Below are positions 1 to 64,000 of a stretch of 64,000 nt of DNA, one piece after another; the stretch's first letter is position 1; each line of letters starts with the position of its first letter. Made by a program: the position numbers and the translations under genes. The notes below the pieces were generated by a model. That model was given only the letters and a program-made list of their open reading frames with translations, ran no database searches and had not been told where the DNA came from. This DNA is from Sphingobium sp. TCM1 (lineage in GTDB: Bacteria; Pseudomonadota; Alphaproteobacteria; Sphingomonadales; Sphingomonadaceae): NCBI RefSeq assembly GCF_001650725.1, contig NZ_LXVX01000012.1, positions 1-64,000 of the forward strand. The letters run 5' to 3'.

Positions 1-253
1 CGTGATCAATGCAGGTTGGTATTACGCAGCGAGGGCGCGTTAGACGCTGGCCCGTCCGATGCTTAACGAGCAAATATGTTTAGTTCGATAGACACTTTCG
101 GTAGACGCGGGATGACTTGATTATCGAATAATTCCGAGGCTTTACCTCGACATTAGGGACGGCATTCGGGGGGACCGTTTCAGGAGACTGTACGGTTTTG
201 GAACCGTTTGGAGTACGGTTTTCCAACGATTTCATGCTGTTCCGGGGGGGGGG
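1..253. other. Non-coding stretch left of tRNA-Lys with repeated ACGGTT/AACCGT motifs
   Basis: No convincing reading frame is visible in this stretch, which looks more AT-rich than the genes to its right. From 174 to 224 two imperfect direct copies of a unit (ACCGTTT..GGAG..TACGGTTTT) lie head to tail. Within them ACGGTT (192-197) and AACCGT (202-207) form an inverted repeat with a 4-base spacer, and another ACGGTT follows at 215-220. A run of ten G residues (244-253) directly abuts the CCA end of the tRNA. It could be a control region for a gene beyond the left edge, or the end of an element inserted at the tRNA; neither can be decided here. Confidence 0.5.
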
Positions 254-329
254 TGGTGAGCCCTGCTGGGTTCGAACCAGCGACCTACTGATTAAAAGTC
301 AGTTGCTCTACCGACTGAGCTAAGGGCCC
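254..329 (-). tRNA. tRNA-Lys (anticodon TTT)
   Basis: Read on the minus strand, the gene begins GGGCCCT at 329 and ends with an AGGGCTC acceptor arm, discriminator A and an encoded CCA (254-256). The acceptor stem pairs over 7 bp with one G-U. The anticodon loop CTTTTAA sits in a 5-bp stem and gives anticodon TTT, and the T loop TTCGAAC is canonical. The gene is 76 nt including CCA. Confidence 0.97.
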
Positions 330-370
330 CCGAAGAGGTGGTGGACCCCTAGAGGGGGCGGGGCGGATGG

Positions 371-880
371 TCAACCTCTTGTCGCGCGTTTCGCTTTTGC
401 TTTTTGCAGGCGCGCGCGCAGATGGCGGACGCGCAGTCCCGTGACCGGATCGGGCCACCCGCTCGCGATGGCGTGCAACGGGTTGAGAACGAAGGCCCGA
501 CTGCGAAAGGCGGCATGGGGAATCGTCAGTGTCCGGCTGTCCCATCGCCCGCCAGACCAGAGGATGATGTCGATGTCGACGCTGCGCGCGCCCCAGCGAC
601 GATGGCGGCGGCGGCCCAGGTGGTTTTCGACCTGTTGCAGAAGGGCGAGCATTGCCGGCGGGGCGAGGGGGCTTTCCACCAGCAGCGCCCCATTGGCGAA
701 GATACGGGCGGACGGACCGAGTGGCGGCGTCGCGATGGTCGGTGACACCGCTCGCAATCGGGTTTCCATTGCGATCAGCGCCGTCGCCTCCGCGAGCAGG
801 CGGGGCGGCGTGCGCCGGGCGGAAAGCGGCCGGTTCGATCCCAGCGCCAGCGCATAGATGTGGGTTCTTGTGTCCACCAT
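371..880 (-). CDS. folK: 2-amino-4-hydroxy-6-hydroxymethyldihydropteridine pyrophosphokinase
   Basis: FolK transfers pyrophosphate from ATP to 6-hydroxymethyl-dihydropterin in the cytosolic folate pathway. The protein has the family start IYALALGSNRP and, in the second half, the signature RRWGARSVDIDIILW, matching the conserved RWgpRtiDlDil motif whose Asp residues bind Mg. The start chosen is the ATG at 880 (MVDTRTHIY), giving 169 aa, the usual FolK length. An open frame continues upstream to 976 but would add an unrelated basic N-terminus. It is divergent from the glycosylase gene with only 23 bp between the starts. FolB of the same pathway is far away at 27.5 kb. Confidence 0.9.
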   Translation of the reverse strand: MVDTRTHIYALALGSNRPLSARRTPPRLLAEATALIAMETRLRAVSPTIATPPLGPSARIFANGALLVESPLAPPAMLALLQQVENHLGRRRHRRWGARSVDIDIILWSGGRWDSRTLTIPHAAFRSRAFVLNPLHAIASGWPDPVTGLRVRHLRARLQKAKAKRATRG

Positions 881-903
881 GGGGCTGCGCCTATCTGCTT
901 GCG

Positions 904-1560
904 ATGATCCTGGAAAGCCCCCTGCCTGAAACCGAGCCGCCGCGCGACTGCGCGCGCTGCCCCCGGCTGGTCGCATTGCGCGAGGAATGCCGCGCCGAAC
1001 ATCCTGACTGGTGGAATGCGCCGGTGCCGGCCTTTGGCGATCCCCAGGCGCGCATCGCCATCATCGGCCTGGCGCCGGGCCGGCAGGGCGCTAACCGGAC
1101 CGGACGCCCGTTCACGGGCGACCATGCCGGCACTCTGCTGTTCTCGACCTTGTCACGGCATGGACTGGTCGAAGGGCGCTATGACGGGCGCCCCGACGAT
1201 GGCCTAGTCCTGCGGGGGGCGATCATCCTCAATGCGGTCAAATGCCTGCCGCCGCAGAACAAGCCGGTGCCGCAGGAAATCCATAATTGCCGCCCGTTCC
1301 TGGCGGATGCCGTCGCGGCCTTGCCTCGCGCTCGCACCTTCGTCGCGCTGGGGGAGGTCGCGCACCAGTCGGCGGTGAAGATATTGGGCGGCAAGCTGCC
1401 CAAGGCGCGCTTTGCCCATCAGGCCGAACATAGGATGCCCGATGGCCGGATGCTGATCGACAGCTATCATTGCTCCCGATATAATCAGAATATCGGCCGG
1501 CTGACGGCGGACATGCTCGATGCGGTGTTTGCCCGCGCTGTGGAACTGGCAGCGATCTAG
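904..1560 (+). CDS. Family 5 (UdgB-type) uracil-DNA glycosylase with Fe-S cluster
   Basis: Predicted to excise uracil and some other deaminated bases from DNA in base-excision repair. The 218-aa protein has motif GLAPGRQGANRTGRPFTGD (55-73), which carries Ala-Pro-Gly rather than the GQDPYH of family 1 and is diagnostic of the UdgB family. The second active-site loop is HCSRYN (189-194). Four cysteines (C16, C19, C114, C129) are spaced as in 4Fe-4S glycosylases. The ATG at 904 is used because residues encoded further upstream resemble the antisense of folK. It shares a very short divergent intergenic region with folK. Confidence 0.87.
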   Translation: MILESPLPETEPPRDCARCPRLVALREECRAEHPDWWNAPVPAFGDPQARIAIIGLAPGRQGANRTGRPFTGDHAGTLLFSTLSRHGLVEGRYDGRPDDGLVLRGAIILNAVKCLPPQNKPVPQEIHNCRPFLADAVAALPRARTFVALGEVAHQSAVKILGGKLPKARFAHQAEHRMPDGRMLIDSYHCSRYNQNIGRLTADMLDAVFARAVELAAI

Positions 1561-1603
1561 ATATCGGCGCGACAAGGCGGAACCGGCAGGCGCAGCAACC
1601 CGG

Positions 1604-2887
1604 TCAGTGAATATCCCCGGCCAAGAGGTTCAGCGCCCTTGTCATCAGCGCGACGAATCTGGCCTCGTCGAGCCGCGCTGCGGGGTTGTTCCAGCTTCCG
1701 CTGACCGCATACCAGGCGCCGTCTCTCCCTTGCGCCAGCATGTTCATCGCCATGACGCCGGGTTCGCTGCCCCCCTTGTACCCCAGATAGCGCCAGCGCC
1801 GCGCGTCCGCCGGGGCAATGCCGGGATTGACGGCCAGGATCGGCAGCGCGTCGCCGCCATGAAGGCGCAGCCAGTCGAGCAGGGCGATCATGTCGCGGGA
1901 ACTTGCGAACCATTCGACGCTCTCGATCGCGACCGGCATTTCGGCGACGCTGCCCACATCGACCTTGTCCGCGGTCAGTCGCTGGGCAGATTCTCGCAGC
2001 AACGCGCGGCGCGAAGCGGGCGAACCCGCCTCGAAGCGCCGGCGCAGATCGCTGTTGGCGGGCATCTTGAGCGCGAACGCTTCGGCCGTGGTGAGCAGCG
2101 GCGATGCCGTTCCAGGATCGGCATGACCGGCGGCTTGCCGCATGGCATCGACCCGGTCGCGGCCCAGCGCGAGCAGCAGCGTGTCGCTGGCGCTATTGTC
2201 GCTTTCGGCGATCATTGCGGTGGCGAGGCTGTGCAGCGTCATGGGCGCCTTGTCCGGCCACGCCGCCAGCCGACCCGAAAAGCTCTTCGGACCGAGCGGG
2301 ATGCTGTCGCTCCAGCGATGTTCGCGGGCCGCGACGGCGCGCGCCAGTTCCGCGAGGATGTAGAGCTTGAAGCTGGAGCCGGTCGCCATCTGCGTATCGG
2401 TGCGATGGCCGTACAATATTTGCGGGCCTGCGTCGGTCAGCCTGGCGATGGCGAAGGCGGTCGAGCCGGGCAGGGCGGCAATGTCGGCCATCACCTTGTC
2501 CAGGCTGTCATGGGCGGTACGCGCGCCGATGATGTGCAGGCCGATCACGCGATGGGGCGGTTGCGGGGAGATGACGAGGGTGAAGCCCACGGTTGCTCGC
2601 TCGAATCGGATTTCGACCTGGCCGGCCGTTGCGGTCTCGCTGCGGACCGATCCGAGGGAAAGGGGCTGGCCGTGCCGGGCGCGCAGATCGGCCGCGACCG
2701 CGCGCCAGCGATCGACCGGCACGGCGTCGCGGAAGAGGGGCGCAAAATAATCATCCTCGTCACCCGGAGCGGCGAGGATGCGAACCAGTTGTTCGGCGCG
2801 GGATCGATAGGTCGGATCGGCCTGGGCCGATGCGCGCATGGGAAGGGCCAGGAGAATCAGCGCGAACAGGATCGACCATGGACGCAC
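1604..2887 (-). CDS. Exported class A beta-lactamase-like serine hydrolase
   Basis: A 427-aa protein with a cleavable signal peptide (1-21, cleavage near ASA-QA). After an approximately 120-residue N-terminal domain comes a penicillin-binding/serine beta-lactamase fold: S171-S-F-K174 is the SxxK nucleophile motif, S229-D-N231 the SDN motif and K371-G-G the KTG equivalent. It is longer than a secreted class A beta-lactamase (about 290 aa) because of the extra N-terminal domain. KGG instead of KTG and the absence of a clear omega-loop ExxLN motif make true penicillin hydrolysis uncertain; it may be a peptidoglycan- or peptide-directed hydrolase. It follows parE on the same strand after a 50-bp gap. 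Confidence 0.78.
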   Translation of the reverse strand: MRPWSILFALILLALPMRASAQADPTYRSRAEQLVRILAAPGDEDDYFAPLFRDAVPVDRWRAVAADLRARHGQPLSLGSVRSETATAGQVEIRFERATVGFTLVISPQPPHRVIGLHIIGARTAHDSLDKVMADIAALPGSTAFAIARLTDAGPQILYGHRTDTQMATGSSFKLYILAELARAVAAREHRWSDSIPLGPKSFSGRLAAWPDKAPMTLHSLATAMIAESDNSASDTLLLALGRDRVDAMRQAAGHADPGTASPLLTTAEAFALKMPANSDLRRRFEAGSPASRRALLRESAQRLTADKVDVGSVAEMPVAIESVEWFASSRDMIALLDWLRLHGGDALPILAVNPGIAPADARRWRYLGYKGGSEPGVMAMNMLAQGRDGAWYAVSGSWNNPAARLDEARFVALMTRALNLLAGDIH

Positions 2888-2937
2888 GCGCTACCTCCGC
2901 CGGTTTCGGACCGAAGGAAAAGCCATCGGTCCGGTCC

Positions 2938-4914
2938 TCACGCGTCGATCGCTTCCTCGTCCACCGCTGCGGCATTTTCCTGGATGAAGGCGAAGCGGTG
3001 GGCGGGGTTGGTGCCCATCAGCCGGTCGACCAGGTCGCGAACCTGCTGTCGGTCCTCGACATCGTCGGGCAGCGTGATGCGGATCAGCATCCGTGTCTTG
3101 GGGTCCATGGTGGTTTCGCGCAGCTGCATCGGGTTCATTTCGCCCAGACCCTTGAAGCGGCTGATATCGACCTTCTTGCCCTTGAACTCCTTGGCCAGCA
3201 GTTCCTCGCGATGGGCGTCATCTTTGGCGTACAGGCTCTTGCCGCCCGCGACCAGGCGGTAAAGCGGGGGCTGTGCCAGATAGAGATGCCCGCGCCGCAC
3301 CAGTTCCGGCATTTCCTGGAAGAAGAAGGTCATCAGCAAAGTGGCGATATGCGCGCCATCGACATCGGCGTCGGTCATGATGACGATGCGTTCATAGCGC
3401 AGATTGTCGGGATTGCAGTCCTTGCGCGTGCCGCAGCCCAGCGCCAGGATCATGTCGGCAATTTCCTGGTTGGCCAGTATCTTGGCGGTGTTCGCTGATG
3501 CAACGTTGAGGATCTTGCCGCGCAGCGGCAGGATCGCCTGGGTCTTGCGATCGCGCGCCTGCTTGGCGGAACCGCCGGCGGAATCGCCTTCGACCAGGAA
3601 GATTTCGGCGCCTTCGGGATCATCATTGGAACAGTCGGTGAGCTTGCCGGGCAGGCGCAGCTTGCGGCTGTTGGTGGCGGTCTTGCGCTTGACCTCCTTC
3701 TCCTGCTTGCGCTTCAGGCGCTCGTCCATGCGATCCAGCACATAGGCTAGCAGCGCCTTGCCCCGGTCCATATGGTCGGTGAGATAATGGTCGAAATGGT
3801 CGCGCACGGCATTTTCCACCAGCCGCGCCGCATCGGGGCTGGTCAGCCGATCCTTCGTCTGGCTCTGGAACTGGGGATCGCGGATGAAGACGGACAGCAT
3901 GATCTCCGACGAGGTCATGATATCGTCGGCGGTGATGTCCTTCGCCTTCTTCTGGCCGACAAGATCGCCGAACGCCCGGATGCCCTTCACCAACGCGGCG
4001 CGCAGGCCGGCCTCATGGGTGCCGCCGTCCGGCGTCGGAATGGTGTTGCAATACCAGCTGTAGCTGCCGTCCGACCAGAGCGGCCAGGCGACCGCCCATT
4101 CGACCCGGCCCGCTATGCCCGGGAAATCCTGATTGCCCGAAAAAAAGACGCTGGTCGCACAGTCGCGGTCGCCGACCTGCTCCTTCAGATGGTCGGCAAG
4201 GCCGCCGGGAAACTGGAAGACAGCCTCAGCGGGCGTGTCGTCGCTGATGAGCGAGGGGTCGCATTTCCAGCGTATCTCCACGCCCGCGAACAGATAGGCC
4301 TTGGATCGGGCCAGGCGGTGGAGGCGGGCGGGCTTGAACTTCTGTTCGCCGAAAATCTCGGTGTCGGGAATGAAGCTGACCGACGTGCCGCGCCGGTTGG
4401 GCGCCGCGCCGACCTTCTCCAGCGCGGTCCTGGGCAGCCCCTGCGAGAAGCTCTGGCGGAACAGCTCCTTGTTGCGCGCCACTTCGACCACGGTCGTGGT
4501 GGAAAGCGCATTGACCACCGAAATGCCCACGCCATGCAGGCCGCCGGAGGTGGCATAAGCCTTCCCCTCGAACTTGCCGCCCGAATGGAGCGTGGTGAGG
4601 ATCACCTCCAGTGCCGACTTGTCCGGGAATTTGGGATGCGGATCGACGGGAATGCCACGGCCATTGTCGGTGATGGTCAGACGGTTGCCCGCTTCCAGCG
4701 TCACCTCGATCCGGGTGGCGTGACCCGCGACCGCTTCGTCCATGCTGTTGTCCAGCACCTCGCTGGCGAGATGGTGCAGCGCGCGCTCGTCCGTGCCGCC
4801 GATATACATGCCCGGACGCCGGCGCACCGGCTCCAGTCCTTCCAGCACCTCGATAGTGGAAGCATCATATTGCTGCGTGGGTGAGGTGTTGGCGGCGAAC
4901 AGGTCTTCGGACAT
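2938..4914 (-). CDS. parE: DNA topoisomerase IV subunit B
   Basis: ATPase subunit of topoisomerase IV, which decatenates daughter chromosomes together with ParC (encoded at 20.3 kb here). The order is a GHKL ATPase (EVLDNSMDEA, DNGRGIPV, LHGVGISVVNAL), a transducer domain, then TOPRIM (VEGDSAGGSAKQ, TDADVDGAHI) and the C-terminal RFKGLGEMNP segment. At 658 aa it lacks the GyrB-type insert and is the length of an alphaproteobacterial ParE. The ATG at 4914 is preferred over an in-frame GTG at 4920. GyrB is the only realistic alternative; the length and the KGLGEMNP context favour ParE. Confidence 0.93.
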   Translation of the reverse strand: MSEDLFAANTSPTQQYDASTIEVLEGLEPVRRRPGMYIGGTDERALHHLASEVLDNSMDEAVAGHATRIEVTLEAGNRLTITDNGRGIPVDPHPKFPDKSALEVILTTLHSGGKFEGKAYATSGGLHGVGISVVNALSTTTVVEVARNKELFRQSFSQGLPRTALEKVGAAPNRRGTSVSFIPDTEIFGEQKFKPARLHRLARSKAYLFAGVEIRWKCDPSLISDDTPAEAVFQFPGGLADHLKEQVGDRDCATSVFFSGNQDFPGIAGRVEWAVAWPLWSDGSYSWYCNTIPTPDGGTHEAGLRAALVKGIRAFGDLVGQKKAKDITADDIMTSSEIMLSVFIRDPQFQSQTKDRLTSPDAARLVENAVRDHFDHYLTDHMDRGKALLAYVLDRMDERLKRKQEKEVKRKTATNSRKLRLPGKLTDCSNDDPEGAEIFLVEGDSAGGSAKQARDRKTQAILPLRGKILNVASANTAKILANQEIADMILALGCGTRKDCNPDNLRYERIVIMTDADVDGAHIATLLMTFFFQEMPELVRRGHLYLAQPPLYRLVAGGKSLYAKDDAHREELLAKEFKGKKVDISRFKGLGEMNPMQLRETTMDPKTRMLIRITLPDDVEDRQQVRDLVDRLMGTNPAHRFAFIQENAAAVDEEAIDA

Positions 4915-4950
4915 GGGCACAAGCTATAAGCGGGCGGGCGAAGGGCGCAA

Positions 4951-5001
4951 GGGTTGCAAGCGGGCAACCCCAGCAAAGAAAAGTAACAGATTGCAGTGCA
5001 A
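4951..5001. promoter_or_regulatory. Inverted repeats upstream of the outer-membrane protein gene
   Basis: In the divergent region between parE and the barrel gene, GGGTTGC (4951-4957) and GCAACCC (4964-4970) form a perfect 7-bp inverted repeat with a 6-base spacer. TTGCA-G-TGCAA (4991-5001) is a second palindrome 70 bp before the ATG. These may be operator or promoter elements; no regulator is identified. Confidence 0.35.
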
Positions 5002-5072
5002 CAAAAATTGGGGTGGCTCGTTTGCGCTGGCGATGGCGGATCGAATGACCGCTCAGGCGAGGAGAAATAATT

Positions 5073-5915
5073 ATGAAGTTGATCGCGATCGCGCCGCTTG
5101 GCGCCACCCTGGCGTTTGTTCTGGCGACGCCGGCCCTTGCGCAGGACAGCGGCGGCGGGGTCGATTGGACCGGGCCCTATGTCGGCGGTTCGTTCGGCTA
5201 TAATTGGCAGAAGCGGGATGGCGGCGAGCATCTGCGTTTCGATACCGATGCCGACGGCGTCTATGACGATGCCGTGACCACCGCTGCCGGCGCCAATGCC
5301 TTTTCGCCGGGCACCTGCGGCGGCGCGGCGCGCGGGGCGACTCCGGGCGCCGGCTGCAACAGCGACAAGGACGCGATCGGCTGGATGGGGCATGTCGGCT
5401 ATGACATGCAGTTCGGCAGCCTGGTGGCTGGCGTCGTCGCCGAAGCCGGCCAAGCCTATGTCGACGACAAGGTCAGCGAATTTTCGACGACCCCGGCATT
5501 CTACACCATGCGGCGCAAGATCGACTGGAATGCCAATCTGCGCGCGCGGCTGGGCTATACGACGCCTGGCGGCATAATGCCTTACATCACCGGAGGCTTG
5601 GCCTACGCCAAGGTGAAAAATAATTTCAACACCAGTAACGGCGTCAACAGCTTCACGGAGGAAAGCCGGAGCGAGGATGGTTGGGGCTGGACCATGGGCG
5701 GCGGTGTCGAGGCCAAGGTTTCGAGCAATTTCTCGATCGGCGCGCGCTATTTGTGGACCCGTTACAATGTCGGCGACTATCGGGTCGATGTCGGCGCGGG
5801 CAGCGCGCCGGCGACCAATCCCTTCCGGATCACCCCGTCGGGCGGCGCCAGCATCAATCGCGGCGACAAGTTCGACACGCAAAGCGTGATGGTGACGACC
5901 AGCTTCCGCTTCTGA
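5073..5915 (+). CDS. Outer-membrane beta-barrel protein (Omp25/OmpA-like)
   Basis: A 280-aa exported protein with a signal peptide (1-23, cleavage at ALA-QD). The mature part starts with the WTGPYVGGSFGYNW signature of alphaproteobacterial small barrel proteins such as Omp25/Omp31. It alternates Gly- and aromatic-rich strands (GHVGYDMQFG, LRARLGY, YITGGLAYAKV, WTMGGGVEAKV, GARYLWTRY) and ends with Phe in SFRF, the C-terminal signal for BAM-mediated insertion. An insert around residues 70-95 carries two Cys residues (TCGG, GCNS) that could form a disulfide. A GGAGA ribosome site precedes the ATG. The role is probably structural or in outer-membrane stability; the substrate is unknown. Confidence 0.85.
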   Translation: MKLIAIAPLGATLAFVLATPALAQDSGGGVDWTGPYVGGSFGYNWQKRDGGEHLRFDTDADGVYDDAVTTAAGANAFSPGTCGGAARGATPGAGCNSDKDAIGWMGHVGYDMQFGSLVAGVVAEAGQAYVDDKVSEFSTTPAFYTMRRKIDWNANLRARLGYTTPGGIMPYITGGLAYAKVKNNFNTSNGVNSFTEESRSEDGWGWTMGGGVEAKVSSNFSIGARYLWTRYNVGDYRVDVGAGSAPATNPFRITPSGGASINRGDKFDTQSVMVTTSFRF

Positions 5916-5932
5916 TTGTTCGATATGAATGG

Positions 5933-5967
5933 AAAAGGGCCGGCTCCCCTGGGGAACCGGCCCTTTT
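5933..5967. terminator. Bidirectional rho-independent terminator
   Basis: AAAAGGGCCGGCTCC and GGAACCGGCCCTTTT form a stem with one C-A mismatch around a short loop, with A and T tracts on either side. It lies between the convergent barrel gene and gcrA and can serve both. Confidence 0.85.
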
Positions 5968-5975
5968 CGATAGGC

Positions 5976-6668
5976 TTACCGAACGCGCGGGCCGCCAAAC
6001 GGCATCGGCGGCGGTGGGCGGCGCGTGCCGCGCGGCAACTGCGCCTGATAGGCGCGCCCGCAATGCTCGACGCAATAGGGGAAACCGGGGTTCACCTGCT
6101 CACCGCAGAAATGGAAGTCGGGCTCGCCCGGATGCCCCATCGGCCACTTGCAGATACGCTCGGTCAGGTCGAGCAGGCTGGTCTTGTCTGCGATTTCCGG
6201 GCTGGGCTTGGCCGGTACGAGACGGCGCGGCGGCGCGGGCGGGATCGGTGCCTGCTGGTCGCCCGGACCCTGGCGCAGGAAGCCGCCGGGGCCGACCGAG
6301 ACGATGCGCGGCTGCGGCGGAGGGGGCGGCGCATCCGCGGACACCGCGGCAACTGCGGGCGCAGCCGGAGCGGCGGGCGCGACCGGCGCTGGCTGGCGCG
6401 GCGGGGCCGGTGGCGGTGCGATCGGTGCGGCGGCTGCGCGCGGCGCCTCCACTTCGGGTGCGGGGGCGGGCTTGCGCGGCGGGGCGGCCTTCTTGGGCGC
6501 CTCGTTCGCCTTTACCGGCGAGGGGCGGGATTGCAGGCCCAGGCGATGCGCCTTGCCGATCACCGCATTGCGGCTGACGCCGCCCAGTTCGTCCGCAATC
6601 TGGCTGGCGGTCAGGCCACGTTCCCACATCGCCTTGAGCTGGTCGATACGCTCGTCGGTCCAGGACAA
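5976..6668 (-). CDS. gcrA: GcrA cell-cycle regulator
   Basis: GcrA binds sigma70-RNA polymerase and activates promoters bearing CcrM-methylated GANTC sites in alphaproteobacteria. Residues 1-45 (SWTDERIDQLKAMW..SRNAVIGKAHRLGL) are the conserved DNA-binding domain. Residues about 165-215 form the C-terminal sigma-interacting part with ICKWPMG, FHFCGEQ and PYCVEHC. The two are joined by a very Pro/Ala-rich linker (about 55-140), so the protein has 230 aa against roughly 170 in Caulobacter. It is followed by a terminator and faces away from the ABC permease, with a perfect 18-bp palindrome upstream. Confidence 0.93.
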   Translation of the reverse strand: MSWTDERIDQLKAMWERGLTASQIADELGGVSRNAVIGKAHRLGLQSRPSPVKANEAPKKAAPPRKPAPAPEVEAPRAAAAPIAPPPAPPRQPAPVAPAAPAAPAVAAVSADAPPPPPQPRIVSVGPGGFLRQGPGDQQAPIPPAPPRRLVPAKPSPEIADKTSLLDLTERICKWPMGHPGEPDFHFCGEQVNPGFPYCVEHCGRAYQAQLPRGTRRPPPPMPFGGPRVR

Positions 6669-6694
6669 TGAAAACTCCTCAAAAATCGTCTATG

Positions 6695-6712
6695 GCTTCC
6701 CATATGGGAAGC
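6695..6712. promoter_or_regulatory. Perfect 18-bp palindrome between gcrA and an ABC permease gene
   Basis: GCTTCCCATATGGGAAGC is a perfect dyad centred 35 bp upstream of the gcrA start and 82 bp upstream of the permease start. Its position and symmetry suit a dimeric repressor site acting on gcrA, the permease, or both. The cognate regulator is unknown. Confidence 0.5.
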
Positions 6713-6784
6713 GCGGCGCGCAGGTTCAAATCCCCGGACCTGACCCCTTGCGGCACAACGGTTCAGCCGATAGTCGATCTGCCC

Positions 6785-7633
6785 ATGAACGACCAGCCCA
6801 AAATTGCCACCGAATCGTTGTTTGCCGAACCGGGGGTGCCGCAGATACGGAACGTGAACTGGGCTGGCACCTGGGCGCTCTATCGCAAGGAAGTGCGCCG
6901 TTTCATGAAGGTGCAACTCCAGACGGTATGGGCGCCGGCGATCACCACGCTCATGTTCCTCATCATCTTCATCGTCGCGCTGGGCGGCGGCGGTCGTACC
7001 GTGACGCTACGCGGGGAGGCGGTCCCCTTTGCCGACTTCATCGCGCCCGGCCTCATCATCATGGGCATGATCAACGCCTGTTTCGCGAATGCCAGCTTCT
7101 CGCTGATGGTGGGGAAGGTGCAGGGGACTCTGGTCGACTATCTGATGCCACCTATTTCGGTTGGTGAACTGCTGTTCGCGCTCGCGGCCTCCTCGGTGAC
7201 GCGCGCGGTGCTGGTGGGCTGTGCCCTTTGGCTGGCGATGGTGGCCTGGCCCGGCGTCCATGTGACGCCGGCGCATCTCTGGGCGGTGATCTGGTTCGGC
7301 CTGCTCGGTACCAGCTTCATCGCCTTTCTTGGTGTGCTGACGTCAATCTGGGCGGAAAAGTTCGATCATGGCGCGGCGATCACCAATTTCGTGATCGGTC
7401 CGCTCGCGCTGCTGTCGGGCACTTTTTATTCGATCGACCGGCTGCCACCTTTTTTTCAGGGGATCAGCCATGCCAACCCCTTCTTCTACATTATCTCGGG
7501 ATTCCGCTACGGTTTCGTCGCGGCGGCGGATACCAATGTGGCGACGGGCAGCCTCGTGCTGCTGGCGCTCAACCTGATCTTCGGTGGTCTCTGCTATGGC
7601 CTTTTGCGCCGGGGCTGGAAGATCAAGGCCTGA
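6785..7633 (+). CDS. ABC-2 type transporter permease
   Basis: A 282-aa inner-membrane protein with six predicted membrane segments (for example TTLMFLIIFIVALG, FIAPGLIIMGMINA, VLVGCALWLAMVA, FGLLGTSFIAFLGVL, FVIGPLALLSGTF, LVLLALNLIFGGL) and the ABC-2 motif around PLALLSGTFYSIDRLP..ISHANPFFYIISGFRY. This resembles the YadH/NodJ group that exports lipid-linked or other large substrates or drugs. The ATG at 6785 (MNDQPKIATES) is chosen; the open frame continues upstream through the palindrome but the extra residues look non-coding. No ATP-binding partner is adjacent, so the ATPase must be encoded elsewhere. Confidence 0.85.
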   Translation: MNDQPKIATESLFAEPGVPQIRNVNWAGTWALYRKEVRRFMKVQLQTVWAPAITTLMFLIIFIVALGGGGRTVTLRGEAVPFADFIAPGLIIMGMINACFANASFSLMVGKVQGTLVDYLMPPISVGELLFALAASSVTRAVLVGCALWLAMVAWPGVHVTPAHLWAVIWFGLLGTSFIAFLGVLTSIWAEKFDHGAAITNFVIGPLALLSGTFYSIDRLPPFFQGISHANPFFYIISGFRYGFVAAADTNVATGSLVLLALNLIFGGLCYGLLRRGWKIKA

Positions 7634-7639
7634 GCCGCT

Positions 7640-7768
7640 TCAGATAAATGCGAAAAGAACCGGCATGACGATCATCATGCCGGTCAGCAGCAGGGCTGCG
7701 ATCATCCAGTGACGGATGCGAGGAAGGGCGCGGTGATGACCATGCCCTTCCTCCCAGGGCCAGATCAA
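7640..7768 (-). CDS. Putative 42-aa single-pass membrane micro-protein coupled to ugd
   Basis: This frame is too short for routine calling. It begins at a TTG (7768) that overlaps the TGA of ugd (TTGA), with an in-frame TAG a few codons upstream. It encodes a short head with WPWEEGHGHHR, a basic stretch (RIRHW) and a hydrophobic helix (MIAALLLTGMMIVMPVLF), ending in FAFI. The layout (charged head, aromatic belt, one membrane helix) resembles many sphingomonad micro-proteins. A GGAGG-like ribosome site is not evident, so translation would depend on coupling to ugd. The product is inferred from composition only and has no recognised family. Confidence 0.5.
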   Translation of the reverse strand: MIWPWEEGHGHHRALPRIRHWMIAALLLTGMMIVMPVLFAFI

Positions 7769-9078
7769 TGCCCCGCGCTACCGACGCGGGAGAGCGAGAA
7801 GCCTGCATCGGCCGCTTCGGCGAGGGGGTAGATGTTGCGCAGGTCAACGAGGGCGTTGCCGGTCATGGAGGCGGCGAGGCGCTTGAGGTCGAGGGCGCGG
7901 AAGATGTCCCATTCGGTGACGAGGACGAGGGCGTCGGCGCCCTTCGCGGCTTCATAGGCGTCCTTTGCCATCGTGACGCCGGGCATCATCGGGGCGGCGA
8001 CCTCCATGCCTTCGGGATCATAGGCGACGATCTTCGCGCCGGCATCCTCGAGCGCCTGGACGATGGCGATGCTGGGGGCGTCGCGCATGTCGTCGGTATT
8101 GGGCTTGAAGGTGAGGCCGAGCAGCGCGACCGTCTTGCCGCGCGCATCGCCGCCCAGCGCCTTGACGATCTTGCGGCCCATCGCCCGCTTGCGCAGGTCG
8201 TTGACCTGCACGACCGTCTCGACGATGCGGATCGGCGCGTCATGGTCCTGACCGGTCTTGACCAGCGCCAGCGTGTCCTTGGGGAAGCAGGAGCCGCCAT
8301 AGCCCGGCCCTGCGTGCAGGAACTTGGAACCGATGCGGTTGTCGAGGCCGATGCCGCGCGACACGTCCTGCACCTCGGCGCCGACCGCCTCGCACAGGTC
8401 CGCCATCTCGTTGATGAAGGTGATCTTGGTCGCCAGGAAGGCGTTGGCGGCATATTTGATCAGTTCGGCGGTGCGACGGCCGGTGAACATGAGCGGCGCC
8501 TGGTTGAGGTTGAGCGGCCGGTAGATCTGGCTCATGACCGCGATGGCGCGGTCCGATCCGGTGGTGCCCACGACGACGCGGTCGGGCCGCTTGAAGTCGC
8601 CGATGGCGGCGCCTTCGCGCAGGAATTCGGGGTTGGAGACGACCTGGATGTCGAGGTCCGGGCGCAGGTCGCGTGCGATCCGCTCGACTTCGTCGCCGGT
8701 GCCCACGGGCACGGTCGACTTGGTGACGATCACCGCCGGCCCGTCCAGCGCCTCGACGATCTCCCGCGCCGCAGCATAGACATAGCTCAGGTCCGCATGG
8801 CCGTCGCCTCGGCGCGAGGGCGTGCCGACCGCGATGAAGATCGCGTCCGCGCCCTTGACCCCTGCTGCCAGATCGGTGGTGAAGGTCAGCCGCCCGGCCG
8901 CCGCATTGCCGCCGACCAACTGGTCCAGGCCCGGCTCGAAGATCGGCATCCGCCCGGATTCGATCGCCGCGATCTTGCCCGCATCCTTGTCGACGCACAC
9001 GACGTCATGCCCGAAATCCGCAAAACAGGCTCCCGACACAAGGCCCACATAACCTGTGCCGATCATGGTGATTTTCAT
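7765..9078 (-). CDS. ugd: UDP-glucose 6-dehydrogenase
   Basis: Oxidises UDP-glucose to UDP-glucuronate with two NAD+, supplying a precursor for acidic exopolysaccharide. The 437-aa protein has the Rossmann start MKITMIGTGYVGLVSG, the substrate-binding NPEFLREG, the central helix segment AELIKYAANAFLATKITFINE, the catalytic-Cys motif GPGYGGSCFPKDT and the C-terminal LGLTFKPNTDDMRDAPS. These are all diagnostic of UGD rather than the UDP-ManNAc dehydrogenase encoded at 10.5 kb. It is divergent from wecB across 167 bp, so a shared regulatory region is possible. Confidence 0.95.
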   Translation of the reverse strand: MKITMIGTGYVGLVSGACFADFGHDVVCVDKDAGKIAAIESGRMPIFEPGLDQLVGGNAAAGRLTFTTDLAAGVKGADAIFIAVGTPSRRGDGHADLSYVYAAAREIVEALDGPAVIVTKSTVPVGTGDEVERIARDLRPDLDIQVVSNPEFLREGAAIGDFKRPDRVVVGTTGSDRAIAVMSQIYRPLNLNQAPLMFTGRRTAELIKYAANAFLATKITFINEMADLCEAVGAEVQDVSRGIGLDNRIGSKFLHAGPGYGGSCFPKDTLALVKTGQDHDAPIRIVETVVQVNDLRKRAMGRKIVKALGGDARGKTVALLGLTFKPNTDDMRDAPSIAIVQALEDAGAKIVAYDPEGMEVAAPMMPGVTMAKDAYEAAKGADALVLVTEWDIFRALDLKRLAASMTGNALVDLRNIYPLAEAADAGFSLSRVGSAGH

Positions 9079-9245
9079 GAGGTGCTCTGGCTCCGCAAAG
9101 AAAGAATATGATGTAGCATGGCTTCAGGAAAACCTCTGCACAATTTGGTTCGCTGCAATGCAGCGAGAAAATGCGCAAGCGATTCAGGGGCTGTATACCA
9201 ATTTCTGCGACAGGTGGAGCGTAGGGGCAGGCAGAAGGAAGAGCC

Positions 9246-10379
9246 GTGAAGATTGCCATTGTGTTCGGGACGAGGCCCGAAGCGATCAAGATGTTTCCGG
9301 TGGTCCATGCGCTGCGGGCCAGGCAGGGCGTGCAAACCCGCGTCATCGTCACTGCGCAGCATCGCAACCTGCTGGATCAGGTGCTGGAGATAGCGGGCAT
9401 AACGCCTGACATCGATCTGGACGTGATGCTCCCCAACCAGACCCTGGACGGGCTGACGGCCCGGTTGATCGTCGAACTGGGCAAGGCTTTCGATGCCGAG
9501 AGACCCGACCGGGTGGTCGTTCATGGCGATACGCTCACGACCATGGTGGCCAGCCTTGCCGCCTATTATCGCAAGATTCCGGTTGCCCATGTCGAGGCAG
9601 GGCTGCGCAGCGGCGACATCCATCACCCTTGGCCGGAGGAGGTGAATCGCCGCGTGGTCGCCTGCATCGCCGATATGAACTTCGCGCCGACTCAGGCGGC
9701 CGCGGATGCGCTGCGAGCCGAAAATCGCGACCCTGCGAGTATCCACATTACTGGCAACACCGTGATCGACGCGCTGCTGGCGACCCGCGCGCGGGTACTG
9801 GCGGAGCCGTCCCTGGCGAGCGGGCTGGACGATCTTGCTGCGCGCTTCGCGGGTAAACGGATCGTCGCCGTCACCAGCCACCGGCGCGAGAATTTCGGTG
9901 GCGGGATGGAAGCGATCGCCCGCTCGATCGCGGACATCGCCGCGCGGCCCGACGTGGCCGTGATCTTCCCCGTCCATCCCAACCCCAATGTCCGCCCGGT
10001 GATGGACGCCGTGCTCGGCGGCCTTCCCAATGTCGCGATGATCGAGCCGCTCGACTATCCGCATTTCGTGCGGCTGCTCGACCTCTGCCATCTCGTATTG
10101 ACCGACAGCGGCGGCGTGCAGGAGGAAGCGCCCTCGCTCGGCAAGCCGGTGCTGGTGATGCGCGAGACGACCGAGCGCCCCGAAGGCGTCGAAGCGGGCA
10201 CAGCCAAGCTGGTCGGGGCAGACCGGGAGCGCATCGTGCGCGCGGTGTTGGCCTTGCTCGATGACGAAGACGCCTATCAGGCGATGGCGCGCGCGCACAA
10301 CCCCTTCGGCGATGGGAAGGCGGCGGAACGGATTGCGGCGGTGATGGCCATGGTGAAACCCGCGGTACGCGCCGCCTGA
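9246..10379 (+). CDS. wecB: UDP-N-acetylglucosamine 2-epimerase (non-hydrolysing)
   Basis: Interconverts UDP-GlcNAc and UDP-ManNAc in the cytosol. Family motifs are present in order: GTRPEAIK at the N-terminus, HGDT, VEAGLRSGD, HPWPEEVNR, HRRENFG, and DSGGVQEEAPSLGKP followed by RETTERPEG. At 377 aa it is the standard length. Translation starts at a GTG (9246) preceded by a purine-rich AAGGAAGAG site. The next gene is the dehydrogenase that uses its product, so the pair should yield UDP-ManNAcA (or a related uronate) for a surface polysaccharide. Confidence 0.94.
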   Translation: MKIAIVFGTRPEAIKMFPVVHALRARQGVQTRVIVTAQHRNLLDQVLEIAGITPDIDLDVMLPNQTLDGLTARLIVELGKAFDAERPDRVVVHGDTLTTMVASLAAYYRKIPVAHVEAGLRSGDIHHPWPEEVNRRVVACIADMNFAPTQAAADALRAENRDPASIHITGNTVIDALLATRARVLAEPSLASGLDDLAARFAGKRIVAVTSHRRENFGGGMEAIARSIADIAARPDVAVIFPVHPNPNVRPVMDAVLGGLPNVAMIEPLDYPHFVRLLDLCHLVLTDSGGVQEEAPSLGKPVLVMRETTERPEGVEAGTAKLVGADRERIVRAVLALLDDEDAYQAMARAHNPFGDGKAAERIAAVMAMVKPAVRAA

Positions 10380-10457
10380 CGTCTCATTACCGAAATCTTC
10401 AGCATTTCCGCGCAGAAGGGCAGCCAAATCGAACCGGCCCAAAGGATTGCCTGCCCC

Positions 10458-11768
10458 ATGCCCGTCGACACCAAGCAGAAGGTTTCCGTCATCGGCCTTG
10501 GCTATATCGGCCTGCCGACCGCCGCTCTGATCGCGCGCGGGGGATGCCAGGTAGTGGGCGTGGACGTGTCGGCCCATGTGGTCGAAACAGTCAATTCGGG
10601 CCGAGTCCATATCGAGGAAGTCGATCTTGACGGCCTGGTTCAGGGCGTGGTCGCGCGGGGCCATCTGCGCGCCAGCCTGGACGTCGAGCAAAGCGACGTC
10701 TTCATCATTGCTGTCCCGACCCCGGTGGCGGAAGATCGCGCGCCAGACATCTCCTATGTCCTGAAGGCGGCACGGACCATCGCGCCGGTGCTGAAGCCCG
10801 GGGACACGGTGATCCTGGAATCCACGTCTCCGGTCGGCACGACCGAGGCGCTGCGCGACGTGATCGGCTCGCTGCGCGCCGACCTCAGAATGCCCGGGCA
10901 GGGCGCCCAGGGCGACATCGCCATCGCCTATTGCCCGGAGCGGGTTCTGCCGGGCCGCATCCTGGTCGAACTGATCGACAATGACCGCTGTATCGGCGGG
11001 ATCACGCCGCGTTGCGCGCGCAAGGCGCTGGGCTTCTACCGCCAGTTCGTGCGCGGCGCCTGCATCACCACCACGGCCCGCGCAGCGGAAATGGTGAAGC
11101 TGGTCGAAAACAGCTTCCGCGACGTCAACATCGCCTTCGCCAACGAATTGTCGGTGATCGCGGAGAATATGGATATCGACGTGTGGGAGGTGATCCGCCT
11201 CGCCAACCGGCATCCGCGCGTCAACATCCTCAATCCCGGCCCCGGTGTCGGTGGCCACTGCATCGCCGTCGATCCCTGGTTCATCGTCCATGGCGATCCC
11301 GAAAATGCCCGAATCATCCGCACAGCGCGCGAGGTGAATGATGGCAAGACGGATCATGTGGTCGCCAGAGCGTCGGACATGATCGATGACTTCGCGGGCG
11401 AGGACGTCGCCTGCCTCGGTCTTGCCTTCAAGGCGAATATCGACGATTTCCGCGAAAGTCCGGCGGTGAAGGTCGCCGCGCGCCTCGCCCGTCGCTATGG
11501 GCGCCGCATCAAGCTGGTCGAACCCTATGCGCAGTCGCTGCCCATGGAGTTTGCCGGGACGGGGGCCGAACTGATCGATCTCGATACGGCTCTGGAACAA
11601 TGTGGCGTGTTCGTCATTCTGGTCGATCATGACATGTTCAAATCGGTCCCGGTGGACGAGCGCGCCGGCAAGGCGGTCTATGACACGCGGGGCATCTGGC
11701 CCGATCAGCCCCGTCGGCCCGACCAGCCTCACCGGATCGCGCCCGCACCGGACCGCATCGCCGTCTGA
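10458..11768 (+). CDS. wecC: UDP-N-acetyl-D-mannosamine dehydrogenase
   Basis: NAD-dependent two-step oxidation of UDP-ManNAc to UDP-ManNAcA. The 436-aa protein has the Rossmann motif VIGLGYIGLPTAALIA, CPERVLPG, the AEMVKLVENSFRDVNIAFANE helix and the catalytic-Cys motif GPGVGGHCIAVDPWF; the HCI form is typical of WecC rather than Ugd. LGLAFKANIDDFRESPA follows. It lies 78 bp after wecB and precedes the export genes, consistent with a precursor-plus-export operon. WbpA-like UDP-GlcNAc dehydrogenase activity is an alternative, but the neighbouring epimerase supports WecC. Confidence 0.92.
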   Translation: MPVDTKQKVSVIGLGYIGLPTAALIARGGCQVVGVDVSAHVVETVNSGRVHIEEVDLDGLVQGVVARGHLRASLDVEQSDVFIIAVPTPVAEDRAPDISYVLKAARTIAPVLKPGDTVILESTSPVGTTEALRDVIGSLRADLRMPGQGAQGDIAIAYCPERVLPGRILVELIDNDRCIGGITPRCARKALGFYRQFVRGACITTTARAAEMVKLVENSFRDVNIAFANELSVIAENMDIDVWEVIRLANRHPRVNILNPGPGVGGHCIAVDPWFIVHGDPENARIIRTAREVNDGKTDHVVARASDMIDDFAGEDVACLGLAFKANIDDFRESPAVKVAARLARRYGRRIKLVEPYAQSLPMEFAGTGAELIDLDTALEQCGVFVILVDHDMFKSVPVDERAGKAVYDTRGIWPDQPRRPDQPHRIAPAPDRIAV

Positions 11769-11891
11769 CCGTCAGTGTGGCGGCGCGCCCCGTCGCGCCG
11801 ACAGTTGCCATCGCCCTGTCCCGTCGTTAACCCCCGGATCCAACGGCGCCTGTCCGCGCCATGGATCAATCGCCAGAGGGGGACATGAGGC

Positions 11892-12596
11892 ATGAGGCGC
11901 TGGCGCTCGCCGCGACTTTGGATGGCCGCCCTGCTCTTGCCGGGTCTGACGGGCTGCGCGACCGTGGAGGATGCGCCTGCGGGGGAAGCGGCCTATGCTA
12001 TCGTGCCGCCGCCGCCGGCCGTGGGCATGGATTATCGCCTGTCGCCCGAGGACGTGCTGCGCATCCAGGTCTATCATGAGCCGGGCCTGTCGCTGGAGGA
12101 TGCACAGGTGACGGCTGCTGGCATGGTCCGTATGCCGCTGATCGGCGACGTGCCGGTCGCGGGCCTGACCGCCGGTGAGGCCGCCGACGTCATCGCCGGG
12201 CGGTTGGGTGAGCGCTATCTGGTGTCGCCCCAGGTGACCTTGTTCGTGAAGAAGGCGGTGGGTCGTCGCATTACGCTGGACGGTGAGGTGCGGGAACCCG
12301 GCCTCTATCCGATCGAGGGACGATTGACCCTGTCCCAGGCAGTAGCATTGGCCAAGGGACCAACCCGGCTGGCGAGCCTCGGTCAGGTCGTGGTCGTGCG
12401 CCGCATGGATGGGGAGCGGCGGGCCGCGATGTTCGATCTTGCCGCCATCCGAAAGGGCGAAGCGCCCGATCCCGAAATTCTGCCCGGCGACCAGTTGATC
12501 GTCGGCCTGTCGCGCGCCAAGGCGATATTGGGCGGCGCGCTGATCGCGGTTCCGGCCATCGCTGCGGGCTTCATCGCGCTGGATGGAGATCGTTGA
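11892..12596 (+). CDS. Wza-like polysaccharide export lipoprotein
   Basis: Periplasmic/outer-membrane export component. The 234-aa protein has a lipoprotein signal with lipobox LTGC (Cys22), a polysaccharide-export domain beginning YRLSPEDVLRIQVYHEPGLS, and SLBB-like repeats (RITLDGEVREPGLYPIEGRLTL). It ends in a hydrophobic stretch (about 210-228) instead of the amphipathic helix of Wza, which is unusual. The stop codon overlaps the ATG of the following kinase gene (TGATG), so the two are translationally coupled. It is the first of two such proteins here; the other belongs to the XrtA locus at 52.8 kb. Confidence 0.85.
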   Translation: MRRWRSPRLWMAALLLPGLTGCATVEDAPAGEAAYAIVPPPPAVGMDYRLSPEDVLRIQVYHEPGLSLEDAQVTAAGMVRMPLIGDVPVAGLTAGEAADVIAGRLGERYLVSPQVTLFVKKAVGRRITLDGEVREPGLYPIEGRLTLSQAVALAKGPTRLASLGQVVVVRRMDGERRAAMFDLAAIRKGEAPDPEILPGDQLIVGLSRAKAILGGALIAVPAIAAGFIALDGDR

Positions 12597-14728
12597 TGGT
12601 CGCGACCCGGATCGATCCTGTGGACAGCCCGGAAGTGGAAGGCATTGGTGCCCGGTTGGCGAGCGCCGCGCGCACCTACTGGACGGTGCTGCGTCGGCAC
12701 CGCGTGATCCTGTTCGTCACCATGGCGCTGTGCCTGCTGGCGGCGTTGCTCTACATCCTGCTGTCGACGCCGGACTATCGCGCCACGGCTTCGGTCGAAG
12801 TGGAGGACGTGCCCGCCGGCGCCGCCGGCGCGGGCGCGGCGCGATCGATGACCGACGACACGGAAACGGTCATGCAGACCGAATTGGAAGTGCTGCGCAG
12901 CCGCGCGCTGGCCGAAGAGGTGGTGCGCGACCTGGCACTGGTCGGCACGCCGACCTTTTTCGAGGGGATGGGCGTCAGCCCGCCCAAGGAAGGTTCGGCC
13001 GGCCTCAGCCAGAGGCAGGTCGAGCAGGAGCGGGTCGTTGCCCTGCTGCGCCGGAATCTGGAGGTGGAACTGCCCGGCAAGTCGCGGATCATCCGGATCA
13101 GCTTCGTCAGCGCCGACCCGGTGCTGTCGGCGCGGGTCGCCAACAGCTATGCCGACAGCCTGATCCGGTCGGACCTCAAACGTGGCTTCGAATCGGGCGT
13201 GCAGGCGCGGCGCTTCCTGCTGGGTGAACTGGACGGCGCTCGGCGCGACCTTTCGCGCGCGGAGCGAGAATTGGCCATTTATGCCGCCCGGACCGGAGGA
13301 GCGCCTGTCGAGCCGGATAAGGGCGCGCAGGAGGCGGGCAAGCCCCGGTCGCCCGAACCGAAGTTCGCGCCATCGGAAGGGTCGATCGAGACCCGGCTGG
13401 CGCAGCTCAACGGCTATCGCGCGCAGGCGGTGTCGGAACGGATCGCCGCGCAGAAGCGCTGGGAAAGCGCGAGACGCGCCAGTGTCGAGACGCTGCCGGA
13501 GGTGCTCAACAACGGCGCCATGCAGCAATTGATGGCGGAGCGGGCGCAAGCGCGCGCCGCGCTGGTCGAGGAACGGCAATTTCGCAAGGACGCGCACCCG
13601 GAAATGCGCGAGGCGCGCGCCAGGCTCGCGGCTTTGGACGATCAGGCGACGGAAATGGCGAACCGCATCCGTGCATCGCTCAAGGAGCAATATGACGTCG
13701 CCGTCCATGGCGAGAAGCAGATCGCGACCGAAATCGCGGGGCTGGAGCGCGATGCCCAGGCCGCGCGCGGACGCGATGTGCAACTCAGCATCTATGAAAG
13801 GTCGGTCGACACCTATCGGATGCTGCATGACAGCCTGTTGCAACGCTATCGCGACATGGCGTCGCAGGCGGGCTTCCAGGCCGGCCGTATTCAGCCGCTG
13901 GACCGGGCGGCCGTGCCGGCGCACCCTTTCTCGCCCAAGATCGGCGAAACGCTGCTTCTTGCTGCGCTCGGCGGGCTGGCGCTGGGGCTGTTGCTGGTGG
14001 CGGCGCGGCATATATTCGACGATGCGGTGACGTCCGCGGACACGCTGGCCGAACGGGTGGGCCTGCCGCTGCTGGGTGCGGTGCCTGTGACGGGGGATAA
14101 TCCGCAGCCGCCCGAAATCTTCACGCCCATCGCGCGTTCGTTGTTGCTGGCGTCCGCAGGCGGCTTGCCGCGCTCCATCCTCGTCACCAGTGCGCAGGAA
14201 GGGGAAGGCAAGTCCTTGACGCTCAATGCCTTGGCGCGTGCGCTGGCGGGTCTCGGCAAGACCGTGCTGGTCATCGATGGCGACATGCGCCGGCCGGTGC
14301 AGCACGCGCTCTTCCGCGTCGCGCCCGGCAAGGGCATCAGCGAAGTGCTGACAGGGCAGGCGAGGGCGGCCGACGCGATCATCCCGACCGGCGTCGAGCG
14401 CCTGGCGCTGCTGCCGTGCGGCGCGGTGCCGCCCAATCCGGCCGAACTGCTGGCCACGCCGGCGCTCGACGATCTGCTGGCGGCGGTGCGAGACGATTAT
14501 GACACGATCCTGATCGACGCGCCGCCGATCCTAGGGCTGGGCGATACGCCCCTTCTGGGCGCGCGCGTGCAGGCGAGCTTGATGGTCGTAGAATGGGGCC
14601 GCAACCATCATGGCGGTCTCCGCGTCTCGGTCGATCGGTTGCGCCGCGCGGGAGGCGTCATCATCGGCGCCATCCTGACCAAGCAGCAGGGACGCGCCTT
14701 TGAATATGACTATCATCGGGGCGGTTAG
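12596..14728 (+). CDS. Wzc-like polysaccharide co-polymerase/tyrosine autokinase
   Basis: Inner-membrane protein that controls polysaccharide chain length and couples it to export by autophosphorylation. The 710-aa protein has an N-terminal Wzz domain with a membrane segment (about 42-62, LFVTMALCLLAALLYILL). A long coiled-coil periplasmic region ends in the PxxP segment AVPAHPFSPK, a second membrane helix follows, then the BY-kinase domain: Walker A SAQEGEGKS, Walker A-prime VLVIDGDMRRP and Walker B DTILIDAPPIL. The C-terminus has only two tyrosines (FEYDYHRGG), a short Tyr cluster. The ATG at 12596 is chosen over a TTG at 12593. Coupled to the Wza-like gene. Confidence 0.9.
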   Translation: MVATRIDPVDSPEVEGIGARLASAARTYWTVLRRHRVILFVTMALCLLAALLYILLSTPDYRATASVEVEDVPAGAAGAGAARSMTDDTETVMQTELEVLRSRALAEEVVRDLALVGTPTFFEGMGVSPPKEGSAGLSQRQVEQERVVALLRRNLEVELPGKSRIIRISFVSADPVLSARVANSYADSLIRSDLKRGFESGVQARRFLLGELDGARRDLSRAERELAIYAARTGGAPVEPDKGAQEAGKPRSPEPKFAPSEGSIETRLAQLNGYRAQAVSERIAAQKRWESARRASVETLPEVLNNGAMQQLMAERAQARAALVEERQFRKDAHPEMREARARLAALDDQATEMANRIRASLKEQYDVAVHGEKQIATEIAGLERDAQAARGRDVQLSIYERSVDTYRMLHDSLLQRYRDMASQAGFQAGRIQPLDRAAVPAHPFSPKIGETLLLAALGGLALGLLLVAARHIFDDAVTSADTLAERVGLPLLGAVPVTGDNPQPPEIFTPIARSLLLASAGGLPRSILVTSAQEGEGKSLTLNALARALAGLGKTVLVIDGDMRRPVQHALFRVAPGKGISEVLTGQARAADAIIPTGVERLALLPCGAVPPNPAELLATPALDDLLAAVRDDYDTILIDAPPILGLGDTPLLGARVQASLMVVEWGRNHHGGLRVSVDRLRRAGGVIIGAILTKQQGRAFEYDYHRGG

Positions 14729-14745
14729 GAAGCCTTTGGCCCGCC

Positions 14746-14880
14746 CTATAGGACGTCCCCGAACATGAACCAGACCATGGCGATCCAGGCGGCAAGGCCG
14801 ATGGCCCCCAATATCACGCCGGATCGGGCGCGGATGGCGGGCCACAGCCCGCGCGGTTCGTCTTCGTCGTCAATGTGCAT
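14746..14880 (-). CDS. Putative 44-aa single-pass membrane micro-protein
   Basis: A short frame begins at an ATG (14880) and ends at a TAG (14746). The head is acidic (MHIDDEDEPRG), then comes a basic, Trp-containing stretch (LWPAIRARSG) and one hydrophobic helix (VILGAIGLAAWIAMVWFMF) ending GDVL. The topology and composition are those of a genuine small membrane protein. It lies between the convergent Wzc-like gene and otsA and could be part of either the polysaccharide or the trehalose neighbourhood, or stand alone. No family is recognised. Confidence 0.62.
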   Translation of the reverse strand: MHIDDEDEPRGLWPAIRARSGVILGAIGLAAWIAMVWFMFGDVL

Positions 14881-14911
14881 CGGGCTGGCGTAGCGGCGGA
14901 CGGGCCTTCGC

Positions 14912-16318
14912 TCAACCCGCCTCGGCTTCGGCCTCTGCCCGCATGGCGGGGCGCTCCACCGCCATCAGCCGGCCGGTAAAGCATTGTCGCCACCAGCTGA
15001 TGTCCTGCCCTTCGACGCTGTCCATCATCGCACGCCAGCGCCGCTTGCGTTCGTCCAGCGGCATCGCCAGCGCGCGATTGATCGCGTCGGACATTTCTTC
15101 CGGGCTATATGGGTTGATCAGCAGCGCGTCCTTCAGCTGCATCGCCGCCCCAGCGAACCGCGACAGGATCAGCACGCCGGGATCGTCGGGGTTTTGCGCC
15201 GCCACATATTCCTTGGCGACCAGGTTCATCCCGTCGCGCAGCGGCGTCACCAGGCCGATCTTCGCAGCTCGGTAGATACCGGCCAGCTTGTCGCGGGGAT
15301 AGCCCTGGTTGACATAGCGGATCGGGGTCCAGTCCACATCGCTATACTCGCCATTGAGCCTTCCCGCGAGCGAATCGAGTGTCGCGCGGATCTGTTGATA
15401 GCTCTCAACTTCCCCGCGCGAAGGGGGGGCGATCTGGGTCAGCAGCACCTTGCGGTGATGTTCGGGATGGTCCTTTAGGAAACGGGCATAGCCGTTGAAC
15501 CTCTCCTCCAGCCCCTTGCTATAGTCGAGCCGGTCGACGCCCACGATCATCGCCCGGTCCTGAAGCGAGGCGCGGAGCAGTTCGACCATGTCGCCCGCAT
15601 CCTCGCTTACCGCCGCTTCTGCAAATTCCCTGGCGTTGATACCGATCGGGCAGGCGACGGCCTGGATCGTCCGGTCACCGACCGTGACAAAATCGCCATC
15701 CACCGTCCCGCCCATCTCCTTTTCGACATAGTGGCGGAAGGATTCGAGCCATTCCTCGGTATGGAAGCCGATCACGTCATAGGCGAACAGCGTGCTGACC
15801 AGCTTGGTATGATGGGGCAACGACACCAGCAGGCGGGTGGGCGGCCATGGAATGTGAAGGAAAAAGCCCATCCGGTTGTTCAGTCCACGGTCGCGCAGCA
15901 TCTGGCCCAGCGGGATCATGTGATAATCATGCACCCAGATGATGTCTTCCGGCTCGATCAGCGGCATCGCCGTGTCGGCGAACCGCTGGTTGACGCGATT
16001 ATAGCCACCCTCGAAATCGCGCGCATATTCGGCCAGGTCGATGCGGAAATGGAACAACGGCCAGAGTGTCTTGTTGGCGTAGCCGTTATAATATTCGTCG
16101 ACATCCTGTTCTTCCAGGTCGATCGTCGCGGTCTTGACCCCTTCATCCTCGGCGAAGCCGATATGGCCGGTAAAATTGTCCGTGATCTCCCCCGACCAGC
16201 CGACCCAGATGCCGCGGCTCTCGCGTAGCGCCTGCGACAGGGCGACGGCCAGGCCGCCCTGGTTGCCGGTCTTGCTGGGGCGGCTGACCCGGTTGGAAAT
16301 GACGATCAGGCGGCTCAT
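14912..16318 (-). CDS. otsA: Trehalose-6-phosphate synthase
   Basis: GT20 enzyme that joins UDP-glucose and glucose-6-phosphate to trehalose-6-phosphate, an osmoprotectant precursor. The 468-aa product starts MSRLIVISNRVS (ATG at 16318). It shows NGYANKTLWPLFH, WVHDYHMIPLGQMLR, GFFLHIPWPP, VDRLDYSKGLEERF and DGMNLVAKEYVAAQ, all conserved OtsA donor and acceptor motifs. It overlaps the end of the GH15 gene by 4 bp (ATGA) and is the last gene of otsB-GH15-otsA. Its C-terminus is Ala/Glu-rich and probably dispensable. Confidence 0.95.
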   Translation of the reverse strand: MSRLIVISNRVSRPSKTGNQGGLAVALSQALRESRGIWVGWSGEITDNFTGHIGFAEDEGVKTATIDLEEQDVDEYYNGYANKTLWPLFHFRIDLAEYARDFEGGYNRVNQRFADTAMPLIEPEDIIWVHDYHMIPLGQMLRDRGLNNRMGFFLHIPWPPTRLLVSLPHHTKLVSTLFAYDVIGFHTEEWLESFRHYVEKEMGGTVDGDFVTVGDRTIQAVACPIGINAREFAEAAVSEDAGDMVELLRASLQDRAMIVGVDRLDYSKGLEERFNGYARFLKDHPEHHRKVLLTQIAPPSRGEVESYQQIRATLDSLAGRLNGEYSDVDWTPIRYVNQGYPRDKLAGIYRAAKIGLVTPLRDGMNLVAKEYVAAQNPDDPGVLILSRFAGAAMQLKDALLINPYSPEEMSDAINRALAMPLDERKRRWRAMMDSVEGQDISWWRQCFTGRLMAVERPAMRAEAEAEAG

Positions 16319-18132
16319 CGCATCGCGCTCCACGGTTTGCTCAGCAAGACGGCGCAGTTGATGATGCCGACCAACGAGTAGGTTTGGGGATAGTTGCCCC
16401 ATAGTTCCCCGGACATGGGGTCGATGTCCTCCGACAGCAGGCCCGCAGCGGTGCGGCGGGACAGCATTTCCTCGAACAGGGCACGCGCCTCCTCGGTGCG
16501 TCCGGTGCGATGCAGCGCCTCGATCAACCAGAAGGTGCAGACGTTGAAGGCCGTCACCGGTTCGCCGAAATCATCGGGTGTGCTGTAGCGGAGCATGTCG
16601 TTGCCGCGCCGCAGGTCTGCCTCCAGCGCGGCCAGCGTGCCGACGAACATCGGATCGTCCGGGGTCAGGAAGCGCAGGTCCAGCAACTGGAGCAGGGATG
16701 CGTCGCGCGCATCATCCTCGAAATTGGCCGAAATCGCCTTGCTGTCGTTCCGCCAGGCGGCTTCCAATATGCGCGCCTTCATCGTGTCGGCGCGGTTCTT
16801 CCAGTGGGCGGCGCGCAGCGGTAGGTCGAGTGCGGCGGCAGCGTGGGCGAGGCGGTCGCAGGCAGCCCAGCACATCACTGCGCTATAGCTGTGGACATGG
16901 GCGCGGGTGCGCAATTCCCACAGGCCCGCGTCCGGCTGGTCATAGACCATCCAGGCGCGCTCGCCGACCGCTTCCAGCGACTCGAAATCGGCATGGCCCG
17001 CCATCCGCAACAAGCGCTGGTCGATGAAGCCCTGAACCGATGACAGGACGATCTGGCCATAGGCGTCATGCTGGACCTGACTGTAGGCGGCGTTGCCGAC
17101 TCGCACAGGCCCCATGCCGCGATAGCCCGGCAGGCTGTCGGCCTCCCATTCGGTCAGCGTCGCATTGCCGCGCACGTCATAGAGCGGCTGGATGTGCCCG
17201 CCCTTCGCGCCATCGACGATATTGCGGAGATAGACGAGATAGGTTTCCAGCACGTCGAGCGCGCCAAGGCGATTGAGCGCCTCGACGGTGTAATAGGCGT
17301 CGCGTACCCAGCAGTAGCGATAGTCCCAGTTTCGCCCGCTGTCGGCATGCTCGGGGATGGAGGTGGTGAGCGCGGCGACGATCGCGCCGGTTTCCTCATG
17401 CTGGCAAAGTTTCAGGGTAATGGCCGACCGGATCACCGCCTCCTGCCATTCGGCGGGAATGGCGAGGCCGCGCACCCAGAGTTGCCATTCATGGATGGTG
17501 TCGTCCAGCATCCGCTCGATCGCGGGGCGCAGCGCGTCCGAAAAGCCTTCGTCCGGCCCCATGAAAAAATGCATGTCCTGTTCCAGCCGGAACCAGCTTT
17601 CCTGACTGATGAGCCCGATCGGGGCGTTGGTCGACACGCGCATCGCCATGTAGGACAGGACCATGCGGATATGGTTGGAGCCGTAGCTGACGGGCACCTT
17701 GTCCGCGTTCCAACTCGTCGTCGGCCTCAGCCTGACGCGAATGCGGGGGCTGCCCGACACCGGCCGCACGATGCGGATGAAGGCGACGGGGCGATAGATG
17801 CGGCCCTTCTGCTTGTGGCGCGGACAGAAATCATAGGTTTCGATCGCATTGCCCTGCGCGTCACTCTGGCGCGTGACCAGGATGGGCGTGTTGCGGATAT
17901 AATGCTGCTCGATCGCGACGACATTTTCCAGTTCGATCGCCCAGAAACCGCGCGACTGGCCGTCGTCCCAATCCTTGTTATCCAGCAGCGCGGAAAAGAC
18001 GGGGTCGCCGTCCACGCGCGGCACGCAGGCCCACACCATGCGGCCCGCGCGGTCGATCAGCGCGGAAGCCTGGCAGTTGCCGATAGGCCAGAGGTCGAGC
18101 GTGCGCTCGTTTCCGGCGTGGATGGAAGACAT
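16315..18132 (-). CDS. GH15 family glycoside hydrolase (glucoamylase/trehalase-like)
   Basis: A 605-aa protein from the ATG at 18132 (MSSIHAGNER); an in-frame ATG at 18186 would overlap otsB and is less likely. GH15 hallmarks are the N-terminal IGNCQASALID domain, WDYRYCWVRDA, the substrate-loop ADSLPGYRGMGPVRVGN, a candidate catalytic acid Glu in LWELRTR and the C-terminal SEDIDPMSGELWGNYPQ with the candidate base. No signal peptide is seen, so it acts in the cytosol. Lying between otsB and otsA, it could hydrolyse trehalose or a maltose-type sugar. Related GH15 genes occur with ots genes in other proteobacteria, but the substrate cannot be read from sequence. Confidence 0.85.
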   Translation of the reverse strand: MSSIHAGNERTLDLWPIGNCQASALIDRAGRMVWACVPRVDGDPVFSALLDNKDWDDGQSRGFWAIELENVVAIEQHYIRNTPILVTRQSDAQGNAIETYDFCPRHKQKGRIYRPVAFIRIVRPVSGSPRIRVRLRPTTSWNADKVPVSYGSNHIRMVLSYMAMRVSTNAPIGLISQESWFRLEQDMHFFMGPDEGFSDALRPAIERMLDDTIHEWQLWVRGLAIPAEWQEAVIRSAITLKLCQHEETGAIVAALTTSIPEHADSGRNWDYRYCWVRDAYYTVEALNRLGALDVLETYLVYLRNIVDGAKGGHIQPLYDVRGNATLTEWEADSLPGYRGMGPVRVGNAAYSQVQHDAYGQIVLSSVQGFIDQRLLRMAGHADFESLEAVGERAWMVYDQPDAGLWELRTRAHVHSYSAVMCWAACDRLAHAAAALDLPLRAAHWKNRADTMKARILEAAWRNDSKAISANFEDDARDASLLQLLDLRFLTPDDPMFVGTLAALEADLRRGNDMLRYSTPDDFGEPVTAFNVCTFWLIEALHRTGRTEEARALFEEMLSRRTAAGLLSEDIDPMSGELWGNYPQTYSLVGIINCAVLLSKPWSAMR

Positions 18133-18164
18133 TGGCTCTTGGATTTTTCCGGCCCCTTCGACGC

Positions 18165-18944
18165 TCAGGATGATGGGCGCCGACAATCCTGTGCGGCGAT
18201 CCCCTGCGCCAGATAATGCCTGACGGCGGCAACCTGTTCCAATCGGAAGGACGCAAAAGTGGCTCGGGGCGTCCCGACCAATATGCCCGCGCCCCCCAGT
18301 TCGGCCGCCACGGCAAAGCCTTCCTCATCGGTGATGTCGTCGCCGATGAAGACGGGCACGCCTCTCGACATCATGGGATGTCCCATCAGCTTGCGTACCG
18401 CGCTGCCCTTGTCGGCGCCGCCGGGGCGAAGCTCATACAGCATCTTGCCGTGCTGGACGGTCAGGCCATGCTCATCGGCCTGTTCTTCCGCCAGCGTGCG
18501 GGCCGCTTCGCCCCATGGCGGTGCGCCACGGAAGTGAAGGCCGACGCTGATCGACTTGCGTTCGATCAGCAGGCCCGGCTTGTCTTCGGCGAAGGCATGG
18601 AAGGCTGCCTCCACCGCGTCGATGGCGGGCAGGCGGGGCGGCGCGTCCACCGGTTCGCCGGGGCGGGCAAATTCCAGCCCATGCGTGCCGGCAAGGAAAA
18701 AATCACCAAAGCCAAGCGTGCGGAGCGTGGTCACGGAACGGCCGCTGACGATCGCCAGTCGGCCGTCCAGCGTATCACGCAGGCCGGCCAGCATGGCGAG
18801 GAGGTCATCGTCCACATCCACCGCATCGGGCGTCTCGGCCAACGGTGCCAGCGTTCCATCGAAATCGAGGAAAAGCGCCGCGTCCGCCAGCAGGGCAACG
18901 GGTGGGGAGGGAAGGGCGGGCGGGGAGGGCTGTGGGTCGGTCAC
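18165..18944 (-). CDS. otsB: Trehalose-6-phosphate phosphatase
   Basis: HAD-superfamily phosphatase that converts trehalose-6-phosphate to trehalose. The 259-aa protein has motif I LFLDFDGTLAPL with the nucleophile Asp, motif II IVSGRS, the OtsB-specific AGTHGLE, and motif IV FIGDDITDEEGF. The start is a GTG at 18944 preceded by a weak AAGG. It is the first gene of the operon; the GH15 gene follows after 32 bp. Confidence 0.93.
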   Translation of the reverse strand: MTDPQPSPPALPSPPVALLADAALFLDFDGTLAPLAETPDAVDVDDDLLAMLAGLRDTLDGRLAIVSGRSVTTLRTLGFGDFFLAGTHGLEFARPGEPVDAPPRLPAIDAVEAAFHAFAEDKPGLLIERKSISVGLHFRGAPPWGEAARTLAEEQADEHGLTVQHGKMLYELRPGGADKGSAVRKLMGHPMMSRGVPVFIGDDITDEEGFAVAAELGGAGILVGTPRATFASFRLEQVAAVRHYLAQGIAAQDCRRPSS

Positions 18945-19007
18945 GGCCTTGAAAGTGGCGCTCCCGGTCGAAATCGCAACCCCCCATCTCGCAGGTGCGG
19001 CACTTTT

Positions 19008-19178
19008 CTACGATCGGCAGCGCCGGTCGGGGGAGGGAGAATCTGTCCACGGCGACGCCCACTGAACGCGGTGCAGGGCACGGAATGCCTGCATGATTCC
19101 GGCCAGCAACGCGTCGATGCTGCGGTTGGCATGTTCGCGGCCGTCATTCCACAGCCGGTCGTCATATTCGTCACGCAT
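19008..19178 (-). CDS. Small hypothetical protein (56 aa)
   Basis: A short frame from an ATG at 19178 begins MRDEYDDRLWNDGREH and continues with an amphipathic Ala/Leu-rich segment (SIDALLAGIMQAFRALHRVQW). The codons follow the local GC pattern and the protein resembles small uncharacterised cytosolic proteins seen in sphingomonads. It has no membrane helix or metal motif. It lies between otsB and the divergent LysR gene, and could be a LysR target by position, but function is unknown. Confidence 0.5.
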   Translation of the reverse strand: MRDEYDDRLWNDGREHANRSIDALLAGIMQAFRALHRVQWASPWTDSPSPDRRCRS

Positions 19179-19284
19179 GATGCGATCCTCGCTTATGAGT
19201 CGGTGGTAAGGAGCGGCGCGATGTCCGCTGGCGCAGGAATGGAGTTTTTGCGCGGTGCGCGCCAACAAAAGGCTGGACGGTGTA

Positions 19285-19301
19285 AATAAGCTCAGCTTAT
19301 T
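19285..19301. promoter_or_regulatory. 17-bp palindrome immediately before the lysR start
   Basis: AATAAGCT-C-AGCTTATT is a perfect inverted repeat ending 2 bp before the ATG at 19304. Its AT-rich symmetric form suits a LysR-type (T-N11-A) site and its position over the ribosome-binding region suits autorepression. If the second ATG (19310) is the true start the site would lie 8 bp upstream. Confidence 0.5.
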
Positions 19302-19303
19302 GA

Positions 19304-20230
19304 ATGTCCATGTCCCCCCTCCCGCCACTCTCCGCCATCCGCGTCTTCGAAGCCGCCGCGCGGCTGGAGAATTTCACTGCCGCCGGGCAGGAACTTGGAA
19401 TGACCCAGGCGGCGGTCAGCTATCAGGTGAAGCTATTGGAGGAGCGGCTGGGCCTCAGCCTGTTTCAGCGGCTCGGGCGCAAGGTGGCTCTGACCGACAA
19501 GGGGCGGGAAATCGCCCCGGTCCTCACCCGCGCCTTCGATCTGATGCGCGACGGTTTTGCCGCGCTGACGCAGGATCATGCCGCGGTGCTGACGATCAGT
19601 TGCACCAACAGTTTCGCGCATCTCTGGCTGGCGCCCCGGATCGGCGCGTTCCAGATGCGTCACCCCCAACTCGCGGTGCGGATCCAGGCCGAAGATGCCG
19701 TGGTCGATCTGGCGCGCGACGGAGTGGACCTCGCGATCCGGGGCGGCAAGGGGGAATGGCCGGGGCTGGAGGCAAGGTTGCTAACGCACAATCGCCTTGT
19801 CCCGATGTGCAGTCCGGCCTGGCTGGAGCGGCACGGCCGCATTGCCGATGCGCAGGCGTTGCACGCGGCGCCGCGCCTCTCGCCCGACGATATGTGGTGG
19901 CACGAATGGTTCGCCGCCATGGGGGTGGAGGCCGACCCGGCGGACGGCCCGCCCGGCATCGCGCTCGACAGCCAGGTGATGGAAGGTCGGGCCGCCATTT
20001 CAGGGCAGGGCATCGCCATCCTCAATCATTTCCTCTGGAAGACGGAGGTGGAAGCCGGACTGCTGGTGGAGGCCGTGCCTTCCTATGTCCGCGAGATCGC
20101 CAGCTACTGGATCGTCTATCCGCCCCACGCGCGCAACATTCCGAAGGTCAAGGCATTCCGCGACTGGATCATGGCCGAATTCGCAGCCGCGATCGCCGCG
20201 GACGGGGAGGGACGGTATCTGCCACGCTGA
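19304..20230 (+). CDS. LysR-family transcriptional regulator (GcvA-like)
   Basis: A 308-aa regulator. Residues about 8-66 are the winged helix-turn-helix (LSAIRVFEAAARLENFTAAGQEL then QAAVSYQVKLLEERLG and LFQRLGRKVALTDKG). The remainder is a periplasmic-binding-like effector domain with LTISCTNSFAHLWLAPRI, the GcvA-type opening. AIRGGKGEWPGL and the FLW/GLLVEAVP segments match the glycine-cleavage/AmpR-like subgroup. Two closely spaced ATG codons (19304, 19310) are possible starts, and a perfect palindrome sits directly upstream. The target genes are not apparent; the divergent 56-aa gene is the nearest. Confidence 0.9.
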   Translation: MSMSPLPPLSAIRVFEAAARLENFTAAGQELGMTQAAVSYQVKLLEERLGLSLFQRLGRKVALTDKGREIAPVLTRAFDLMRDGFAALTQDHAAVLTISCTNSFAHLWLAPRIGAFQMRHPQLAVRIQAEDAVVDLARDGVDLAIRGGKGEWPGLEARLLTHNRLVPMCSPAWLERHGRIADAQALHAAPRLSPDDMWWHEWFAAMGVEADPADGPPGIALDSQVMEGRAAISGQGIAILNHFLWKTEVEAGLLVEAVPSYVREIASYWIVYPPHARNIPKVKAFRDWIMAEFAAAIAADGEGRYLPR

Positions 20231-20347
20231 GGCCGGTCCTTAATCCGGTGGGACGACCACCGCGCCATCACCGCCGCCCTCGACAAGCTGACGGGTGACC
20301 GAGCAAATCCGTTTCCGTTTCGTGCTCGCTTTGCTAAGCCATCGGCG

Positions 20348-22636
20348 ATGACTGATTTCCGCGACCCGTTCGACGCCATCAAGGATCACCCGTTCGACGA
20401 CGCGCTGTCCGAGCGCTATCTCGTCTACGCCCTGTCGACTATCACCGCTCGCTCGCTGCCTGACCTGCGCGACGGGTTGAAGCCGGTGCATCGTCGTCTG
20501 CTCTGGGCGATGCGCCTCCTGCGCATGGAGCCGGGCGGTGCGAACCCGGACGTGCTGGTCGCCAATCCCGCGCGCAACACGACCGCCTACAAGAAATGCG
20601 CCCGCGTCGTCGGCGACGTGATCGGCAAATATCACCCGCATGGCGACGCGTCGGTTTACGATGCGATGGTGCGGCTGGCGCAGGATTTCTCGCTGCGCAC
20701 TCCGCTGGTCGATGGTCAGGGCAATTTCGGCAATATCGACGGCGATAATGCGGCGGCGATGCGCTATACCGAAGCGCGCCTTACGCAAGCCGCCGCCGAT
20801 CTGATGGCGGGTCTGGATGAAGGAACGGTCGATTTCCGTCCCACCTATAATGGGGAGGATGAGGAGCCGGAGGTATTCCCCGGCCTCTTCCCCAATCTTC
20901 TCGCCAACGGCGCCAGCGGCATCGCTGTGGGCATGGCGACGAGTATTCCGCCGCACAATGTCAGCGAATTGATCGATGCAGCCAATCTGCTGATCGACGA
21001 TCCCGAGGCCGATCATGCCGCGCTGATGCAGATCGTGAAGGGACCGGACTTCCCGACCGGCGGCGTGCTGGTCGACAGTCCGTCGATCATCTCCGAAGCC
21101 TATGCTACCGGGCGCGGCGCCTTCCGCACGCGGGCGCGCTGGCACAAGGAGGATAATGGACGCGGCACCTGGATCGCCGTCGTCACGCAAATCCCCTATC
21201 AGGTCCAGAAATCCAAGCTGATCGAACAGATTGCGGCGCTCATCAACGACAAGAAGCTGCCGATCCTGGCCGATGTGCGCGACGAATCCGATACCGAAAT
21301 CCGCATCGTCATCGAACCGCGCGCCCGGACGGTGGACGAACAGGTGCTGATGGACAGCCTGTTCCGCCTGACCGACCTCGAAAATCGCTTCCCGCTGAAT
21401 CTCAACGTGCTGGACGCCACGCGCACGCCGCGCGTCCTGGGGCTCAAGCCGCTGCTCATCGAATGGCTCAAGCACCAGATCGATGTTCTGGTCCGCCGCG
21501 CCCAGCATCGACTGGAGAAGATCGCCGGTCGGCTGGAACTGCTCGACGGCTATATCATCGCCTATCTCAACCTCGACCGGGTGATCGAGATCATCCGCAC
21601 CGAGGATGAGCCGAAAGACGTGATGATGGCCGAATTCAGCCTGACCGACCGGCAGGCCGAGGCGATCCTCAACATGCGGCTGCGTTCCCTGCGGAAGCTG
21701 GAGGAAATGGAACTGCGCCGCGAGCATGGCGAACTGGTCAAGGAGAAGGAGGAACTGGAGAAACTGGTCGAAAGCCCCGCTCGTCAGCGCACCCGTCTCA
21801 AGAAGGATCTGGCCGCGCTGCGCAAGCGCTATGGGCCGGAAACCGAGTTGGGCCGCCGCCGCTCGCTGGTGGAAGAGGCCGCGCCCGCGCGGGAAATCCC
21901 GCTGGAAGCGATGATCGAGCGCGAGCCGATTACCGTCATCCTGTCCGAACGCGGCTGGATCAGGGCGATGAGCGGCCACCGCGATCTTGCCGCTGCCGAT
22001 ACGCTGAAATTCAAGGAAGGCGACGGGCCGCAATATGCCTTCCACGCCTACACCACCGACAAGCTGCTGCTCGCGACGTCGACCGGGCGCATTTACACGC
22101 TGGCGTCGGACAAGCTGCCGGGTGGGCGCGGTTTCGGCGATCCTGTGCGATCACTGGTGGACATGGACAATGAAGGCGCGATCGTCGCGCTGATGCCGGC
22201 AAGGGTCGGCGGTGAAATCCTGTTCGCTTCCTCGGATGGGCGGGGCTTCATTGCCGCGGTGGGCGACATCATCGCTGAAACGCGCAAGGGCAAGCAGGTC
22301 GTGAATGTCCGGGCCGGCTGCAAGCTGGCGGTCGTGCATCCCGTCATGCCAGGGGCGGATAGCATCGCGGTGATCGGCGAGAACCGCAAATTGCTGGTCT
22401 TCGCGATCGGCGAGATGCCGAAGATGGCGCGCGGGCAGGGCGTGCAGTTGCAGCGCTACCGGGACGGAGGACTTTCCGACGCCATCGCCTTCCGGCTGTC
22501 GGACGGTCTCAGCTGGACGATGGGAGGCGAATCGGGTCGGACCCGGACCGAATCGGACATGACTCCCTGGAAAGTCGCGCGGGGGGCCGCCGGGCGTATG
22601 CCGCCGACTGGTTTCCCCCGCGATAACCGCTTTTGA
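20348..22636 (+). CDS. parC: DNA topoisomerase IV subunit A
   Basis: Cleavage-religation subunit paired with ParE (2.9-4.9 kb). The 762-aa protein starts [33 protein letters not shown] and has the catalytic Tyr in the [12 protein letters not shown] segment. [15 protein letters not shown] is the quinolone-determining region and carries Ala, not Ser, at the position equivalent to E. coli ParC Ser80. The C-terminal beta-propeller is degenerate compared with GyrA, with no clear GyrA box, which supports ParC. It stands alone between lysR and the GGDEF-EAL gene. Confidence 0.94.
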
Positions 22637-22696
22637 TTCATCGCAAATCCCAACGACGTTTCCGGAATATTTACCGCTTCCCGATAGGCCGGACCC

Positions 22697-24451
22697 ATGG
22701 AATCCATGTCCGTGCGCAACTGGCCGGTCAACAAGACCAGCAGTAAGCCTCTGTGCGGGGACGATGACGCGCATCTTGATCCGGGGATTGCAGCCGATCA
22801 ATGGCTTGCAGCATTGCCGCAATCCGCGGGAATATTATATCTCGAAAACGGCAACCTGTCGGTTGTCGCCGGCAATCGCCGCTTCCTCGACGCGCTGGTC
22901 CGTTATCGGCAACGGACTGCCGGGAAGGTGCAAGAAGCCGATGAATGGGTCGGGCGCATCGCCGACTTCCTGGCGTCAGGGAACGATGCGCTCAGCTTTG
23001 AGATGGGCCGCGATGGCAAGCTCGGGCCGGAATATTTCATGTGTACCCTGGGGCGGCTGCCGGCTGATGGAGAGGACGGGCACAAGATCCTGCTGACCAT
23101 TACCGACCGAACGACCGAGCGGGCGATCGAGAAGAATCTGCGGCGCGAACTGCTGTCGGATGGATTGACGGCGTTGCCTAACCGCACCGGCTTCGGCGAG
23201 GAAATCGACGACCGGCTCCGGAATAATGCCTGGCCGGAGCACGCCCAGTTCGGGATCATTGCCATCGACCTCAGCCGGTTCAGCCGGGTGAATGAATCGC
23301 TGGGGCCGATGGCGGGCGACGAACTGCTGATTACCGTCGCCAAGCGTCTGAAATCCGGATTGCGGCAGGGCGACGTCCTGGCGCGTATCGGTGGCAATGA
23401 TTTTGCGATATTTGCTCGTCTTAACAATGGCCTGTCTGACGCTCTTCATATCGTTCAGCGGATCAAGGAGGCGCTGAGTTCGCCCATCCGGCTCAGCGGC
23501 CTCCAGATCAGGGTGGATTGCGCGATCGGCTGCGCGCTTTCGATCAATCTGGAAGAGGACCCCGATGACGTGGTCCGCAAGGCACAGGCGGCGGTGAAGA
23601 TCGCCAAGCGGAGCGGCAAGGTCGAGATCTACCGCAACGGCGTGCTCAAGGAGGCGCAGCGGCGCTTTTCGATCGAGAGCCGGCTGCGCGACGCGCTGGC
23701 CCAAGGTGGGCTGGCGCTGGCTTATCAGCCGCTCATCCATCTTCAGACCGGCGAAATCACCGGTTTCGAGGCTCTGGCCCGCTGGGACGATGATGAACTG
23801 GGCCGGGTGCCCCCGACCGAGTTCATCGCCGTGGCCGAGGAAAGCGGCCTCATCACGTCGCTAGGTCGTTGGGCGGCCTATGAGGCCGCGCAGGCGCTGT
23901 CGCGCTGGGATGCCAAATTCGGACAGGTGATCCCGGTTGGGGTGAACGTCAATCTTTCGCCGATCCAGATGGCGCGCGACGATGTGGCCTCAATGTTCGA
24001 GGAGGCGCTGCGCTATTCGGGCGTCACCGGCAACCGGCTAACGGCCGAACTCACCGAAAGCGCGATCATCGCGGACCCTGACAAGGCTCGCAAATTGCTG
24101 TTTGCGCTCAAGGATCTTCAGATGCCGATCGCGATGGACGATTTCGGCACCGGCTTTTCCAACCTGGCGAGCCTGCACAGCCTGCCGATCGACATCCTCA
24201 AGATCGATCGCAGCTTCGTGTCGACCATGTTGGAGGACCGGGACAAGGCTGTCATCGTGCGAACCATATTGTCGCTGGCCGAATCGCTGAACCTTCGGGT
24301 CACGGCCGAAGGAATCGAGACGCAGGATCTGGCGCACGCGCTCCAGAAGATGGGCTGCTGGCAGGGGCAGGGCTACCATTTCGCGCGCCCGATGAGCGAA
24401 AATGATGCCTATGATTACTGGCGCGCGCGCTGGAATTTCGAGACGATCTGA
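22697..24451 (+). CDS. GGDEF-EAL domain cyclic-di-GMP protein
   Basis: A 584-aa soluble protein. The N-terminal region (about 30-140) looks PAS-like, ending ILLTITDRTTERAIEKNLRRELLSD before a GGDEF domain (DGLTALPNRTGF). Its active-site loop is RIGGNDF, so the signature is GGNDF and cyclase activity is doubtful. The EAL domain is intact by eye: FEALARW, VNVNLSPIQ, ELTES, MDDFGTGFSNLASLHSLPID, KIDRSFV and TAEGIET. It is therefore probably a c-di-GMP phosphodiesterase with a regulatory, GTP-binding GGDEF domain. It follows parC by 60 bp and its end overlaps the convergent cca gene by 37 bp. Confidence 0.88.
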   Translation: MESMSVRNWPVNKTSSKPLCGDDDAHLDPGIAADQWLAALPQSAGILYLENGNLSVVAGNRRFLDALVRYRQRTAGKVQEADEWVGRIADFLASGNDALSFEMGRDGKLGPEYFMCTLGRLPADGEDGHKILLTITDRTTERAIEKNLRRELLSDGLTALPNRTGFGEEIDDRLRNNAWPEHAQFGIIAIDLSRFSRVNESLGPMAGDELLITVAKRLKSGLRQGDVLARIGGNDFAIFARLNNGLSDALHIVQRIKEALSSPIRLSGLQIRVDCAIGCALSINLEEDPDDVVRKAQAAVKIAKRSGKVEIYRNGVLKEAQRRFSIESRLRDALAQGGLALAYQPLIHLQTGEITGFEALARWDDDELGRVPPTEFIAVAEESGLITSLGRWAAYEAAQALSRWDAKFGQVIPVGVNVNLSPIQMARDDVASMFEEALRYSGVTGNRLTAELTESAIIADPDKARKLLFALKDLQMPIAMDDFGTGFSNLASLHSLPIDILKIDRSFVSTMLEDRDKAVIVRTILSLAESLNLRVTAEGIETQDLAHALQKMGCWQGQGYHFARPMSENDAYDYWRARWNFETI

Positions 24452-25626
24452 TCCGTCAGTTCCGCGACCCGCGCGGCGTTGGGGAAATCTTCCGCGACCC
24501 ACAGTTTCTGCACTTCCTGCAACGCCTTGGCGACATCGGGGCCGGGTTCCAGCCCCCGCGCGATCAAGGCTCCGCCACTGATCGGCAGCACCGGGGGCGT
24601 CCAGCCGTTCAGTTCCGCCAGCGCGTCCAGCGACTGGCCGGCATCGAGCAGCAGCCTATCGGTCGCCCCATCGACGCCTATGCGATAGGCGAGCGCGCGA
24701 GGCGCTTCGCCGGCCACCGCCGGTTCCAGCGCCACCATCAACCGCTTGCGCGCCTTGTTGGACAGTTTCAGTCGAGCGCCCACCTGGTCCGCCTGCATCG
24801 GGTCCGGCGGCAACAGCGCGGCCAGGCGACGGAGGGCGGAAGGCGCGATGGCGGCTTTACCTTCCCGCGCGATCAGGCTTTCGACCCGGCAAACGCCGGC
24901 GTTGTCCACTTCGGGCAGGACGGGGCGCAAGATGCCGCCTTCGACCATCAGTCGCAGGGCATGGACCGGCGCGGCCCCGCCCAGAAGTTTGAGCATCTCG
25001 TCTGCGATCCGCTCGCGCGACAGGGCCATCAGGCTGTTGGCGGCGGCGATGCACGCATCGTAGGCGCTGCTGTCCAGTTCGTTGTCGCCATAGCGCGCCA
25101 GGAAGCGGAAGTAGCGCAGGATGCGCAGATGATCCTCGGCGATTCGCGCCGATGCGTCGCCGATGAAGCGCAGGCGTCGCGCCTCCAGATCGGCGATGCC
25201 GCCGAAAAAGTCGCTGATCGCGCCGGTCAGCGGATCGGCGTAGAGGGCGTTGATGGTGAAGTCCCGCCGCGCCGCGTCCTCGCGCCAGTCATCCGTATAG
25301 GCGATCGTCGCGCGGCGGCCGTCAGTGCTGACGTCGCGGCGCAATGTGGTGATCTCCACCGGCCCATCCGGCAGCACCGCTGTGATGGTCCCATGGTCGA
25401 TGCCGGTCGGAACCGCCTTGACCCCCGCCGCCTTCAACCGGTCGATCACTTCTTGCGGGTCGAGCGTGGTCGCGATGTCGAGATCGTTGACGGGCAGGCC
25501 CAGCAATCCGTCGCGCACTGCGCCGCCGACAAGACGCGCCTTGCCCTCGGCCGCGCCCAGGGTTGTGAACAGGCTGTCCAGACCGTGGCGATGCTGCCAT
25601 TCTGCGTCAGGCAGCAAGACGGTCAT
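24415..25626 (-). CDS. cca: CCA tRNA nucleotidyltransferase
   Basis: Adds or repairs the 3'-terminal CCA of tRNAs. The 403-aa protein begins MTVLLPDAEW (ATG at 25626). It has the class II polymerase-beta fold: RLVGGAVRDGLLGLPVNDLDIATT (catalytic DxD), FEVTTLR-like EITTLRRD, RRDFTINALY, the RRLRFIGDASARIAEDHLRILRYFRF signature, and RIADEMLKLL in the neck. The 5' end overlaps the stop of the upstream NUDIX gene by 20 bp, indicating coupling. Confidence 0.92.
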   Translation of the reverse strand: MTVLLPDAEWQHRHGLDSLFTTLGAAEGKARLVGGAVRDGLLGLPVNDLDIATTLDPQEVIDRLKAAGVKAVPTGIDHGTITAVLPDGPVEITTLRRDVSTDGRRATIAYTDDWREDAARRDFTINALYADPLTGAISDFFGGIADLEARRLRFIGDASARIAEDHLRILRYFRFLARYGDNELDSSAYDACIAAANSLMALSRERIADEMLKLLGGAAPVHALRLMVEGGILRPVLPEVDNAGVCRVESLIAREGKAAIAPSALRRLAALLPPDPMQADQVGARLKLSNKARKRLMVALEPAVAGEAPRALAYRIGVDGATDRLLLDAGQSLDALAELNGWTPPVLPISGGALIARGLEPGPDVAKALQEVQKLWVAEDFPNAARVAELTDQIVSKFQRARQ

Positions 25627-26218
25627 GGCCCAGCCTTCGGGAAATATTGGCGAGGATGGCGGCCGTGATCCCCCAGATTCGGCGCCCCTGCCAGTCGATC
25701 TCGTAATATTGTCGCAGGGCACCGGCAAGCTCCACCTCGCGCCGCACCCGGTTCATCGGGTCGAGCGCATAGGCCAGGGGCACCTCGAACCAGTCGGCAA
25801 CCTCTCCCTCCCGCGGGCGCAGCGGCAGGTCGGGCGGGATGACCCCCAGAACCGGCACGATGTCGAAGCCGGTGAAGGTATGATAGCGGTCGGATGTTCC
25901 GATCACCTGCACATGGTCGGGGTGCAGCGCGATTTCCTCCTGCGCCTCGCGCAATGCGCCGGCAATCTCGTCCGCATCGCCTTCATCCACCCGGCCGCCC
26001 GGAAAGGCGATCTGGCCGGCATGGTTCCGCAGCCGCGCCGAGCGTTCGGTCAGGATCAACCCCGGCTCGGGCCGGTCGGTGATCGCCACCAGCACCGCCG
26101 CGGGGGCGAGCGGAATGTCGCCCTCGATCCGCGGATCGCGCACATCGGATGGTTGCAACAAGTCGTCTCGGCGATGGCCTGCGTCGAGCGCGGCGCGCAG
26201 CCGCTCGGCCAGCGTCAT
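25607..26218 (-). CDS. NUDIX hydrolase, CoA pyrophosphatase type
   Basis: A 203-aa protein with the NUDIX box GGRVDEGDADEIAGALREAQEEIAL, preceded by the NHAGQIAFPGGR segment typical of the coenzyme A diphosphatase (NudL/YeaB) group. It probably cleaves CoA or CoA derivatives to 3',5'-ADP and phosphopantetheine. The start at 26218 overlaps the upstream gene as ATGA; the 3' end overlaps cca. The three-gene run DUF1285-NUDIX-cca is a tight operon. Confidence 0.9.
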   Translation of the reverse strand: MTLAERLRAALDAGHRRDDLLQPSDVRDPRIEGDIPLAPAAVLVAITDRPEPGLILTERSARLRNHAGQIAFPGGRVDEGDADEIAGALREAQEEIALHPDHVQVIGTSDRYHTFTGFDIVPVLGVIPPDLPLRPREGEVADWFEVPLAYALDPMNRVRREVELAGALRQYYEIDWQGRRIWGITAAILANISRRLGHDRLAA

Positions 26219-26781
26219 GTCAGGCCGTCCAGTGCGAAAAAGGCGCCCTCGCTCCACAGGCCGACCCGTTCTCCGCCCTCGTCCAGCGCCAGGTTCATCA
26301 GTTCATAATAGACGCTGCGCGCGATCAGCGCTTCCATGCCGCCCCGAACATGGAGATAGGGGTGGGGGCCGTCGGGCGTTTCTCGCAGGGTCAGGCCATG
26401 GTCGCTGCCAGCCGTCACGAGGTCGCCGCTGTTGAGCCGGAAGGTCAGCGTGCGGTCACGACCCTCGCCGTCGCTCCTGAGTTCGACCGCGACGAAAGGC
26501 GCATCCTCCACCACTATGTCGAGTTTCTCGACCGGGGTGACGAGGACATGGCTGCCGTCCGGTTCGCGCCGCAATATGCTCGAAAAGAGGCGGACCATCG
26601 CCTCGCGGCCGATCGGCGAACCCTGATGGTACCAGGTGCCATCGCGCGCGATCCGCATCTCGCTGTCGCCGCAATGATCGGGGTTCCACTGCGCGACCGG
26701 TGGCAGGCGCTTTTCCTGCGCCAGGCGCGCAATATCGGCGAGCGACAGGGTGGACAGGTCTGGCAGTGGCTCCATCGGCAT
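26215..26781 (-). CDS. DUF1285 family protein
   Basis: A 188-aa cytosolic protein. Landmarks are PPVAQWNPDHCGDSEMRIARDGTWYHQGSPIGREAMVRLFSSILRREPDG, VTPVEKLDIVVEDAPFVAVEL, and the C-terminal YYELMNLALDEG, recognised as the DUF1285 family whose members have a double-barrel fold of unknown biochemical role. Two nearby ATG codons (26781, 26775) are possible starts; the first is used. It is the first gene of the DUF1285-NUDIX-cca operon, 58 bp after the GNAT gene. Confidence 0.82.
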   Translation of the reverse strand: MPMEPLPDLSTLSLADIARLAQEKRLPPVAQWNPDHCGDSEMRIARDGTWYHQGSPIGREAMVRLFSSILRREPDGSHVLVTPVEKLDIVVEDAPFVAVELRSDGEGRDRTLTFRLNSGDLVTAGSDHGLTLRETPDGPHPYLHVRGGMEALIARSVYYELMNLALDEGGERVGLWSEGAFFALDGLT

Positions 26782-26839
26782 GGGCCGGAGATAGGAGCGC
26801 ATCGCTCGGAACGCAAAGAAGTAATTGCAGCGCGGGGGT

Positions 26840-27376
26840 TCAGGCCGCGACGGCGATCCGGGGAGCCAGCATTCCCTTGCCCCCGACCGGCCGGTCGTCG
26901 ACCGAGAGGGCGAGCAGCCGGCGCTTCTCGAACGGACCGGGCGCGTCCCAGCCGCCAGTGCCCGCGTCGGAAAAGCCCCAGAAGCGGCCATAATATTCCG
27001 GGTCGCCGATCATCATCAGCGGTTCGGTGCGCTGCGCCCGCGCGGCGGCGACCACCATGTCCATCAGGGCACGGCCATGGCCGCCTTTCTGATGTGCGGG
27101 TTCGACCGCCACCGGGCCGACCATGATTAGCGGGATCTGGCTACCATCCGCCTGGGTCAGCGCCACCGGCCAGCTTTGCAGCGACCCGATGAGCGCGCCC
27201 TCGTCATCCACGACGGCAAAGGACAGGCTGGCGAGCCAGGGCATTCCCTCGCGGATGCGATAGGCGGTGCGGCCGTGGCGGTCGGGACCGAAGGCCGCGT
27301 CGAGCAGCCACTCGATCGCCGCTTCGGGCTGACTATCCAGGGGAAGAATGTGAGACACGTCTTGCCGATCCGCCAT
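26840..27376 (-). CDS. GNAT-family N-acetyltransferase
   Basis: A 178-aa protein with the GNAT core: the beta-strand LIMVGPVAVEPAHQKGGHGRALM supplies the acetyl-CoA-binding R/Q-x-x-G-x-G/A-like loop (QKGGHGRA). MMIGDPEYYGRFWGF is typical of the YhbS-like subgroup. The ATG at 27376 is taken; a TTG lies one codon earlier. The substrate is unknown. It may be the promoter-proximal gene of the following DUF1285 operon. Confidence 0.8.
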   Translation of the reverse strand: MADRQDVSHILPLDSQPEAAIEWLLDAAFGPDRHGRTAYRIREGMPWLASLSFAVVDDEGALIGSLQSWPVALTQADGSQIPLIMVGPVAVEPAHQKGGHGRALMDMVVAAARAQRTEPLMMIGDPEYYGRFWGFSDAGTGGWDAPGPFEKRRLLALSVDDRPVGGKGMLAPRIAVAA

Positions 27377-27498
27377 CAATGGCGCATGGGGCAGCGCCGG
27401 AGCGGCGGGCTTTAGCGCCCGCTTCGCAAAATGAAAGACTAAATAGGGCCACCCGGACGGCAGGAGCCTGCTGGACCGGGAGCCGCATGTGGCGAGCT

Positions 27499-27882
27499 AT
27501 GCAGACTGGATTTGACGATTTTCTGACGCTGGAGGTCAACAATCTGCACGTCGATGTGCTGACCGGCATCTATTCGGAGGAGACGCACCTCCCGCAACCG
27601 CTGCGAATTTCCATCCGCGCGCGGTTGCGAATCGCCGACCATTATGGTCCCGAAGCCCCGCTCACCCAGTCCAAAAACTATATGGACCTCAAGCACGCCG
27701 CCTCGACCGCGCTGCCCGAAGGCGTGCATTTCACCCTGATCGAGGCGGTGGCGGACCATATCATCGACACTATCTTCCTCCAGGACGACAAGGTCAGCCA
27801 TGTCGAGGTGAAGATCGTGAAGCTGGCGCTCAGCGAGCGCGGCGAGGAAATCGGCATCACCCTGGGTCGCGGGCGCAAATAG
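27499..27882 (+). CDS. folB: Dihydroneopterin aldolase
   Basis: Converts 7,8-dihydroneopterin to 6-hydroxymethyl-dihydropterin plus glycolaldehyde, the step before FolK. The 127-aa protein shows LEVNNLHVDVLTGIYSEE, LTQSKNYMDLKHAA, FTLIEAVADHIIDTIF and VEVKIVKL, matching the homo-octameric FolB fold with conserved Tyr and Lys. The ATG at 27499 is used; another at 27487 is possible. It is divergent from the GNAT gene and not near folK. Confidence 0.82.
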   Translation: MQTGFDDFLTLEVNNLHVDVLTGIYSEETHLPQPLRISIRARLRIADHYGPEAPLTQSKNYMDLKHAASTALPEGVHFTLIEAVADHIIDTIFLQDDKVSHVEVKIVKLALSERGEEIGITLGRGRK

Positions 27883-27886
27883 CCTC

Positions 27887-27933
27887 GGTTCGTTTCGAGC
27901 GTGTCTAGAAACGATCGTCGACACGCCCGAACC
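27887..27933. terminator. Hairpin between convergent folB and dioxygenase genes
   Basis: GGTTCG..GCGTGTC on the left pairs with GACACGC..CGAACC on the right around a 14-base loop. There is no strong T tract, so it may be a processing or weak termination signal between convergent genes. Confidence 0.45.
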
Positions 27934-27939
27934 TTGATC

Positions 27940-28887
27940 CTACCCCTTCTTGATCAACCCGATCTCGATCAGTCGTTCGGTCAGATAATCATGTGCGCTG
28001 ATCGGCGCTTCGCGGCGCGGATTGTCCTCGGTCACGCATTGCGGTAGCGCGTCGATCATGAAGTCGGGCCGCAGGTGCAGGAAGAAGGGCATGGAATAAC
28101 GCGAATGACCGCGCCGTTCCGGCGGCGGATTGACCACCCGATGGCTGGTGGACGGCAGCACATGGTTGGTCAATCGTTGCAGCATGTCGCCCACGTTGAT
28201 GGCCAGCGCGCCGGGCGGCGGCACGACCGGCAACCAGTTTCCGTCCCGATCCTTCAGTTCCAGACCGCCTTCCTCCGCGCCCAGCAGCAGGGTGATGAGG
28301 TTGATATCCTCATGTGCGCCGGCGCGGATGCCGGGCGCCTGAGGTGACACCGGCGGATAGTGGAGCAGACGCAGGATCGAGTTGCCATTCTCGACAGGCC
28401 CGTCGAACCAGCGTTCGGGCAAGCCCAGATAAAGCGCGATGGCGGACAGCAGTTCCGCGCCGACGCGGTCGAACTCGCGATAGAGGCTGGCGAACACAGG
28501 TTCGAACTCCGGCATTTCTTCGGGCCAGACGTTGGGTGGCATCGTCGCTGCCAGCGGATCGCCTTCTGGCAGGTCGCGGCCGACATGCCAGAATTCCTTG
28601 AGGTCATTTTCGCTCGCGCCCTTGGCGATCTCGGTCCCGAACGCGGTATAACCGCGCTGGCCGCCATTGATCTTGGCATTGTAGCGCTGCTTCACCGCCT
28701 CGGGCTGGGCGAAGAAGCGCCGAGCCAGCGCCCAGCCATCGTCGACCAGCCTCTGGTCCATGCCATGGTCCTTGACCATGGCGAAGCCGAAGCGTTGGAA
28801 GGATTCACCGAAAGCAATGGCGAAATCCGCCTTGGGCATGTCCGCCATGGACAGGACGGGCACCTGTTCCAGCACCGTTTGCGACAC
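27940..28887 (-). CDS. Isopenicillin N synthase-like 2OG-Fe(II) dioxygenase
   Basis: A 315-aa protein of the non-haem iron oxygenase family. The DIOX_N part is near residues 1-130 (FGFAMVKDHGMDQRLV). The catalytic jelly roll contains GAHEDINLITLL (His-x-Asp iron ligands), the distal iron His in STSHRVVN and the 2-oxoglutarate-binding RYSMPFF (R-x-S). Translation begins at a GTG (28887) with a good GGAG site 9 bases before it. The real substrate is unknown; homologues act on small carboxylates, plant-like metabolites or amino-acid derivatives. Confidence 0.85.
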   Translation of the reverse strand: MSQTVLEQVPVLSMADMPKADFAIAFGESFQRFGFAMVKDHGMDQRLVDDGWALARRFFAQPEAVKQRYNAKINGGQRGYTAFGTEIAKGASENDLKEFWHVGRDLPEGDPLAATMPPNVWPEEMPEFEPVFASLYREFDRVGAELLSAIALYLGLPERWFDGPVENGNSILRLLHYPPVSPQAPGIRAGAHEDINLITLLLGAEEGGLELKDRDGNWLPVVPPPGALAINVGDMLQRLTNHVLPSTSHRVVNPPPERRGHSRYSMPFFLHLRPDFMIDALPQCVTEDNPRREAPISAHDYLTERLIEIGLIKKG

Positions 28888-28989
28888 GTTCTGTTCTCCA
28901 AAGATCGAAAAGGGGCAGAACCGTATATGGGACCGCCCGCGTATGGGCGCATCCTTGATCGCGCCGGGCCGCTGTTGCAAGGAGGCAAA

Positions 28990-29397
28990 ATGAACTACTG
29001 GCTGATGAAATCGGAGCCCGACGTGTTTTCCTACGACGACCTGGTCGAAAAGGGGAAGGCCGAATGGGACGGCGTGCGCAACTATGCGGCGCAGGGGCAT
29101 ATGCGGGCGATGCGCAAAGGCGACCTTTCGATCTTCTACCACAGCAACATCGGCGTGGAGGCTGTCGGCATCATGGAGATTGTCGAGGAAGCCGCACCGG
29201 ACAGCACCGACGACACCGGCAAGTGGATCGCAGTCCATGTCGCCCCGCATCGCAAGCTCGCCAAGCCGGTGACGTTGAAGGCCATGAAGGCCGATTCGGC
29301 GCTGGCGGACATGGCAATGCTGCGCCAGCCACGCCTGTCGGTATCTCCCCTGACCAAGGCGCAGTTCGACCATATTCTCGCCATGTCAAAGGCTTGA
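28990..29397 (+). CDS. EVE domain protein
   Basis: A 135-aa protein comprising one EVE domain of the PUA-like superfamily: MNYWLMKSEPDVFSYDDL, WDGVRNYAAQGHMRAMRKGDLSIFYHSN, VGIMEIV and LAKPVTLK. EVE proteins have a pocket that binds modified nucleobases, and some are linked to restriction of modified DNA or to RNA modification. Here it stands alone, with a ribosome site (GGAGG) 5 bases before the ATG. Confidence 0.92.
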   Translation: MNYWLMKSEPDVFSYDDLVEKGKAEWDGVRNYAAQGHMRAMRKGDLSIFYHSNIGVEAVGIMEIVEEAAPDSTDDTGKWIAVHVAPHRKLAKPVTLKAMKADSALADMAMLRQPRLSVSPLTKAQFDHILAMSKA

Positions 29398-29544
29398 GAG
29401 CGTCGGTGGGACATGGTTGCACATGCTGCAATCGGACCGCCGTTTTTTGCGATTGTCTATTTGCCGCGGCGCAACATATGACGGCCTCAACAGAACGAGA
29501 ATAAAAACAGAGGTGTTTGATCGGCATTCACAAGGAGTTTACCC

Positions 29545-29826
29545 ATGCGAATGCTGTCCAAGTTCATTGTCGCCGGCGCGCTGAGCGCCATCGCCGCCAC
29601 CGCCGTCCAGGCGGAAGAAGCCCCCAAGCAGCGCTTCACCCACGAGGGCTACACCTATGTGTACCAGGTGAAGGATACCAAGGGTGGCAAGGTGATTTCC
29701 GGCCGTCGCTTCCCCGACGCCGTGGCCTTCAACCTCGCTGTCAAGAACGGCAAGGTTTCAGGCGTGTCGGGCGGCCAGCAGGTCAATTTCAAGGTTGAGG
29801 AAGCGCGCGGCGCCGCCTCGAACTAA
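29545..29826 (+). CDS. Small secreted protein (93 aa), unknown function
   Basis: A signal peptide (1-23, cleavage VQA-EE) is followed by a 70-residue mature protein with FTHEGYTYVYQVKDTKGGKVISGRRFPDAVAFNLAVKNGKVSGVSGG. The alternating basic, aromatic and Gly pattern suggests a small beta-sheet protein in the periplasm. It ends in a polar tail. A strong AGGAG site precedes the ATG and a strong terminator follows, indicating a monocistronic, well-expressed gene. No family is recognised. Confidence 0.78.
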   Translation: MRMLSKFIVAGALSAIAATAVQAEEAPKQRFTHEGYTYVYQVKDTKGGKVISGRRFPDAVAFNLAVKNGKVSGVSGGQQVNFKVEEARGAASN

Positions 29827-29849
29827 GGCTTATGGCCAAATAAAAGATA

Positions 29850-29884
29850 GGGACGGCATCCGACGGGATGCCGTCCCTTTTTTC
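29850..29884 (+). terminator. Rho-independent terminator after the small secreted gene
   Basis: A perfect 12-bp stem (GGGACGGCATCC / GGATGCCGTCCC) with a 4-base loop is followed by seven T residues. Confidence 0.95.
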
Positions 29885-29941
29885 ATGGGCGCTGATGCTG
29901 CGGAAGCGGGCGCCGACAAGGGGCGGCGCCCGCTCGACCGA

Positions 29942-30244
29942 TCAGCGGCAGCGGCGCTTGCTGTCGATTTCTTTGCCGAGAAGCGCGCCGCCGGCGGCGC
30001 CCAGGATGGTGCCCGTCGCGCGGTCGCCGCGGGTGTCGATCGCGCGGCCCACCAGCGCGCCGCCGACGCCGCCGATAATCAAGCCGGTCGTCCCGTCGGA
30101 CTTGCGGCAATAGGTGCGGCCGTCCCGGCCACGCCATTCCTTGTAGCGATAATGTTTGCGGGCCTGGGCACCGTCGGTCGGCACCGCCATGGAAACGGGA
30201 ACGGCCAGCGAAACGGCGGCCAGGGCTAGCAGGGCTTTACGCAT
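29942..30244 (-). CDS. Glycine-zipper 2TM domain protein
   Basis: A 100-aa exported protein. A signal peptide (about 1-28) is followed by a basic region with two Cys residues, and then by the glycine-zipper segment IIGGVGGALVGRAI and a second one, ILGAAGGALLGKEI. This double zipper is the hallmark of the 17-kDa/Rick-17kDa-like surface antigen family. The ATG at 30244 has an excellent GGAGGAG site. It probably associates with the outer membrane, but no lipobox is seen. Confidence 0.85.
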   Translation of the reverse strand: MRKALLALAAVSLAVPVSMAVPTDGAQARKHYRYKEWRGRDGRTYCRKSDGTTGLIIGGVGGALVGRAIDTRGDRATGTILGAAGGALLGKEIDSKRRCR

Positions 30245-30366
30245 TGAGTATCTCCTCCAGATAGCTGATTTGTCGCTTGAACCGCCTTATGTTGATCGAA
30301 GTTGCATGAACCTACGACAACGATCCAAGTTTCTGTTTTCAAACACATAAAATTTGAGGTGAAACG

Positions 30367-30807
30367 ATGTGCGCGGAAGATGGGCGTCAGGGACAGGCGT
30401 TGATTCAGGCCCTCGGTCTGGCGCCGCATCCCGAAGGCGGTTGGTATCGGGAGACGTGGCGCGCCCCTGCCGCCCCCGGAGAACGGGCGGCAGGCACGGC
30501 TATCCTGTTCCTGCTGGAGGCGCATGACCGGTCGCACTGGCACCGGGTCGATGCGGACGAACATTGGTTCTGGCACGCGGGCGCGCCGCTCCGCTTGTCA
30601 GTGGCCGCGGATGAGGAGCCGGCGCGCGAAATGCTGTTGGGAGGCGACGTGCTGGCTGGTCAGACCCCGCAGGGCTGGATACCCGCGCATCATTGGCAGG
30701 CGGCCGCGCCGCAGGGCGGCTGGACGCTGGTGAGCTGCACGGTGACGCCAGGCTTTGAATTTGCGGGATTTTCTCTCGCGCCGGCGGGTTGGTCGCCTCC
30801 CGTGTGA
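30367..30807 (+). CDS. DUF985 cupin family protein
   Basis: A 146-aa single-domain cupin. It begins LIQALGLAPHPEGGWYRETWR, the DUF985 signature. A second metal/substrate region contains HRVDADEHWFWHAGAPLRL and the C-terminal WTLVSCTVTPGFEFAGFSLA. It has an AGGTG site 9 bases before the ATG and stands alone next to the glycine-zipper gene on the other strand. Function is unknown; homologues are proposed sugar-isomerase-like or epimerase-like cupins. Confidence 0.88.
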   Translation: MCAEDGRQGQALIQALGLAPHPEGGWYRETWRAPAAPGERAAGTAILFLLEAHDRSHWHRVDADEHWFWHAGAPLRLSVAADEEPAREMLLGGDVLAGQTPQGWIPAHHWQAAAPQGGWTLVSCTVTPGFEFAGFSLAPAGWSPPV

Positions 30808-30821
30808 GCGAAGGCTCGAAC

Positions 30822-30830
30822 TTATCCACA
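30822..30830 (+). promoter_or_regulatory. Consensus DnaA box (TTATCCACA)
   Basis: Exact match to the high-affinity 9-mer. It is isolated, downstream of the cupin gene, and not part of a visible cluster, so it is more likely a titration or regulatory site than an origin. Confidence 0.45.
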
Positions 30831-31223
30831 GCTTTGCGCAAAAATCGTCACCAAATTGTCCGATTTCGCTTTGAACGACTCGCAGATGGTGAGACCATCT
30901 TCATATCGAGATGACGGAAGCGGAGTGATCCGGATCCAGAATTCCTTGAGAAATCAGGAATTTGAAGTCAGATCGATGGTTCGTCGCAGGCCGGCCCGCA
31001 AGGATCGAACTGCAAATGGCGGATCGGTCGTAGAAGCCGCTGCCGGGTACGCGCGAAAGTGAACGTCGGGCATCGGATAAATGACCAGCACCGGGAAGGC
31101 GGCCCTTGGCCATAACCCGGAGCACAGCCTGCACAACGACCTCGGATCGAGGGATGCGTGCAGGACACGCCGGGCCGATGATCGCATCCTTCACGGACGC
31201 GGATCGCTAGACTCGACGGAAGT

Positions 31224-31254
31224 GGGGACCGGCAGGAATGCCGGCCCCCATTTT
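31224..31254 (+). terminator. Terminator-like hairpin
   Basis: GGGGACCGGCA and TGCCGGCCCCC form an 11-position stem with one A-C mismatch and a GGAA loop, followed on the plus strand by ATTTT. It lies between the gene-free region and tRNA-Thr and would end a plus-strand transcript from that region. Confidence 0.6.
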
Positions 31255-31284
31255 GCTTTGGGGATCGGGCATCGCTGCCTGTCA

Positions 31285-31359
<75 letters not shown>

Positions 31360-31388
31360 GCACCCATTCGGGTCGGACGCCCTTACTA

Positions 31389-32246
31389 TCAGATCACGCC
31401 GAAGGTCCAGCCCTCTGTTCGCGCAATTTTCGCCGTCAGCGCCGGTGGCGCCCAAAGGTCCGGACGCAGCGCCGCATTTCGCATCCAAGCGGCGGTGACG
31501 AGGGCGTCGGCGCCATGGTCGTCGGGCATCGGCCCCATGTGCTGGCCCGATCCCAGAGCCGACAGCGCCGCATTCAACGCGGCCGTGTCGCGCATCTTGG
31601 TACGGCCTTTGGGGCGCCCGGCGGCACGAGCCGCGATGCTGGTATAGATTTCGATGACCAGCGATCCGGTCGCGGGCACGGGATCGAAGGGCCAGACCGG
31701 CACCTCCCGCCGTACCTTGTGCAGCATCCTCATGCCCGCAAAGCTTGCCTTGGCCACCTGCGCGGCGCCGATCGCATCATAGACGGTCGAAGGCTTGCCC
31801 GCGCCACCTGCATTATATTGGGCTTCGCAGGCGCGGTGGTGCATGAAGCCGGCCTTCGCCCCATCCGCCTTGCCGAAATAGAAATGGCGGCGATGGGCAA
31901 CTTCCAGCAGGCTGGCCGCGCCCAGGTCGGCGTCCTCGCAGATTGCGTCGACATAGGCCCAGAAGGCCGGGCCGTCCTCCGGCGCCGCATCGCCCGGCAG
32001 ATAGGCGCCGCGCGTGACGAAGGGCGGGGCGAAACTGAAATCGAAACCAAACAGGGTGGATGTCTGGGCCGCCGTCTCCAGCAACCAGTCGGTGGCCGCC
32101 TGCCGCGACCAGATGCCGCCCGGCGCGCGGATCAGGCGCGGCACGGCCTGTCCAGTTTCGCACAGGGCGATCGCTATGCCCTTGTGCCGCGCGCCCTTGG
32201 CACCCGACCAGTCGATCGCGGCGAAGCGCGCGAAGCGGGGCGTCAC
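31389..32246 (-). CDS. Putative RNase H-fold (DUF429-like) protein coupled to rarA
   Basis: Starting at GTG 32246, which overlaps the rarA stop as GTGA, the product has 285 aa. It shows features of the RNase H-like fold: a first strand with FAAIDWSGAKG, a second acidic strand LFGFDFSFAPP, IEIYTS, and a late DDHGADALVTAAWMR. The spread D..D..E..D set suggests a nuclease-type active site, as in DUF429 proteins. The far upstream ATG (32279) would overlap rarA by 37 bp. Function is unproven; the tight coupling to RarA suggests a role at stalled forks, which is inference. Confidence 0.62.
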   Translation of the reverse strand: MTPRFARFAAIDWSGAKGARHKGIAIALCETGQAVPRLIRAPGGIWSRQAATDWLLETAAQTSTLFGFDFSFAPPFVTRGAYLPGDAAPEDGPAFWAYVDAICEDADLGAASLLEVAHRRHFYFGKADGAKAGFMHHRACEAQYNAGGAGKPSTVYDAIGAAQVAKASFAGMRMLHKVRREVPVWPFDPVPATGSLVIEIYTSIAARAAGRPKGRTKMRDTAALNAALSALGSGQHMGPMPDDHGADALVTAAWMRNAALRPDLWAPPALTAKIARTEGWTFGVI

Positions 32247-33559
32247 GCCGGGCCGCGCTCCGCCCGCAGCCGGTTCCAATAGGCGATGCGTTCGGCGATG
32301 CGTGCCTCGAACCCGCGATCGGTGGGGCTGTAATAGATCTGGGGACTCATCTCGTCCGGCCAGTAATTGGCACCGGAAAAGCCGCCCTCCGCATCATGGT
32401 CATATTGATAGTTCTTGCCGTAGCCGACCTGCTTCATCAGCTTGGTGGGGGCGTTGACGATGTTCATCGGCGGCATCAGCGATCCGGTGTCCCGCGCGGA
32501 CTTGAAGGACGCCTTCATCGCCATATAGCCGGCATTCGACTTGGGGGCCGTGGCGCAATAGAGGCAGGCCTGCACGATCGCCAGCTCCCCCTCCGGCGAA
32601 CCGAGAAACTCATAGGCATCCTTGGCCGCAAGGCACTGGACCAGCGCCTGCGGATCGGCGAGGCCAATATCCTCGGTCGCGAAACGCACCAGCCGCCGCA
32701 ACACGTAAAGCGGCTCCTCGCCCGCCGTCAGCATCCGCGCCAGATAATAGAGCGCGGCCTGTGGGTCTGATCCGCGCAATGCTTTGTGCAGTGCGGAAAT
32801 GAGGTTGTAATGCCCCTCCCTATCCTTGTCATAGACCGCAACGCGGCGGTGGAGCAGGGCGGAAAGGCCGGCGGGATCGAGCGGCTGCGGAATGTCGATC
32901 GAATAGAGCGTCTCAACCTGGTTGAGGAGGAAGCGGCCGTCCCCATCCGCACTCGCCAGCAACGCTTCGCGCGCTGCGACGTCCAGGTGCAGCGGGCGGC
33001 CGGTCAGCGCCTCTGCCCGGTCCAGCAACTGCTCCAGCGCCGCGGCGTCCAGCCGACGCAGGATAAGCACCTGTGCGCGGGACAGCAGCGCCGCGTTGAG
33101 TTCGAAGCTCGGATTTTCGGTGGTCGCGCCCACCAGCGTGACGGTCCCGTTCTCGACGAAGGGCAGGAATCCGTCCTGCTGTGCGCGGTTGAACCGATGG
33201 ATCTCGTCCACGAACAACAGCGTCTTCTCGCCCCGCCGGCCATGCTCCTTGGCGAGGGCAAAGACCTTCTTGAGGTCGGCGACTCCGGAAAAGACCGCCG
33301 AGATCGGTTCGAACCGCATCCCCACAGCATCCGCCAGAAGGCGGGAGATCGTCGTCTTGCCGGTGCCAGGCGGCCCCCAGAAGATGATCGAGGAAAGCCG
33401 GCCCGCCGCCACCATGCGGCCGATCGCGCCATCGGGACCGGTCAGATGTTCCTGTCCCACCACGTCGCTCAGCGTGCGCGGGCGCAGCCGGTCGGCCAGC
33501 GGGGCGATGTCCGCCAAATCGGCGGAGCCAGGGTCATCGGAAGCAAAAAGATCGGCCAT
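32243..33559 (-). CDS. rarA: Replication-associated recombination protein A (RarA/MgsA)
   Basis: AAA+ ATPase of the clamp-loader family that acts at blocked replication forks. The 438-aa product has LADRLRPRTLSDVVGQEHL, Walker A GPPGTGKTT, Walker B LLFVDEIHRFNR, sensor 1 GATTENPSFELNAALLSR, the KASFKSARD/GSLMPPMNIVNAPTKLMK region and the C-terminal WPDEMSPQIYYSPTDRGFEARIAERI typical of RarA. It starts at ATG 33559 and its stop overlaps the GTG of the next gene. Confidence 0.94.
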   Translation of the reverse strand: MADLFASDDPGSADLADIAPLADRLRPRTLSDVVGQEHLTGPDGAIGRMVAAGRLSSIIFWGPPGTGKTTISRLLADAVGMRFEPISAVFSGVADLKKVFALAKEHGRRGEKTLLFVDEIHRFNRAQQDGFLPFVENGTVTLVGATTENPSFELNAALLSRAQVLILRRLDAAALEQLLDRAEALTGRPLHLDVAAREALLASADGDGRFLLNQVETLYSIDIPQPLDPAGLSALLHRRVAVYDKDREGHYNLISALHKALRGSDPQAALYYLARMLTAGEEPLYVLRRLVRFATEDIGLADPQALVQCLAAKDAYEFLGSPEGELAIVQACLYCATAPKSNAGYMAMKASFKSARDTGSLMPPMNIVNAPTKLMKQVGYGKNYQYDHDAEGGFSGANYWPDEMSPQIYYSPTDRGFEARIAERIAYWNRLRAERGPA

Positions 33560-33587
33560 CGCGACCGATATAGGGACAGAGAGCCGA

Positions 33588-34766
33588 TCAGGGAACAGGG
33601 CTGGAACGCGGTACCATTCCCTGGGCGCGCTGGCGGATGACGCGCAGATAGGTGTCGACCAGGGCCTGGTTGACCTGGTCCCAGCCATTGCGTTCGGCGC
33701 GGGCCTGGGCCGCCCTGCCGGCGGCAGTGCGCGCGCTTTCGTCCTGGCAATAATATTGCAACGCGTCGGCGAAATCGCCGATCGCACCGGGCCGGATAAG
33801 GCGGCCGGTGATCCCTTCGGTGACCAGGCTTTCGCTGCCCGTGGCGCGTGCGGCGACCGTGGGCAGGCCGCACGCCATCGCCTCCAGCGTCACATTGCCA
33901 AAGGTCTCGGTAACCGATGGATTGAACAGCATGTCCATGCTGGCGACGGCGCGGCCCAGGTCCTGCCCCTGCTGGAACCCGGTGAAGACGGCCTGGGGCA
34001 GGCGGTTCTGGAACCATTCGCGCGCCGGGCCTTCGCCCACCACCAGCACCTTGTGGGGCACCTGGCGTTCGGTCAGTCGGTCGATCGTGTCGGAAAAGAC
34101 GTCCAGCCCCTTTTCCATCACCAGTCGGCCGATGAAACCGATTGCCGGCACACCGTCGGCGATGCCCAGCGACCGCCGCCAGGCCAGGTCGCGCCGGGCG
34201 GGATGAAAAATGTCCCGATCGATGCCGCGCGTCCAGATGCCCACATCATAGTTCATCCGCTGCTCGCGCAGCAGTTGCGCCATCGATTCGGATGGCGCCA
34301 CGATGGCGTCGCAGCGGCGGTAGAAGCGGCGGAGCAGCGACTCGATCAGCGGCTCCAGGAAGGCCAGCCCATAATAGCGCGGATAGGTTTCGAACCGGGT
34401 ATGGACGGACGCGACCGTCGGCAGGCCATGGTCACGCGCCCAACTGAGCGCGCGATGGCCCAGCGGGTCGGGGCTGGCCACATGCACCAGGTTGGGCCGG
34501 AAGTTTTTGAGATCGCGGCGCAATGACGCCGACAGTCGATAGGGAACCCGATATTCCTTGCGCCCTGGCACGGCGAATGACGGCGCGCTCACAAGGTCGC
34601 CGGCCGGATCGAAGGCAGGTGTGTCCGTCGTTGGTGAATAGACGCGCACGGCCGCGCCCTGCCTCAGCAGATAGCCGACGAAGCGGTTGAGCGCCTGGTT
34701 CGCGCCGTCCCGAACATAGTTGTAATTGCCGCTGAACAGGGCGACGCGAAGGCCGGTAGCATCCAT
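33588..34766 (-). CDS. GT4-family glycosyltransferase
   Basis: A 392-aa two-domain GT-B enzyme. It begins LRVALFSGNYNYVRDGANQALNRFVGYLL and has LVHVASPDPLGH, the C-terminal nucleotide-sugar site GFIGRLVMEKGLDVF and the E-x7-E region NPSVTETFGNVTLEAMACGLPTVA. It resembles MgtA-type alpha-mannosyltransferases and SqdX-like enzymes acting on lipid acceptors. The acceptor and donor cannot be read with certainty. It is 28 bp upstream of rarA on the same strand. Confidence 0.87.
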   Translation of the reverse strand: MDATGLRVALFSGNYNYVRDGANQALNRFVGYLLRQGAAVRVYSPTTDTPAFDPAGDLVSAPSFAVPGRKEYRVPYRLSASLRRDLKNFRPNLVHVASPDPLGHRALSWARDHGLPTVASVHTRFETYPRYYGLAFLEPLIESLLRRFYRRCDAIVAPSESMAQLLREQRMNYDVGIWTRGIDRDIFHPARRDLAWRRSLGIADGVPAIGFIGRLVMEKGLDVFSDTIDRLTERQVPHKVLVVGEGPAREWFQNRLPQAVFTGFQQGQDLGRAVASMDMLFNPSVTETFGNVTLEAMACGLPTVAARATGSESLVTEGITGRLIRPGAIGDFADALQYYCQDESARTAAGRAAQARAERNGWDQVNQALVDTYLRVIRQRAQGMVPRSSPVP

Positions 34767-34889
34767 CGGCGCGCCTTAGCCCAAGAGAATGAAAAACCCA
34801 AGGGAACCACAAAAGCCCCCCGGAATTTTGCCTTCTGCCAGGATGAGAGGCCGGCCGACGCATATGCCCCAGCAGGAGAGGATGCCCAG

Positions 34890-35108
34890 ATGACCGAGAC
34901 ATTCCGTAAGGGAAGGCGGGTCAAGTGGAACTGGGGGCAGGGCGTCGGCCGCGGACGTGTCGCCGAGCGGTTCGACCACCATGTGGAGCGCAGGATCGAG
35001 GGGTCGCTCATCCGCCGCAACGGATCGCCGCAGGACCCCGCCTATCTCATCGCCACCGACAGCGGCGCCGAAGTGTTGAAGCTGGGGTCCGAAATCAGCA
35101 GCGCCTGA
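34890..35108 (+). CDS. DUF2945 (HVA1/TUDOR-like) protein
   Basis: A 72-aa basic protein with FRKGRRVKWNWGQGVGRGRV and DPAYLIATDSGAEVLKLGSEI, the features of the DUF2945 'hypervirulence-associated protein' TUDOR-like domain. It is small, basic and may bind nucleic acid; no bacterial role is established. Its ATG has an AGGAG site upstream. Confidence 0.83.
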   Translation: MTETFRKGRRVKWNWGQGVGRGRVAERFDHHVERRIEGSLIRRNGSPQDPAYLIATDSGAEVLKLGSEISSA

Positions 35109-35165
35109 CGCCATTCGCTCCAGACCGGCCATCGCGTTAGTGGCGCAGTCATGGCATGGAGAGGC

Positions 35166-35819
35166 ATGAACACGCCCCACATGATCGTCGAGGCCCTTCT
35201 GGTCGGCAGGCCTGTCCCCTTTCGCGGCGAGGATTATAGCGCCATTGCCAAGCGGCCGGTCGACGGCCCCGTGCGGATTGGCTGGGACGGGTTGGAGGGC
35301 AATGCGGTGGCTGACCGCATCCATCATGGCGGGTGGGACAAGGCAATCCATCTCTATCCGCAGGACCATTATGACTGGTGGCGGCAAGCTCGGCCGGACC
35401 ATCCGCTGCTAGACGCCCCTGGAGCCTTCGGCGAGAATATCGCCTCGCGCGGGATGACCGAGGAGGATCTGTGTTTGGGTGATCGCTTCTCGCTGGGAAG
35501 TGCGATCGTGGAAGTCAGCCATGGACGCCAACCCTGCTGGAAGCTCGACCATCGTTTCGGCGCGCGCGACGTGATGGCGACGATTGTCCGGACCGGGCGT
35601 TGCGGCATCTATTTTCGTGTGATCCGCGAAGGCGAGGCGGAGGCAGGAACCCGGATGGCCTTGCTCGACCGGCCTCTACCGCAATGGTCGGTCGCACGGC
35701 TGTTTCGCCTGCTCATCGGCGGCGGGCACAAGGCCGATCCCGATGCCGTTCGCGCGCTCGCGGGCATGGATGTGCTGGCGGAAGCCTGGCGGGAGCGGGC
35801 GCGCAAGCTCGCGGCCTGA
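35166..35819 (+). CDS. MOSC domain protein (YiiM-like)
   Basis: A 217-aa protein with GWDGLEGNAVADRIHHGGWDKAIHLYPQDHYDWW, GAFGENIASRGMTEEDLCLGDRF, and VSHGRQPCWKLDHRFG with the conserved Cys, then the C-terminal 3-alpha region (RLFRLLIGG..LAGMDVLAEAWRERA). MOSC proteins transfer sulfur or bind the molybdenum cofactor; YiiM reduces 6-N-hydroxylaminopurine. It precedes cobB by 40 bp on the same strand. Confidence 0.9.
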   Translation: MNTPHMIVEALLVGRPVPFRGEDYSAIAKRPVDGPVRIGWDGLEGNAVADRIHHGGWDKAIHLYPQDHYDWWRQARPDHPLLDAPGAFGENIASRGMTEEDLCLGDRFSLGSAIVEVSHGRQPCWKLDHRFGARDVMATIVRTGRCGIYFRVIREGEAEAGTRMALLDRPLPQWSVARLFRLLIGGGHKADPDAVRALAGMDVLAEAWRERARKLAA

Positions 35820-35859
35820 CGGCTGGCGAAGCCATGATCGCATCGCTAAGGCTGTGCCC

Positions 35860-36561
35860 ATGAACGAGGATATTCGCAACATCGTCATCCTGACCGGCGC
35901 CGGTATTTCCGCCGAAAGCGGCCTTGCCACCTTTCGCGGGCCGGATGGATTGTGGGAAGGACATCGGGTCGAGGATGTCTGCACGCCAGAGGCGCTGGCG
36001 CGGGATGTCGGCCTGGTCCATCGATTCTACGACGAGCGGCGGGCGAAGCTCGCCGAGGTGGTGCCCAATGCAGCGCATGAGGCGCTTGCGGCGCTCGACC
36101 GGGCGTGGGCCGGCGACCTGCTGATCGTCACGCAGAATGTCGACGACCTGCATGAGCGCGCTGGCGCGCGGCGGTTGCTCCACATGCATGGCGAACTGAA
36201 ATCGGCCCTCTGCGCCGCCTGCGGCAAGGCCGTCGCCTGGGCCGGCCCGCTCCCGCCTGCGTCCATCTGCGAAGGCTGCGGCCGGGCCGCGCTGCGGCCG
36301 GACATCGTGTTCTTCGGTGAAATGCCCTATGAGATGGACCGGATCGATACGGCGCTGCGCGACGCGGATCTGTTCGTGTCGATCGGTACGTCGGGCGCGG
36401 TCTATCCGGCCGCCGGCTTCGTCCAGACCGCCCGCCATGTCGGCGCGCGGACACTCGAACTCAATCTCGATCCCTCGGCCGGCAGCTTCTATTTCGAGGA
36501 AAGCCGGATGGGGCCGGCCAGCGAACTGGTGCCGGAACTGGTGTGGGAACTGCTGGGCTGA
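35860..36561 (+). CDS. cobB: NAD-dependent protein deacylase (sirtuin, CobB class)
   Basis: A 233-aa sirtuin: ILTGAGISAESGLATFRGPDGLW, TQNVDDLHERAG, the catalytic His in HMHGEL, a structural zinc site of CAAC and CEGC, RPDIVFFGE, and SIGTSGAVYPAAGF. It carries Tyr and Arg in the FYDERR segment, the pair that lets CobB also remove succinyl groups. The product should deacetylate and desuccinylate Lys on metabolic enzymes. The stop codon abuts the convergent fecR stop (TGATCA). Confidence 0.94.
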   Translation: MNEDIRNIVILTGAGISAESGLATFRGPDGLWEGHRVEDVCTPEALARDVGLVHRFYDERRAKLAEVVPNAAHEALAALDRAWAGDLLIVTQNVDDLHERAGARRLLHMHGELKSALCAACGKAVAWAGPLPPASICEGCGRAALRPDIVFFGEMPYEMDRIDTALRDADLFVSIGTSGAVYPAAGFVQTARHVGARTLELNLDPSAGSFYFEESRMGPASELVPELVWELLG

Positions 36562-37611
36562 TCAGCCGGCGGTCGCATTGGCGGCTTCCGCCGGATATTC
36601 GTCGCGATACAGCAACATCACCGACCCGTCCTCGCCGTTCACCACGCGGATCGGCAGGCTCATTTGCAGTGCGGACAGGAACTCCCGGCTGTCGGTCGTG
36701 CGGAAACGCCCGCCGATCCGCAGCGCAGATACACGGGTATCGCCGATCAGGATCGGCGCCTTGCGATAGCGGTTGAACTCGCCCGCCGCCTGCTCGATCG
36801 TTTCGCCGTCCAGCTCGACCATCCGCTCGCGCCAGGCGGTGCGCTGGTCGATGAGCTTGGTTCCCAGCCGGGTGAGGGCGATGCTGCGCGGCTGGATGAC
36901 AGCGCCGCTGCCGGCCGCGACCTTCTGCTGGATGCTGTTGCCCGAATGGACGGTGACGGTGCCGTGGGTCACGGTCAGTTCGATCAGCGAAGGCCGCATC
37001 CGCACGTTGAAGGCCGTTCCCACCGCGCGGATGACGGCGGCGCGGGCTTCGACGTCGAAGGGGCGTTCGGCGTCGCGGGCCACGTCGAACGATGCCTCAC
37101 CCTTCAGGATGCGGACCTTGCGCCCATTGGAGGTGAAGCGGACTTCCGCTTCGCTGTCGCTGTTGAGATGCAGCGTGGAGCCGTCCTCCAGCGCGATGTC
37201 GCGCATTTCGCCGATGGCGGTGGCATGGCGTTCGACGCCGCTGAAGGTGCGGACCGTCACGATCGCCGCGACGATGAACAGCATGACCGCAACGGCGGCC
37301 GCGACCATGATGTTGCGGGAGAGGCGGCGCTGCTGTTCTTCGCTGACGATCGCATGAAGCGGTGGCAGCGTAACATCGGCGGCGGCGCTTTTAAGCCTTT
37401 CGGCGGCTTCCCAGGCGGCTTCGGCTCGGGCGAAGGCCACGGCGTGGCGCGGATCGGATTCTATCCATGTGCAGATGTCGGCTTCGTCTTGCGGGGTGGG
37501 ATCGCTGTTAAGCCTGGCCAGCAGGCGCGCGGCTTCCGCTTCGATCGCGTTCCTGTCCCCGCAGCTTGAACTTGGTCCCGACGCCTGCACGCTCGAAGTC
37601 CGTTTCCTCAC
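36562..37611 (-). CDS. FecR-family anti-sigma/transmembrane sensor
   Basis: A 349-aa regulator. Residues about 20-80 form the DUF4880-type cytosolic sigma-interacting part (EAARLLARLNSD..CTWIESDPRHAVAFARAEAAWE). A membrane helix spans about 102-120 (MVAAAVAVMLFIVAAIVTV). The periplasmic FecR domain includes IALEDGSTLHLNSDSEAEVRF, LKGEASFDV and VRAVGTAFNVR. It overlaps the sigma-factor gene by 104 bp; the real start may be the second GTG at 37590. Target genes and signal unknown; no receptor is adjacent. Confidence 0.87.
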   Translation of the reverse strand: MRKRTSSVQASGPSSSCGDRNAIEAEAARLLARLNSDPTPQDEADICTWIESDPRHAVAFARAEAAWEAAERLKSAAADVTLPPLHAIVSEEQQRRLSRNIMVAAAVAVMLFIVAAIVTVRTFSGVERHATAIGEMRDIALEDGSTLHLNSDSEAEVRFTSNGRKVRILKGEASFDVARDAERPFDVEARAAVIRAVGTAFNVRMRPSLIELTVTHGTVTVHSGNSIQQKVAAGSGAVIQPRSIALTRLGTKLIDQRTAWRERMVELDGETIEQAAGEFNRYRKAPILIGDTRVSALRIGGRFRTTDSREFLSALQMSLPIRVVNGEDGSVMLLYRDEYPAEAANATAG

Positions 37612-38113
37612 GTTCTGCCCAGGCCCGCATAACTATTGCGATTGCTTTGGCCAGATGTTTTTCAACTGTAGAAACGGACAGCGACATCTCCTCCGCTATT
37701 TCCAGCATCGATTTTTCGTGGATGCGGCGAAGAATGAAGACCCGGCGGCATTGAGGGGGCAGCGACTCGACGATCGCCTCGACCTGGCGCAGCGCTTCGC
37801 GGGCATGGAGCTGCGCCTCGATATTATTTTCTCCGCCCAGCAATTCCAGGTCCGCGATCGTCTCGAAGCTGACCACCTTGTTGCGGCGTGCGGTGTCGAT
37901 CACCAGATTGCGGGCGATGGTGAACAGATAGGCCCGGCCGGTGGTGACATTTTCCCAATTGTCCGTGGCATAGGCGCGGGCCATGACCTCTGCGACCATG
38001 TCCTCCAGTTCGTGGGTGGAGGGCAATATCCTACGGAGCCGGCCACGAAGGGCGGCTTCCTGTGGCAGGATCACCGTCTTGAACCATTCCAGCTTGGCGC
38101 GAACCCGTTGCAC
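37508..38113 (-). CDS. ECF (FecI-like) RNA polymerase sigma factor
   Basis: A 201-aa sigma factor with region 2 (HELEDMVAEVMARAYATDNWENVTTGRAYLFTIARNLVIDTARR) and region 4 (LPPQCRRVFILRRIHEKSMLEIAEEMSLSVSTVEKHLAKAI). It is the FecI-type ECF family, expected to be controlled by the FecR next to it and a TonB receptor. Start is a GTG at 38113. The 30-residue C-terminal tail beyond the usual end is basic and encoded entirely in the overlap with fecR. Confidence 0.9.
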   Translation of the reverse strand: MQRVRAKLEWFKTVILPQEAALRGRLRRILPSTHELEDMVAEVMARAYATDNWENVTTGRAYLFTIARNLVIDTARRNKVVSFETIADLELLGGENNIEAQLHAREALRQVEAIVESLPPQCRRVFILRRIHEKSMLEIAEEMSLSVSTVEKHLAKAIAIVMRAWAEREETDFERAGVGTKFKLRGQERDRSGSRAPAGQA

Positions 38114-38257
38114 GTTGACCCCCTATTTTGTCAGCCGCGCCTCTCCCGAATTATTTTATTCGTCACAGTTCAATCATGGATGCAGGGGGCTGTCCAGCCA
38201 TAGGGGCGGCAAATTTTTAGCGATCAACCAAAAAGGCGCAGGGTTGGGTAAATTTAT

Positions 38258-38266
38258 TGTGGATAA
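38258..38266 (-). promoter_or_regulatory. Consensus DnaA box (TGTGGATAA on the plus strand)
   Basis: Exact reverse complement of TTATCCACA, located upstream of the FecI sigma gene in an AT-rich stretch. It is solitary; a regulatory or titration role is possible. Confidence 0.4.
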
Positions 38267-38292
38267 GCCGCGCCCCGCTTGCGTTTCGTTGC

Positions 38293-38487
38293 TCAGTCGG
38301 GAGGCGGCAACTCCGTCGGCGCCCGATCCGGCTGGTCATAGTCGGGGCCGACCGGGCTGATTTCGTCGGGTTCTGTCATCGGCGTTTCGACCGGCAGGTC
38401 GGGCGCGGGCATTTCGTCGGGCGATTGAGGCTCGATTCTGTCGGGCGGCGGAACGCCGTCCGGGCCGGTGTCTGGGCGGGTGGCCAT
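38293..38487 (-). CDS. Small Pro-rich acidic protein (64 aa)
   Basis: A short acidic, Pro-rich product: MATRPDTGPDGVPPPDRIEPQ, then repeated PD/PE/ED motifs, ending APTELPPPD. Low-complexity proteins of this style are common in sphingomonads, with no assigned function. The ATG at 38487 has an AAGGAG site 8 bases upstream; a GTG at 38496 is an alternative. The sequence GGAAC-N17-CGTA lies upstream and resembles a general-stress (EcfG-type) promoter. Confidence 0.58.
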   Translation of the reverse strand: MATRPDTGPDGVPPPDRIEPQSPDEMPAPDLPVETPMTEPDEISPVGPDYDQPDRAPTELPPPD

Positions 38488-38528
38488 GGCTGTCACTCCT
38501 TTGTCTTCCGAAGACGCTACGCTCGGCC

Positions 38529-38554
38529 CTCACCACCGGTTCCGCGGCGGGTTC
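38529..38554 (-). promoter_or_regulatory. Possible EcfG-type (GGAAC-N17-CGTA) promoter
   Basis: Upstream of the Pro-rich small gene, on the minus strand, GGAAC is followed after 17 bases by CGTA, close to the alphaproteobacterial general-stress consensus GGAAC-N16/17-CGTT. Coordinates are approximate, and with one mismatch the match is tentative. Confidence 0.35.
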
Positions 38555-38563
38555 CACTATCCC

Positions 38564-38592
38564 TTGCCTCTGCGCGCGCTTTTCTCTATGCC
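38564..38592 (+). promoter_or_regulatory. Candidate sigma70 promoter of tRNA-Leu
   Basis: TTGCCT (38564-38569) and TATGCC (38587-38592) are separated by 17 bp, ending 19 bp before the tRNA. This spacing fits initiation just upstream of the mature 5' end. Confidence 0.45.
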
Positions 38593-38611
38593 GCGCCGAC
38601 CGGCGACCGAT

Positions 38612-38696
38612 GCGGGCGTGGCGAAACTGGTAGACGCGCCAGATTTAGGTTCTGGTATCGCAAGATGTGGGGGTTCGAGTCCCTTCGCCCGCACCA
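38612..38696 (+). tRNA. tRNA-Leu (anticodon TAG)
   Basis: It starts GCGGGCG and ends CGCCCGC A CCA. The anticodon arm CCAGA-TTTAGGT-TCTGG gives TAG, and a long variable arm (class II) follows, as expected for leucine. The gene is 85 nt with CCA encoded. Confidence 0.96.
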
Positions 38697-38755
38697 GAGC
38701 GCCGCCTGCGGCCAAGCCACCGAAATTCAGCTGAAGAAAGCGTTTGAGAGAAGAG

Positions 38756-40351
38756 ATGCAGACTGTCGAGACGTTGAACGAGGGCCTGAAGCGCGCCTAT
38801 ACCGTGACCATCACGTCGAAGGATATCGACGCCCGCGTGGAAAAGGAAGTGAAGGCGATCGCACCACAGGTGCGTATGCCCGGCTTCCGCCCCGGCAAGG
38901 TGCCCGCGAACCTCGTGAAGAAGATGCACGGGGAATCGCTGCAGCGCGACGCGCTCAACAATTCGATCCAGGAAAGCATCCAGAAGCTAATCGCTGACCA
39001 GAAGCTGCGTCCCGCGATGCAGCCCTCGGTCGAGCTGGACGAGAATTTCGAATTCGGCAAGGATGCCGAGGTCAAGGTCGCGCTGGAAGTGCTGCCCGAA
39101 ATCGCGGCGCCGAGCGTCGAGGGCCTCAAGCTGGAACGCCTGACCGTCGCGGTCGCGGATGAGCAGGTCGCCGAGGCTGCCGGCCGCATCGCCACCCAGC
39201 AGGGCGCGCTTGAGGAACAGGCCGACGACCATGAAGCCGCCGAGGGCGACACGCTGGTCATCGACTTCGTCGGCAAGGTCGATGGTGAGGCGTTCGAGGG
39301 CGGTTCGGCCCAGGACATCCGCCTCAAGCTCGGCTCGGGTCAGTTCATTCCCGGCTTCGAGGAACAGCTGACCGGCGTGAAGAAGGGTGAGGAAAAGACC
39401 ATCGACGTCAGCTTCCCCGAAGATTATGGCGCCGCGCATCTGGCCGGCAAGGCCGCGACCTTCGACGTGACCGTCAAGTCGGTGCTGGACGGTGAAAAGC
39501 CCAAGCTGGACGACGATTTCGCCAAGTCGCTGGGCCTGGAAAGCCTGGAAAAGCTGAACGAACTGCTCAAGGGCCAGATCGAACAGGAACATAACGGCCT
39601 GACCCGGACTCACATGAAGCGCAAGCTGCTCGACCAGCTGGCCGCGTCGCATGATTTCGATGTTCCGCCGAGCATGGTCGAAGCCGAGTTCGAGCAGATC
39701 TGGGCGCAGCTCCAGCATGAAGCCGGCCATGAGGAAGATCCCGAAGCGGCCCTCAAGGAAATGGAAGCCGAGAAGGACGACTATCGCGCCATCGCCGTGC
39801 GTCGCGTCCGTCTGGGTCTGTTGCTCTCGGAAATCGGCCAGGCCAATGGCGTGACCGTTTCGGATCAGGAAATGAACCGCCTCATCATGCAGGCCGCGCA
39901 GCAGTACGGCCCGCAGGACCGCGAGCGCTTCGTGCAATATGTTCGCCAAGACCCGATGGCGGCCGCCCAGTTGCGCGCGCCGCTCTATGAGGACAAGGTC
40001 GTCGACTTCCTGTTCGACAAGGCTGAAATCACCGATCGCGCGGTGACCCGCGAGGAACTCGAAGCCGCGATCGAGGCCGAGGATGGCGACCTCAAGCCGC
40101 ACGTCCATGGTCCGGGCTGTGGTCATGACCATCATGACGAAAAGCCCAAGGCGAAGAAGGCCGCTGCCAAGAAGAAGGCCGACGAGCCTGCCGAGGCCGA
40201 AGCCGCTCCCGCAGCCGAGGAGGCGCCCGCCAAGAAGCCGGCCGCCAAGAAGGCCGCCAAGAAGGACGAAGCCGTCGCTGAGGAGGCTGCCGCCGAGGAG
40301 AAGCCCAAGAAGAAGGCTGCTCCCAAGAAGGCTGCCGCCAAGGCCGAATAA
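38756..40351 (+). CDS. tig: Trigger factor
   Basis: Ribosome-bound chaperone/peptidyl-prolyl isomerase. The 531-aa product has the ribosome-binding GFRPGKVP signature (43-50), an FKBP-type domain (about 163-250: GDTLVIDFVGKVDGEAFEGG, LGSGQFIPGFEEQL) and the helical C-domain. After residue 440 it carries an unusual tail. First comes a His/Cys-rich patch (HVHGPGCGHDHHDE, about 449-462), then some 70 residues rich in Lys and Ala, histone H1-like. It is about 90 residues longer than E. coli trigger factor. The tail may bind metal or nucleic acid. tRNA-Leu lies just upstream and clpP-clpX follow after the GT2 gene. Confidence 0.95.
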   Translation: MQTVETLNEGLKRAYTVTITSKDIDARVEKEVKAIAPQVRMPGFRPGKVPANLVKKMHGESLQRDALNNSIQESIQKLIADQKLRPAMQPSVELDENFEFGKDAEVKVALEVLPEIAAPSVEGLKLERLTVAVADEQVAEAAGRIATQQGALEEQADDHEAAEGDTLVIDFVGKVDGEAFEGGSAQDIRLKLGSGQFIPGFEEQLTGVKKGEEKTIDVSFPEDYGAAHLAGKAATFDVTVKSVLDGEKPKLDDDFAKSLGLESLEKLNELLKGQIEQEHNGLTRTHMKRKLLDQLAASHDFDVPPSMVEAEFEQIWAQLQHEAGHEEDPEAALKEMEAEKDDYRAIAVRRVRLGLLLSEIGQANGVTVSDQEMNRLIMQAAQQYGPQDRERFVQYVRQDPMAAAQLRAPLYEDKVVDFLFDKAEITDRAVTREELEAAIEAEDGDLKPHVHGPGCGHDHHDEKPKAKKAAAKKKADEPAEAEAAPAAEEAPAKKPAAKKAAKKDEAVAEEAAAEEKPKKKAAPKKAAAKAE

Positions 40352-40373
40352 GCTTGCCCGATCAGGCATGACG

Positions 40374-40409
40374 AGCGCCCGGCTTCCAGCAGGAAGCGCG
40401 GGCGCTTTT
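40374..40409 (+). terminator. Rho-independent terminator after tig
   Basis: AGCGCCCGGCTTCC pairs with GGAAGC-G-CGGGCGCT (one bulged G) around an AGCA loop and is followed by TTTTC. Confidence 0.85.
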
Positions 40410-40492
40410 CATTGCGCGGGCGGCATGGCAGATGAAATATTAATCATGATGCTCCATGGCGATGGCATAAGGGGCAGGGGCCAGGTGCGACG

Positions 40493-41500
40493 ATGAAGGA
40501 ATTTCCGCCAGTGACCGGTGAGAGCGCGACCGGCGACAACGTGGGCAAGGTGCCCGGGCTGGTCGCGCCGCGCGTCGCGGTGATCCTGCCCTGCTACAAT
40601 GAAGCGGGCGCGATCGTGCAGACGGTGGAGGGGTTCCGCCGGGCGTTGCCGGGCGCCGATATCTATGTGTTCGACAATAACAGCAGCGACGGCAGCCGGG
40701 AGCTGGCGTCCGGTGCGGGCGCGATCGTCCGCCGCGTGGGTCAGCAGGGCAAGGGCCATGTGGTCCGCCGCATGTTCGCGGACGTCGATGCCGACATCTA
40801 TGTCATGGCCGATGGCGACGCGACCTATGAGGCCGCCGCCGCCCCGGCTATGATCGCAGCGATGCTGGACGATAATCTCGACATGGTGGTCGGGTGCCGC
40901 CGCGACGAGGTGGATGCCGCCTATCGACGCGGCCACCGCTTCGGCAACTGGGCGCTTACCAGCCTGTTGAAGCAATTGTTCGGTCGCAGCTTCACCGACA
41001 TTCTTTCGGGCTATCGGATCTTTTCACGCCGTTTCGTCAAGAGTTTCCCTGTTCTGTCCGCGGGCTTCGAGATCGAGACCGAGATCAGCGTCCACGCGCT
41101 GGAACTGGCGATGCCGGTGTCCGAAGTGATGACCGCCTATGGCGCGCGCCCTGAAGGGTCGGTCAGCAAGCTTTCCACCTATCGCGACGGCTGGCGCATC
41201 CTGCGCACCATCATCACCCTCTATCGCATCGAGCGGCCGGTCCTCTTCTTCGGCATCATCGCGGCCTTCCTGACGGCGCTGGGCCTGGGGCTGGCGGCGC
41301 CGCTGATCGTCACCTATTTTCACACCGGCCTGGTGCCGCGCTTCCCGACCGCGATCCTGGTCACGGGGTTGATGATCCTCGCGACCCTGTCGATGATGTG
41401 CGGCCTCATCCTGGACACGGTCGTGCGTGGGCGTCGCGAAGTACGCCGGCTCGCCTATCTCGCCTTCCGCGCCCCGTCCGACTTCGCCCGCCGCGACTGA
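40493..41500 (+). CDS. GT2-family membrane glycosyltransferase
   Basis: A 335-aa enzyme with a GT-A domain (VAVILPCYNEAGAIVQTVEGF, the DxD-type MADGDATYE) and two C-terminal membrane helices (about 248-275 and 286-312). This is the layout of polyprenyl-phosphate glycosyltransferases of the DPM/GtrB type. It would transfer a sugar from NDP-sugar to a lipid carrier. It lies between tig and clpP and is probably independently expressed. Confidence 0.87.
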   Translation: MKEFPPVTGESATGDNVGKVPGLVAPRVAVILPCYNEAGAIVQTVEGFRRALPGADIYVFDNNSSDGSRELASGAGAIVRRVGQQGKGHVVRRMFADVDADIYVMADGDATYEAAAAPAMIAAMLDDNLDMVVGCRRDEVDAAYRRGHRFGNWALTSLLKQLFGRSFTDILSGYRIFSRRFVKSFPVLSAGFEIETEISVHALELAMPVSEVMTAYGARPEGSVSKLSTYRDGWRILRTIITLYRIERPVLFFGIIAAFLTALGLGLAAPLIVTYFHTGLVPRFPTAILVTGLMILATLSMMCGLILDTVVRGRREVRRLAYLAFRAPSDFARRD

Positions 41501-41590
41501 TCGGCGGGTCCGCGCGCCAAGCCCCTTGAACCATCCGCCATTTGTGCCGATGTAGGGCCTGGGCAAAAGCAACCACTCTGAAAGAGCACA

Positions 41591-42226
41591 ATGACCGATA
41601 TCATGTCCGATCCCATGGCCGCGTTGGTCCCCATCGTCATCGAACAGTCGAACCGCGGCGAACGCAGCTTCGACATCTTCTCGCGGCTCCTGCGCGAACG
41701 GATCATCTTCGTCACTGGCCAGGTCGAGGACCATATGGCCTCGCTCATCGTTGCCCAGTTGCTGTTCCTCGAATCGGAAAATCCGAAGAAGGACATCTGG
41801 ATGTACATCAACTCGCCTGGCGGCGTGGTCACGGCCGGCATGGCGATCCATGACACGATGAAATATATCCGTCCGCAGGTCGGCACAGTCTGCATAGGCC
41901 AGGCCGCGTCGATGGGCAGCTTCTTGCTGGCCGCCGGCGAGCCGGGCAAGCGCATAGCGCTGTCGAACGCGCGCATCATGGTGCACCAGCCGTCGGGCGG
42001 CGCCCAGGGCATGGCGTCCGACATCGAGATTCAAGCCAAGGAAATCCTGCGTATCCGTCGTCGCCTGAACGACTTGTACGTTCAGTATACCGGCCGCACG
42101 CTGGATGAGGTGGAACGGGCGATGGACCGCGACACCTTCCTGGAAGCGGACGAGGCCAAGGCATTCGGCCTGGTCGATGAAGTGTTCGATCGCCGCCCTG
42201 CCGCGGCGGAAACCACGGAGGGCTAA
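41591..42226 (+). CDS. clpP: ATP-dependent Clp protease proteolytic subunit
   Basis: Serine peptidase of the ClpXP complex. The 211-aa protein has the catalytic Ser in [11 protein letters not shown], the catalytic His in MVHQPSGG and Asp in [17 protein letters not shown]-like YINSPGGVV is also conserved. The short propeptide before the Ile-Gly-containing core is like that of other alphaproteobacteria. It precedes clpX. Confidence 0.97.
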
Positions 42227-42365
42227 AGGCCATCTTTACCGTGGTGCTCCACTTTCTCCACTTGTGGAAAAGGCGCGCCGCGGTCTAGGATGACCTTTGG
42301 ACCAGAAAATCCCTCTCCGGACACGGTTCTGCGGTTCCAGTCCGGGAGGGGAGAGAGATTGACGA

Positions 42366-43634
42366 ATGACCAAGCTGACCGGCTCCGATTCAAAAAGCAC
42401 CCTCTACTGCTCTTTCTGCGGGAAGTCGCAGCATGAGGTGCGCAAGCTGATCGCAGGGCCGACCGTGTTCATCTGCGATGAGTGCGTGGAACTGTGCAAC
42501 GACATCATTCGCGAGGAGACCAAGGGCGGTCTCGTCGGCAAGAAGGATGGCGGCGTTCCCACGCCGCAGGAAATTTGCGACGTGCTCGACGATTATGTGA
42601 TCGGTCAGAATCGCGCCAAGCGCGTTCTCTCCGTCGCGGTCCACAATCATTACAAGCGCCTCAACCACGGGACCAAGCCGGGCGAGGTGGAACTGGCGAA
42701 GTCGAACATCCTGCTCGTCGGCCCGACCGGCTGCGGCAAGACCTTGCTGGCGCAGACGCTGGCCAAGACGTTCGACGTGCCCTTCACCATGGCGGACGCG
42801 ACGACCCTGACCGAAGCGGGCTATGTCGGCGAAGATGTGGAGAACATCATCCTCAAGCTGCTCCAGGCATCCGACTATAATGTCGAGAAGGCGCAGCGCG
42901 GTATCGTTTACATCGACGAGATCGACAAGATCAGCCGCAAGGCGGAAAACCCGTCCATCACCCGCGACGTGTCGGGCGAAGGCGTGCAGCAGGCGCTGCT
43001 CAAGCTGATGGAAGGCACCACCGCTTCGGTGCCGCCGCAGGGCGGCCGCAAGCATCCGCAGCAGGAGTTCCTCCAGGTCGACACGACCAACATCCTGTTC
43101 ATCTGCGGCGGCGCGTTCGCGGGACTGGAAAAGATCATCGGCGACCGTCTGGAAGCCAAGTCGATCGGCTTCGGCGCCCATGTTGCCGCGCCCGAGGAGC
43201 GCAAGACCGGCGAACTGCTGCGTCAGAGCGAACCGGAAGATCTGCTCAAATTCGGCCTGATCCCTGAATTTGTCGGTCGTCTTCCGGTTATCGCGACGCT
43301 GGAGGATCTGGATGTGACCGCGCTGGTCAAGATCCTGGTCGAACCGAAGAACGCTCTGGTGAAGCAGTATCAGAAGCTGTTCGACATGGAGAATGTCGAA
43401 CTCAGCTTCACCGAAGACGCGCTGACCGCGATTGCCAGGAAGGCGATCGAGCGCAAGACCGGCGCGCGCGGGCTTCGCTCGATCCTGGAAGCGATCCTGC
43501 TGGACACCATGTTCGACCTGCCGTCTATGGAGGGCGTTGGCGAAGTGGTGGTCGACAAGGATGTCGTTGCCGGCACCAAGGAACCGATTCGCGTGTTCAG
43601 CGACAACAAGAAGCGGGCGGAGGACGCCGCCTGA
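42366..43634 (+). CDS. clpX: ATP-dependent Clp protease ATP-binding subunit ClpX
   Basis: AAA+ unfoldase that feeds substrates to ClpP. The 422-aa protein has the zinc-binding domain ([10 protein letters not shown] and CDECVELC), Walker A GPTGCGKT, Walker [11 protein letters not shown], the pore loop GYVGEDVEN, the IGFGA hinge that docks onto ClpP, and RGLRSILE. It follows clpP by 139 bp and ends at a strong terminator. Confidence 0.97.
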
Positions 43635-43663
43635 TCTTTGCGACGGTTTCCGTAGCGTAAGCC

Positions 43664-43696
43664 AAAAAGGCCGGCGAGCGATCGCCGGCCTTTTTT
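43664..43696 (+). terminator. Rho-independent terminator after clpX
   Basis: A 14-bp stem AAAAAGGCCGGCGA/TCGCCGGCCTTTTT with a GCGA loop is followed by further T residues. Confidence 0.95.
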
Positions 43697-43697
43697 G

Positions 43698-44002
43698 TTG
43701 TGCAGTGCGTGCGCTGCACAAAAATTCTCGCCGCGTTGCAAAATTGCACCACTGTCAAACTAGGTCTGTTGCGTCAAAATTCGTCATTAAATTTCAACAA
43801 ATTACCTGCAATTCCGTACCGCCAAGCCGGACGCTGGTCTTGGCGTCGGCAGGGTTGTGACAGTCCTGATGGTGCATTGTAACAAAATTGCAATCAGAGC
43901 ATCACAGGGGCGTCGCCAGAGGCCGTCACAGGCGGCAGCGGCTTGAAAGAGCGGGACATTCGGGCGCGGCTCGCGCCACTCTTGAAAAGGGACAAGGGGC
44001 AT
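43698..44002 (+). promoter_or_regulatory. Long AT-rich upstream region of the TonB receptor with inverted and direct repeats
   Basis: A 305-bp region without a gene. TTGTGCAG-N8-CTGCACAA (43698-43721) is a perfect inverted repeat. CAAAATTGCA occurs twice (43739-43748 and 43883-43892). TTGCA motifs are dense here. These look like operator sites controlling the receptor; the regulator is unidentified. Confidence 0.5.
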
Positions 44003-46504
44003 ATGAAACAATTTCTGATGGGTAGCGCCGCGATCATCGCTGTCGCCATTCCGGGCGCTGCATTTGCGCAGTCGACCGGTTCGATCGATTTCGAGAATGA
44101 GATCGTTGTGACCGGCGCCAAGACTGATGCAGGCATCGCGGGTGTGATTGTGCCGGACACAAGCCGCGCGAAAGCAGTGCTGGGTGCCGAATTCATCCAG
44201 GCTCAGACTCCAGGCCAGACGATCAATGAAGTGATCAACCAGCTTCCGGGCGTCAGCTTCCAGAACAATGATCCGTTCGGTTCGGCTGGCGGCACGCTGA
44301 CCATCCGTGGCTTCGATGACCAGCGCATTTCGCAGACCTTCGATGGCCTGCCGCTCAACGATACTGGCGGCTACGCTCTCTATTCTAACCAGCAACTCGA
44401 CCCTGAAATCATCGAGCAGGTGAACGTCAACCTGGGCTCGACCGACGTCGACAGTCCGACTGCTGCGGCGACCGGGTCGACCGTCAACTATCGTTCGATC
44501 ACGCCGAGCGAAGATTTCAGCGCCAAGATGGTCGCTTCGGTCGGTGACTTCGAATTTTTCCGCCTGTTCGGCATGGTGCAGACGGGCAGCTTCACCAAAT
44601 GGGGCACCCGAGCCTTCCTGTCGGCCAGCCGCGCTACCAATAACGCCATCTATGGCGGCATCGGCGAGATCGACAAGCAGCAATATAATGCCAAGATATA
44701 TCAGCCGATCGGCAGCAACGGCGATTTCATATCGCTCGCCGGTCATTATAATGAAAACCGGAACAATTTCTTTGGCTCGGTGCCGCTTCGGCTCGATGCC
44801 GATCGTGTGGTGGGCGGCGGCAGCGGCAACCGCTTCCCGGTGACCAAGGACGAGCGCTTTTACGAAACGGCCCGCTGCACCGTGCCTGACCCGCGCGCAG
44901 GGGTGGCTGATACGGCCAGTAGTTGTGGTTCGGACTTCGAATATCGCTACAATCCTTCAAACACCGGCAACATCCGCATAAATTCGCGGTTCACGCTTGC
45001 TGATGGCGTTATTCTGACGGTTGATCCCAGCTATCAGTACACCAAGGCAAATGGCGGCGGCACCAGCATCGGTTCGGAAGGGCGGACCTCCGCGTCGTCC
45101 GGTCTTGCCGGCGCCACCGGCTTTATCCAAGGGTCGTCGAGCGCCGCGCAATATTTCTTTGGCCGCGACATTAATGGCGACGGTGATATGCTGGACACCG
45201 TCCGTATTCATACGCCGAGCCAGACGCAAACGCATCGCTATGGCCTGATCGCCTCGCTACGCTACGATCTGGATTCTAACAACACCGTCCGCGTCGCGTA
45301 CAGCTTCGATCGGGGTCGCCATCGTCAGACTGGTGAAGCCGGGCATCTGACCGATAATGGATTTGGTGCGGAGCCTTTCCCGATCGACAACCCCATCGTT
45401 GATGCCAGCGGTGCTGTTGTGCAGAAGCGCAATCGACTGTCCTACGCAATTTTGCACCAGGTGTCGGGTGAATATCGTGGCAAGTTCATGGACGCGCTGA
45501 CTGTTACGGTCGGTCTACGCGCGCCCTTCTTCAAGCGTGACCTGAACAATTATTGCGCTACTGCAACGGCTTCGGGCAACCTGCGCTGCTTCGATCCCGG
45601 CTCGACGAGCGAAGCCGCTTATGCGGCGGCGAATCCCGCCGTCCAGGGGCCGCAGCGTCGAGTGTTCAAATATGACAAGCTGCTGCCCAGCGCTGGCTTC
45701 GTTTTCAACGCAACTGACGCATTCGACATTTTCGGCAATTATTCGAAGGGTCTGCAGGTTCCCGGTACGGACAATTTGTATCAGTCTTTCTTCTACGCTG
45801 CGACCGATGATCGAGCCAGCCCGACTCCGGAAACGACCGACAATTTCGACCTTGGCGTGCGCTATCGGTCGCCGGCTTTGCAGGCTCAACTTTCCGGCTG
45901 GTACACCATCTATAGTGATCGTCTCGCCTCGGCTTATGATCGCGATCTCGACACGACCATCTATCGGAACCTGGGTCGCGTCGACAAATATGGCATTGAC
46001 GGCAGCATCACTTATCAGCCTATCCCTGAGTTCATGCTCTATGCCTTCGGGTCTTATCTGAAGTCGAAGATTAAGGACGATGTCGAACTGTCTGCCACCA
46101 CTGTGGCGCAGACATCTGGCAAGCGGGAATCGGGTGCTCCGGTATACACCTTTGGTGGCCGTATGCAGGGGGAGATCGAAGGCTTCCGGCTTGGAATACA
46201 GGCGAAGCGTACTGGTCCGCGGTACATCAACGACCAGAACCTGCCTGTCTATCAGACGATCAACGGCACCTCGACGCAGGTCTACGGTGCCAAGGCTCCC
46301 GCTTATACACTGGTCGATATCGATGCGCGCTATTCGCTGGAGAAGTTCGGTGCCCCTGGCGTCGCGCTTCAGTTGAACGTGACCAACGTCTTCGACAAGG
46401 TTTATGTCGGCGGTTTCGACGGCACACTGTCGAACACCAGTGTGACCTTCGCCCAGATCGGCGCGCCCCGTACCTTCATAGGATCGGTGGTCGTCGGCTT
46501 CTGA
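44003..46504 (+). CDS. TonB-dependent outer-membrane receptor
   Basis: An 833-aa receptor with a signal peptide (1-22, AFA-QS), a TonB box-like EIVVTG (33-38), a plug domain and a 22-stranded barrel ending in Phe (VVGF). Sequence motifs include the plug's LTIRGFDDQRISQTFDGLPLND and the barrel's LNVTNVFDKVYVGGF. The ATG at 44003 is used. It probably imports an iron complex or a carbohydrate in exchange for energy from TonB. The FecI/FecR pair 6 kb away is a possible controller, but nothing links them directly. Confidence 0.92.
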   Translation: MKQFLMGSAAIIAVAIPGAAFAQSTGSIDFENEIVVTGAKTDAGIAGVIVPDTSRAKAVLGAEFIQAQTPGQTINEVINQLPGVSFQNNDPFGSAGGTLTIRGFDDQRISQTFDGLPLNDTGGYALYSNQQLDPEIIEQVNVNLGSTDVDSPTAAATGSTVNYRSITPSEDFSAKMVASVGDFEFFRLFGMVQTGSFTKWGTRAFLSASRATNNAIYGGIGEIDKQQYNAKIYQPIGSNGDFISLAGHYNENRNNFFGSVPLRLDADRVVGGGSGNRFPVTKDERFYETARCTVPDPRAGVADTASSCGSDFEYRYNPSNTGNIRINSRFTLADGVILTVDPSYQYTKANGGGTSIGSEGRTSASSGLAGATGFIQGSSSAAQYFFGRDINGDGDMLDTVRIHTPSQTQTHRYGLIASLRYDLDSNNTVRVAYSFDRGRHRQTGEAGHLTDNGFGAEPFPIDNPIVDASGAVVQKRNRLSYAILHQVSGEYRGKFMDALTVTVGLRAPFFKRDLNNYCATATASGNLRCFDPGSTSEAAYAAANPAVQGPQRRVFKYDKLLPSAGFVFNATDAFDIFGNYSKGLQVPGTDNLYQSFFYAATDDRASPTPETTDNFDLGVRYRSPALQAQLSGWYTIYSDRLASAYDRDLDTTIYRNLGRVDKYGIDGSITYQPIPEFMLYAFGSYLKSKIKDDVELSATTVAQTSGKRESGAPVYTFGGRMQGEIEGFRLGIQAKRTGPRYINDQNLPVYQTINGTSTQVYGAKAPAYTLVDIDARYSLEKFGAPGVALQLNVTNVFDKVYVGGFDGTLSNTSVTFAQIGAPRTFIGSVVVGF

Positions 46505-46526
46505 TCGTTGCATGGCTGCTGGAAGG

Positions 46527-46557
46527 GGAGGCGCGGAGCGATCCGCGCCTCCTTTTT
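46527..46557. terminator. Terminator between TonB receptor and mtgA
   Basis: GGAGGCGCGGA pairs with TCCGCGCCTCC around GCGA and is followed by five T residues. It sits between convergent genes. Confidence 0.92.
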
Positions 46558-46560
46558 CAG

Positions 46561-47259
46561 CTATTTCAGACACCCATCCAGCCCATCGCGCTGCACCACG
46601 CCGATGCGGGCGGCGATCGAATTGCCGTAGCGGCGGGTGAATCCGCTGGGCGCCACGGCCGCGCGCTTCTTGGGCAGCGGCAGGACGGCGGCGATGCGCG
46701 CTGCCTCGGCACGGGTCAGCTTGCCCGCGCCATGGCGGAAGTAGCGAATAGCGCCCGCCTGTACGCCGTAGGTTCCGATCCCGGTCTCGGCGACGTTCAG
46801 ATAGACCTCCATGATCCGTCTTTTCCCCCACATCGCCTCTATGAGGACGGTGAACCAGGCTTCCAGACCCTTGCGGACGAAGCCGCCGCCCTGCCAGAGA
46901 AAGACATTCTTCGCCGTCTGCTGACTGATGGTCGATCCGCCGCGCACGCGACCGCCGCTGGCGTTATGGATCGCCGCCTTGGCGATCGCGTCCACGTCGA
47001 AGCCATGGTGCGAGCAGAATTTCCCGTCCTCCGCCGCGATCGCCGCCCGCGCCATGTCCGGATCGATCTCGTCCAGGCTGGTCCAGTCCTTGGTGATGCC
47101 ATTGGGGTCAAGCAGCATCGTCCAGGTCACGGGCGGCGGCACGAAGCGGTAGACCACTACCATCAGCAGCGACAGGGCGACGAAGCCAAAGAGGAGCCTG
47201 AGCGGGATGCTGATCCAGCGCGAGCGGCGGTTGCGGGCAAAGGCGGAAGGTGCGTTCAT
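46561..47259 (-). CDS. mtgA: Monofunctional biosynthetic peptidoglycan transglycosylase
   Basis: A 232-aa GT51 enzyme that polymerises lipid II glycan strands. It has one N-terminal membrane helix (about 20-40) and the transglycosylase motifs: AAIAAEDGKFCSHHGFD (catalytic Glu), RGGSTISQQTAKNVFLW, and GKRRIMEVYLNVAETG. No transpeptidase domain follows. Start is the ATG at 47259. It is divergent from trxB. Confidence 0.94.
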   Translation of the reverse strand: MNAPSAFARNRRSRWISIPLRLLFGFVALSLLMVVVYRFVPPPVTWTMLLDPNGITKDWTSLDEIDPDMARAAIAAEDGKFCSHHGFDVDAIAKAAIHNASGGRVRGGSTISQQTAKNVFLWQGGGFVRKGLEAWFTVLIEAMWGKRRIMEVYLNVAETGIGTYGVQAGAIRYFRHGAGKLTRAEAARIAAVLPLPKKRAAVAPSGFTRRYGNSIAARIGVVQRDGLDGCLK

Positions 47260-47445
47260 GCCGCCAGCGTAACGCGCCGGCGGCACGGTTCAAGCCGCCG
47301 GATCGGCCGAGAGCGAGTGCGGGTCTTCATTCACGCCATGGCCCGCGCAGGCCAGCTTGCATGGCGCCAAGCAAATCCTTCGCTTGCCAGCGCTTCGTCA
47401 CGGCCTATCTCTCTGGCCAACACGAATCGCAGCCGAAAGCCTCTT

Positions 47446-48408
47446 ATGACCGCTACCCATTCGACCCGCATGTTGATCCTCGGTTCCGGCCCGGCGGGCC
47501 TCAGCGCCGCCATCTACGGCGCGCGCGCCGGCCTTGCGCCGATCGTGGTGCAGGGGATGCAGCCGGGCGGGCAACTCACCATCACGACCGACGTGGAAAA
47601 TTATCCCGGCTTCAAGGACGTGATCCAGGGGCCTTGGCTCATGGAGCAGATGCAGGCCCAGGCCGAGCATGTCGGCGCGCAGATGATGTATGACCAGATC
47701 GTCGACGTCGACCTCAGCGAGCGTCCCTTCCGCCTGCGCGGGGACAGTGGCACGCTCTACGTCGCCGACACGCTGGTGATTTGCACCGGCGCCCAGGCCA
47801 AATGGCTTGGCGTGCCTGGCGAGGAGCACCTCCAGGGCAAGGGCGTTTCGGCCTGCGCCACCTGCGATGGCTTCTTTTATCGCGGCAAGAAGGTGGTGGT
47901 GATCGGCGGCGGCAACACCGCTGTCGAGGAAGCGCTCTACCTCACCAACCACAGCCATGACGTGACGCTGATCCACCGCCGGGATTCGCTGCGCGCGGAA
48001 AAGATCCTGCAACAGCGCCTGCACGCCCATCCGAACATCAAGGTACTTTGGAACAAGGCGGTGGAACAGTTCGTCGGCGGCGGCACGCCCGAAGGGCTGG
48101 TGGGCGTCGACCTCATCGATACGGTCACGGGTGAAAAGTCGCATGTACCGACCGACGGTGGTTTCGTTGCCATCGGCCATCATCCGGCGACCGAACTCTT
48201 CACCGGCAAGCTGCCGCTCGACGAAGGCTATATCCTGGTGGAAAAGGGCACGACCCGCACCGCCATTCCCGGCGTGTTCGCGGCGGGTGACGTCACCGAC
48301 AAGATCTACCGCCAGGCCGTGACCGCCGCCGGCATGGGCTGCATGGCCGCGCTCGACGTCGAGAAATTCCTGGCCGAGGCCGATTTCGAGGAACTGGTCG
48401 AGGCTTGA
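47446..48408 (+). CDS. trxB: Thioredoxin-disulfide reductase
   Basis: NADPH-dependent flavoprotein that reduces thioredoxin. The 320-aa protein has FAD motif GSGPAGLSAAIYGARAG, the redox pair C137-A-T-C140, NADPH motif GGGNTAVEEALYL, and GVFAAGDVTDKIYRQAVTAAGMG. The ATG at 47446 is used; upstream in-frame codons are antisense to mtgA. Confidence 0.96.
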   Translation: MTATHSTRMLILGSGPAGLSAAIYGARAGLAPIVVQGMQPGGQLTITTDVENYPGFKDVIQGPWLMEQMQAQAEHVGAQMMYDQIVDVDLSERPFRLRGDSGTLYVADTLVICTGAQAKWLGVPGEEHLQGKGVSACATCDGFFYRGKKVVVIGGGNTAVEEALYLTNHSHDVTLIHRRDSLRAEKILQQRLHAHPNIKVLWNKAVEQFVGGGTPEGLVGVDLIDTVTGEKSHVPTDGGFVAIGHHPATELFTGKLPLDEGYILVEKGTTRTAIPGVFAAGDVTDKIYRQAVTAAGMGCMAALDVEKFLAEADFEELVEA

Positions 48409-48484
48409 ATATATGCGGCCCCGGCGAATGCCGGGGTCTTGGACGATGGCGCCAGAACCGGGCCTTCGCCGCGGAAACGGGGTT

Positions 48485-48775
48485 TCAGCCCGTTATCTTC
48501 GCCTGCGCGAACGCTACCAGGGTTCCGAAAGTCTCGAACGTGTCACCGTCGATATCGTCATCCTCGATCAGGATGTCGAAACGGTCCTCCATCTCGGTCA
48601 GCAGGCCGGCGACCGCCATGGAATCCAGTTCGGGCAGAGCGCCGAACAACGGAGTGTCCGCGTCGAACGCGTCGACTTGGCTCTGCGTCAGTCCCAGCAC
48701 GTCGCGCAACAGCGCTCGCATCAGGCTGTCCACATCGATGGTCCGATCGACCGGTTGAGAAGTTTGCGCCCGCAT
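48485..48775 (-). CDS. Acyl/aminoacyl carrier protein of the XrtA locus
   Basis: A 96-aa carrier protein with a phosphopantetheine attachment motif ELDSMAV (Ser52), the DSM form of the DSL signature. The acidic helix II is clear (ALPELDSMAVAGLLTEMEDRFDI). It is downstream of the GNAT-fold gene on the same strand, 27 bp apart. With the acyl-CoA ligase and decarboxylase on the other strand it forms a plausible loading module. It is unlikely to be the fatty-acid ACP, which normally sits with fab genes. Confidence 0.87.
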   Translation of the reverse strand: MRAQTSQPVDRTIDVDSLMRALLRDVLGLTQSQVDAFDADTPLFGALPELDSMAVAGLLTEMEDRFDILIEDDDIDGDTFETFGTLVAFAQAKITG

Positions 48776-48802
48776 GATGGGGCCTGAATAAAGGCTCGCG
48801 GC

Positions 48803-49864
48803 CTAACCTACAAGCGCGGAAATAGCCGTCCGCGCCGCGGGCAGCCAGGCGGAGGCCGCGCGCGGGTTGAAGGCGTCGATCCGCTGGAGCGGAACGCGTT
48901 GCTCCATCCAGTCGCGCTTGTAGCCATTGTCGCCGGTACCATAGTCGATCAGCGTGACTCGATCCTGATCGATCGCCTGTTCGAACATGGCGTGGCTCAG
49001 CAGCGTGCCGGGCGATCCGCCGTCGCACGCGCGGTCATGGCTCAGCTTGTGGATCAGCGCGACGCCATGCTCGATCGTCCACAATTGCGTCGCGACCGCC
49101 CGTCTGTCGAGCCGGGCGAAACCCAGTCGCAGGGTTCCCGCTGCCGCTTCCCGTTCGGCGAGGGCGCGCAGGAAATCGAGGCCGCTCGCCGGTTCCGCGT
49201 CCTTCCAGCTGCGTGCATGGACATCGACATAGTCGGTCCACAGATCGTCGGTCAGCCTGTCGCTGATCGACAGGGCGAAGGGGCTGTTGCGCCCTTTGCG
49301 CCGGACCAGGTTCCGCAGCCGGCCGGGGCGTGCCGCCCAATAATCCTCAAAGCTGCGACCCTCCATCTTCAGCAAATGGCGCCCGCCCATCGGCCGGCTT
49401 ACGGTAAACCAGCCCGCGCGGCGCAAGGCGTTCAGCAGCTCGGTGCCATCCTCGAGTGGATAGAGGTCAATCTGCGCGCACTGCGCGAGCAATGCGCGGG
49501 CGACCGCGTCGAGCAGGCGTGCCTGCGCGGCCGGGTCCGGCGCACCGAGGAAGATGGGCGCCCAGGAAAAGCTGTACCAGTTCGCCAGCGCGCTGATCCG
49601 GCGCGGGGCAGGGGCGACCAGGAACAGCCAGACTTCGGCCTCGCCCTCCTGAGCGTGGAGGATGCGGAGCGGCAATTGGGCGCAGCAATGGCGATGGAGC
49701 GCCTCGAACCAGTCGAGTCTTCCGAAAAGGGCAGGCACATGGCCGCGACCGAGGCGGCCGGCGAGCGCCTGCCGCACATCATCCAGGCTGTGATATTCCC
49801 TTGGCGCCCGCAACCGACTATCTCCGCCCCAGTCACGACACGCATAGGAGAAGAATCTGCACAT
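48803..49864 (-). CDS. CelD/BcsL-like GNAT-fold acyltransferase
   Basis: A 353-aa protein with a late FemAB/CelD-type GNAT fold: GGRHLLKMEGRSFEDYWAARPGRLRNLVRRKGRN, then LRLGFARLDRRAVATQLWTIEHGVALIHKLSHD and DYGTGDNGYKRDWM. Such proteins transfer acyl or aminoacyl groups to sugars or amines. The annotated ATG at 49864 lies only 14 bp from the divergent ligase start; a GTG near residue 30 might be the real start. It is next to the carrier protein gene, suggesting that it takes its donor from that carrier. Confidence 0.8.
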   Translation of the reverse strand: MCRFFSYACRDWGGDSRLRAPREYHSLDDVRQALAGRLGRGHVPALFGRLDWFEALHRHCCAQLPLRILHAQEGEAEVWLFLVAPAPRRISALANWYSFSWAPIFLGAPDPAAQARLLDAVARALLAQCAQIDLYPLEDGTELLNALRRAGWFTVSRPMGGRHLLKMEGRSFEDYWAARPGRLRNLVRRKGRNSPFALSISDRLTDDLWTDYVDVHARSWKDAEPASGLDFLRALAEREAAAGTLRLGFARLDRRAVATQLWTIEHGVALIHKLSHDRACDGGSPGTLLSHAMFEQAIDQDRVTLIDYGTGDNGYKRDWMEQRVPLQRIDAFNPRAASAWLPAARTAISALVG

Positions 49865-49878
49865 GGAGTTAAGCGGCC

Positions 49879-51423
49879 GTGACTGAATATCCTTCCATGA
49901 TCGACGGCGCTCAGCTTAGTCCGGTGGACCATCTGCTGCTTCGCGGCGATTCGGTCCAGCTGGCGCTGGACGGCCGATCGGGCAGCTACAGCTATGCCGA
50001 ACTGGAACAGACGCTGGGCCGGCTGGCCGGTTGGCTTGCGGGCTTCGGACTGGAATCGGGCGCACGGGTCGCGAGCTGGGTGGCCAAGGGGCCGGTGGCG
50101 GCGCTGATGCCGCTGGCCGCGCCGCGCGCCGGCCTGGTCCATGTGCCGATCAATCCGCTGCTCAAACATGCTCAGGTCGCCCATATCCTGGCGGACAGCG
50201 GGGCAGCGCTGCTGATAGGAACGGCGGCGCGACTCGACAGCCTGAAGCCGGGTGACGTCCCGCCCGGATGCCGGCTTCACCGGGAAGATGATGCGGCCTG
50301 CGCCATGAGCGGCGGGCAGGGGATAGGCCCATCGGACGCAAGGCCGGACGATCTGGCCGCGATTCTCTACACCAGCGGGTCGACCGGGCGGCCCAAGGGC
50401 GTGGTGCTGACCCATGCCAATCTATGGCTGGGCGCGGTGGCGGTGGCTGACTATCTGAAACTCGCGCCAAACGATCGCACCGCCTGCGTCCTGCCCTTCA
50501 GCTTCGACTATGGCCAGAACCAGCTGCTTTCGACCTGGTTCTCGGGTGGCTGCGTCTATCCGCTCGACTATCTGACGCCGCGCGACGTCATGAAGCTGGT
50601 GGACCGGCGCGACATTACGACATTGGCTGGCGTACCTCCGCTCTGGGTGCAACTGACCGAACTGGAATGGCCGCCGGAAGTCGCCGCGAAATTGAAGCGC
50701 CTGACCAACAGCGGCGGCGCGCTGACCCGTCCGCTGGTGGCGAGGCTGCGGGCACTATTCCCTCAGGCGGACCTTTATCCCATGTATGGCCTGACCGAGG
50801 CGTTTCGCTCCACCTATCTGCCGCCCGCTCTGGTGGACGCTCATCCCGATTCGATGGGCAGCGCCATCCCTTTCGCCGAAATCCTGGTTGTGCGCCCCGA
50901 CGGTAGCCTGACCGACAGCGACGAGCCGGGCGAACTGGTCCATTGCGGCCCGCTGGTGGCGCAGGGCTATTGGCGCGATCCGGCGCGCACGGCCGAACGC
51001 TTCCGGCCGGCACCGGCCGCGTCGCGCTATGGCGGCATGGCGGTCTGGTCGGGCGATACGGTGCGGCGCGACGCGGACGGACTGCTCTATTTCGTCGGCC
51101 GCGACGACGCGATGATCAAGTCGGCCGGGAACCGCATCAGCCCGACCGAGATCGAGGAGGCGGCCGTCGCCGTGCCCGGCGTGGCCGAAGCGGTGGCGCT
51201 CGGCGTCAAGGACGACCGGCTGGGACAGGCGGTGCGCCTGCTCCTGCGCGCCGACGATCCCGCCATCGCCGAAGCGGTCGCGGCGCAGCTCAAGGTCGAA
51301 CTGCCCAATTTCATGCAGCCCAAGGACATCATCGTGCGCCCTGAATTTCCCCGCAATCCCAATGGCAAGATCGACCGGGTTGCACTGTCGAGAGATTTTG
51401 GCACCGGGGAGTCTGGCGTATGA
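49879..51423 (+). CDS. Acyl-CoA ligase, exosortase A system-associated
   Basis: A 514-aa AMP-forming enzyme (TIGR03098 type) with A3 motif YTSGSTGRPKG, A5 YGLTEAF, A8 GDTVRRDADGLLYFVGRDDAMIKSAGNRISP, and A10 PNGKIDR containing the catalytic Lys. It activates an acid as an adenylate and may load it on the carrier protein. Start is GTG at 49879; an ATG at 49897 is an alternative. The stop overlaps the next ATG (ATGA). Confidence 0.9.
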   Translation: MTEYPSMIDGAQLSPVDHLLLRGDSVQLALDGRSGSYSYAELEQTLGRLAGWLAGFGLESGARVASWVAKGPVAALMPLAAPRAGLVHVPINPLLKHAQVAHILADSGAALLIGTAARLDSLKPGDVPPGCRLHREDDAACAMSGGQGIGPSDARPDDLAAILYTSGSTGRPKGVVLTHANLWLGAVAVADYLKLAPNDRTACVLPFSFDYGQNQLLSTWFSGGCVYPLDYLTPRDVMKLVDRRDITTLAGVPPLWVQLTELEWPPEVAAKLKRLTNSGGALTRPLVARLRALFPQADLYPMYGLTEAFRSTYLPPALVDAHPDSMGSAIPFAEILVVRPDGSLTDSDEPGELVHCGPLVAQGYWRDPARTAERFRPAPAASRYGGMAVWSGDTVRRDADGLLYFVGRDDAMIKSAGNRISPTEIEEAAVAVPGVAEAVALGVKDDRLGQAVRLLLRADDPAIAEAVAAQLKVELPNFMQPKDIIVRPEFPRNPNGKIDRVALSRDFGTGESGV

Positions 51424-52652
51424 AGCCCATGGGTCCGATCCCGTCCTGGTTCGATGCCGAGGACGACATGCTGCTGATCGGCGACTGCGGCGCGGAAAGC
51501 CTGGTGGACGAGGCGGGCGACACGCCGCTCTTCGTCTATGACATGGCGATCGTCGAGGCGCAGGTCCGCCATTTCCGAGACGCCATGCCGGATACGCTCC
51601 ATCTTCATTATGCGATCAAGGCCAATCCCTTCGCCCCGCTGCTGGCGCGCATGGCGCATCTGGTCGACGGTTTCGACATCGCTTCGGGTGGCGAAATGGA
51701 CATGGCGCTCGAAGCTGAAATGGCGCCCGATCGCATCAGCTTCGCCGGGCCGGGCAAGCGCAATGACGAACTGTCCGCCGCCATCTTCGCGGGCGTGACC
51801 ATCAATCTCGAATCGGAAGGGGAGGCGCGCCGCGCTCTGGCCGTGGCCGACGCGATCGGCAAGACGCCGCGCCTTGCCGTCCGCGTCAATCCCGACTTCG
51901 ATCTCAAGGGGTCGGGGATGCGTATGGGTGGCGGCGCCAAGCCCTTCGGCGTCGATGCGGACCGGGCGGCGGCGCTCGCCCGCATGGTGATCGACGCCGG
52001 GGCGGCGTGGCAGGGCTGGCATATCTTCGCGGGCAGCCAGAATCTGGATCCGCTGGCGATCATCGAAACCCAGGCCGCGACCATCGCACTTGCCGCACGC
52101 CTGTCCGACGATGTGGGCGCCAGCCCGCCGCTGGTCAATCTGGGCGGCGGCTTCGGCATCCCTTATTTCCCCGGCGATCAGCGGCTCGACATCCGGCCGA
52201 TCGGCACGGCGCTCGACACGGCTCTGGAGCAGAGGGCCGACATTCTCCGCGACAGCGGCTTCGCGATCGAACTTGGCCGCTGGCTGGTCGGCGAGGCGGG
52301 CGTCTATCTGACGCGCGTGGTCGACGTGAAGATCAGCCAGGGTGAAACCTTCGTCGTTGTCGACGGCGGCCTGCACCATCAACTCGCCGCCAGCGGCAAT
52401 TTCGGCACGGTCGTGCGGCGCAACTATCCGATCGCGGTCGCAAACCGTTTCGGCGTCGCCCCGGCGGCGGAACCGGTAACGGTCGTGGGATGCCTCTGCA
52501 CGCCGATCGACCGGCTGGGGGACAAGGTAGCCCTGCCGCCGGTGGAGGAGGGCGATCTCATCGCCATCTTCCTTGCCGGAGCCTATGGCGCATCGGCCAG
52601 CCCCGCCGCCTTCCTTGGCCACCCAAGTCCCCGCGAACTTTTACTTGGCTGA
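51420..52652 (+). CDS. PLP-dependent decarboxylase, exosortase A system-associated
   Basis: A 410-aa fold-type III enzyme (TIGR03099 type) related to diaminopimelate and ornithine decarboxylases. The PLP Lys is in HYAIKANPF, phosphate-binding regions in HIFAGSQ and NLGGGFGIPYFP, and the C-terminal barrel carries VVGCLCTPIDRLGD with the catalytic Cys region. The substrate is unknown. It overlaps the ligase stop by 4 bp, so both are made together. Confidence 0.9.
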   Translation: MKPMGPIPSWFDAEDDMLLIGDCGAESLVDEAGDTPLFVYDMAIVEAQVRHFRDAMPDTLHLHYAIKANPFAPLLARMAHLVDGFDIASGGEMDMALEAEMAPDRISFAGPGKRNDELSAAIFAGVTINLESEGEARRALAVADAIGKTPRLAVRVNPDFDLKGSGMRMGGGAKPFGVDADRAAALARMVIDAGAAWQGWHIFAGSQNLDPLAIIETQAATIALAARLSDDVGASPPLVNLGGGFGIPYFPGDQRLDIRPIGTALDTALEQRADILRDSGFAIELGRWLVGEAGVYLTRVVDVKISQGETFVVVDGGLHHQLAASGNFGTVVRRNYPIAVANRFGVAPAAEPVTVVGCLCTPIDRLGDKVALPPVEEGDLIAIFLAGAYGASASPAAFLGHPSPRELLLG

Positions 52653-52783
52653 TTTGCTCGGGACTTAACTCCTAACGGTATCTTTACCCTTTCGGGGCAA
52701 GAAGAATCCCAAAGCCCTGTTCCCTCGGGCCGCCTCTTCTCTTTGGCGGCCGATGGCGCATGGCCACGACAAGGGGTGAAAAT

Positions 52784-53428
52784 ATGCGTTTCGTGTCGGT
52801 TTCCAGGCTTCTGCTCGGTGCATCGCTGCCCGCCGTCGCCTTGTCGGGCTGCGCCTCCGGGCCGTCCGGGCCGCAATTGCCCCCGGCCTCCTTCGTCTCG
52901 ACGCAGGAGGGGCCGGGCGAGGAATATGTCATCGGCCCGCTCGATGATCTCACCATCTTCGTCTGGCGCAATCCCGAACTGGGCGCGAAGGTTCAGGTGC
53001 GCCCCGACGGTCGCATCACCACGCCGCTCATCACCGACATGCCAGCCGTGGGCAAGACGCCCAAAATGCTGGCCGACGACATCAAGCTGGCGCTGACCCA
53101 ATATATCGAAAATCCGCTGGTGTCGGTGATCGTCAACAATTTCAGCGGCACCTTCAGCCAGCAGGTCCGGATCGTGGGGGCGACGGAAAAGCCGGCTTCC
53201 ATTCCCTATCGCGCCAACATGACCCTGCTCGATGCGATGATCGCGGTGGGCGGCCTCAGCGAATTTGCCGCGGGCAATCGCGCGCGACTGGTGCGCTTCG
53301 ACAAGGATACGGGCAAGCAGAAGGAATATCAGGTGCGCCTGAACGACCTGCTCAAGAAGGGGGAAACCCGTGCCAACGTCATGCTGGCGCCCGGCGACGT
53401 CATCATCATTCCCGAAAGCATGTTCTGA
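52784..53428 (+). CDS. XrtA system polysaccharide export protein (Wza family)
   Basis: A 214-aa lipoprotein (lipobox LSGC) with the export domain beginning EEYVIGPLDDLTIFVWRNPELGAKVQVRPDGRITTPLI, and an SLBB part (RIVGATEKPASIPYRANMTLLDAM). This matches the PEP-CTERM/XrtA-specific export family. It is 2 bp before the chain-length gene. A weak frame upstream (52760) is less likely the start. Confidence 0.92.
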   Translation: MRFVSVSRLLLGASLPAVALSGCASGPSGPQLPPASFVSTQEGPGEEYVIGPLDDLTIFVWRNPELGAKVQVRPDGRITTPLITDMPAVGKTPKMLADDIKLALTQYIENPLVSVIVNNFSGTFSQQVRIVGATEKPASIPYRANMTLLDAMIAVGGLSEFAAGNRARLVRFDKDTGKQKEYQVRLNDLLKKGETRANVMLAPGDVIIIPESMF

Positions 53429-53430
53429 CC

Positions 53431-54951
53431 ATGGCGGGCCTTTACGACGAACTGATGGTTCTGCTTCACGGCATCTGGAACCGGCGCTGGATCGCTCTCG
53501 GCGTCGCCTGGGGCGTTTGTATGCTCGGTTGGCTGGGCGTGGCGCTGATCCCCAACAGCTACCAGTCCAAGGCGCGGGTCTATGTGAACACGCAGTCGCT
53601 GCTGGAGGACAAGCTGGGCATCACTCAGGTCCAGTCGCAACAGGATCTCGACCGGGTGCGCAGTACGCTCGCCAGCGCGGAAAATCTGGAAAAGGTCGTG
53701 CGCGAAACCGATCTGTCGCAGACCGTCGCCGGCCCGCGCGACATCGCGGCGAAGATCACCAGGCTGCGCGAGAATATCACCGTCATGGCGCAGGCCGATC
53801 CCAGCATGATCGACATCAGCGCCATCTCGGCCGATTCGGGCCTGTCGGACGGTGCCAACGCGCGTATTGCGCAACAGATCGTGCAGAAGCTGATCGACAT
53901 CTTCCAGGAAGAAAATCTCTCGGGCGACCGCAACGAAACCAAGCAGAGCCTGGCTTTCCTCGACCAGCAGATCGCCGCGCGCGGCAAGCAACTGGAAGCC
54001 GCCGACCAGCGTCGCGTCGAATTCGCCCAGCGCTATGTCGGGCTGTTGCCGGGCGCCGGTTCCATCAGCCAGCGCATGGACGCCGCGCGGATGGAGATCA
54101 ACCAGCTCGATTCGCAGCTGGTCCAGGCGCAGAGCGCGCTGTCCGCGATGAACGGCCAACTGGCCGGCACGCCGCAGACCCTTCCGGGCATGGGTGCGTC
54201 CGGCGGCCCCTCGGCGCTGTCGCAGGCGCAATCCAACCTCGCATCGATGCGCGCGCGCGGCTGGACCGCTAGCCATCCCGACGTCATCGCGGCCCAGCGC
54301 GAGGTCGATGCCCTGCGTCGCGCGGGCGGCGGCAGCGCAAGCGGCGGTGGCGGCACGCCCAATCCCGCCTATCTATCGATCAAGTCGATGCAGGCCGAGC
54401 GCGCAGCGACCGTGCAGGCGCTCCAGACGCGCAAGGCGCAGCTTCAGGCCGATCTCAACACCATGATGTCGCGCCAGGTCGATGAACCCGGCGTCGCGTC
54501 CGAGCAGGAAAAGCTCGACAGCGACTATGCGGCGCTCAAGACTCAATATGACAAGCTCATGTCCGACCGGGAGGAAATCCGGCTGCGCGGCGAGGTCAAG
54601 ACCGAGACCGGCTCCGTCCAGTTCCGTGTCATCCAGCCGCCCAGCGCCCCGACCGCGCCATCCGCGCCCAACCGGCCGCTGCTGCTGCTGGGCGTGCTGA
54701 TACTGGGCATCGGCGCAGGGATCGGTGTGGCTTTCGCCATGGGCCAGCTCAAGGGCAGCTTCTCTACCGCCGCCCGGCTCGAAAAGGCGATCGGCCTGCC
54801 TGTGGCCGGTTCGATCAGCCAGATGCGCAACGCCGCGCAGGTCGCGGTCGAACGGCAGCGGCTCAAATGGTTCGCCGGCGCCAGCGGCGGCCTGGCCGCT
54901 GTCTGCCTGCTGCTGATCGTCGTCGAATTTGTCCAGCGTGGCATGGCGTGA
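53431..54951 (+). CDS. XrtA system polysaccharide chain-length determinant
   Basis: A 506-aa Wzz-family inner-membrane protein. The first membrane helix is near residues 20-38. A long coiled-coil periplasmic region carries several LAQxxxx heptads. A second helix follows near 410-432 and a further hydrophobic helix near the C-terminus. The N-terminal YDELMVLLHGIWNRRWIALGVAWG and the segment SYQSKARVYVNTQSLL are hallmarks of the PEP-CTERM type. No kinase domain is fused; the tyrosine kinase is the next gene. Confidence 0.92.
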   Translation: MAGLYDELMVLLHGIWNRRWIALGVAWGVCMLGWLGVALIPNSYQSKARVYVNTQSLLEDKLGITQVQSQQDLDRVRSTLASAENLEKVVRETDLSQTVAGPRDIAAKITRLRENITVMAQADPSMIDISAISADSGLSDGANARIAQQIVQKLIDIFQEENLSGDRNETKQSLAFLDQQIAARGKQLEAADQRRVEFAQRYVGLLPGAGSISQRMDAARMEINQLDSQLVQAQSALSAMNGQLAGTPQTLPGMGASGGPSALSQAQSNLASMRARGWTASHPDVIAAQREVDALRRAGGGSASGGGGTPNPAYLSIKSMQAERAATVQALQTRKAQLQADLNTMMSRQVDEPGVASEQEKLDSDYAALKTQYDKLMSDREEIRLRGEVKTETGSVQFRVIQPPSAPTAPSAPNRPLLLLGVLILGIGAGIGVAFAMGQLKGSFSTAARLEKAIGLPVAGSISQMRNAAQVAVERQRLKWFAGASGGLAAVCLLLIVVEFVQRGMA

Positions 54952-54965
54952 AGGATCGGAAAACC

Positions 54966-55886
54966 ATGAACCAGCACAGCTCCATCACGGGCCGTGGATC
55001 GCTGATCGAGCGCGCCACCGAAATCTATGATTTCAATGCCGCGCTTAAGGGCCGCGCCGCGCCAGCGGTCGACCTCTCGGCCGACCTGCCGCCGCTGCCC
55101 GCAGCTGCGGTCGAGGCGACCGCTCCTGCTCATGCGCGGGCGATGCGCGCGCCTGCGTGGACCGGCCCGATCCAGCCGATCGACCGCATGGCGCTGGCGG
55201 AGGCCGGCTATCTCCAGCCCGACGGTCCGGTGAGCGCGATGAGCGAGGAGTTCCGCCTGCTCAAGCGCGACCTGCTCGCCCAGTTGCAGTCCAGTCCGCG
55301 CGGCAATCGCATCCTCGTCTGTTCCGCGCATAGCGGCGACGGCAAGAGCTTCTGCGCAATCAATCTGGCGCTCAGCCTGGCGGCGGAGAAGGATCGGGAA
55401 ATCCTGCTGGTCGATGCCGATTTTGGCAAGCCGGGCATCCCGGCCAAGCTGGGACTGACCGCCGGGCCGGGTCTGATGGACGCGCTGGCCGATCCGTCGA
55501 TCGCGATCGAGGATATCATCATCCGCACCGACCTGCCGTCGCTGGCGGTGTTGCCCGCCGGACAGCGGAGCAACAATGACACCGAATATCTGGCCTCTGC
55601 CCGGACCCAGCACCTGCTGTCGCGGCTGACCGAGGGGCGCCCGGAACGGATCGTCATCTTCGATTCGCCACCCCTGCTCGCAGCCTCTCCGGCCGCCGTA
55701 CTCGCCAGCCATGCCGCGATCGCCTTGCTGGTCGTGCGCGCCGACCGGACGAGCGAGAGCGCGGTCCGCGAAGCCGCCGCCATGCTGAAGGGCGGAACGC
55801 AGGTGCAACTGCTGCTCAACGCCGTCAGCTTCACGGGCGGCCGCCGTTTCGGCAGCTATTATGCCAAGGGGGGCGAGCAGTCATGA
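54966..55886 (+). CDS. XrtA-associated tyrosine autokinase
   Basis: A 306-aa cytosolic BY-kinase. Walker A is in CSAHSGDGKSF, Walker A-prime in ILLVDADFGKPG, and Walker B in IVIFDSPPLL. The N-terminal 80 residues are variable. The C-terminus has two Tyr (GSYYAKGG). It would regulate the chain-length protein before it. The end overlaps the next gene (ATGA). Confidence 0.92.
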   Translation: MNQHSSITGRGSLIERATEIYDFNAALKGRAAPAVDLSADLPPLPAAAVEATAPAHARAMRAPAWTGPIQPIDRMALAEAGYLQPDGPVSAMSEEFRLLKRDLLAQLQSSPRGNRILVCSAHSGDGKSFCAINLALSLAAEKDREILLVDADFGKPGIPAKLGLTAGPGLMDALADPSIAIEDIIIRTDLPSLAVLPAGQRSNNDTEYLASARTQHLLSRLTEGRPERIVIFDSPPLLAASPAAVLASHAAIALLVVRADRTSESAVREAAAMLKGGTQVQLLLNAVSFTGGRRFGSYYAKGGEQS

Positions 55887-57487
55887 CGGCGCGCCATTGG
55901 ATTTCGGGCGCGTCCATGTTTGCGCTGGCCGCCATGGCCGTGCCGGCGCTCGCCCAATCGTCGCAGCCACGGCAGCGGCTCGATGTCGTGCCCTATCTCG
56001 GCATCGACCAAGTCGTCATGGCGCCGCTCAAGGGCGATGGCGACGTGCTGACCTATACCAATGTCACGGCAGGCGTGACGGCCCAGATCCAGAGCCGTCG
56101 CGTGGAAGCGACCATCGACGCCCAATATAATCACAGCTTCGGCTGGGGGAGCCAGACGCCCGACCAGGACGTCATCAGCGGCATAGTGAGCGCGCAGGCC
56201 CATGTCGCCCGCGGGCTGACGCTCAACGCCGGCGGTCTCGCGACGCGCGTTCGGACCGACGGGCTTTCGGGCGCAACGGCGCTCAACGACAGCAGCTACA
56301 CCAGTCAGGTCTATGCCGGCTATGTTGGCCCGTCCTATACGACGCAGATCGGCGATTTCACGGTCAATGGCTCCTATCGGCTGGGCTATGCGCGGGTGGA
56401 GGACGATATCGATGCGGACCTCCCCGGCGCGCTGCCCGGCGGCTCCTTCGCCGACAGCTGGACCCACAGCCTGCTCGGCTCCGTCGGCTTCGCGCCGGGA
56501 ACCGTGCTGCCGGTCGGCCTGACCGCCAGCGCCGGCTATGACCGGGAGGATGCCAGCCAGCTCGACCAGCGGTTCGAGGACGCCTGGGGCCGGCTGGACG
56601 CTACCCTGCCGGTGTCGCGCACCGTCGCGCTGGTCGGCGGCATCGGTTATGAGGACATCGAGATCAGCCAGCGCTCGCCGGTGCTGGACGCGACGGGCGC
56701 GCCGGTCATACGCGACGGCCGCTATGTCACCGACAAAAGCTCGCCGCGCGCGCTGGTCTATGAATTTGACGACATCATCTGGGACGCGGGCGTGCTCTGG
56801 CGGCCCAGCCATCGCACCTCGCTTCAGGCGCGCGTGGGCGAACGCTATGGCGGCATGACCTATCAGGGCAGTTTCCTCTGGCAGGGGCGCGACAGTAATT
56901 TCGCGCTTGTCGTCTTCGACGGCATCGACAGTTTCGGCCGGATGATCATGGCCGATGTCGCCGCCCTGTCAGGCAGCAACCTCAACGTCGTGCGCAATCC
57001 GTTCACCGGCGACCTCACCGGCTGCGCCTTCTCCGCCACCGGCGGCGGGCAATGCTTCAACGACGCGCTGTCGGGCATCACCGACGCCAATTTCCGCTAT
57101 CGCGGCGTTTCGGCGCAATATGCGCTGCGGCGCGGCCCGTGGGGCTGGGGACTGGGCGCCGGCTATTCGCAGCGCAAGTTCATCACGCCGCAGGGCCAGA
57201 CCGTGCTGATCCGCGGGTCGCGGGATGAAAACTGGTTCGGCAATGCGTCGATGACCTATATGTTCAACGACCGGGACAGCATCGATACTGTCGCCTACAT
57301 CAACTATTTCGATGCCAGCGGTGGACGGCCCGATGTCCTCAACTACGGTGCTTTCACCAGCTATTTCAAGGGGCTGAGCCGACGTTTGTCGGCATCGGCG
57401 TCCGTCGGTATCGACGGCGTCAAGGCCGATGACATCGACACGGTCATCAGCGCCATGGGGCAGGTCGGCCTGCGCTACAGCTTCTAA
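55883..57487 (+). CDS. XrtA-associated outer-membrane beta-barrel protein (TIGR03016-like)
   Basis: A 534-aa exported protein: signal peptide 1-25 (ALA-QS), then a long series of antiparallel amphipathic strands (VEATIDAQYNHSFGW, LTLNAGGLATRVRT, LYGTQIG-like segments) ending in YSF, typical of a large barrel. It matches the hypothetical PEP-CTERM locus barrel family by position. It is a likely export channel or secretion partner; no biochemical role is established. The start overlaps the previous stop by 4 bp. Confidence 0.85.
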   Translation: MTARHWISGASMFALAAMAVPALAQSSQPRQRLDVVPYLGIDQVVMAPLKGDGDVLTYTNVTAGVTAQIQSRRVEATIDAQYNHSFGWGSQTPDQDVISGIVSAQAHVARGLTLNAGGLATRVRTDGLSGATALNDSSYTSQVYAGYVGPSYTTQIGDFTVNGSYRLGYARVEDDIDADLPGALPGGSFADSWTHSLLGSVGFAPGTVLPVGLTASAGYDREDASQLDQRFEDAWGRLDATLPVSRTVALVGGIGYEDIEISQRSPVLDATGAPVIRDGRYVTDKSSPRALVYEFDDIIWDAGVLWRPSHRTSLQARVGERYGGMTYQGSFLWQGRDSNFALVVFDGIDSFGRMIMADVAALSGSNLNVVRNPFTGDLTGCAFSATGGGQCFNDALSGITDANFRYRGVSAQYALRRGPWGWGLGAGYSQRKFITPQGQTVLIRGSRDENWFGNASMTYMFNDRDSIDTVAYINYFDASGGRPDVLNYGAFTSYFKGLSRRLSASASVGIDGVKADDIDTVISAMGQVGLRYSF

Positions 57488-57510
57488 CCGATCGCCTTGG
57501 AGACGAAGAG

Positions 57511-59175
57511 ATGTACGATCAATTCTACGGATTGCAGGGCCGTCCGTTCCAGCTGACGCCGGACCCGCATTATTATTTCGAGAGCGCCACGCATCGGAAG
57601 GCGCTGTCCTATCTGGGCTATGGCCTTGCCCAGGGCGAAGGCTTCATCGTCATCACCGGTGACATCGGCGCGGGCAAGACGACGCTGGTCGGGCATCTGA
57701 TGCAGACGATCGACCCGGCGCGCCTGACCGCGGTCAAGATCGTGTCGACGCAGGTGGAGGGCGACGACATGTTGCGCCTCGCCGCGCAGAGCTTCGGTCT
57801 GGAGACGGAAGGCTTCACCAAGGCGGCGACCCTGCAACGAATAGAGGGCTTTCTCCATGCCCAGGCGCGCGCCGGACGGCGTAGCCTGCTGATCGTGGAC
57901 GAAGGCCAGAATCTGGGGATTTCGGCGATCGAGGAACTGCGGATGCTGTCCAACTTCCAATTGGGCGGACAGTCGCTCCTCCAGATATTCCTGCTCGGCC
58001 AGCCGGAATTTCGCGACCTGCTGAAATCGCCGGAACTGGAACAGTTGCGCCAGCGCGTGATCGCGACCCATCATCTCGAACCGATGATGCCGCGCGAGGT
58101 CGAACCCTATATCCTCCATCGTCTTGGCGTGGCGGGTTGGAGCGGAAACCCCGCCTTCACCCCGGCCGCCTTCTCCGCCCTTTATGCCGCGACCGGCGGC
58201 GTGCCGCGCCGCCTCAACGCGCTTGTCAGCCGCGTGCTGCTGCTGGGCGCGATCGAGGGATTGCACGAGATCGACGCCGATGTCGTGGCGGCCGTGGTCG
58301 CCGACATGGGCATGGATGTCGACCTGATGCCCGAACCGATCGCACCGTCGGTGCTCGATCTGGCCCAGGAACCGGCGGTGCTCGATCTGGCCCAGGAACC
58401 GGCCGAACCGGATGGGGCCGATCCGGTGGAAGCCGAGGCGGCGGCGGTCGAACCCGAATCTGCCGAACCCTTGCCGGTATTCCCCATGGCGGAGGCGTCG
58501 GAATCCGCGTGGACCGAGCAGCCGGGCGCCGATCCGCAACAGCCGGAGCAAAGCCTGGCCGATCCGGTCGATCAGGATGAGGATGCACCGCTGGACCTGG
58601 AGGGCGAGGACTATCAGCCGCGTTTCCTCTCTCCTGCGCGTTTCGCCGCTCCCTATGGCAGTACGGCCGAAGCGGAGAGCGAGCCGGTGTCCCCGGTTCC
58701 CTCTTTCGCATCGTCCCATGATGAGCCGACCGAGGATGTCTGGCCCGTCGACGCCCCGGACGAGCCGGTCGCCTGCCATTCGGCCGACCGGCAGGACTCC
58801 GACGAACCGGAACTCGACCCCGTCCACGCCCTCAACCAGGACGAAGACATCGTCGATCCAATCCACCCGCAGGAGACCCTCGATATGCTGCGCCGCGACA
58901 TGCAGGACGAAATCGCCGCCCTGCGCGCCGAAATCGCCTCGCTGCGCGCGGTCCAGGCCCACGCGCCTTTCGGCGCGCCGGTGCCGACGGTCGATCCCGA
59001 AGCGCTAAAGGACTGCTTCACCCTGGTCGAGGAACGCCTCTCCACGCTCGAATTTCGCGCCGAGGAGCAGGATACCGCGCTGCGCCGCGTCCTGACCATG
59101 CTGGTCGAATGGGTCGAGCGTGAGGATCGGATGGCCGACGCTGGACAGGATGCGGCGCTGGCCCGCGCGCACTGA
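57511..59175 (+). CDS. XrtA-associated ExeA-like AAA ATPase
   Basis: A 554-aa ATPase of the ExeA/TniB type: MYDQFYGLQGRPFQLTPDP, Walker A GDIGAGKTTL (50-59) and Walker B SLLIVDEGQN (125-134). The ATPase part ends near residue 275. A long Pro/Glu/Ala-rich acidic linker follows, then a predicted coiled coil at about 455-545. The linker contains a 27-bp DNA tandem repeat. Without a membrane helix it is likely cytosolic and may energise assembly or length control. Confidence 0.9.
   Translation: MYDQFYGLQGRPFQLTPDPHYYFESATHRKALSYLGYGLAQGEGFIVITGDIGAGKTTLVGHLMQTIDPARLTAVKIVSTQVEGDDMLRLAAQSFGLETEGFTKAATLQRIEGFLHAQARAGRRSLLIVDEGQNLGISAIEELRMLSNFQLGGQSLLQIFLLGQPEFRDLLKSPELEQLRQRVIATHHLEPMMPREVEPYILHRLGVAGWSGNPAFTPAAFSALYAATGGVPRRLNALVSRVLLLGAIEGLHEIDADVVAAVVADMGMDVDLMPEPIAPSVLDLAQEPAVLDLAQEPAEPDGADPVEAEAAAVEPESAEPLPVFPMAEASESAWTEQPGADPQQPEQSLADPVDQDEDAPLDLEGEDYQPRFLSPARFAAPYGSTAEAESEPVSPVPSFASSHDEPTEDVWPVDAPDEPVACHSADRQDSDEPELDPVHALNQDEDIVDPIHPQETLDMLRRDMQDEIAALRAEIASLRAVQAHAPFGAPVPTVDPEALKDCFTLVEERLSTLEFRAEEQDTALRRVLTMLVEWVEREDRMADAGQDAALARAH
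58351..58404 (+). repeat. 27-bp tandem repeat within the ATPase gene
   Basis: GTGCTCGATCTGGCCCAGGAACCGGC* occurs twice head to tail (26 of 27 identical), encoding VLDLAQEPA twice. It falls in the disordered acidic linker and could expand or contract without frame shift. Confidence 0.93.
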
Positions 59176-59197
59176 TCGAAGGCGGGGTGACACGACC

Positions 59198-60043
59198 ATG
59201 CGCAACGCCCTGTCCGTCGATGTGGAGGACTGGTTCCAGGTCGGCGCTTTCGAGCGCACGATCGACCGTGCCGACTGGGACGGGCTGACCCACCGGGTCG
59301 AGCGCAATACCGATGCGGTGCTGGATCTGTTCGCGCAGACGGGTGTGAAGGCGACCTTCTTCACCCTGGGCTGGGTCGCGGAGCGCTATCCCGCGCTGAT
59401 GCGGCGCATTGCGATGGGCGGGCATGAGATTGCGAGCCATGGCTACGACCATGCGCGCGTCTTCACCTTCACGCCCGACCAGTTCCGCGCCGACCTGCGC
59501 AAGGCACGCGCCCTGCTGGAGGATGCGAGCGGGCAGGCCGTGACCGGCTATCGTGCGCCCAGCTTCTCCATCGATCCGCGCACGCCCTGGGCGCATCCGA
59601 TCCTGGCGGAGGAAGGCTATCGCTATTCCTCCAGCGTCGCGCCGATCCGGCACGACCATTATGGCTGGCCCGATTCTCCGCGCTTCGCCTGGAAGCCGGT
59701 CAAGGATTCGCCGCTGGTGGAGTTGCCGGTCACGACCGCCAGGTTGGGCAAGCGCACATTGGCGGCTGGCGGCGGCGGCTTCTTCCGTCTGCTGCCCTAT
59801 GGCTTTTCCCGCTGGGCGATCCGGCAGGTCAACGAACAGGCCGGCCGGCCCGCGATCATCTATTTCCATCCCTGGGAAATCGATCCCGATCAGCCGCGCG
59901 TGGCCGATGCGCCGCTGCGCTCCCGCCTGCGCCATTACAGCAATCTGTCGGTGATGGCGGCCAAGCTGCGCCGCCTGACCGGTGATTTCGACTGGACTCG
60001 GGTCGACGCCCTGGCCGATGCCGAAGCGGCGCGCGCGACATGA
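59198..60043 (+). CDS. XrtA-associated polysaccharide deacetylase (DUF3473 type)
   Basis: A 281-aa NodB-fold carbohydrate esterase that would remove acetyl groups from the exopolysaccharide. It begins ALSVDVEDWFQVGAF (catalytic Asp and metal Asp) and has SHGYDHARV (metal His pair), RAPSFSID, the FKPVKDSPLVELPVT region and a C-terminal DUF3473 module (IYFHPWEID). No signal peptide is visible, so it may act in the cytosol on the lipid-linked intermediate. The stop overlaps the following ATG. Confidence 0.92.
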   Translation: MRNALSVDVEDWFQVGAFERTIDRADWDGLTHRVERNTDAVLDLFAQTGVKATFFTLGWVAERYPALMRRIAMGGHEIASHGYDHARVFTFTPDQFRADLRKARALLEDASGQAVTGYRAPSFSIDPRTPWAHPILAEEGYRYSSSVAPIRHDHYGWPDSPRFAWKPVKDSPLVELPVTTARLGKRTLAAGGGGFFRLLPYGFSRWAIRQVNEQAGRPAIIYFHPWEIDPDQPRVADAPLRSRLRHYSNLSVMAAKLRRLTGDFDWTRVDALADAEAARAT

Positions 60044-61110
60044 TCGCAGGAAACGGCGCCGCTATCGCCATAACCATGCTCGACCTGCGCGATCCGGTGC
60101 AGGCGCAGGCGGTCGACGCCTATGTGCTGGATCATGCGGAAGGAACGCCCTTCCATCGTCCCGCGTGGCTCGGCGCGATCGAGGAGGCGACGGGAAACCG
60201 GGCCTTGGCGCTGACGGCAGTCGCGCCTTCGGGTCAGATCATCGGCTTCCTGCCGCTCCATCACGTCAAGAGCGCGTTCTTCGGGCAGGCGCTCATATCC
60301 ACCGGCTTCGCGGTCGATGGCGGCATATTGGCCGACGATGCGCGCGCGGTGGCAAGGCTCGCCGCGGCGGCGCAGGAACTTGCGCGCGCACGCGGAAACC
60401 TGCCGATCGAATTGCGCGGGGGCGTGGAACCCGGATCGGGCTGGGACCGGCGGGAAGGGCAGCATGTCGGCTTCAGCCGCCCGATCGCCGCCGATGACGA
60501 GGCCGAATTGCTGGCCGTGCCGCGCAAGCATCGCGCCGAACTGCGAAAGGCGCTGGCCAATCCCGCGCTGACGGTCGAGGTGGGCCGGGACCGGCGCCAT
60601 CTGCGCGACCATTATCATGTCTACGCCACCAGCGTCCGCAATCTCGGCACGCCTGTCTTTCCCGCGCGCCTGTTCCGCGCCGTGCTGGAACGGTTCGGCC
60701 AGGATGCCGACATTTTGATCGTGCGGGAAGGGGGGCGGGCCGTATCGGCCGTGCTCAGCCTCTACCATCGGGGCCGGGTCATGCCCTATTGGGGCGGCGG
60801 CATCAGTGATGCCCGCCGGTTGCGGTCCAACGAACTCCTCTATTATCGGTTGATGGGCCATGCCCGGACGCGGGGCATGACCGGGTTCGACTTCGGCCGG
60901 TCCAAGGTCGGCAGCGGGCAGGCTGCCTGGAAGAGGAGCTTCGGCTTCGAACCGCATCCGCTCGTCTATCATGCCTGGTCGCCGGACGGAGCCCGGCGCG
61001 ACGTCGATCCCACCAGCGCCCGATATCAGCGACGGATCGAATATTGGAAGAAATTGCCGTTGCCGGTCGCCAACCTTGTCGGACCATTCATCGCGCGCGG
61101 ACTGGGCTGA
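60040..61110 (+). CDS. FemAB-like XrtA-associated transferase, copy 1
   Basis: A 356-aa protein of the FemAB GNAT fold. Landmarks are HRPAWLGAIEEATGNRALALT, GFLPLHHVKSAFFGQALISTGFAVDGGI, VPRKHRAELRKAL, YHVYATSVRNLGTPVFPARLF, MPYWGGG and FDFGRSKVGSGQAAWKRSFGF. FemAB enzymes transfer amino acids to peptidoglycan precursors; the family in XrtA loci is unassigned. It is coupled by ATGA to the deacetylase and followed after 12 bp by its paralogue. Confidence 0.9.
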   Translation: MIAGNGAAIAITMLDLRDPVQAQAVDAYVLDHAEGTPFHRPAWLGAIEEATGNRALALTAVAPSGQIIGFLPLHHVKSAFFGQALISTGFAVDGGILADDARAVARLAAAAQELARARGNLPIELRGGVEPGSGWDRREGQHVGFSRPIAADDEAELLAVPRKHRAELRKALANPALTVEVGRDRRHLRDHYHVYATSVRNLGTPVFPARLFRAVLERFGQDADILIVREGGRAVSAVLSLYHRGRVMPYWGGGISDARRLRSNELLYYRLMGHARTRGMTGFDFGRSKVGSGQAAWKRSFGFEPHPLVYHAWSPDGARRDVDPTSARYQRRIEYWKKLPLPVANLVGPFIARGLG

Positions 61111-61122
61111 GGGGAGATGACC

Positions 61123-62196
61123 ATGAACGCGATTGTTGATCTTGCGGTTATCGTGCAGGAGGCCCGCCTGTCCGATCCCGCGACGGTCGCCGCACTCGAC
61201 AAATGGGTCCTGGCCCATCCCGTTTCGACGCCGTTCCACCGGCCGGGATGGATCATGGCGGTCGAGGCGGGCACCGGACAGAAGGCGAAAATGCTGGTCG
61301 CGCGCCGCCCGGGTGGCAAAATCGCCGGCGTGTTGCCGCTCACCCATATCCGGTCTGCGCTGTTCGGCCGCGCCCTGGTCAGCAGTGGCTTCGCGGTCGA
61401 CGGCGGCATGTTGGTCGATCACCGGAAGGCGGGTCCGGCACTGGCCGATGCCGCCTGGACGCTCGCCCGGACATTGGGCTGCACGACTGTCGAACTACGC
61501 GGCGGCGAAGCGCCGACCGACCCCATCTGGCAAAACAAGGCCGACGCCTATCTCGGTTTCTCCCGTCCCCTGGCTGAGGACGACGCCGCGGAACTCAAGG
61601 CCGTGCCCAAGCGACATCGGGCCGAAATCCGCAAGGGACTGGCCAATGATCTGGCCTTCGAGGTCGGCCGAGACAAAAGACTGCGCGACATTCACTATCG
61701 GCTCTATGCACACAGCGTCCACAATCTCGGCACGCCCGTCTTTCCCCGCGCCCTGTTCGACGCCGTGCTCGACCGGTTCGGGGATGATGCCGACATCGCC
61801 CTTGTGTCGAAGGATGGCAAGCCGCTCTCGGCCGTCATCAGCCTTTACCATCACGGCGCCTGTATGCCCTACTGGCACGGCGCAGCGGATGGCGCGCGCG
61901 CGATGCGCTCGAACGAGGCGCTCTATTTCCGGCTGATGCGCCGCGCGCACGAGCGGGGCTGCACCCTTTTCGACTTCGGCCGGTCGAAGGTCGGAACCGG
62001 CCCGGCGGCATGGAAGAAGACATGGGGCTTCGCGGGCGAACCGCTGGGCTATCATCTGCGCACCGCGCCGGGCCATGAGACGCGCGACGTCAACCCGCTG
62101 TCGCCCCAATATCGGCGCAAGGTCGAATTGTGGAAGAAACTGCCCGAATCCCTCGCCAACCTGATCGGCCCGCATATCGCGCGAGGGCTGGGGTGA
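61123..62196 (+). CDS. FemAB-like XrtA-associated transferase, copy 2
   Basis: A 357-aa paralogue of the previous gene, with the same order of motifs (VPKRHRAEIRKGL, YAHSVHNLGTPVFPRALF, MPYWHGA, FDFGRSKVGTGPAAWKKTWGF). The ATG at 61123 has a GGGGAG site 6 bases before it; an ATG at 61117 is also possible. The two copies probably arose by tandem duplication and might act on two different sugar or peptide acceptors. The stop overlaps the GTG of the next gene (GTGA). Confidence 0.9.
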   Translation: MNAIVDLAVIVQEARLSDPATVAALDKWVLAHPVSTPFHRPGWIMAVEAGTGQKAKMLVARRPGGKIAGVLPLTHIRSALFGRALVSSGFAVDGGMLVDHRKAGPALADAAWTLARTLGCTTVELRGGEAPTDPIWQNKADAYLGFSRPLAEDDAAELKAVPKRHRAEIRKGLANDLAFEVGRDKRLRDIHYRLYAHSVHNLGTPVFPRALFDAVLDRFGDDADIALVSKDGKPLSAVISLYHHGACMPYWHGAADGARAMRSNEALYFRLMRRAHERGCTLFDFGRSKVGTGPAAWKKTWGFAGEPLGYHLRTAPGHETRDVNPLSPQYRRKVELWKKLPESLANLIGPHIARGLG

Positions 62197-63407
62197 GCGG
62201 AGACATTCTTTTCCTCTGCCACCGCATTCCCTTTCCGCCGGACCGGGGCGACAAGATCCGCTCCTGTCATCTGCTGAAACGTCTGGCGCAGGTGGCGCCC
62301 GTCCATGTCGGCTGTTTCGCCGACGATGATCGCGACATGGGCTTTGCCGGTGAACTGGCGCAGGTCGCCGCCAGCCAGTGCGTGCTGATGCGCGACCGGT
62401 CCAGGGTCGTCGCCGGCCTGACCGGCATCGCCCGGCGCCAGTCGCTCCTCATCGCATTGTTCGATCATCCCGGCCTGCACCAATGGGTCGCCCGCACGCT
62501 CGCGGAACGGCCGGTCCGCGCCGTCTTCGCCTATTCGGCGCAGATGGCGCATTTCGTGCCCGTGCTGCCGGCGCATATCCCGCTGATGATGGATTTCGTC
62601 GATTTCGATTCGGCCAAATATGCGGCCTATGGCGCGCAGGGCAGCGGTCCCATGGCCTGGATCAACCGGCGCGAAGGGCGTCGGCTGTTCGATTTCGAGC
62701 AACGGACCGCTCGGCGCGCCGCCATATCCAGCTTCGTGAGCGAGGCCGAGGCGCAGATGTTCCGTGCGGCGACGGGCCTCGACCGGGGTCGCGTTGTGGC
62801 GATCGAAAATGGCGTCACGCTCGACTATTTCGATCCCGCCGCCGATTTTTCGCCCATCGACGCAGGGCAGGGGCCGCTGCTCGTCTTCACCGGCCAGATG
62901 GATTATCGCCCCAATGTCGAGGCGGTGGAAAGTTTCGCCCGCGAAACCCTGCCCGCCATCCGCGCCGCCCATCCCGATGCCCGCTTCGCCATCGTTGGCC
63001 GCAACCCGGTCAAGTCGGTGCAGACGCTTGCCGACCTGCCCGGCGTGATCGTGACCGGCGGCGTGCCCGATGTGCGCGGCTGGCTGGCGGCGGCGGATGT
63101 CGTCGTCGCACCGCTGCGGATCGCGCGCGGCATCCAGAACAAGGTGCTCGAAGCCATGGCGATGGCCCGGCCGGTTGTGGCCTCGTCGCAGGCCGCCGAA
63201 GGCATAGACGCAACCCATGGCGCGCATCTTCTGGTCGCCGACGATCCCGCGAAGGAAGCCGAAAGCATCATCGCGCTCCTCGCCGACCCGGCCCGCGCGG
63301 CGGCGCTCGGGCAAGCGGCAAGGGAGCGGATGGAGCAACGCTATCGCTGGTCCGCGACGCTCGACCGGCTGCCCGATCTGTTGTTGGGCGGGGCTCCGGT
63401 CGCATGA
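62193..63407 (+). CDS. XrtA-associated glycosyltransferase (TIGR03087-like)
   Basis: A 404-aa GT-B glycosyltransferase: ILFLCHRIPFPPDRGDKIRSCHLLK, LMMDFVDFDSAKY, a GT4-type FTGQMDYRPNVEAVESF and RIARGIQNKVLEAMAMARPVVASSQAAEGI. The GTG start at 62193 overlaps the previous stop (GTGA), and the TGA at its end overlaps the next ATG. Family members are specific to PEP-CTERM loci and probably assemble part of the repeat unit. Confidence 0.93.
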   Translation: MSGDILFLCHRIPFPPDRGDKIRSCHLLKRLAQVAPVHVGCFADDDRDMGFAGELAQVAASQCVLMRDRSRVVAGLTGIARRQSLLIALFDHPGLHQWVARTLAERPVRAVFAYSAQMAHFVPVLPAHIPLMMDFVDFDSAKYAAYGAQGSGPMAWINRREGRRLFDFEQRTARRAAISSFVSEAEAQMFRAATGLDRGRVVAIENGVTLDYFDPAADFSPIDAGQGPLLVFTGQMDYRPNVEAVESFARETLPAIRAAHPDARFAIVGRNPVKSVQTLADLPGVIVTGGVPDVRGWLAAADVVVAPLRIARGIQNKVLEAMAMARPVVASSQAAEGIDATHGAHLLVADDPAKEAESIIALLADPARAAALGQAARERMEQRYRWSATLDRLPDLLLGGAPVA

Positions 63408-64000
63408 GTGATCGCACCATCGCGTCCGACCATGTGCCGCTCATCGCCCTGACCGGCTGGCGCCGCTATCTGATCGCGCTGGGCGTGGTGGCGTTCGCCA
63501 TCCTCTCGCTTTTCCTGAACGATGTCTGGTCCATGGTGTCCATCTGGTGGAAAGCCTCCACCTTCGGCCATTGCCTCTTCATCCCCTTTCTCATCGCCTG
63601 GCTGGTGCAGCAACGCCTGGGCGGCCTGCGCCAGTTGCAGCCGGTCGCCTGGGCGCCGGGCCTGCTCTGGCTGGGCGCGGGCGCCTTTGCCTGGCTGCTC
63701 GGCGCGGCGGCGGGGGTGGCGATGATCCGCCATGGCGCGCTGGTCGTCATGCTCCAGGGCGCGACCATCGCGCTGCTCGGCCCGGCGGTCGCCCGCGCTT
63801 TGCTCTTCCCGCTCTTTTACGCCTTCTTCATGGTCCCCTTCGGCGAGGAGATCGTACCGCCACTGCAATTGCTGACCGCGCGGCTCGCCATGCTGCTGCT
63901 CGACCTGTCAGGCGTCCCCGCGCATATGGAGGGCATCTTCATCACCACGCCGACCGGCTATTTCGAGGTCGCTGAAGCCTGCTCCGGAGCGAAATTCCTG
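63404..64000 (+). CDS. xrtA: Exosortase A (partial, cut by window end)
   Basis: The 5' part (199 codons) of a polytopic transpeptidase-like processing enzyme. Several membrane helices are visible, then GEEIVPPLQLLTARLAMLLLDLSGVPAHMEGIFITTPTGYFEVAEACSGAKFL. The catalytic Cys193 lies in the EACSG motif; the later catalytic Arg and His lie beyond the window. It would cleave proteins after a C-terminal PEP motif. The start overlaps the previous stop by ATGA. Confidence 0.94.
   Translation, partial: MSDRTIASDHVPLIALTGWRRYLIALGVVAFAILSLFLNDVWSMVSIWWKASTFGHCLFIPFLIAWLVQQRLGGLRQLQPVAWAPGLLWLGAGAFAWLLGAAAGVAMIRHGALVVMLQGATIALLGPAVARALLFPLFYAFFMVPFGEEIVPPLQLLTARLAMLLLDLSGVPAHMEGIFITTPTGYFEVAEACSGAKFL

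Follow-up and report, generated by a model that had tools for sequence, protein, structure and literature searches.

A conserved carrier-protein, ligase and decarboxylase core at the XrtA locus of Sphingobium sp. TCM1, predicted to produce a beta-aminoacyl carrier

The window analysed here, a stretch of 64,000 nucleotides of the Sphingobium sp. TCM1 genome, carries next to its XrtA (exosortase A) genes a conserved core of three genes coding for a stand-alone acyl carrier protein (ACP), an AMP-forming ligase and a fold-III PLP decarboxylase. Homology and shared residues support a predicted chemistry in which an amino acid would be loaded onto the carrier and decarboxylated while bound to it. 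In the overall route that we consider moderately probable, aspartate would be loaded via its beta-carboxyl, decarboxylated to beta-alanyl-ACP and transferred to an envelope acceptor by an adjacent protein of the GNAT family; the preference for aspartate over glutamate, the transfer step and the acceptor are the parts of this route that we infer.

The open reading frames and the family profiles confirmed the four genes of the initial annotation, two on each strand (Table 1). The decarboxylase ORF overlaps the ligase ORF by 4 bases. On the opposite strand, the ACP and GNAT genes are separated by 27 bp and are likely co-transcribed. Only 14 bp lie between the listed starts of the divergent GNAT and ligase genes, and therefore the true start of one or both is probably further inside. 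Downstream, the genes follow in the order exopolysaccharide (EPS) export, chain length (TIGR03007), kinase, ATPase, deacetylase, two FemAB genes and exosortase A, the last of which runs beyond the window end. The deacetylase could uncover amino groups of the polymer. No polyketide synthase was found in the annotated neighbourhood, which runs from 46.7 kb to the end of the window and takes in 10 frames beyond it.

Table 1. Features of the predicted carrier module and of the XrtA locus next to it.
Feature	Position	Strand	Profile match and remarks
ACP, stand-alone acyl/aminoacyl carrier protein	48485..48775	-	96 aa; PF00550, 28.8 bits (cut-off 20.8)
FemX-like tandem-GNAT protein, putative transferase	48803..49864	-	PF13480, 67.6 bits
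AMP-forming ligase, VinN-like, predicted amino acid:carrier ligase	49879..51423	+	TIGR03098, 615.9 bits (cut-off 592.35)
Fold-III PLP decarboxylase, predicted BtrK type	51420..52652	+	TIGR03099, 545.1 bits (cut-off 478.45)
XrtA-system exopolysaccharide export protein	52760..53428	+	TIGR03027, 225.5 bits
XrtA-system polysaccharide deacetylase	59120..60043	+	TIGR03006, 426 bits
Two tandem FemAB-family XrtA-associated proteins	60040..62196	+	TIGR03019, 320 + 330 bits; starts 60040, 61117
Exosortase A	63479-64252 (G000:C12); window holds 63479..64000	+	TIGR03109, 315.7 bits

After removal of 17 loci with short flanks from a set of 111 in sphingomonads, ACP, ligase and decarboxylase were found together in all 94 that remained (92 distinct, two being second copies of the same genome). 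Among 45 loci with a decarboxylase over the cut-off (window included), the ligase was present in 44 and the ACP in 44 within the ~20 kb fetched. As loci were picked by decarboxylase or ligase matches, the choice itself accounts for part of the pairing of these two; the ACP, GNAT, hydrolase and EPS genes played no part in it. Context notes of the TIGRFAM curators reportedly place ligase and decarboxylase side by side. The co-occurrence of the core is conservation and not chance. No GNAT gene was seen close to the core in 17 of the 92 distinct sphingomonad loci, and the same holds for 11 of the 14 loci from outside the sphingomonads whose decarboxylase scores over the cut-off; the four-gene unit first proposed was replaced by a three-gene core. 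The GNAT gene is an accessory gene whose presence follows the EPS genes. Enrichment p values were calculated without regard to how closely the genomes are related. In addition, 7 EPS-bearing loci had no GNAT gene close to the core, and hydrolase 1 was missing from 9, the window included; therefore, neither can be the sole transferase. For one EPS-bearing locus counted without the GNAT (L211), a 345-bit copy lies elsewhere in the genome, and the genomes of L202 and L205 hold no such copy elsewhere (36 bits; none). A GDSEG motif of two hydrolases, considered as a nucleophile elbow lost in the sphingomonad relative of hydrolase 2, was discarded since the alignment looks like a different loop.

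The initial annotation placed the module at the head of the XrtA locus. Ten sphingomonad genomes without an XrtA over the cut-off retain the core, although absence is weaker evidence in the three that are metagenome bins (L156, L157 and L208). The core is therefore not tied to XrtA, and exopolysaccharide may not be its only target. An XrtA-ATPase relative is still located beside the decarboxylase in two of these ten loci (L195 and L208). The L208 genome also contains a sub-cut-off exosortase (127.7 bits) whose match coordinates are the same as in G267.

The ligase scores over the curated cut-off of TIGR03098 (exosortase A-associated ligase) and is not identified as DltA (137 bits on that model, cut-off 560). 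By profile, VinN is the best single-domain PDB match (285 bits). When only the window sequence is used as query, VinN has no lead, its 197.5 bits being tied with the 198.5 bits of the peptide synthetase 8xjz; in the profile search no single stretch of 8xjz passes E 1e-60. LgrA was rejected as the closest relative, its score being the sum of two A domains that reach 190 and 232 bits each in the profile search, compared to 285 for VinN. The Ser299-Arg331 stretch of VinN, shortened loop included, aligns to the ligase without gaps, an equivalent of VinN Asp230 is present, and the Arg331 equivalent is the invariant Arg in MYGLTEAFRSTYL. The D235-equivalent Asp together with the pocket Arg occurs in 44/44 XrtA-type loci with a ligase. 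Among the other AMP-ligases of the genome, which gave 25 further matches, none of the 7 with the best scores has this pair. As the pocket Arg is also found in 12 of 13 ligases of a lower-scoring group, it is no mark of XrtA. The Ser299 position holds Ser in 35 and Thr in 9 of 45 aligned ligases; the last one represents part of a split gene. At the position of VinN Phe231, Tyr is found in 38 of the 45 (window included), Ala in 6 and a gap in 1, and specificity may thus vary among relatives. The predicted substrate is L-aspartate, activated via its beta-carboxyl.

The decarboxylase likewise exceeds the curated cut-off of its family, TIGR03099 (exosortase A-associated decarboxylase). Its closest solved relative is BtrK (E 8e-71), followed by an SbnH-type enzyme (3e-40) and DapDC (6e-38). 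In a tree with only two unrelated outgroups and without VinO itself, BtrK is nested within the TIGR03099-type family (support 0.995), with SbnH, one LysA and one ODC-like enzyme outside. The Glu of the CExGD loop is a defining mark of LysA. The genome's own LysA, encoded elsewhere (440 bits), reads CETGD at this loop; the decarboxylase family carries LCTPxD or LCTSxD (LCTPID in the window), and LCTPxD is the form of BtrK. On the LysA model TIGR01048 the window enzyme stays below the cut-off (227 vs 297.9 bits). It is predicted to act on a carrier-bound amino acid, as enzymes of the BtrK type do.

In the carrier, the phosphopantetheine site is Ser52, within ELDSMA, and this Ser is conserved in 55/55 aligned carriers found beside the decarboxylase. 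A solved carrier, 2LKI, deposited as uncharacterized, is a member of its family (E 2.7e-14) and matches a related ACP of another locus (L071) at E 2.8e-17. The GNAT protein had no NCBIfam match at E 1e-5, and membership of TIGR03019 or TIGR03694 was rejected at the same threshold. A sequence search against the PDB returned nothing, and only the fold comparison was informative. The best match of its AF2 model (pLDDT 93.6) is FemX (Z 19.4, 291 residues aligned, rmsd 4.3), with a tandem-GNAT arrangement over the whole chain; Sba18/Sbb17 (Z 19), FemA and MprF are the other top folds, and acetyl-CoA-type tandem GNATs are close behind (Z 14.7-15.0). The FemX, FemA and MprF aminoacyltransferases share this fold (Z 15-19) at ~7-16% identity, but they use aminoacyl-tRNA as donor. 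From the FemX-like fold, it is plausible that the GNAT protein may transfer a carrier-bound group, and the gene neighbourhood predicts a carrier-bound aminoacyl donor.

Several known systems share parts of this arrangement. In teichoic-acid D-alanylation, DltA and DltC, an AMP-ligase and a carrier protein, also supply a surface polymer with an amino acid, but that amino acid is D-Ala, there is no decarboxylation and the transferase is the membrane protein DltB. In butirosin biosynthesis, BtrK works on a carrier-bound amino acid, as predicted for the window enzyme, but the substrate is glutamate, and BtrJ is an ATP-grasp ligase, unlike the AMP-forming ligase of the window. The vicenistatin system VinN/VinL/VinO consists of a stand-alone AMP-ligase, a stand-alone ACP and a PLP decarboxylase; as passages of PMC11284099 describe, VinN puts 3-MeAsp on VinL, and thioester formation obligatorily precedes decarboxylation by VinO. 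FlvN of fluvirucin uses Asp. The vicenistatin system makes a polyketide starter unit, whereas the window module adjoins EPS/XrtA genes and a FemX-like protein. In the proposed bolagladin pathway of a proteobacterium, passages of PMC7756342 describe a VinN-like ligase, a freestanding ACP and a BtrK-like decarboxylase (BolO/BolC/BolN), which differ from the window module in feeding an NRPS lipopeptide; bolN deletion abolished the product, and beta-alanine gave no restoration. The chemistry, initially thought to be undescribed, is thus known from these antibiotic routes, proposed in the case of BolO/BolC/BolN. No report of its use in XrtA loci was found in a search of mostly open-access literature over titles and abstract starts. 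A keyword search of PMC1569441 (Haft 2006) turned up neither a ligase or decarboxylase nor a carrier protein or hydrolase; the passages of PMC2907700 on an EPS/epsH cluster contain no such module, and the search also covered passages of PMC8776678, PMC11511702 and PMC11631085.

Activation, loading and decarboxylation, the first three steps of the sequence suggested by the initial annotation, are supported by the common pocket residues and by a kinship that points specifically to VinN and BtrK; the fourth, transfer, is plausible from the FemX-like fold. The ligase would adenylate the side-chain carboxyl of an amino dicarboxylic acid, with L-aspartate as the likeliest substrate, and load the activated acid onto Ser52 of the holo-ACP. 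The decarboxylase would then remove the free alpha-carboxyl to give a beta-aminoacyl-ACP, of which beta-alanyl-ACP is the likeliest form. Where XrtA is present, the likely clients would be the FemX-like GNAT protein and, in most relatives, also TIGR03100/TIGR03101 hydrolases. The GNAT protein would pass the beta-aminoacyl group on to an envelope acceptor, with an amine or a hydroxyl as the point of attachment; this acceptor may be an amino sugar of the exopolysaccharide.

The same machinery might load glutamate and yield GABA-ACP, as BtrI/BtrJ/BtrK do, and the closest solved decarboxylase is indeed a glutamyl-carrier decarboxylase; this is unlikely, given that the ligase resembles VinN, with its aspartate-sized pocket and Ser/Arg pair, and not BtrJ. 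It is doubtful, but somewhat less so, that the amine of the beta-aminoacyl-ACP is itself acylated to an N-acyl-beta-alanine lipid or linker, with the GNAT protein as N-acyltransferase and no polysaccharide decoration. The bolagladin proposal, in which a fatty acyl group is attached to the amine, offers a precedent; however, a gene of the kind invoked there is absent from the 31 sphingomonad loci scanned, window included, and the best folds of the GNAT protein are aminoacyltransferases, not fatty acyltransferases.

That the decarboxylase serves lysine or polyamine metabolism, with an unrelated acyl-CoA ligase placed beside it incidentally, would fit its 227 bits on the LysA model and the annotation of the ligase family as acyl-CoA ligase. 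This is barely credible: the amino-binding Asp of the ligase is found in 0/7 other AMP-ligases of the genome (the best-scoring 7 of 25), and the ACP is conserved beside the decarboxylase. A role confined to lysine or polyamine metabolism, which would have undone the initial proposal, is disfavoured, and the candidate was rejected on the separate LysA and the position of the enzyme on the BtrK side of the tree.

With the aspartate route, a further and highly speculative step may be imagined. A beta-alanyl group would place a free primary amine on the exopolysaccharide or on its lipid anchor, and exosortase A might use this amine as acceptor in joining PEP-CTERM proteins, much as peptide amines serve sortases. 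In genomes lacking XrtA the same beta-aminoacyl carrier would serve another envelope polymer or lipid.

Combined, the proposed route would unite two 'hypothetical equivalog' families and 2LKI, a solved carrier without an assigned role, in a single pathway for which a substrate class can be named. The ten core-bearing genomes without an over-cut-off XrtA are the place to seek a second target. If the route is correct, carrier-bound beta-amino acids, familiar from antibiotics, would have a further role as envelope modifications in many Proteobacteria, and there would be a concrete candidate for the attachment chemistry of the XrtA system.

The four open reading frames that the initial annotation had grouped at the head of the XrtA (exosortase A) locus were confirmed in position and family by the ORF listing and family profile matches. 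The decarboxylase gene shares 4 bases with the ligase gene, and 27 bp separate the GNAT and ACP genes. The listed start codons of the GNAT and ligase genes lie 14 bp apart on opposite strands, and the true start of one or both is probably further inside the gene. The XrtA exopolysaccharide (EPS) locus that follows encodes export, chain length, kinase, outer-membrane, ATPase and deacetylase functions, two FemAB proteins, a glycosyltransferase, exosortase A and an amidotransferase. The two FemAB genes are a tandem duplication, and the locus holds three PF13480 transferases, counting the module GNAT. The ligase is the one TIGR03098 match over the cut-off among 26 match rows in the genome, and among named genera its nearest relatives, at 82-88% identity, belong to Sphingobium.

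Coordinates of the module genes and of other features discussed
Feature	Location	Strand	Remark
ACP	window 48485-48775	-	carrier
GNAT	window 48803-49864	-	PF13480, FemX-like
Start codons, GNAT and ligase	window 49864-49879		as listed
Ligase	window 49879-51423	+	TIGR03098
Decarboxylase	window 51420-52652	+	TIGR03099
FemAB tandem duplicate	window 60040-62196		TIGR03019
228-aa gene	L104:5845-6528		between hydrolase 1 and ACP
Split ligase gene	L122:7756-9317		two frames that overlap, by frameshift or misassembly

A profile built from 15 XrtA ligases was searched against solved structures; among single A domains, VinN scored highest (285 bits). LgrA reaches 433 over two domains (190 and 232), and no single stretch of 8xjz (total 344) passes E 1e-60. 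With the window ligase alone, VinN (197.5) ties with 8xjz (198.5). A profile of the pocket region only ranked VinN first, in an alignment ungapped from TNS to the end that sets VinN Ser299 opposite a Ser/Thr and Arg331 opposite the invariant Arg of MYGLTEAFRSTYL in the XrtA ligases (numbering is chain index minus 16, following PMC11253843). According to PMC7756342, Asp230 of VinN is proposed to bind the alpha-amino group and Ser299 and Arg331 the alpha-carboxyl group. Every XrtA-type locus that has a ligase (44/44, with the gene split in two in one of them) carries both the Asp for amino binding and the Arg, against 0/7 of the genome's remaining AMP-ligases that were compared (the top 7 by score among 25 further match rows); a lower-scoring ligase group has the Asp in 13/13 rows and the Arg in 12/13. 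The comparison locus L122, where the ligase gene is split, keeps ACP, decarboxylase and EPS genes and has no GNAT nearby.

The top solved-structure match of the decarboxylase was BtrK (E 8e-71), with an SbnH-type enzyme (3e-40) and diaminopimelate decarboxylases (6e-38) far behind; entry 6knh was taken as SbnH from its near-identity to 6knk, named in PMC7857480. A tree was built from 61 family members plus BtrK, SbnH, the genome's own LysA and an ODC-like paralogue; it put BtrK within the family (0.995) and left the other three outside. This placement, together with a separate LysA in the genome (440 bits), speaks against an enzyme confined to lysine or polyamine metabolism, a possibility raised by the initial annotation. 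In the printed alignment rows the sequence of the active-site loop is LCTPxD or LCTSxD, as in BtrK and SbnH, unlike the CETGD of LysA. PMC7857480 groups FigC, SbnH, AcsE, MccE and BtrK with diaminopimelate decarboxylases and D-ODC in a single clade and gives them no role in polyamines; the substrates of all five are amino acids linked to a larger moiety. The phosphopantetheine Ser was conserved in 55/55 ACPs. The ACP groups with the solved carrier 2LKI, which we take to be Nitrosomonas NE2163 and whose deposition calls it a putative uncharacterized protein.

The carboxyl removed by a PLP enzyme is the one adjoining the amine, and the thioester would therefore sit on the side-chain carboxyl, the same loading orientation as in VinN. 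Aspartate, giving beta-alanyl-ACP, is hence favoured as our best guess from sequence. The rival reading is that glutamate is loaded, giving GABA-ACP; BtrK itself is an L-glutamyl-[BtrI carrier] decarboxylase. The module would be a beta-aminoacyl-carrier machinery in an envelope-polysaccharide setting.

The GNAT was modelled with AF2 from a 20-sequence alignment (pLDDT 93.6). Aminoacyltransferases topped both the Foldseek and the VIA-align lists, led by FemX, Sba18/Sbb17 (aminoacyl-tRNA-dependent peptide synthases), FemA and MprF (Z 15.3-19.4, 261-297 residues). Acetyl-CoA-type tandem GNATs come close behind (Z 15.0 and below), and therefore the fold does not settle the donor. The leading enzymes use aminoacyl-tRNA. 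For the module GNAT, the gene neighbourhood suggests the carrier as donor.

In a phylum sample of 398 genomes, counted over the cut-off, TIGR03099 occurred in 30 and XrtA in 35, with both in 27, the decarboxylase only in 3 and XrtA only in 8 (p 1.5e-31, ignoring relatedness); XrtA therefore does not need the module everywhere. The decarboxylase was found in 213/249 genomes of the same family (E <= 1e-90) and in 7/190 of the class sample. At the 61 decarboxylase loci, window included, a ligase was nearby in 56 and an ACP in 55; for the 45 over the cut-off, each was nearby in 44. The 14 non-sphingomonad loci over the cut-off carried a GNAT in 3 (a 34-bit match in L082 left out) and a hydrolase-1 relative in 12. 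Three comparison loci (L074, L080, L082) have a different GNAT, of PF13480 in L074, beside a DegT-type sugar aminotransferase about 10 kb or less from the core, possibly an aminosugar acceptor route in other lineages. Lower-scoring decarboxylase relatives (L085-L100) had a ligase nearby in 12/16, an ACP in 11/16 and an EPS export or chain-length relative in just 2/16 within the fetched stretch; these may be unexplored beta-aminoacyl natural-product clusters.

Natural deletions were followed in sphingomonads: of 111 loci, 94 were usable, and 92 of these are distinct. Of the four genes, the ACP, ligase and decarboxylase were present throughout (94/94); the GNAT was not always nearby. GNAT, hydrolase 1 and EPS genes were all present in 64/92. 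A further 9/92 lacked hydrolase 1, namely the window, six loci with a Sphingobium title and two Proteobacteria bins; EPS genes were kept with no GNAT nearby in 7/92 (6 titled Sphingomonas), GNAT and hydrolase lacked adjacent EPS genes in 2/92, and GNAT, hydrolase and EPS export or chain-length genes were all missing in 10/92. GNAT and EPS genes were associated (p 1.5e-7). XrtA over the cut-off was found in 0/10 core-only genomes versus 6/7 control genomes, and an XrtA-ATPase relative remains in two of the ten loci. A GNAT match elsewhere in the genome was seen in 1/10 core-only genomes (weak, 55 bits); in three Sphingomonas genomes checked, it was present in one (345 bits) and not found in two. 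In L109, L121 (= L196), L124, L156, L157, L182, L200 and L201 the core stands alone with high-scoring ligases, and their genomes gave no XrtA match. The 228-aa gene product of L104, which has no Pfam match, is weakly related to hydrolase 2 (TIGR03101) and represents an unannotated divergent family, strong in 25/30 fetched sphingomonad loci and not found in the window or its 8 nearest relatives.

The module is real, and its proposed logic of activation, carrier loading, decarboxylation and transfer was well guessed, as judged by homology. The new elements are a proposed link to a precise known chemistry, a substrate prediction, and a core of three genes that can persist without XrtA. By the deletion pattern, the GNAT and hydrolases mostly occur together with the EPS genes and the core survives without them, an argument for the core as maker of a shared building block with EPS as one client. 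The eight loci listed above, where the core stands alone and the genome gave no XrtA match, would put this building block to a use independent of XrtA.
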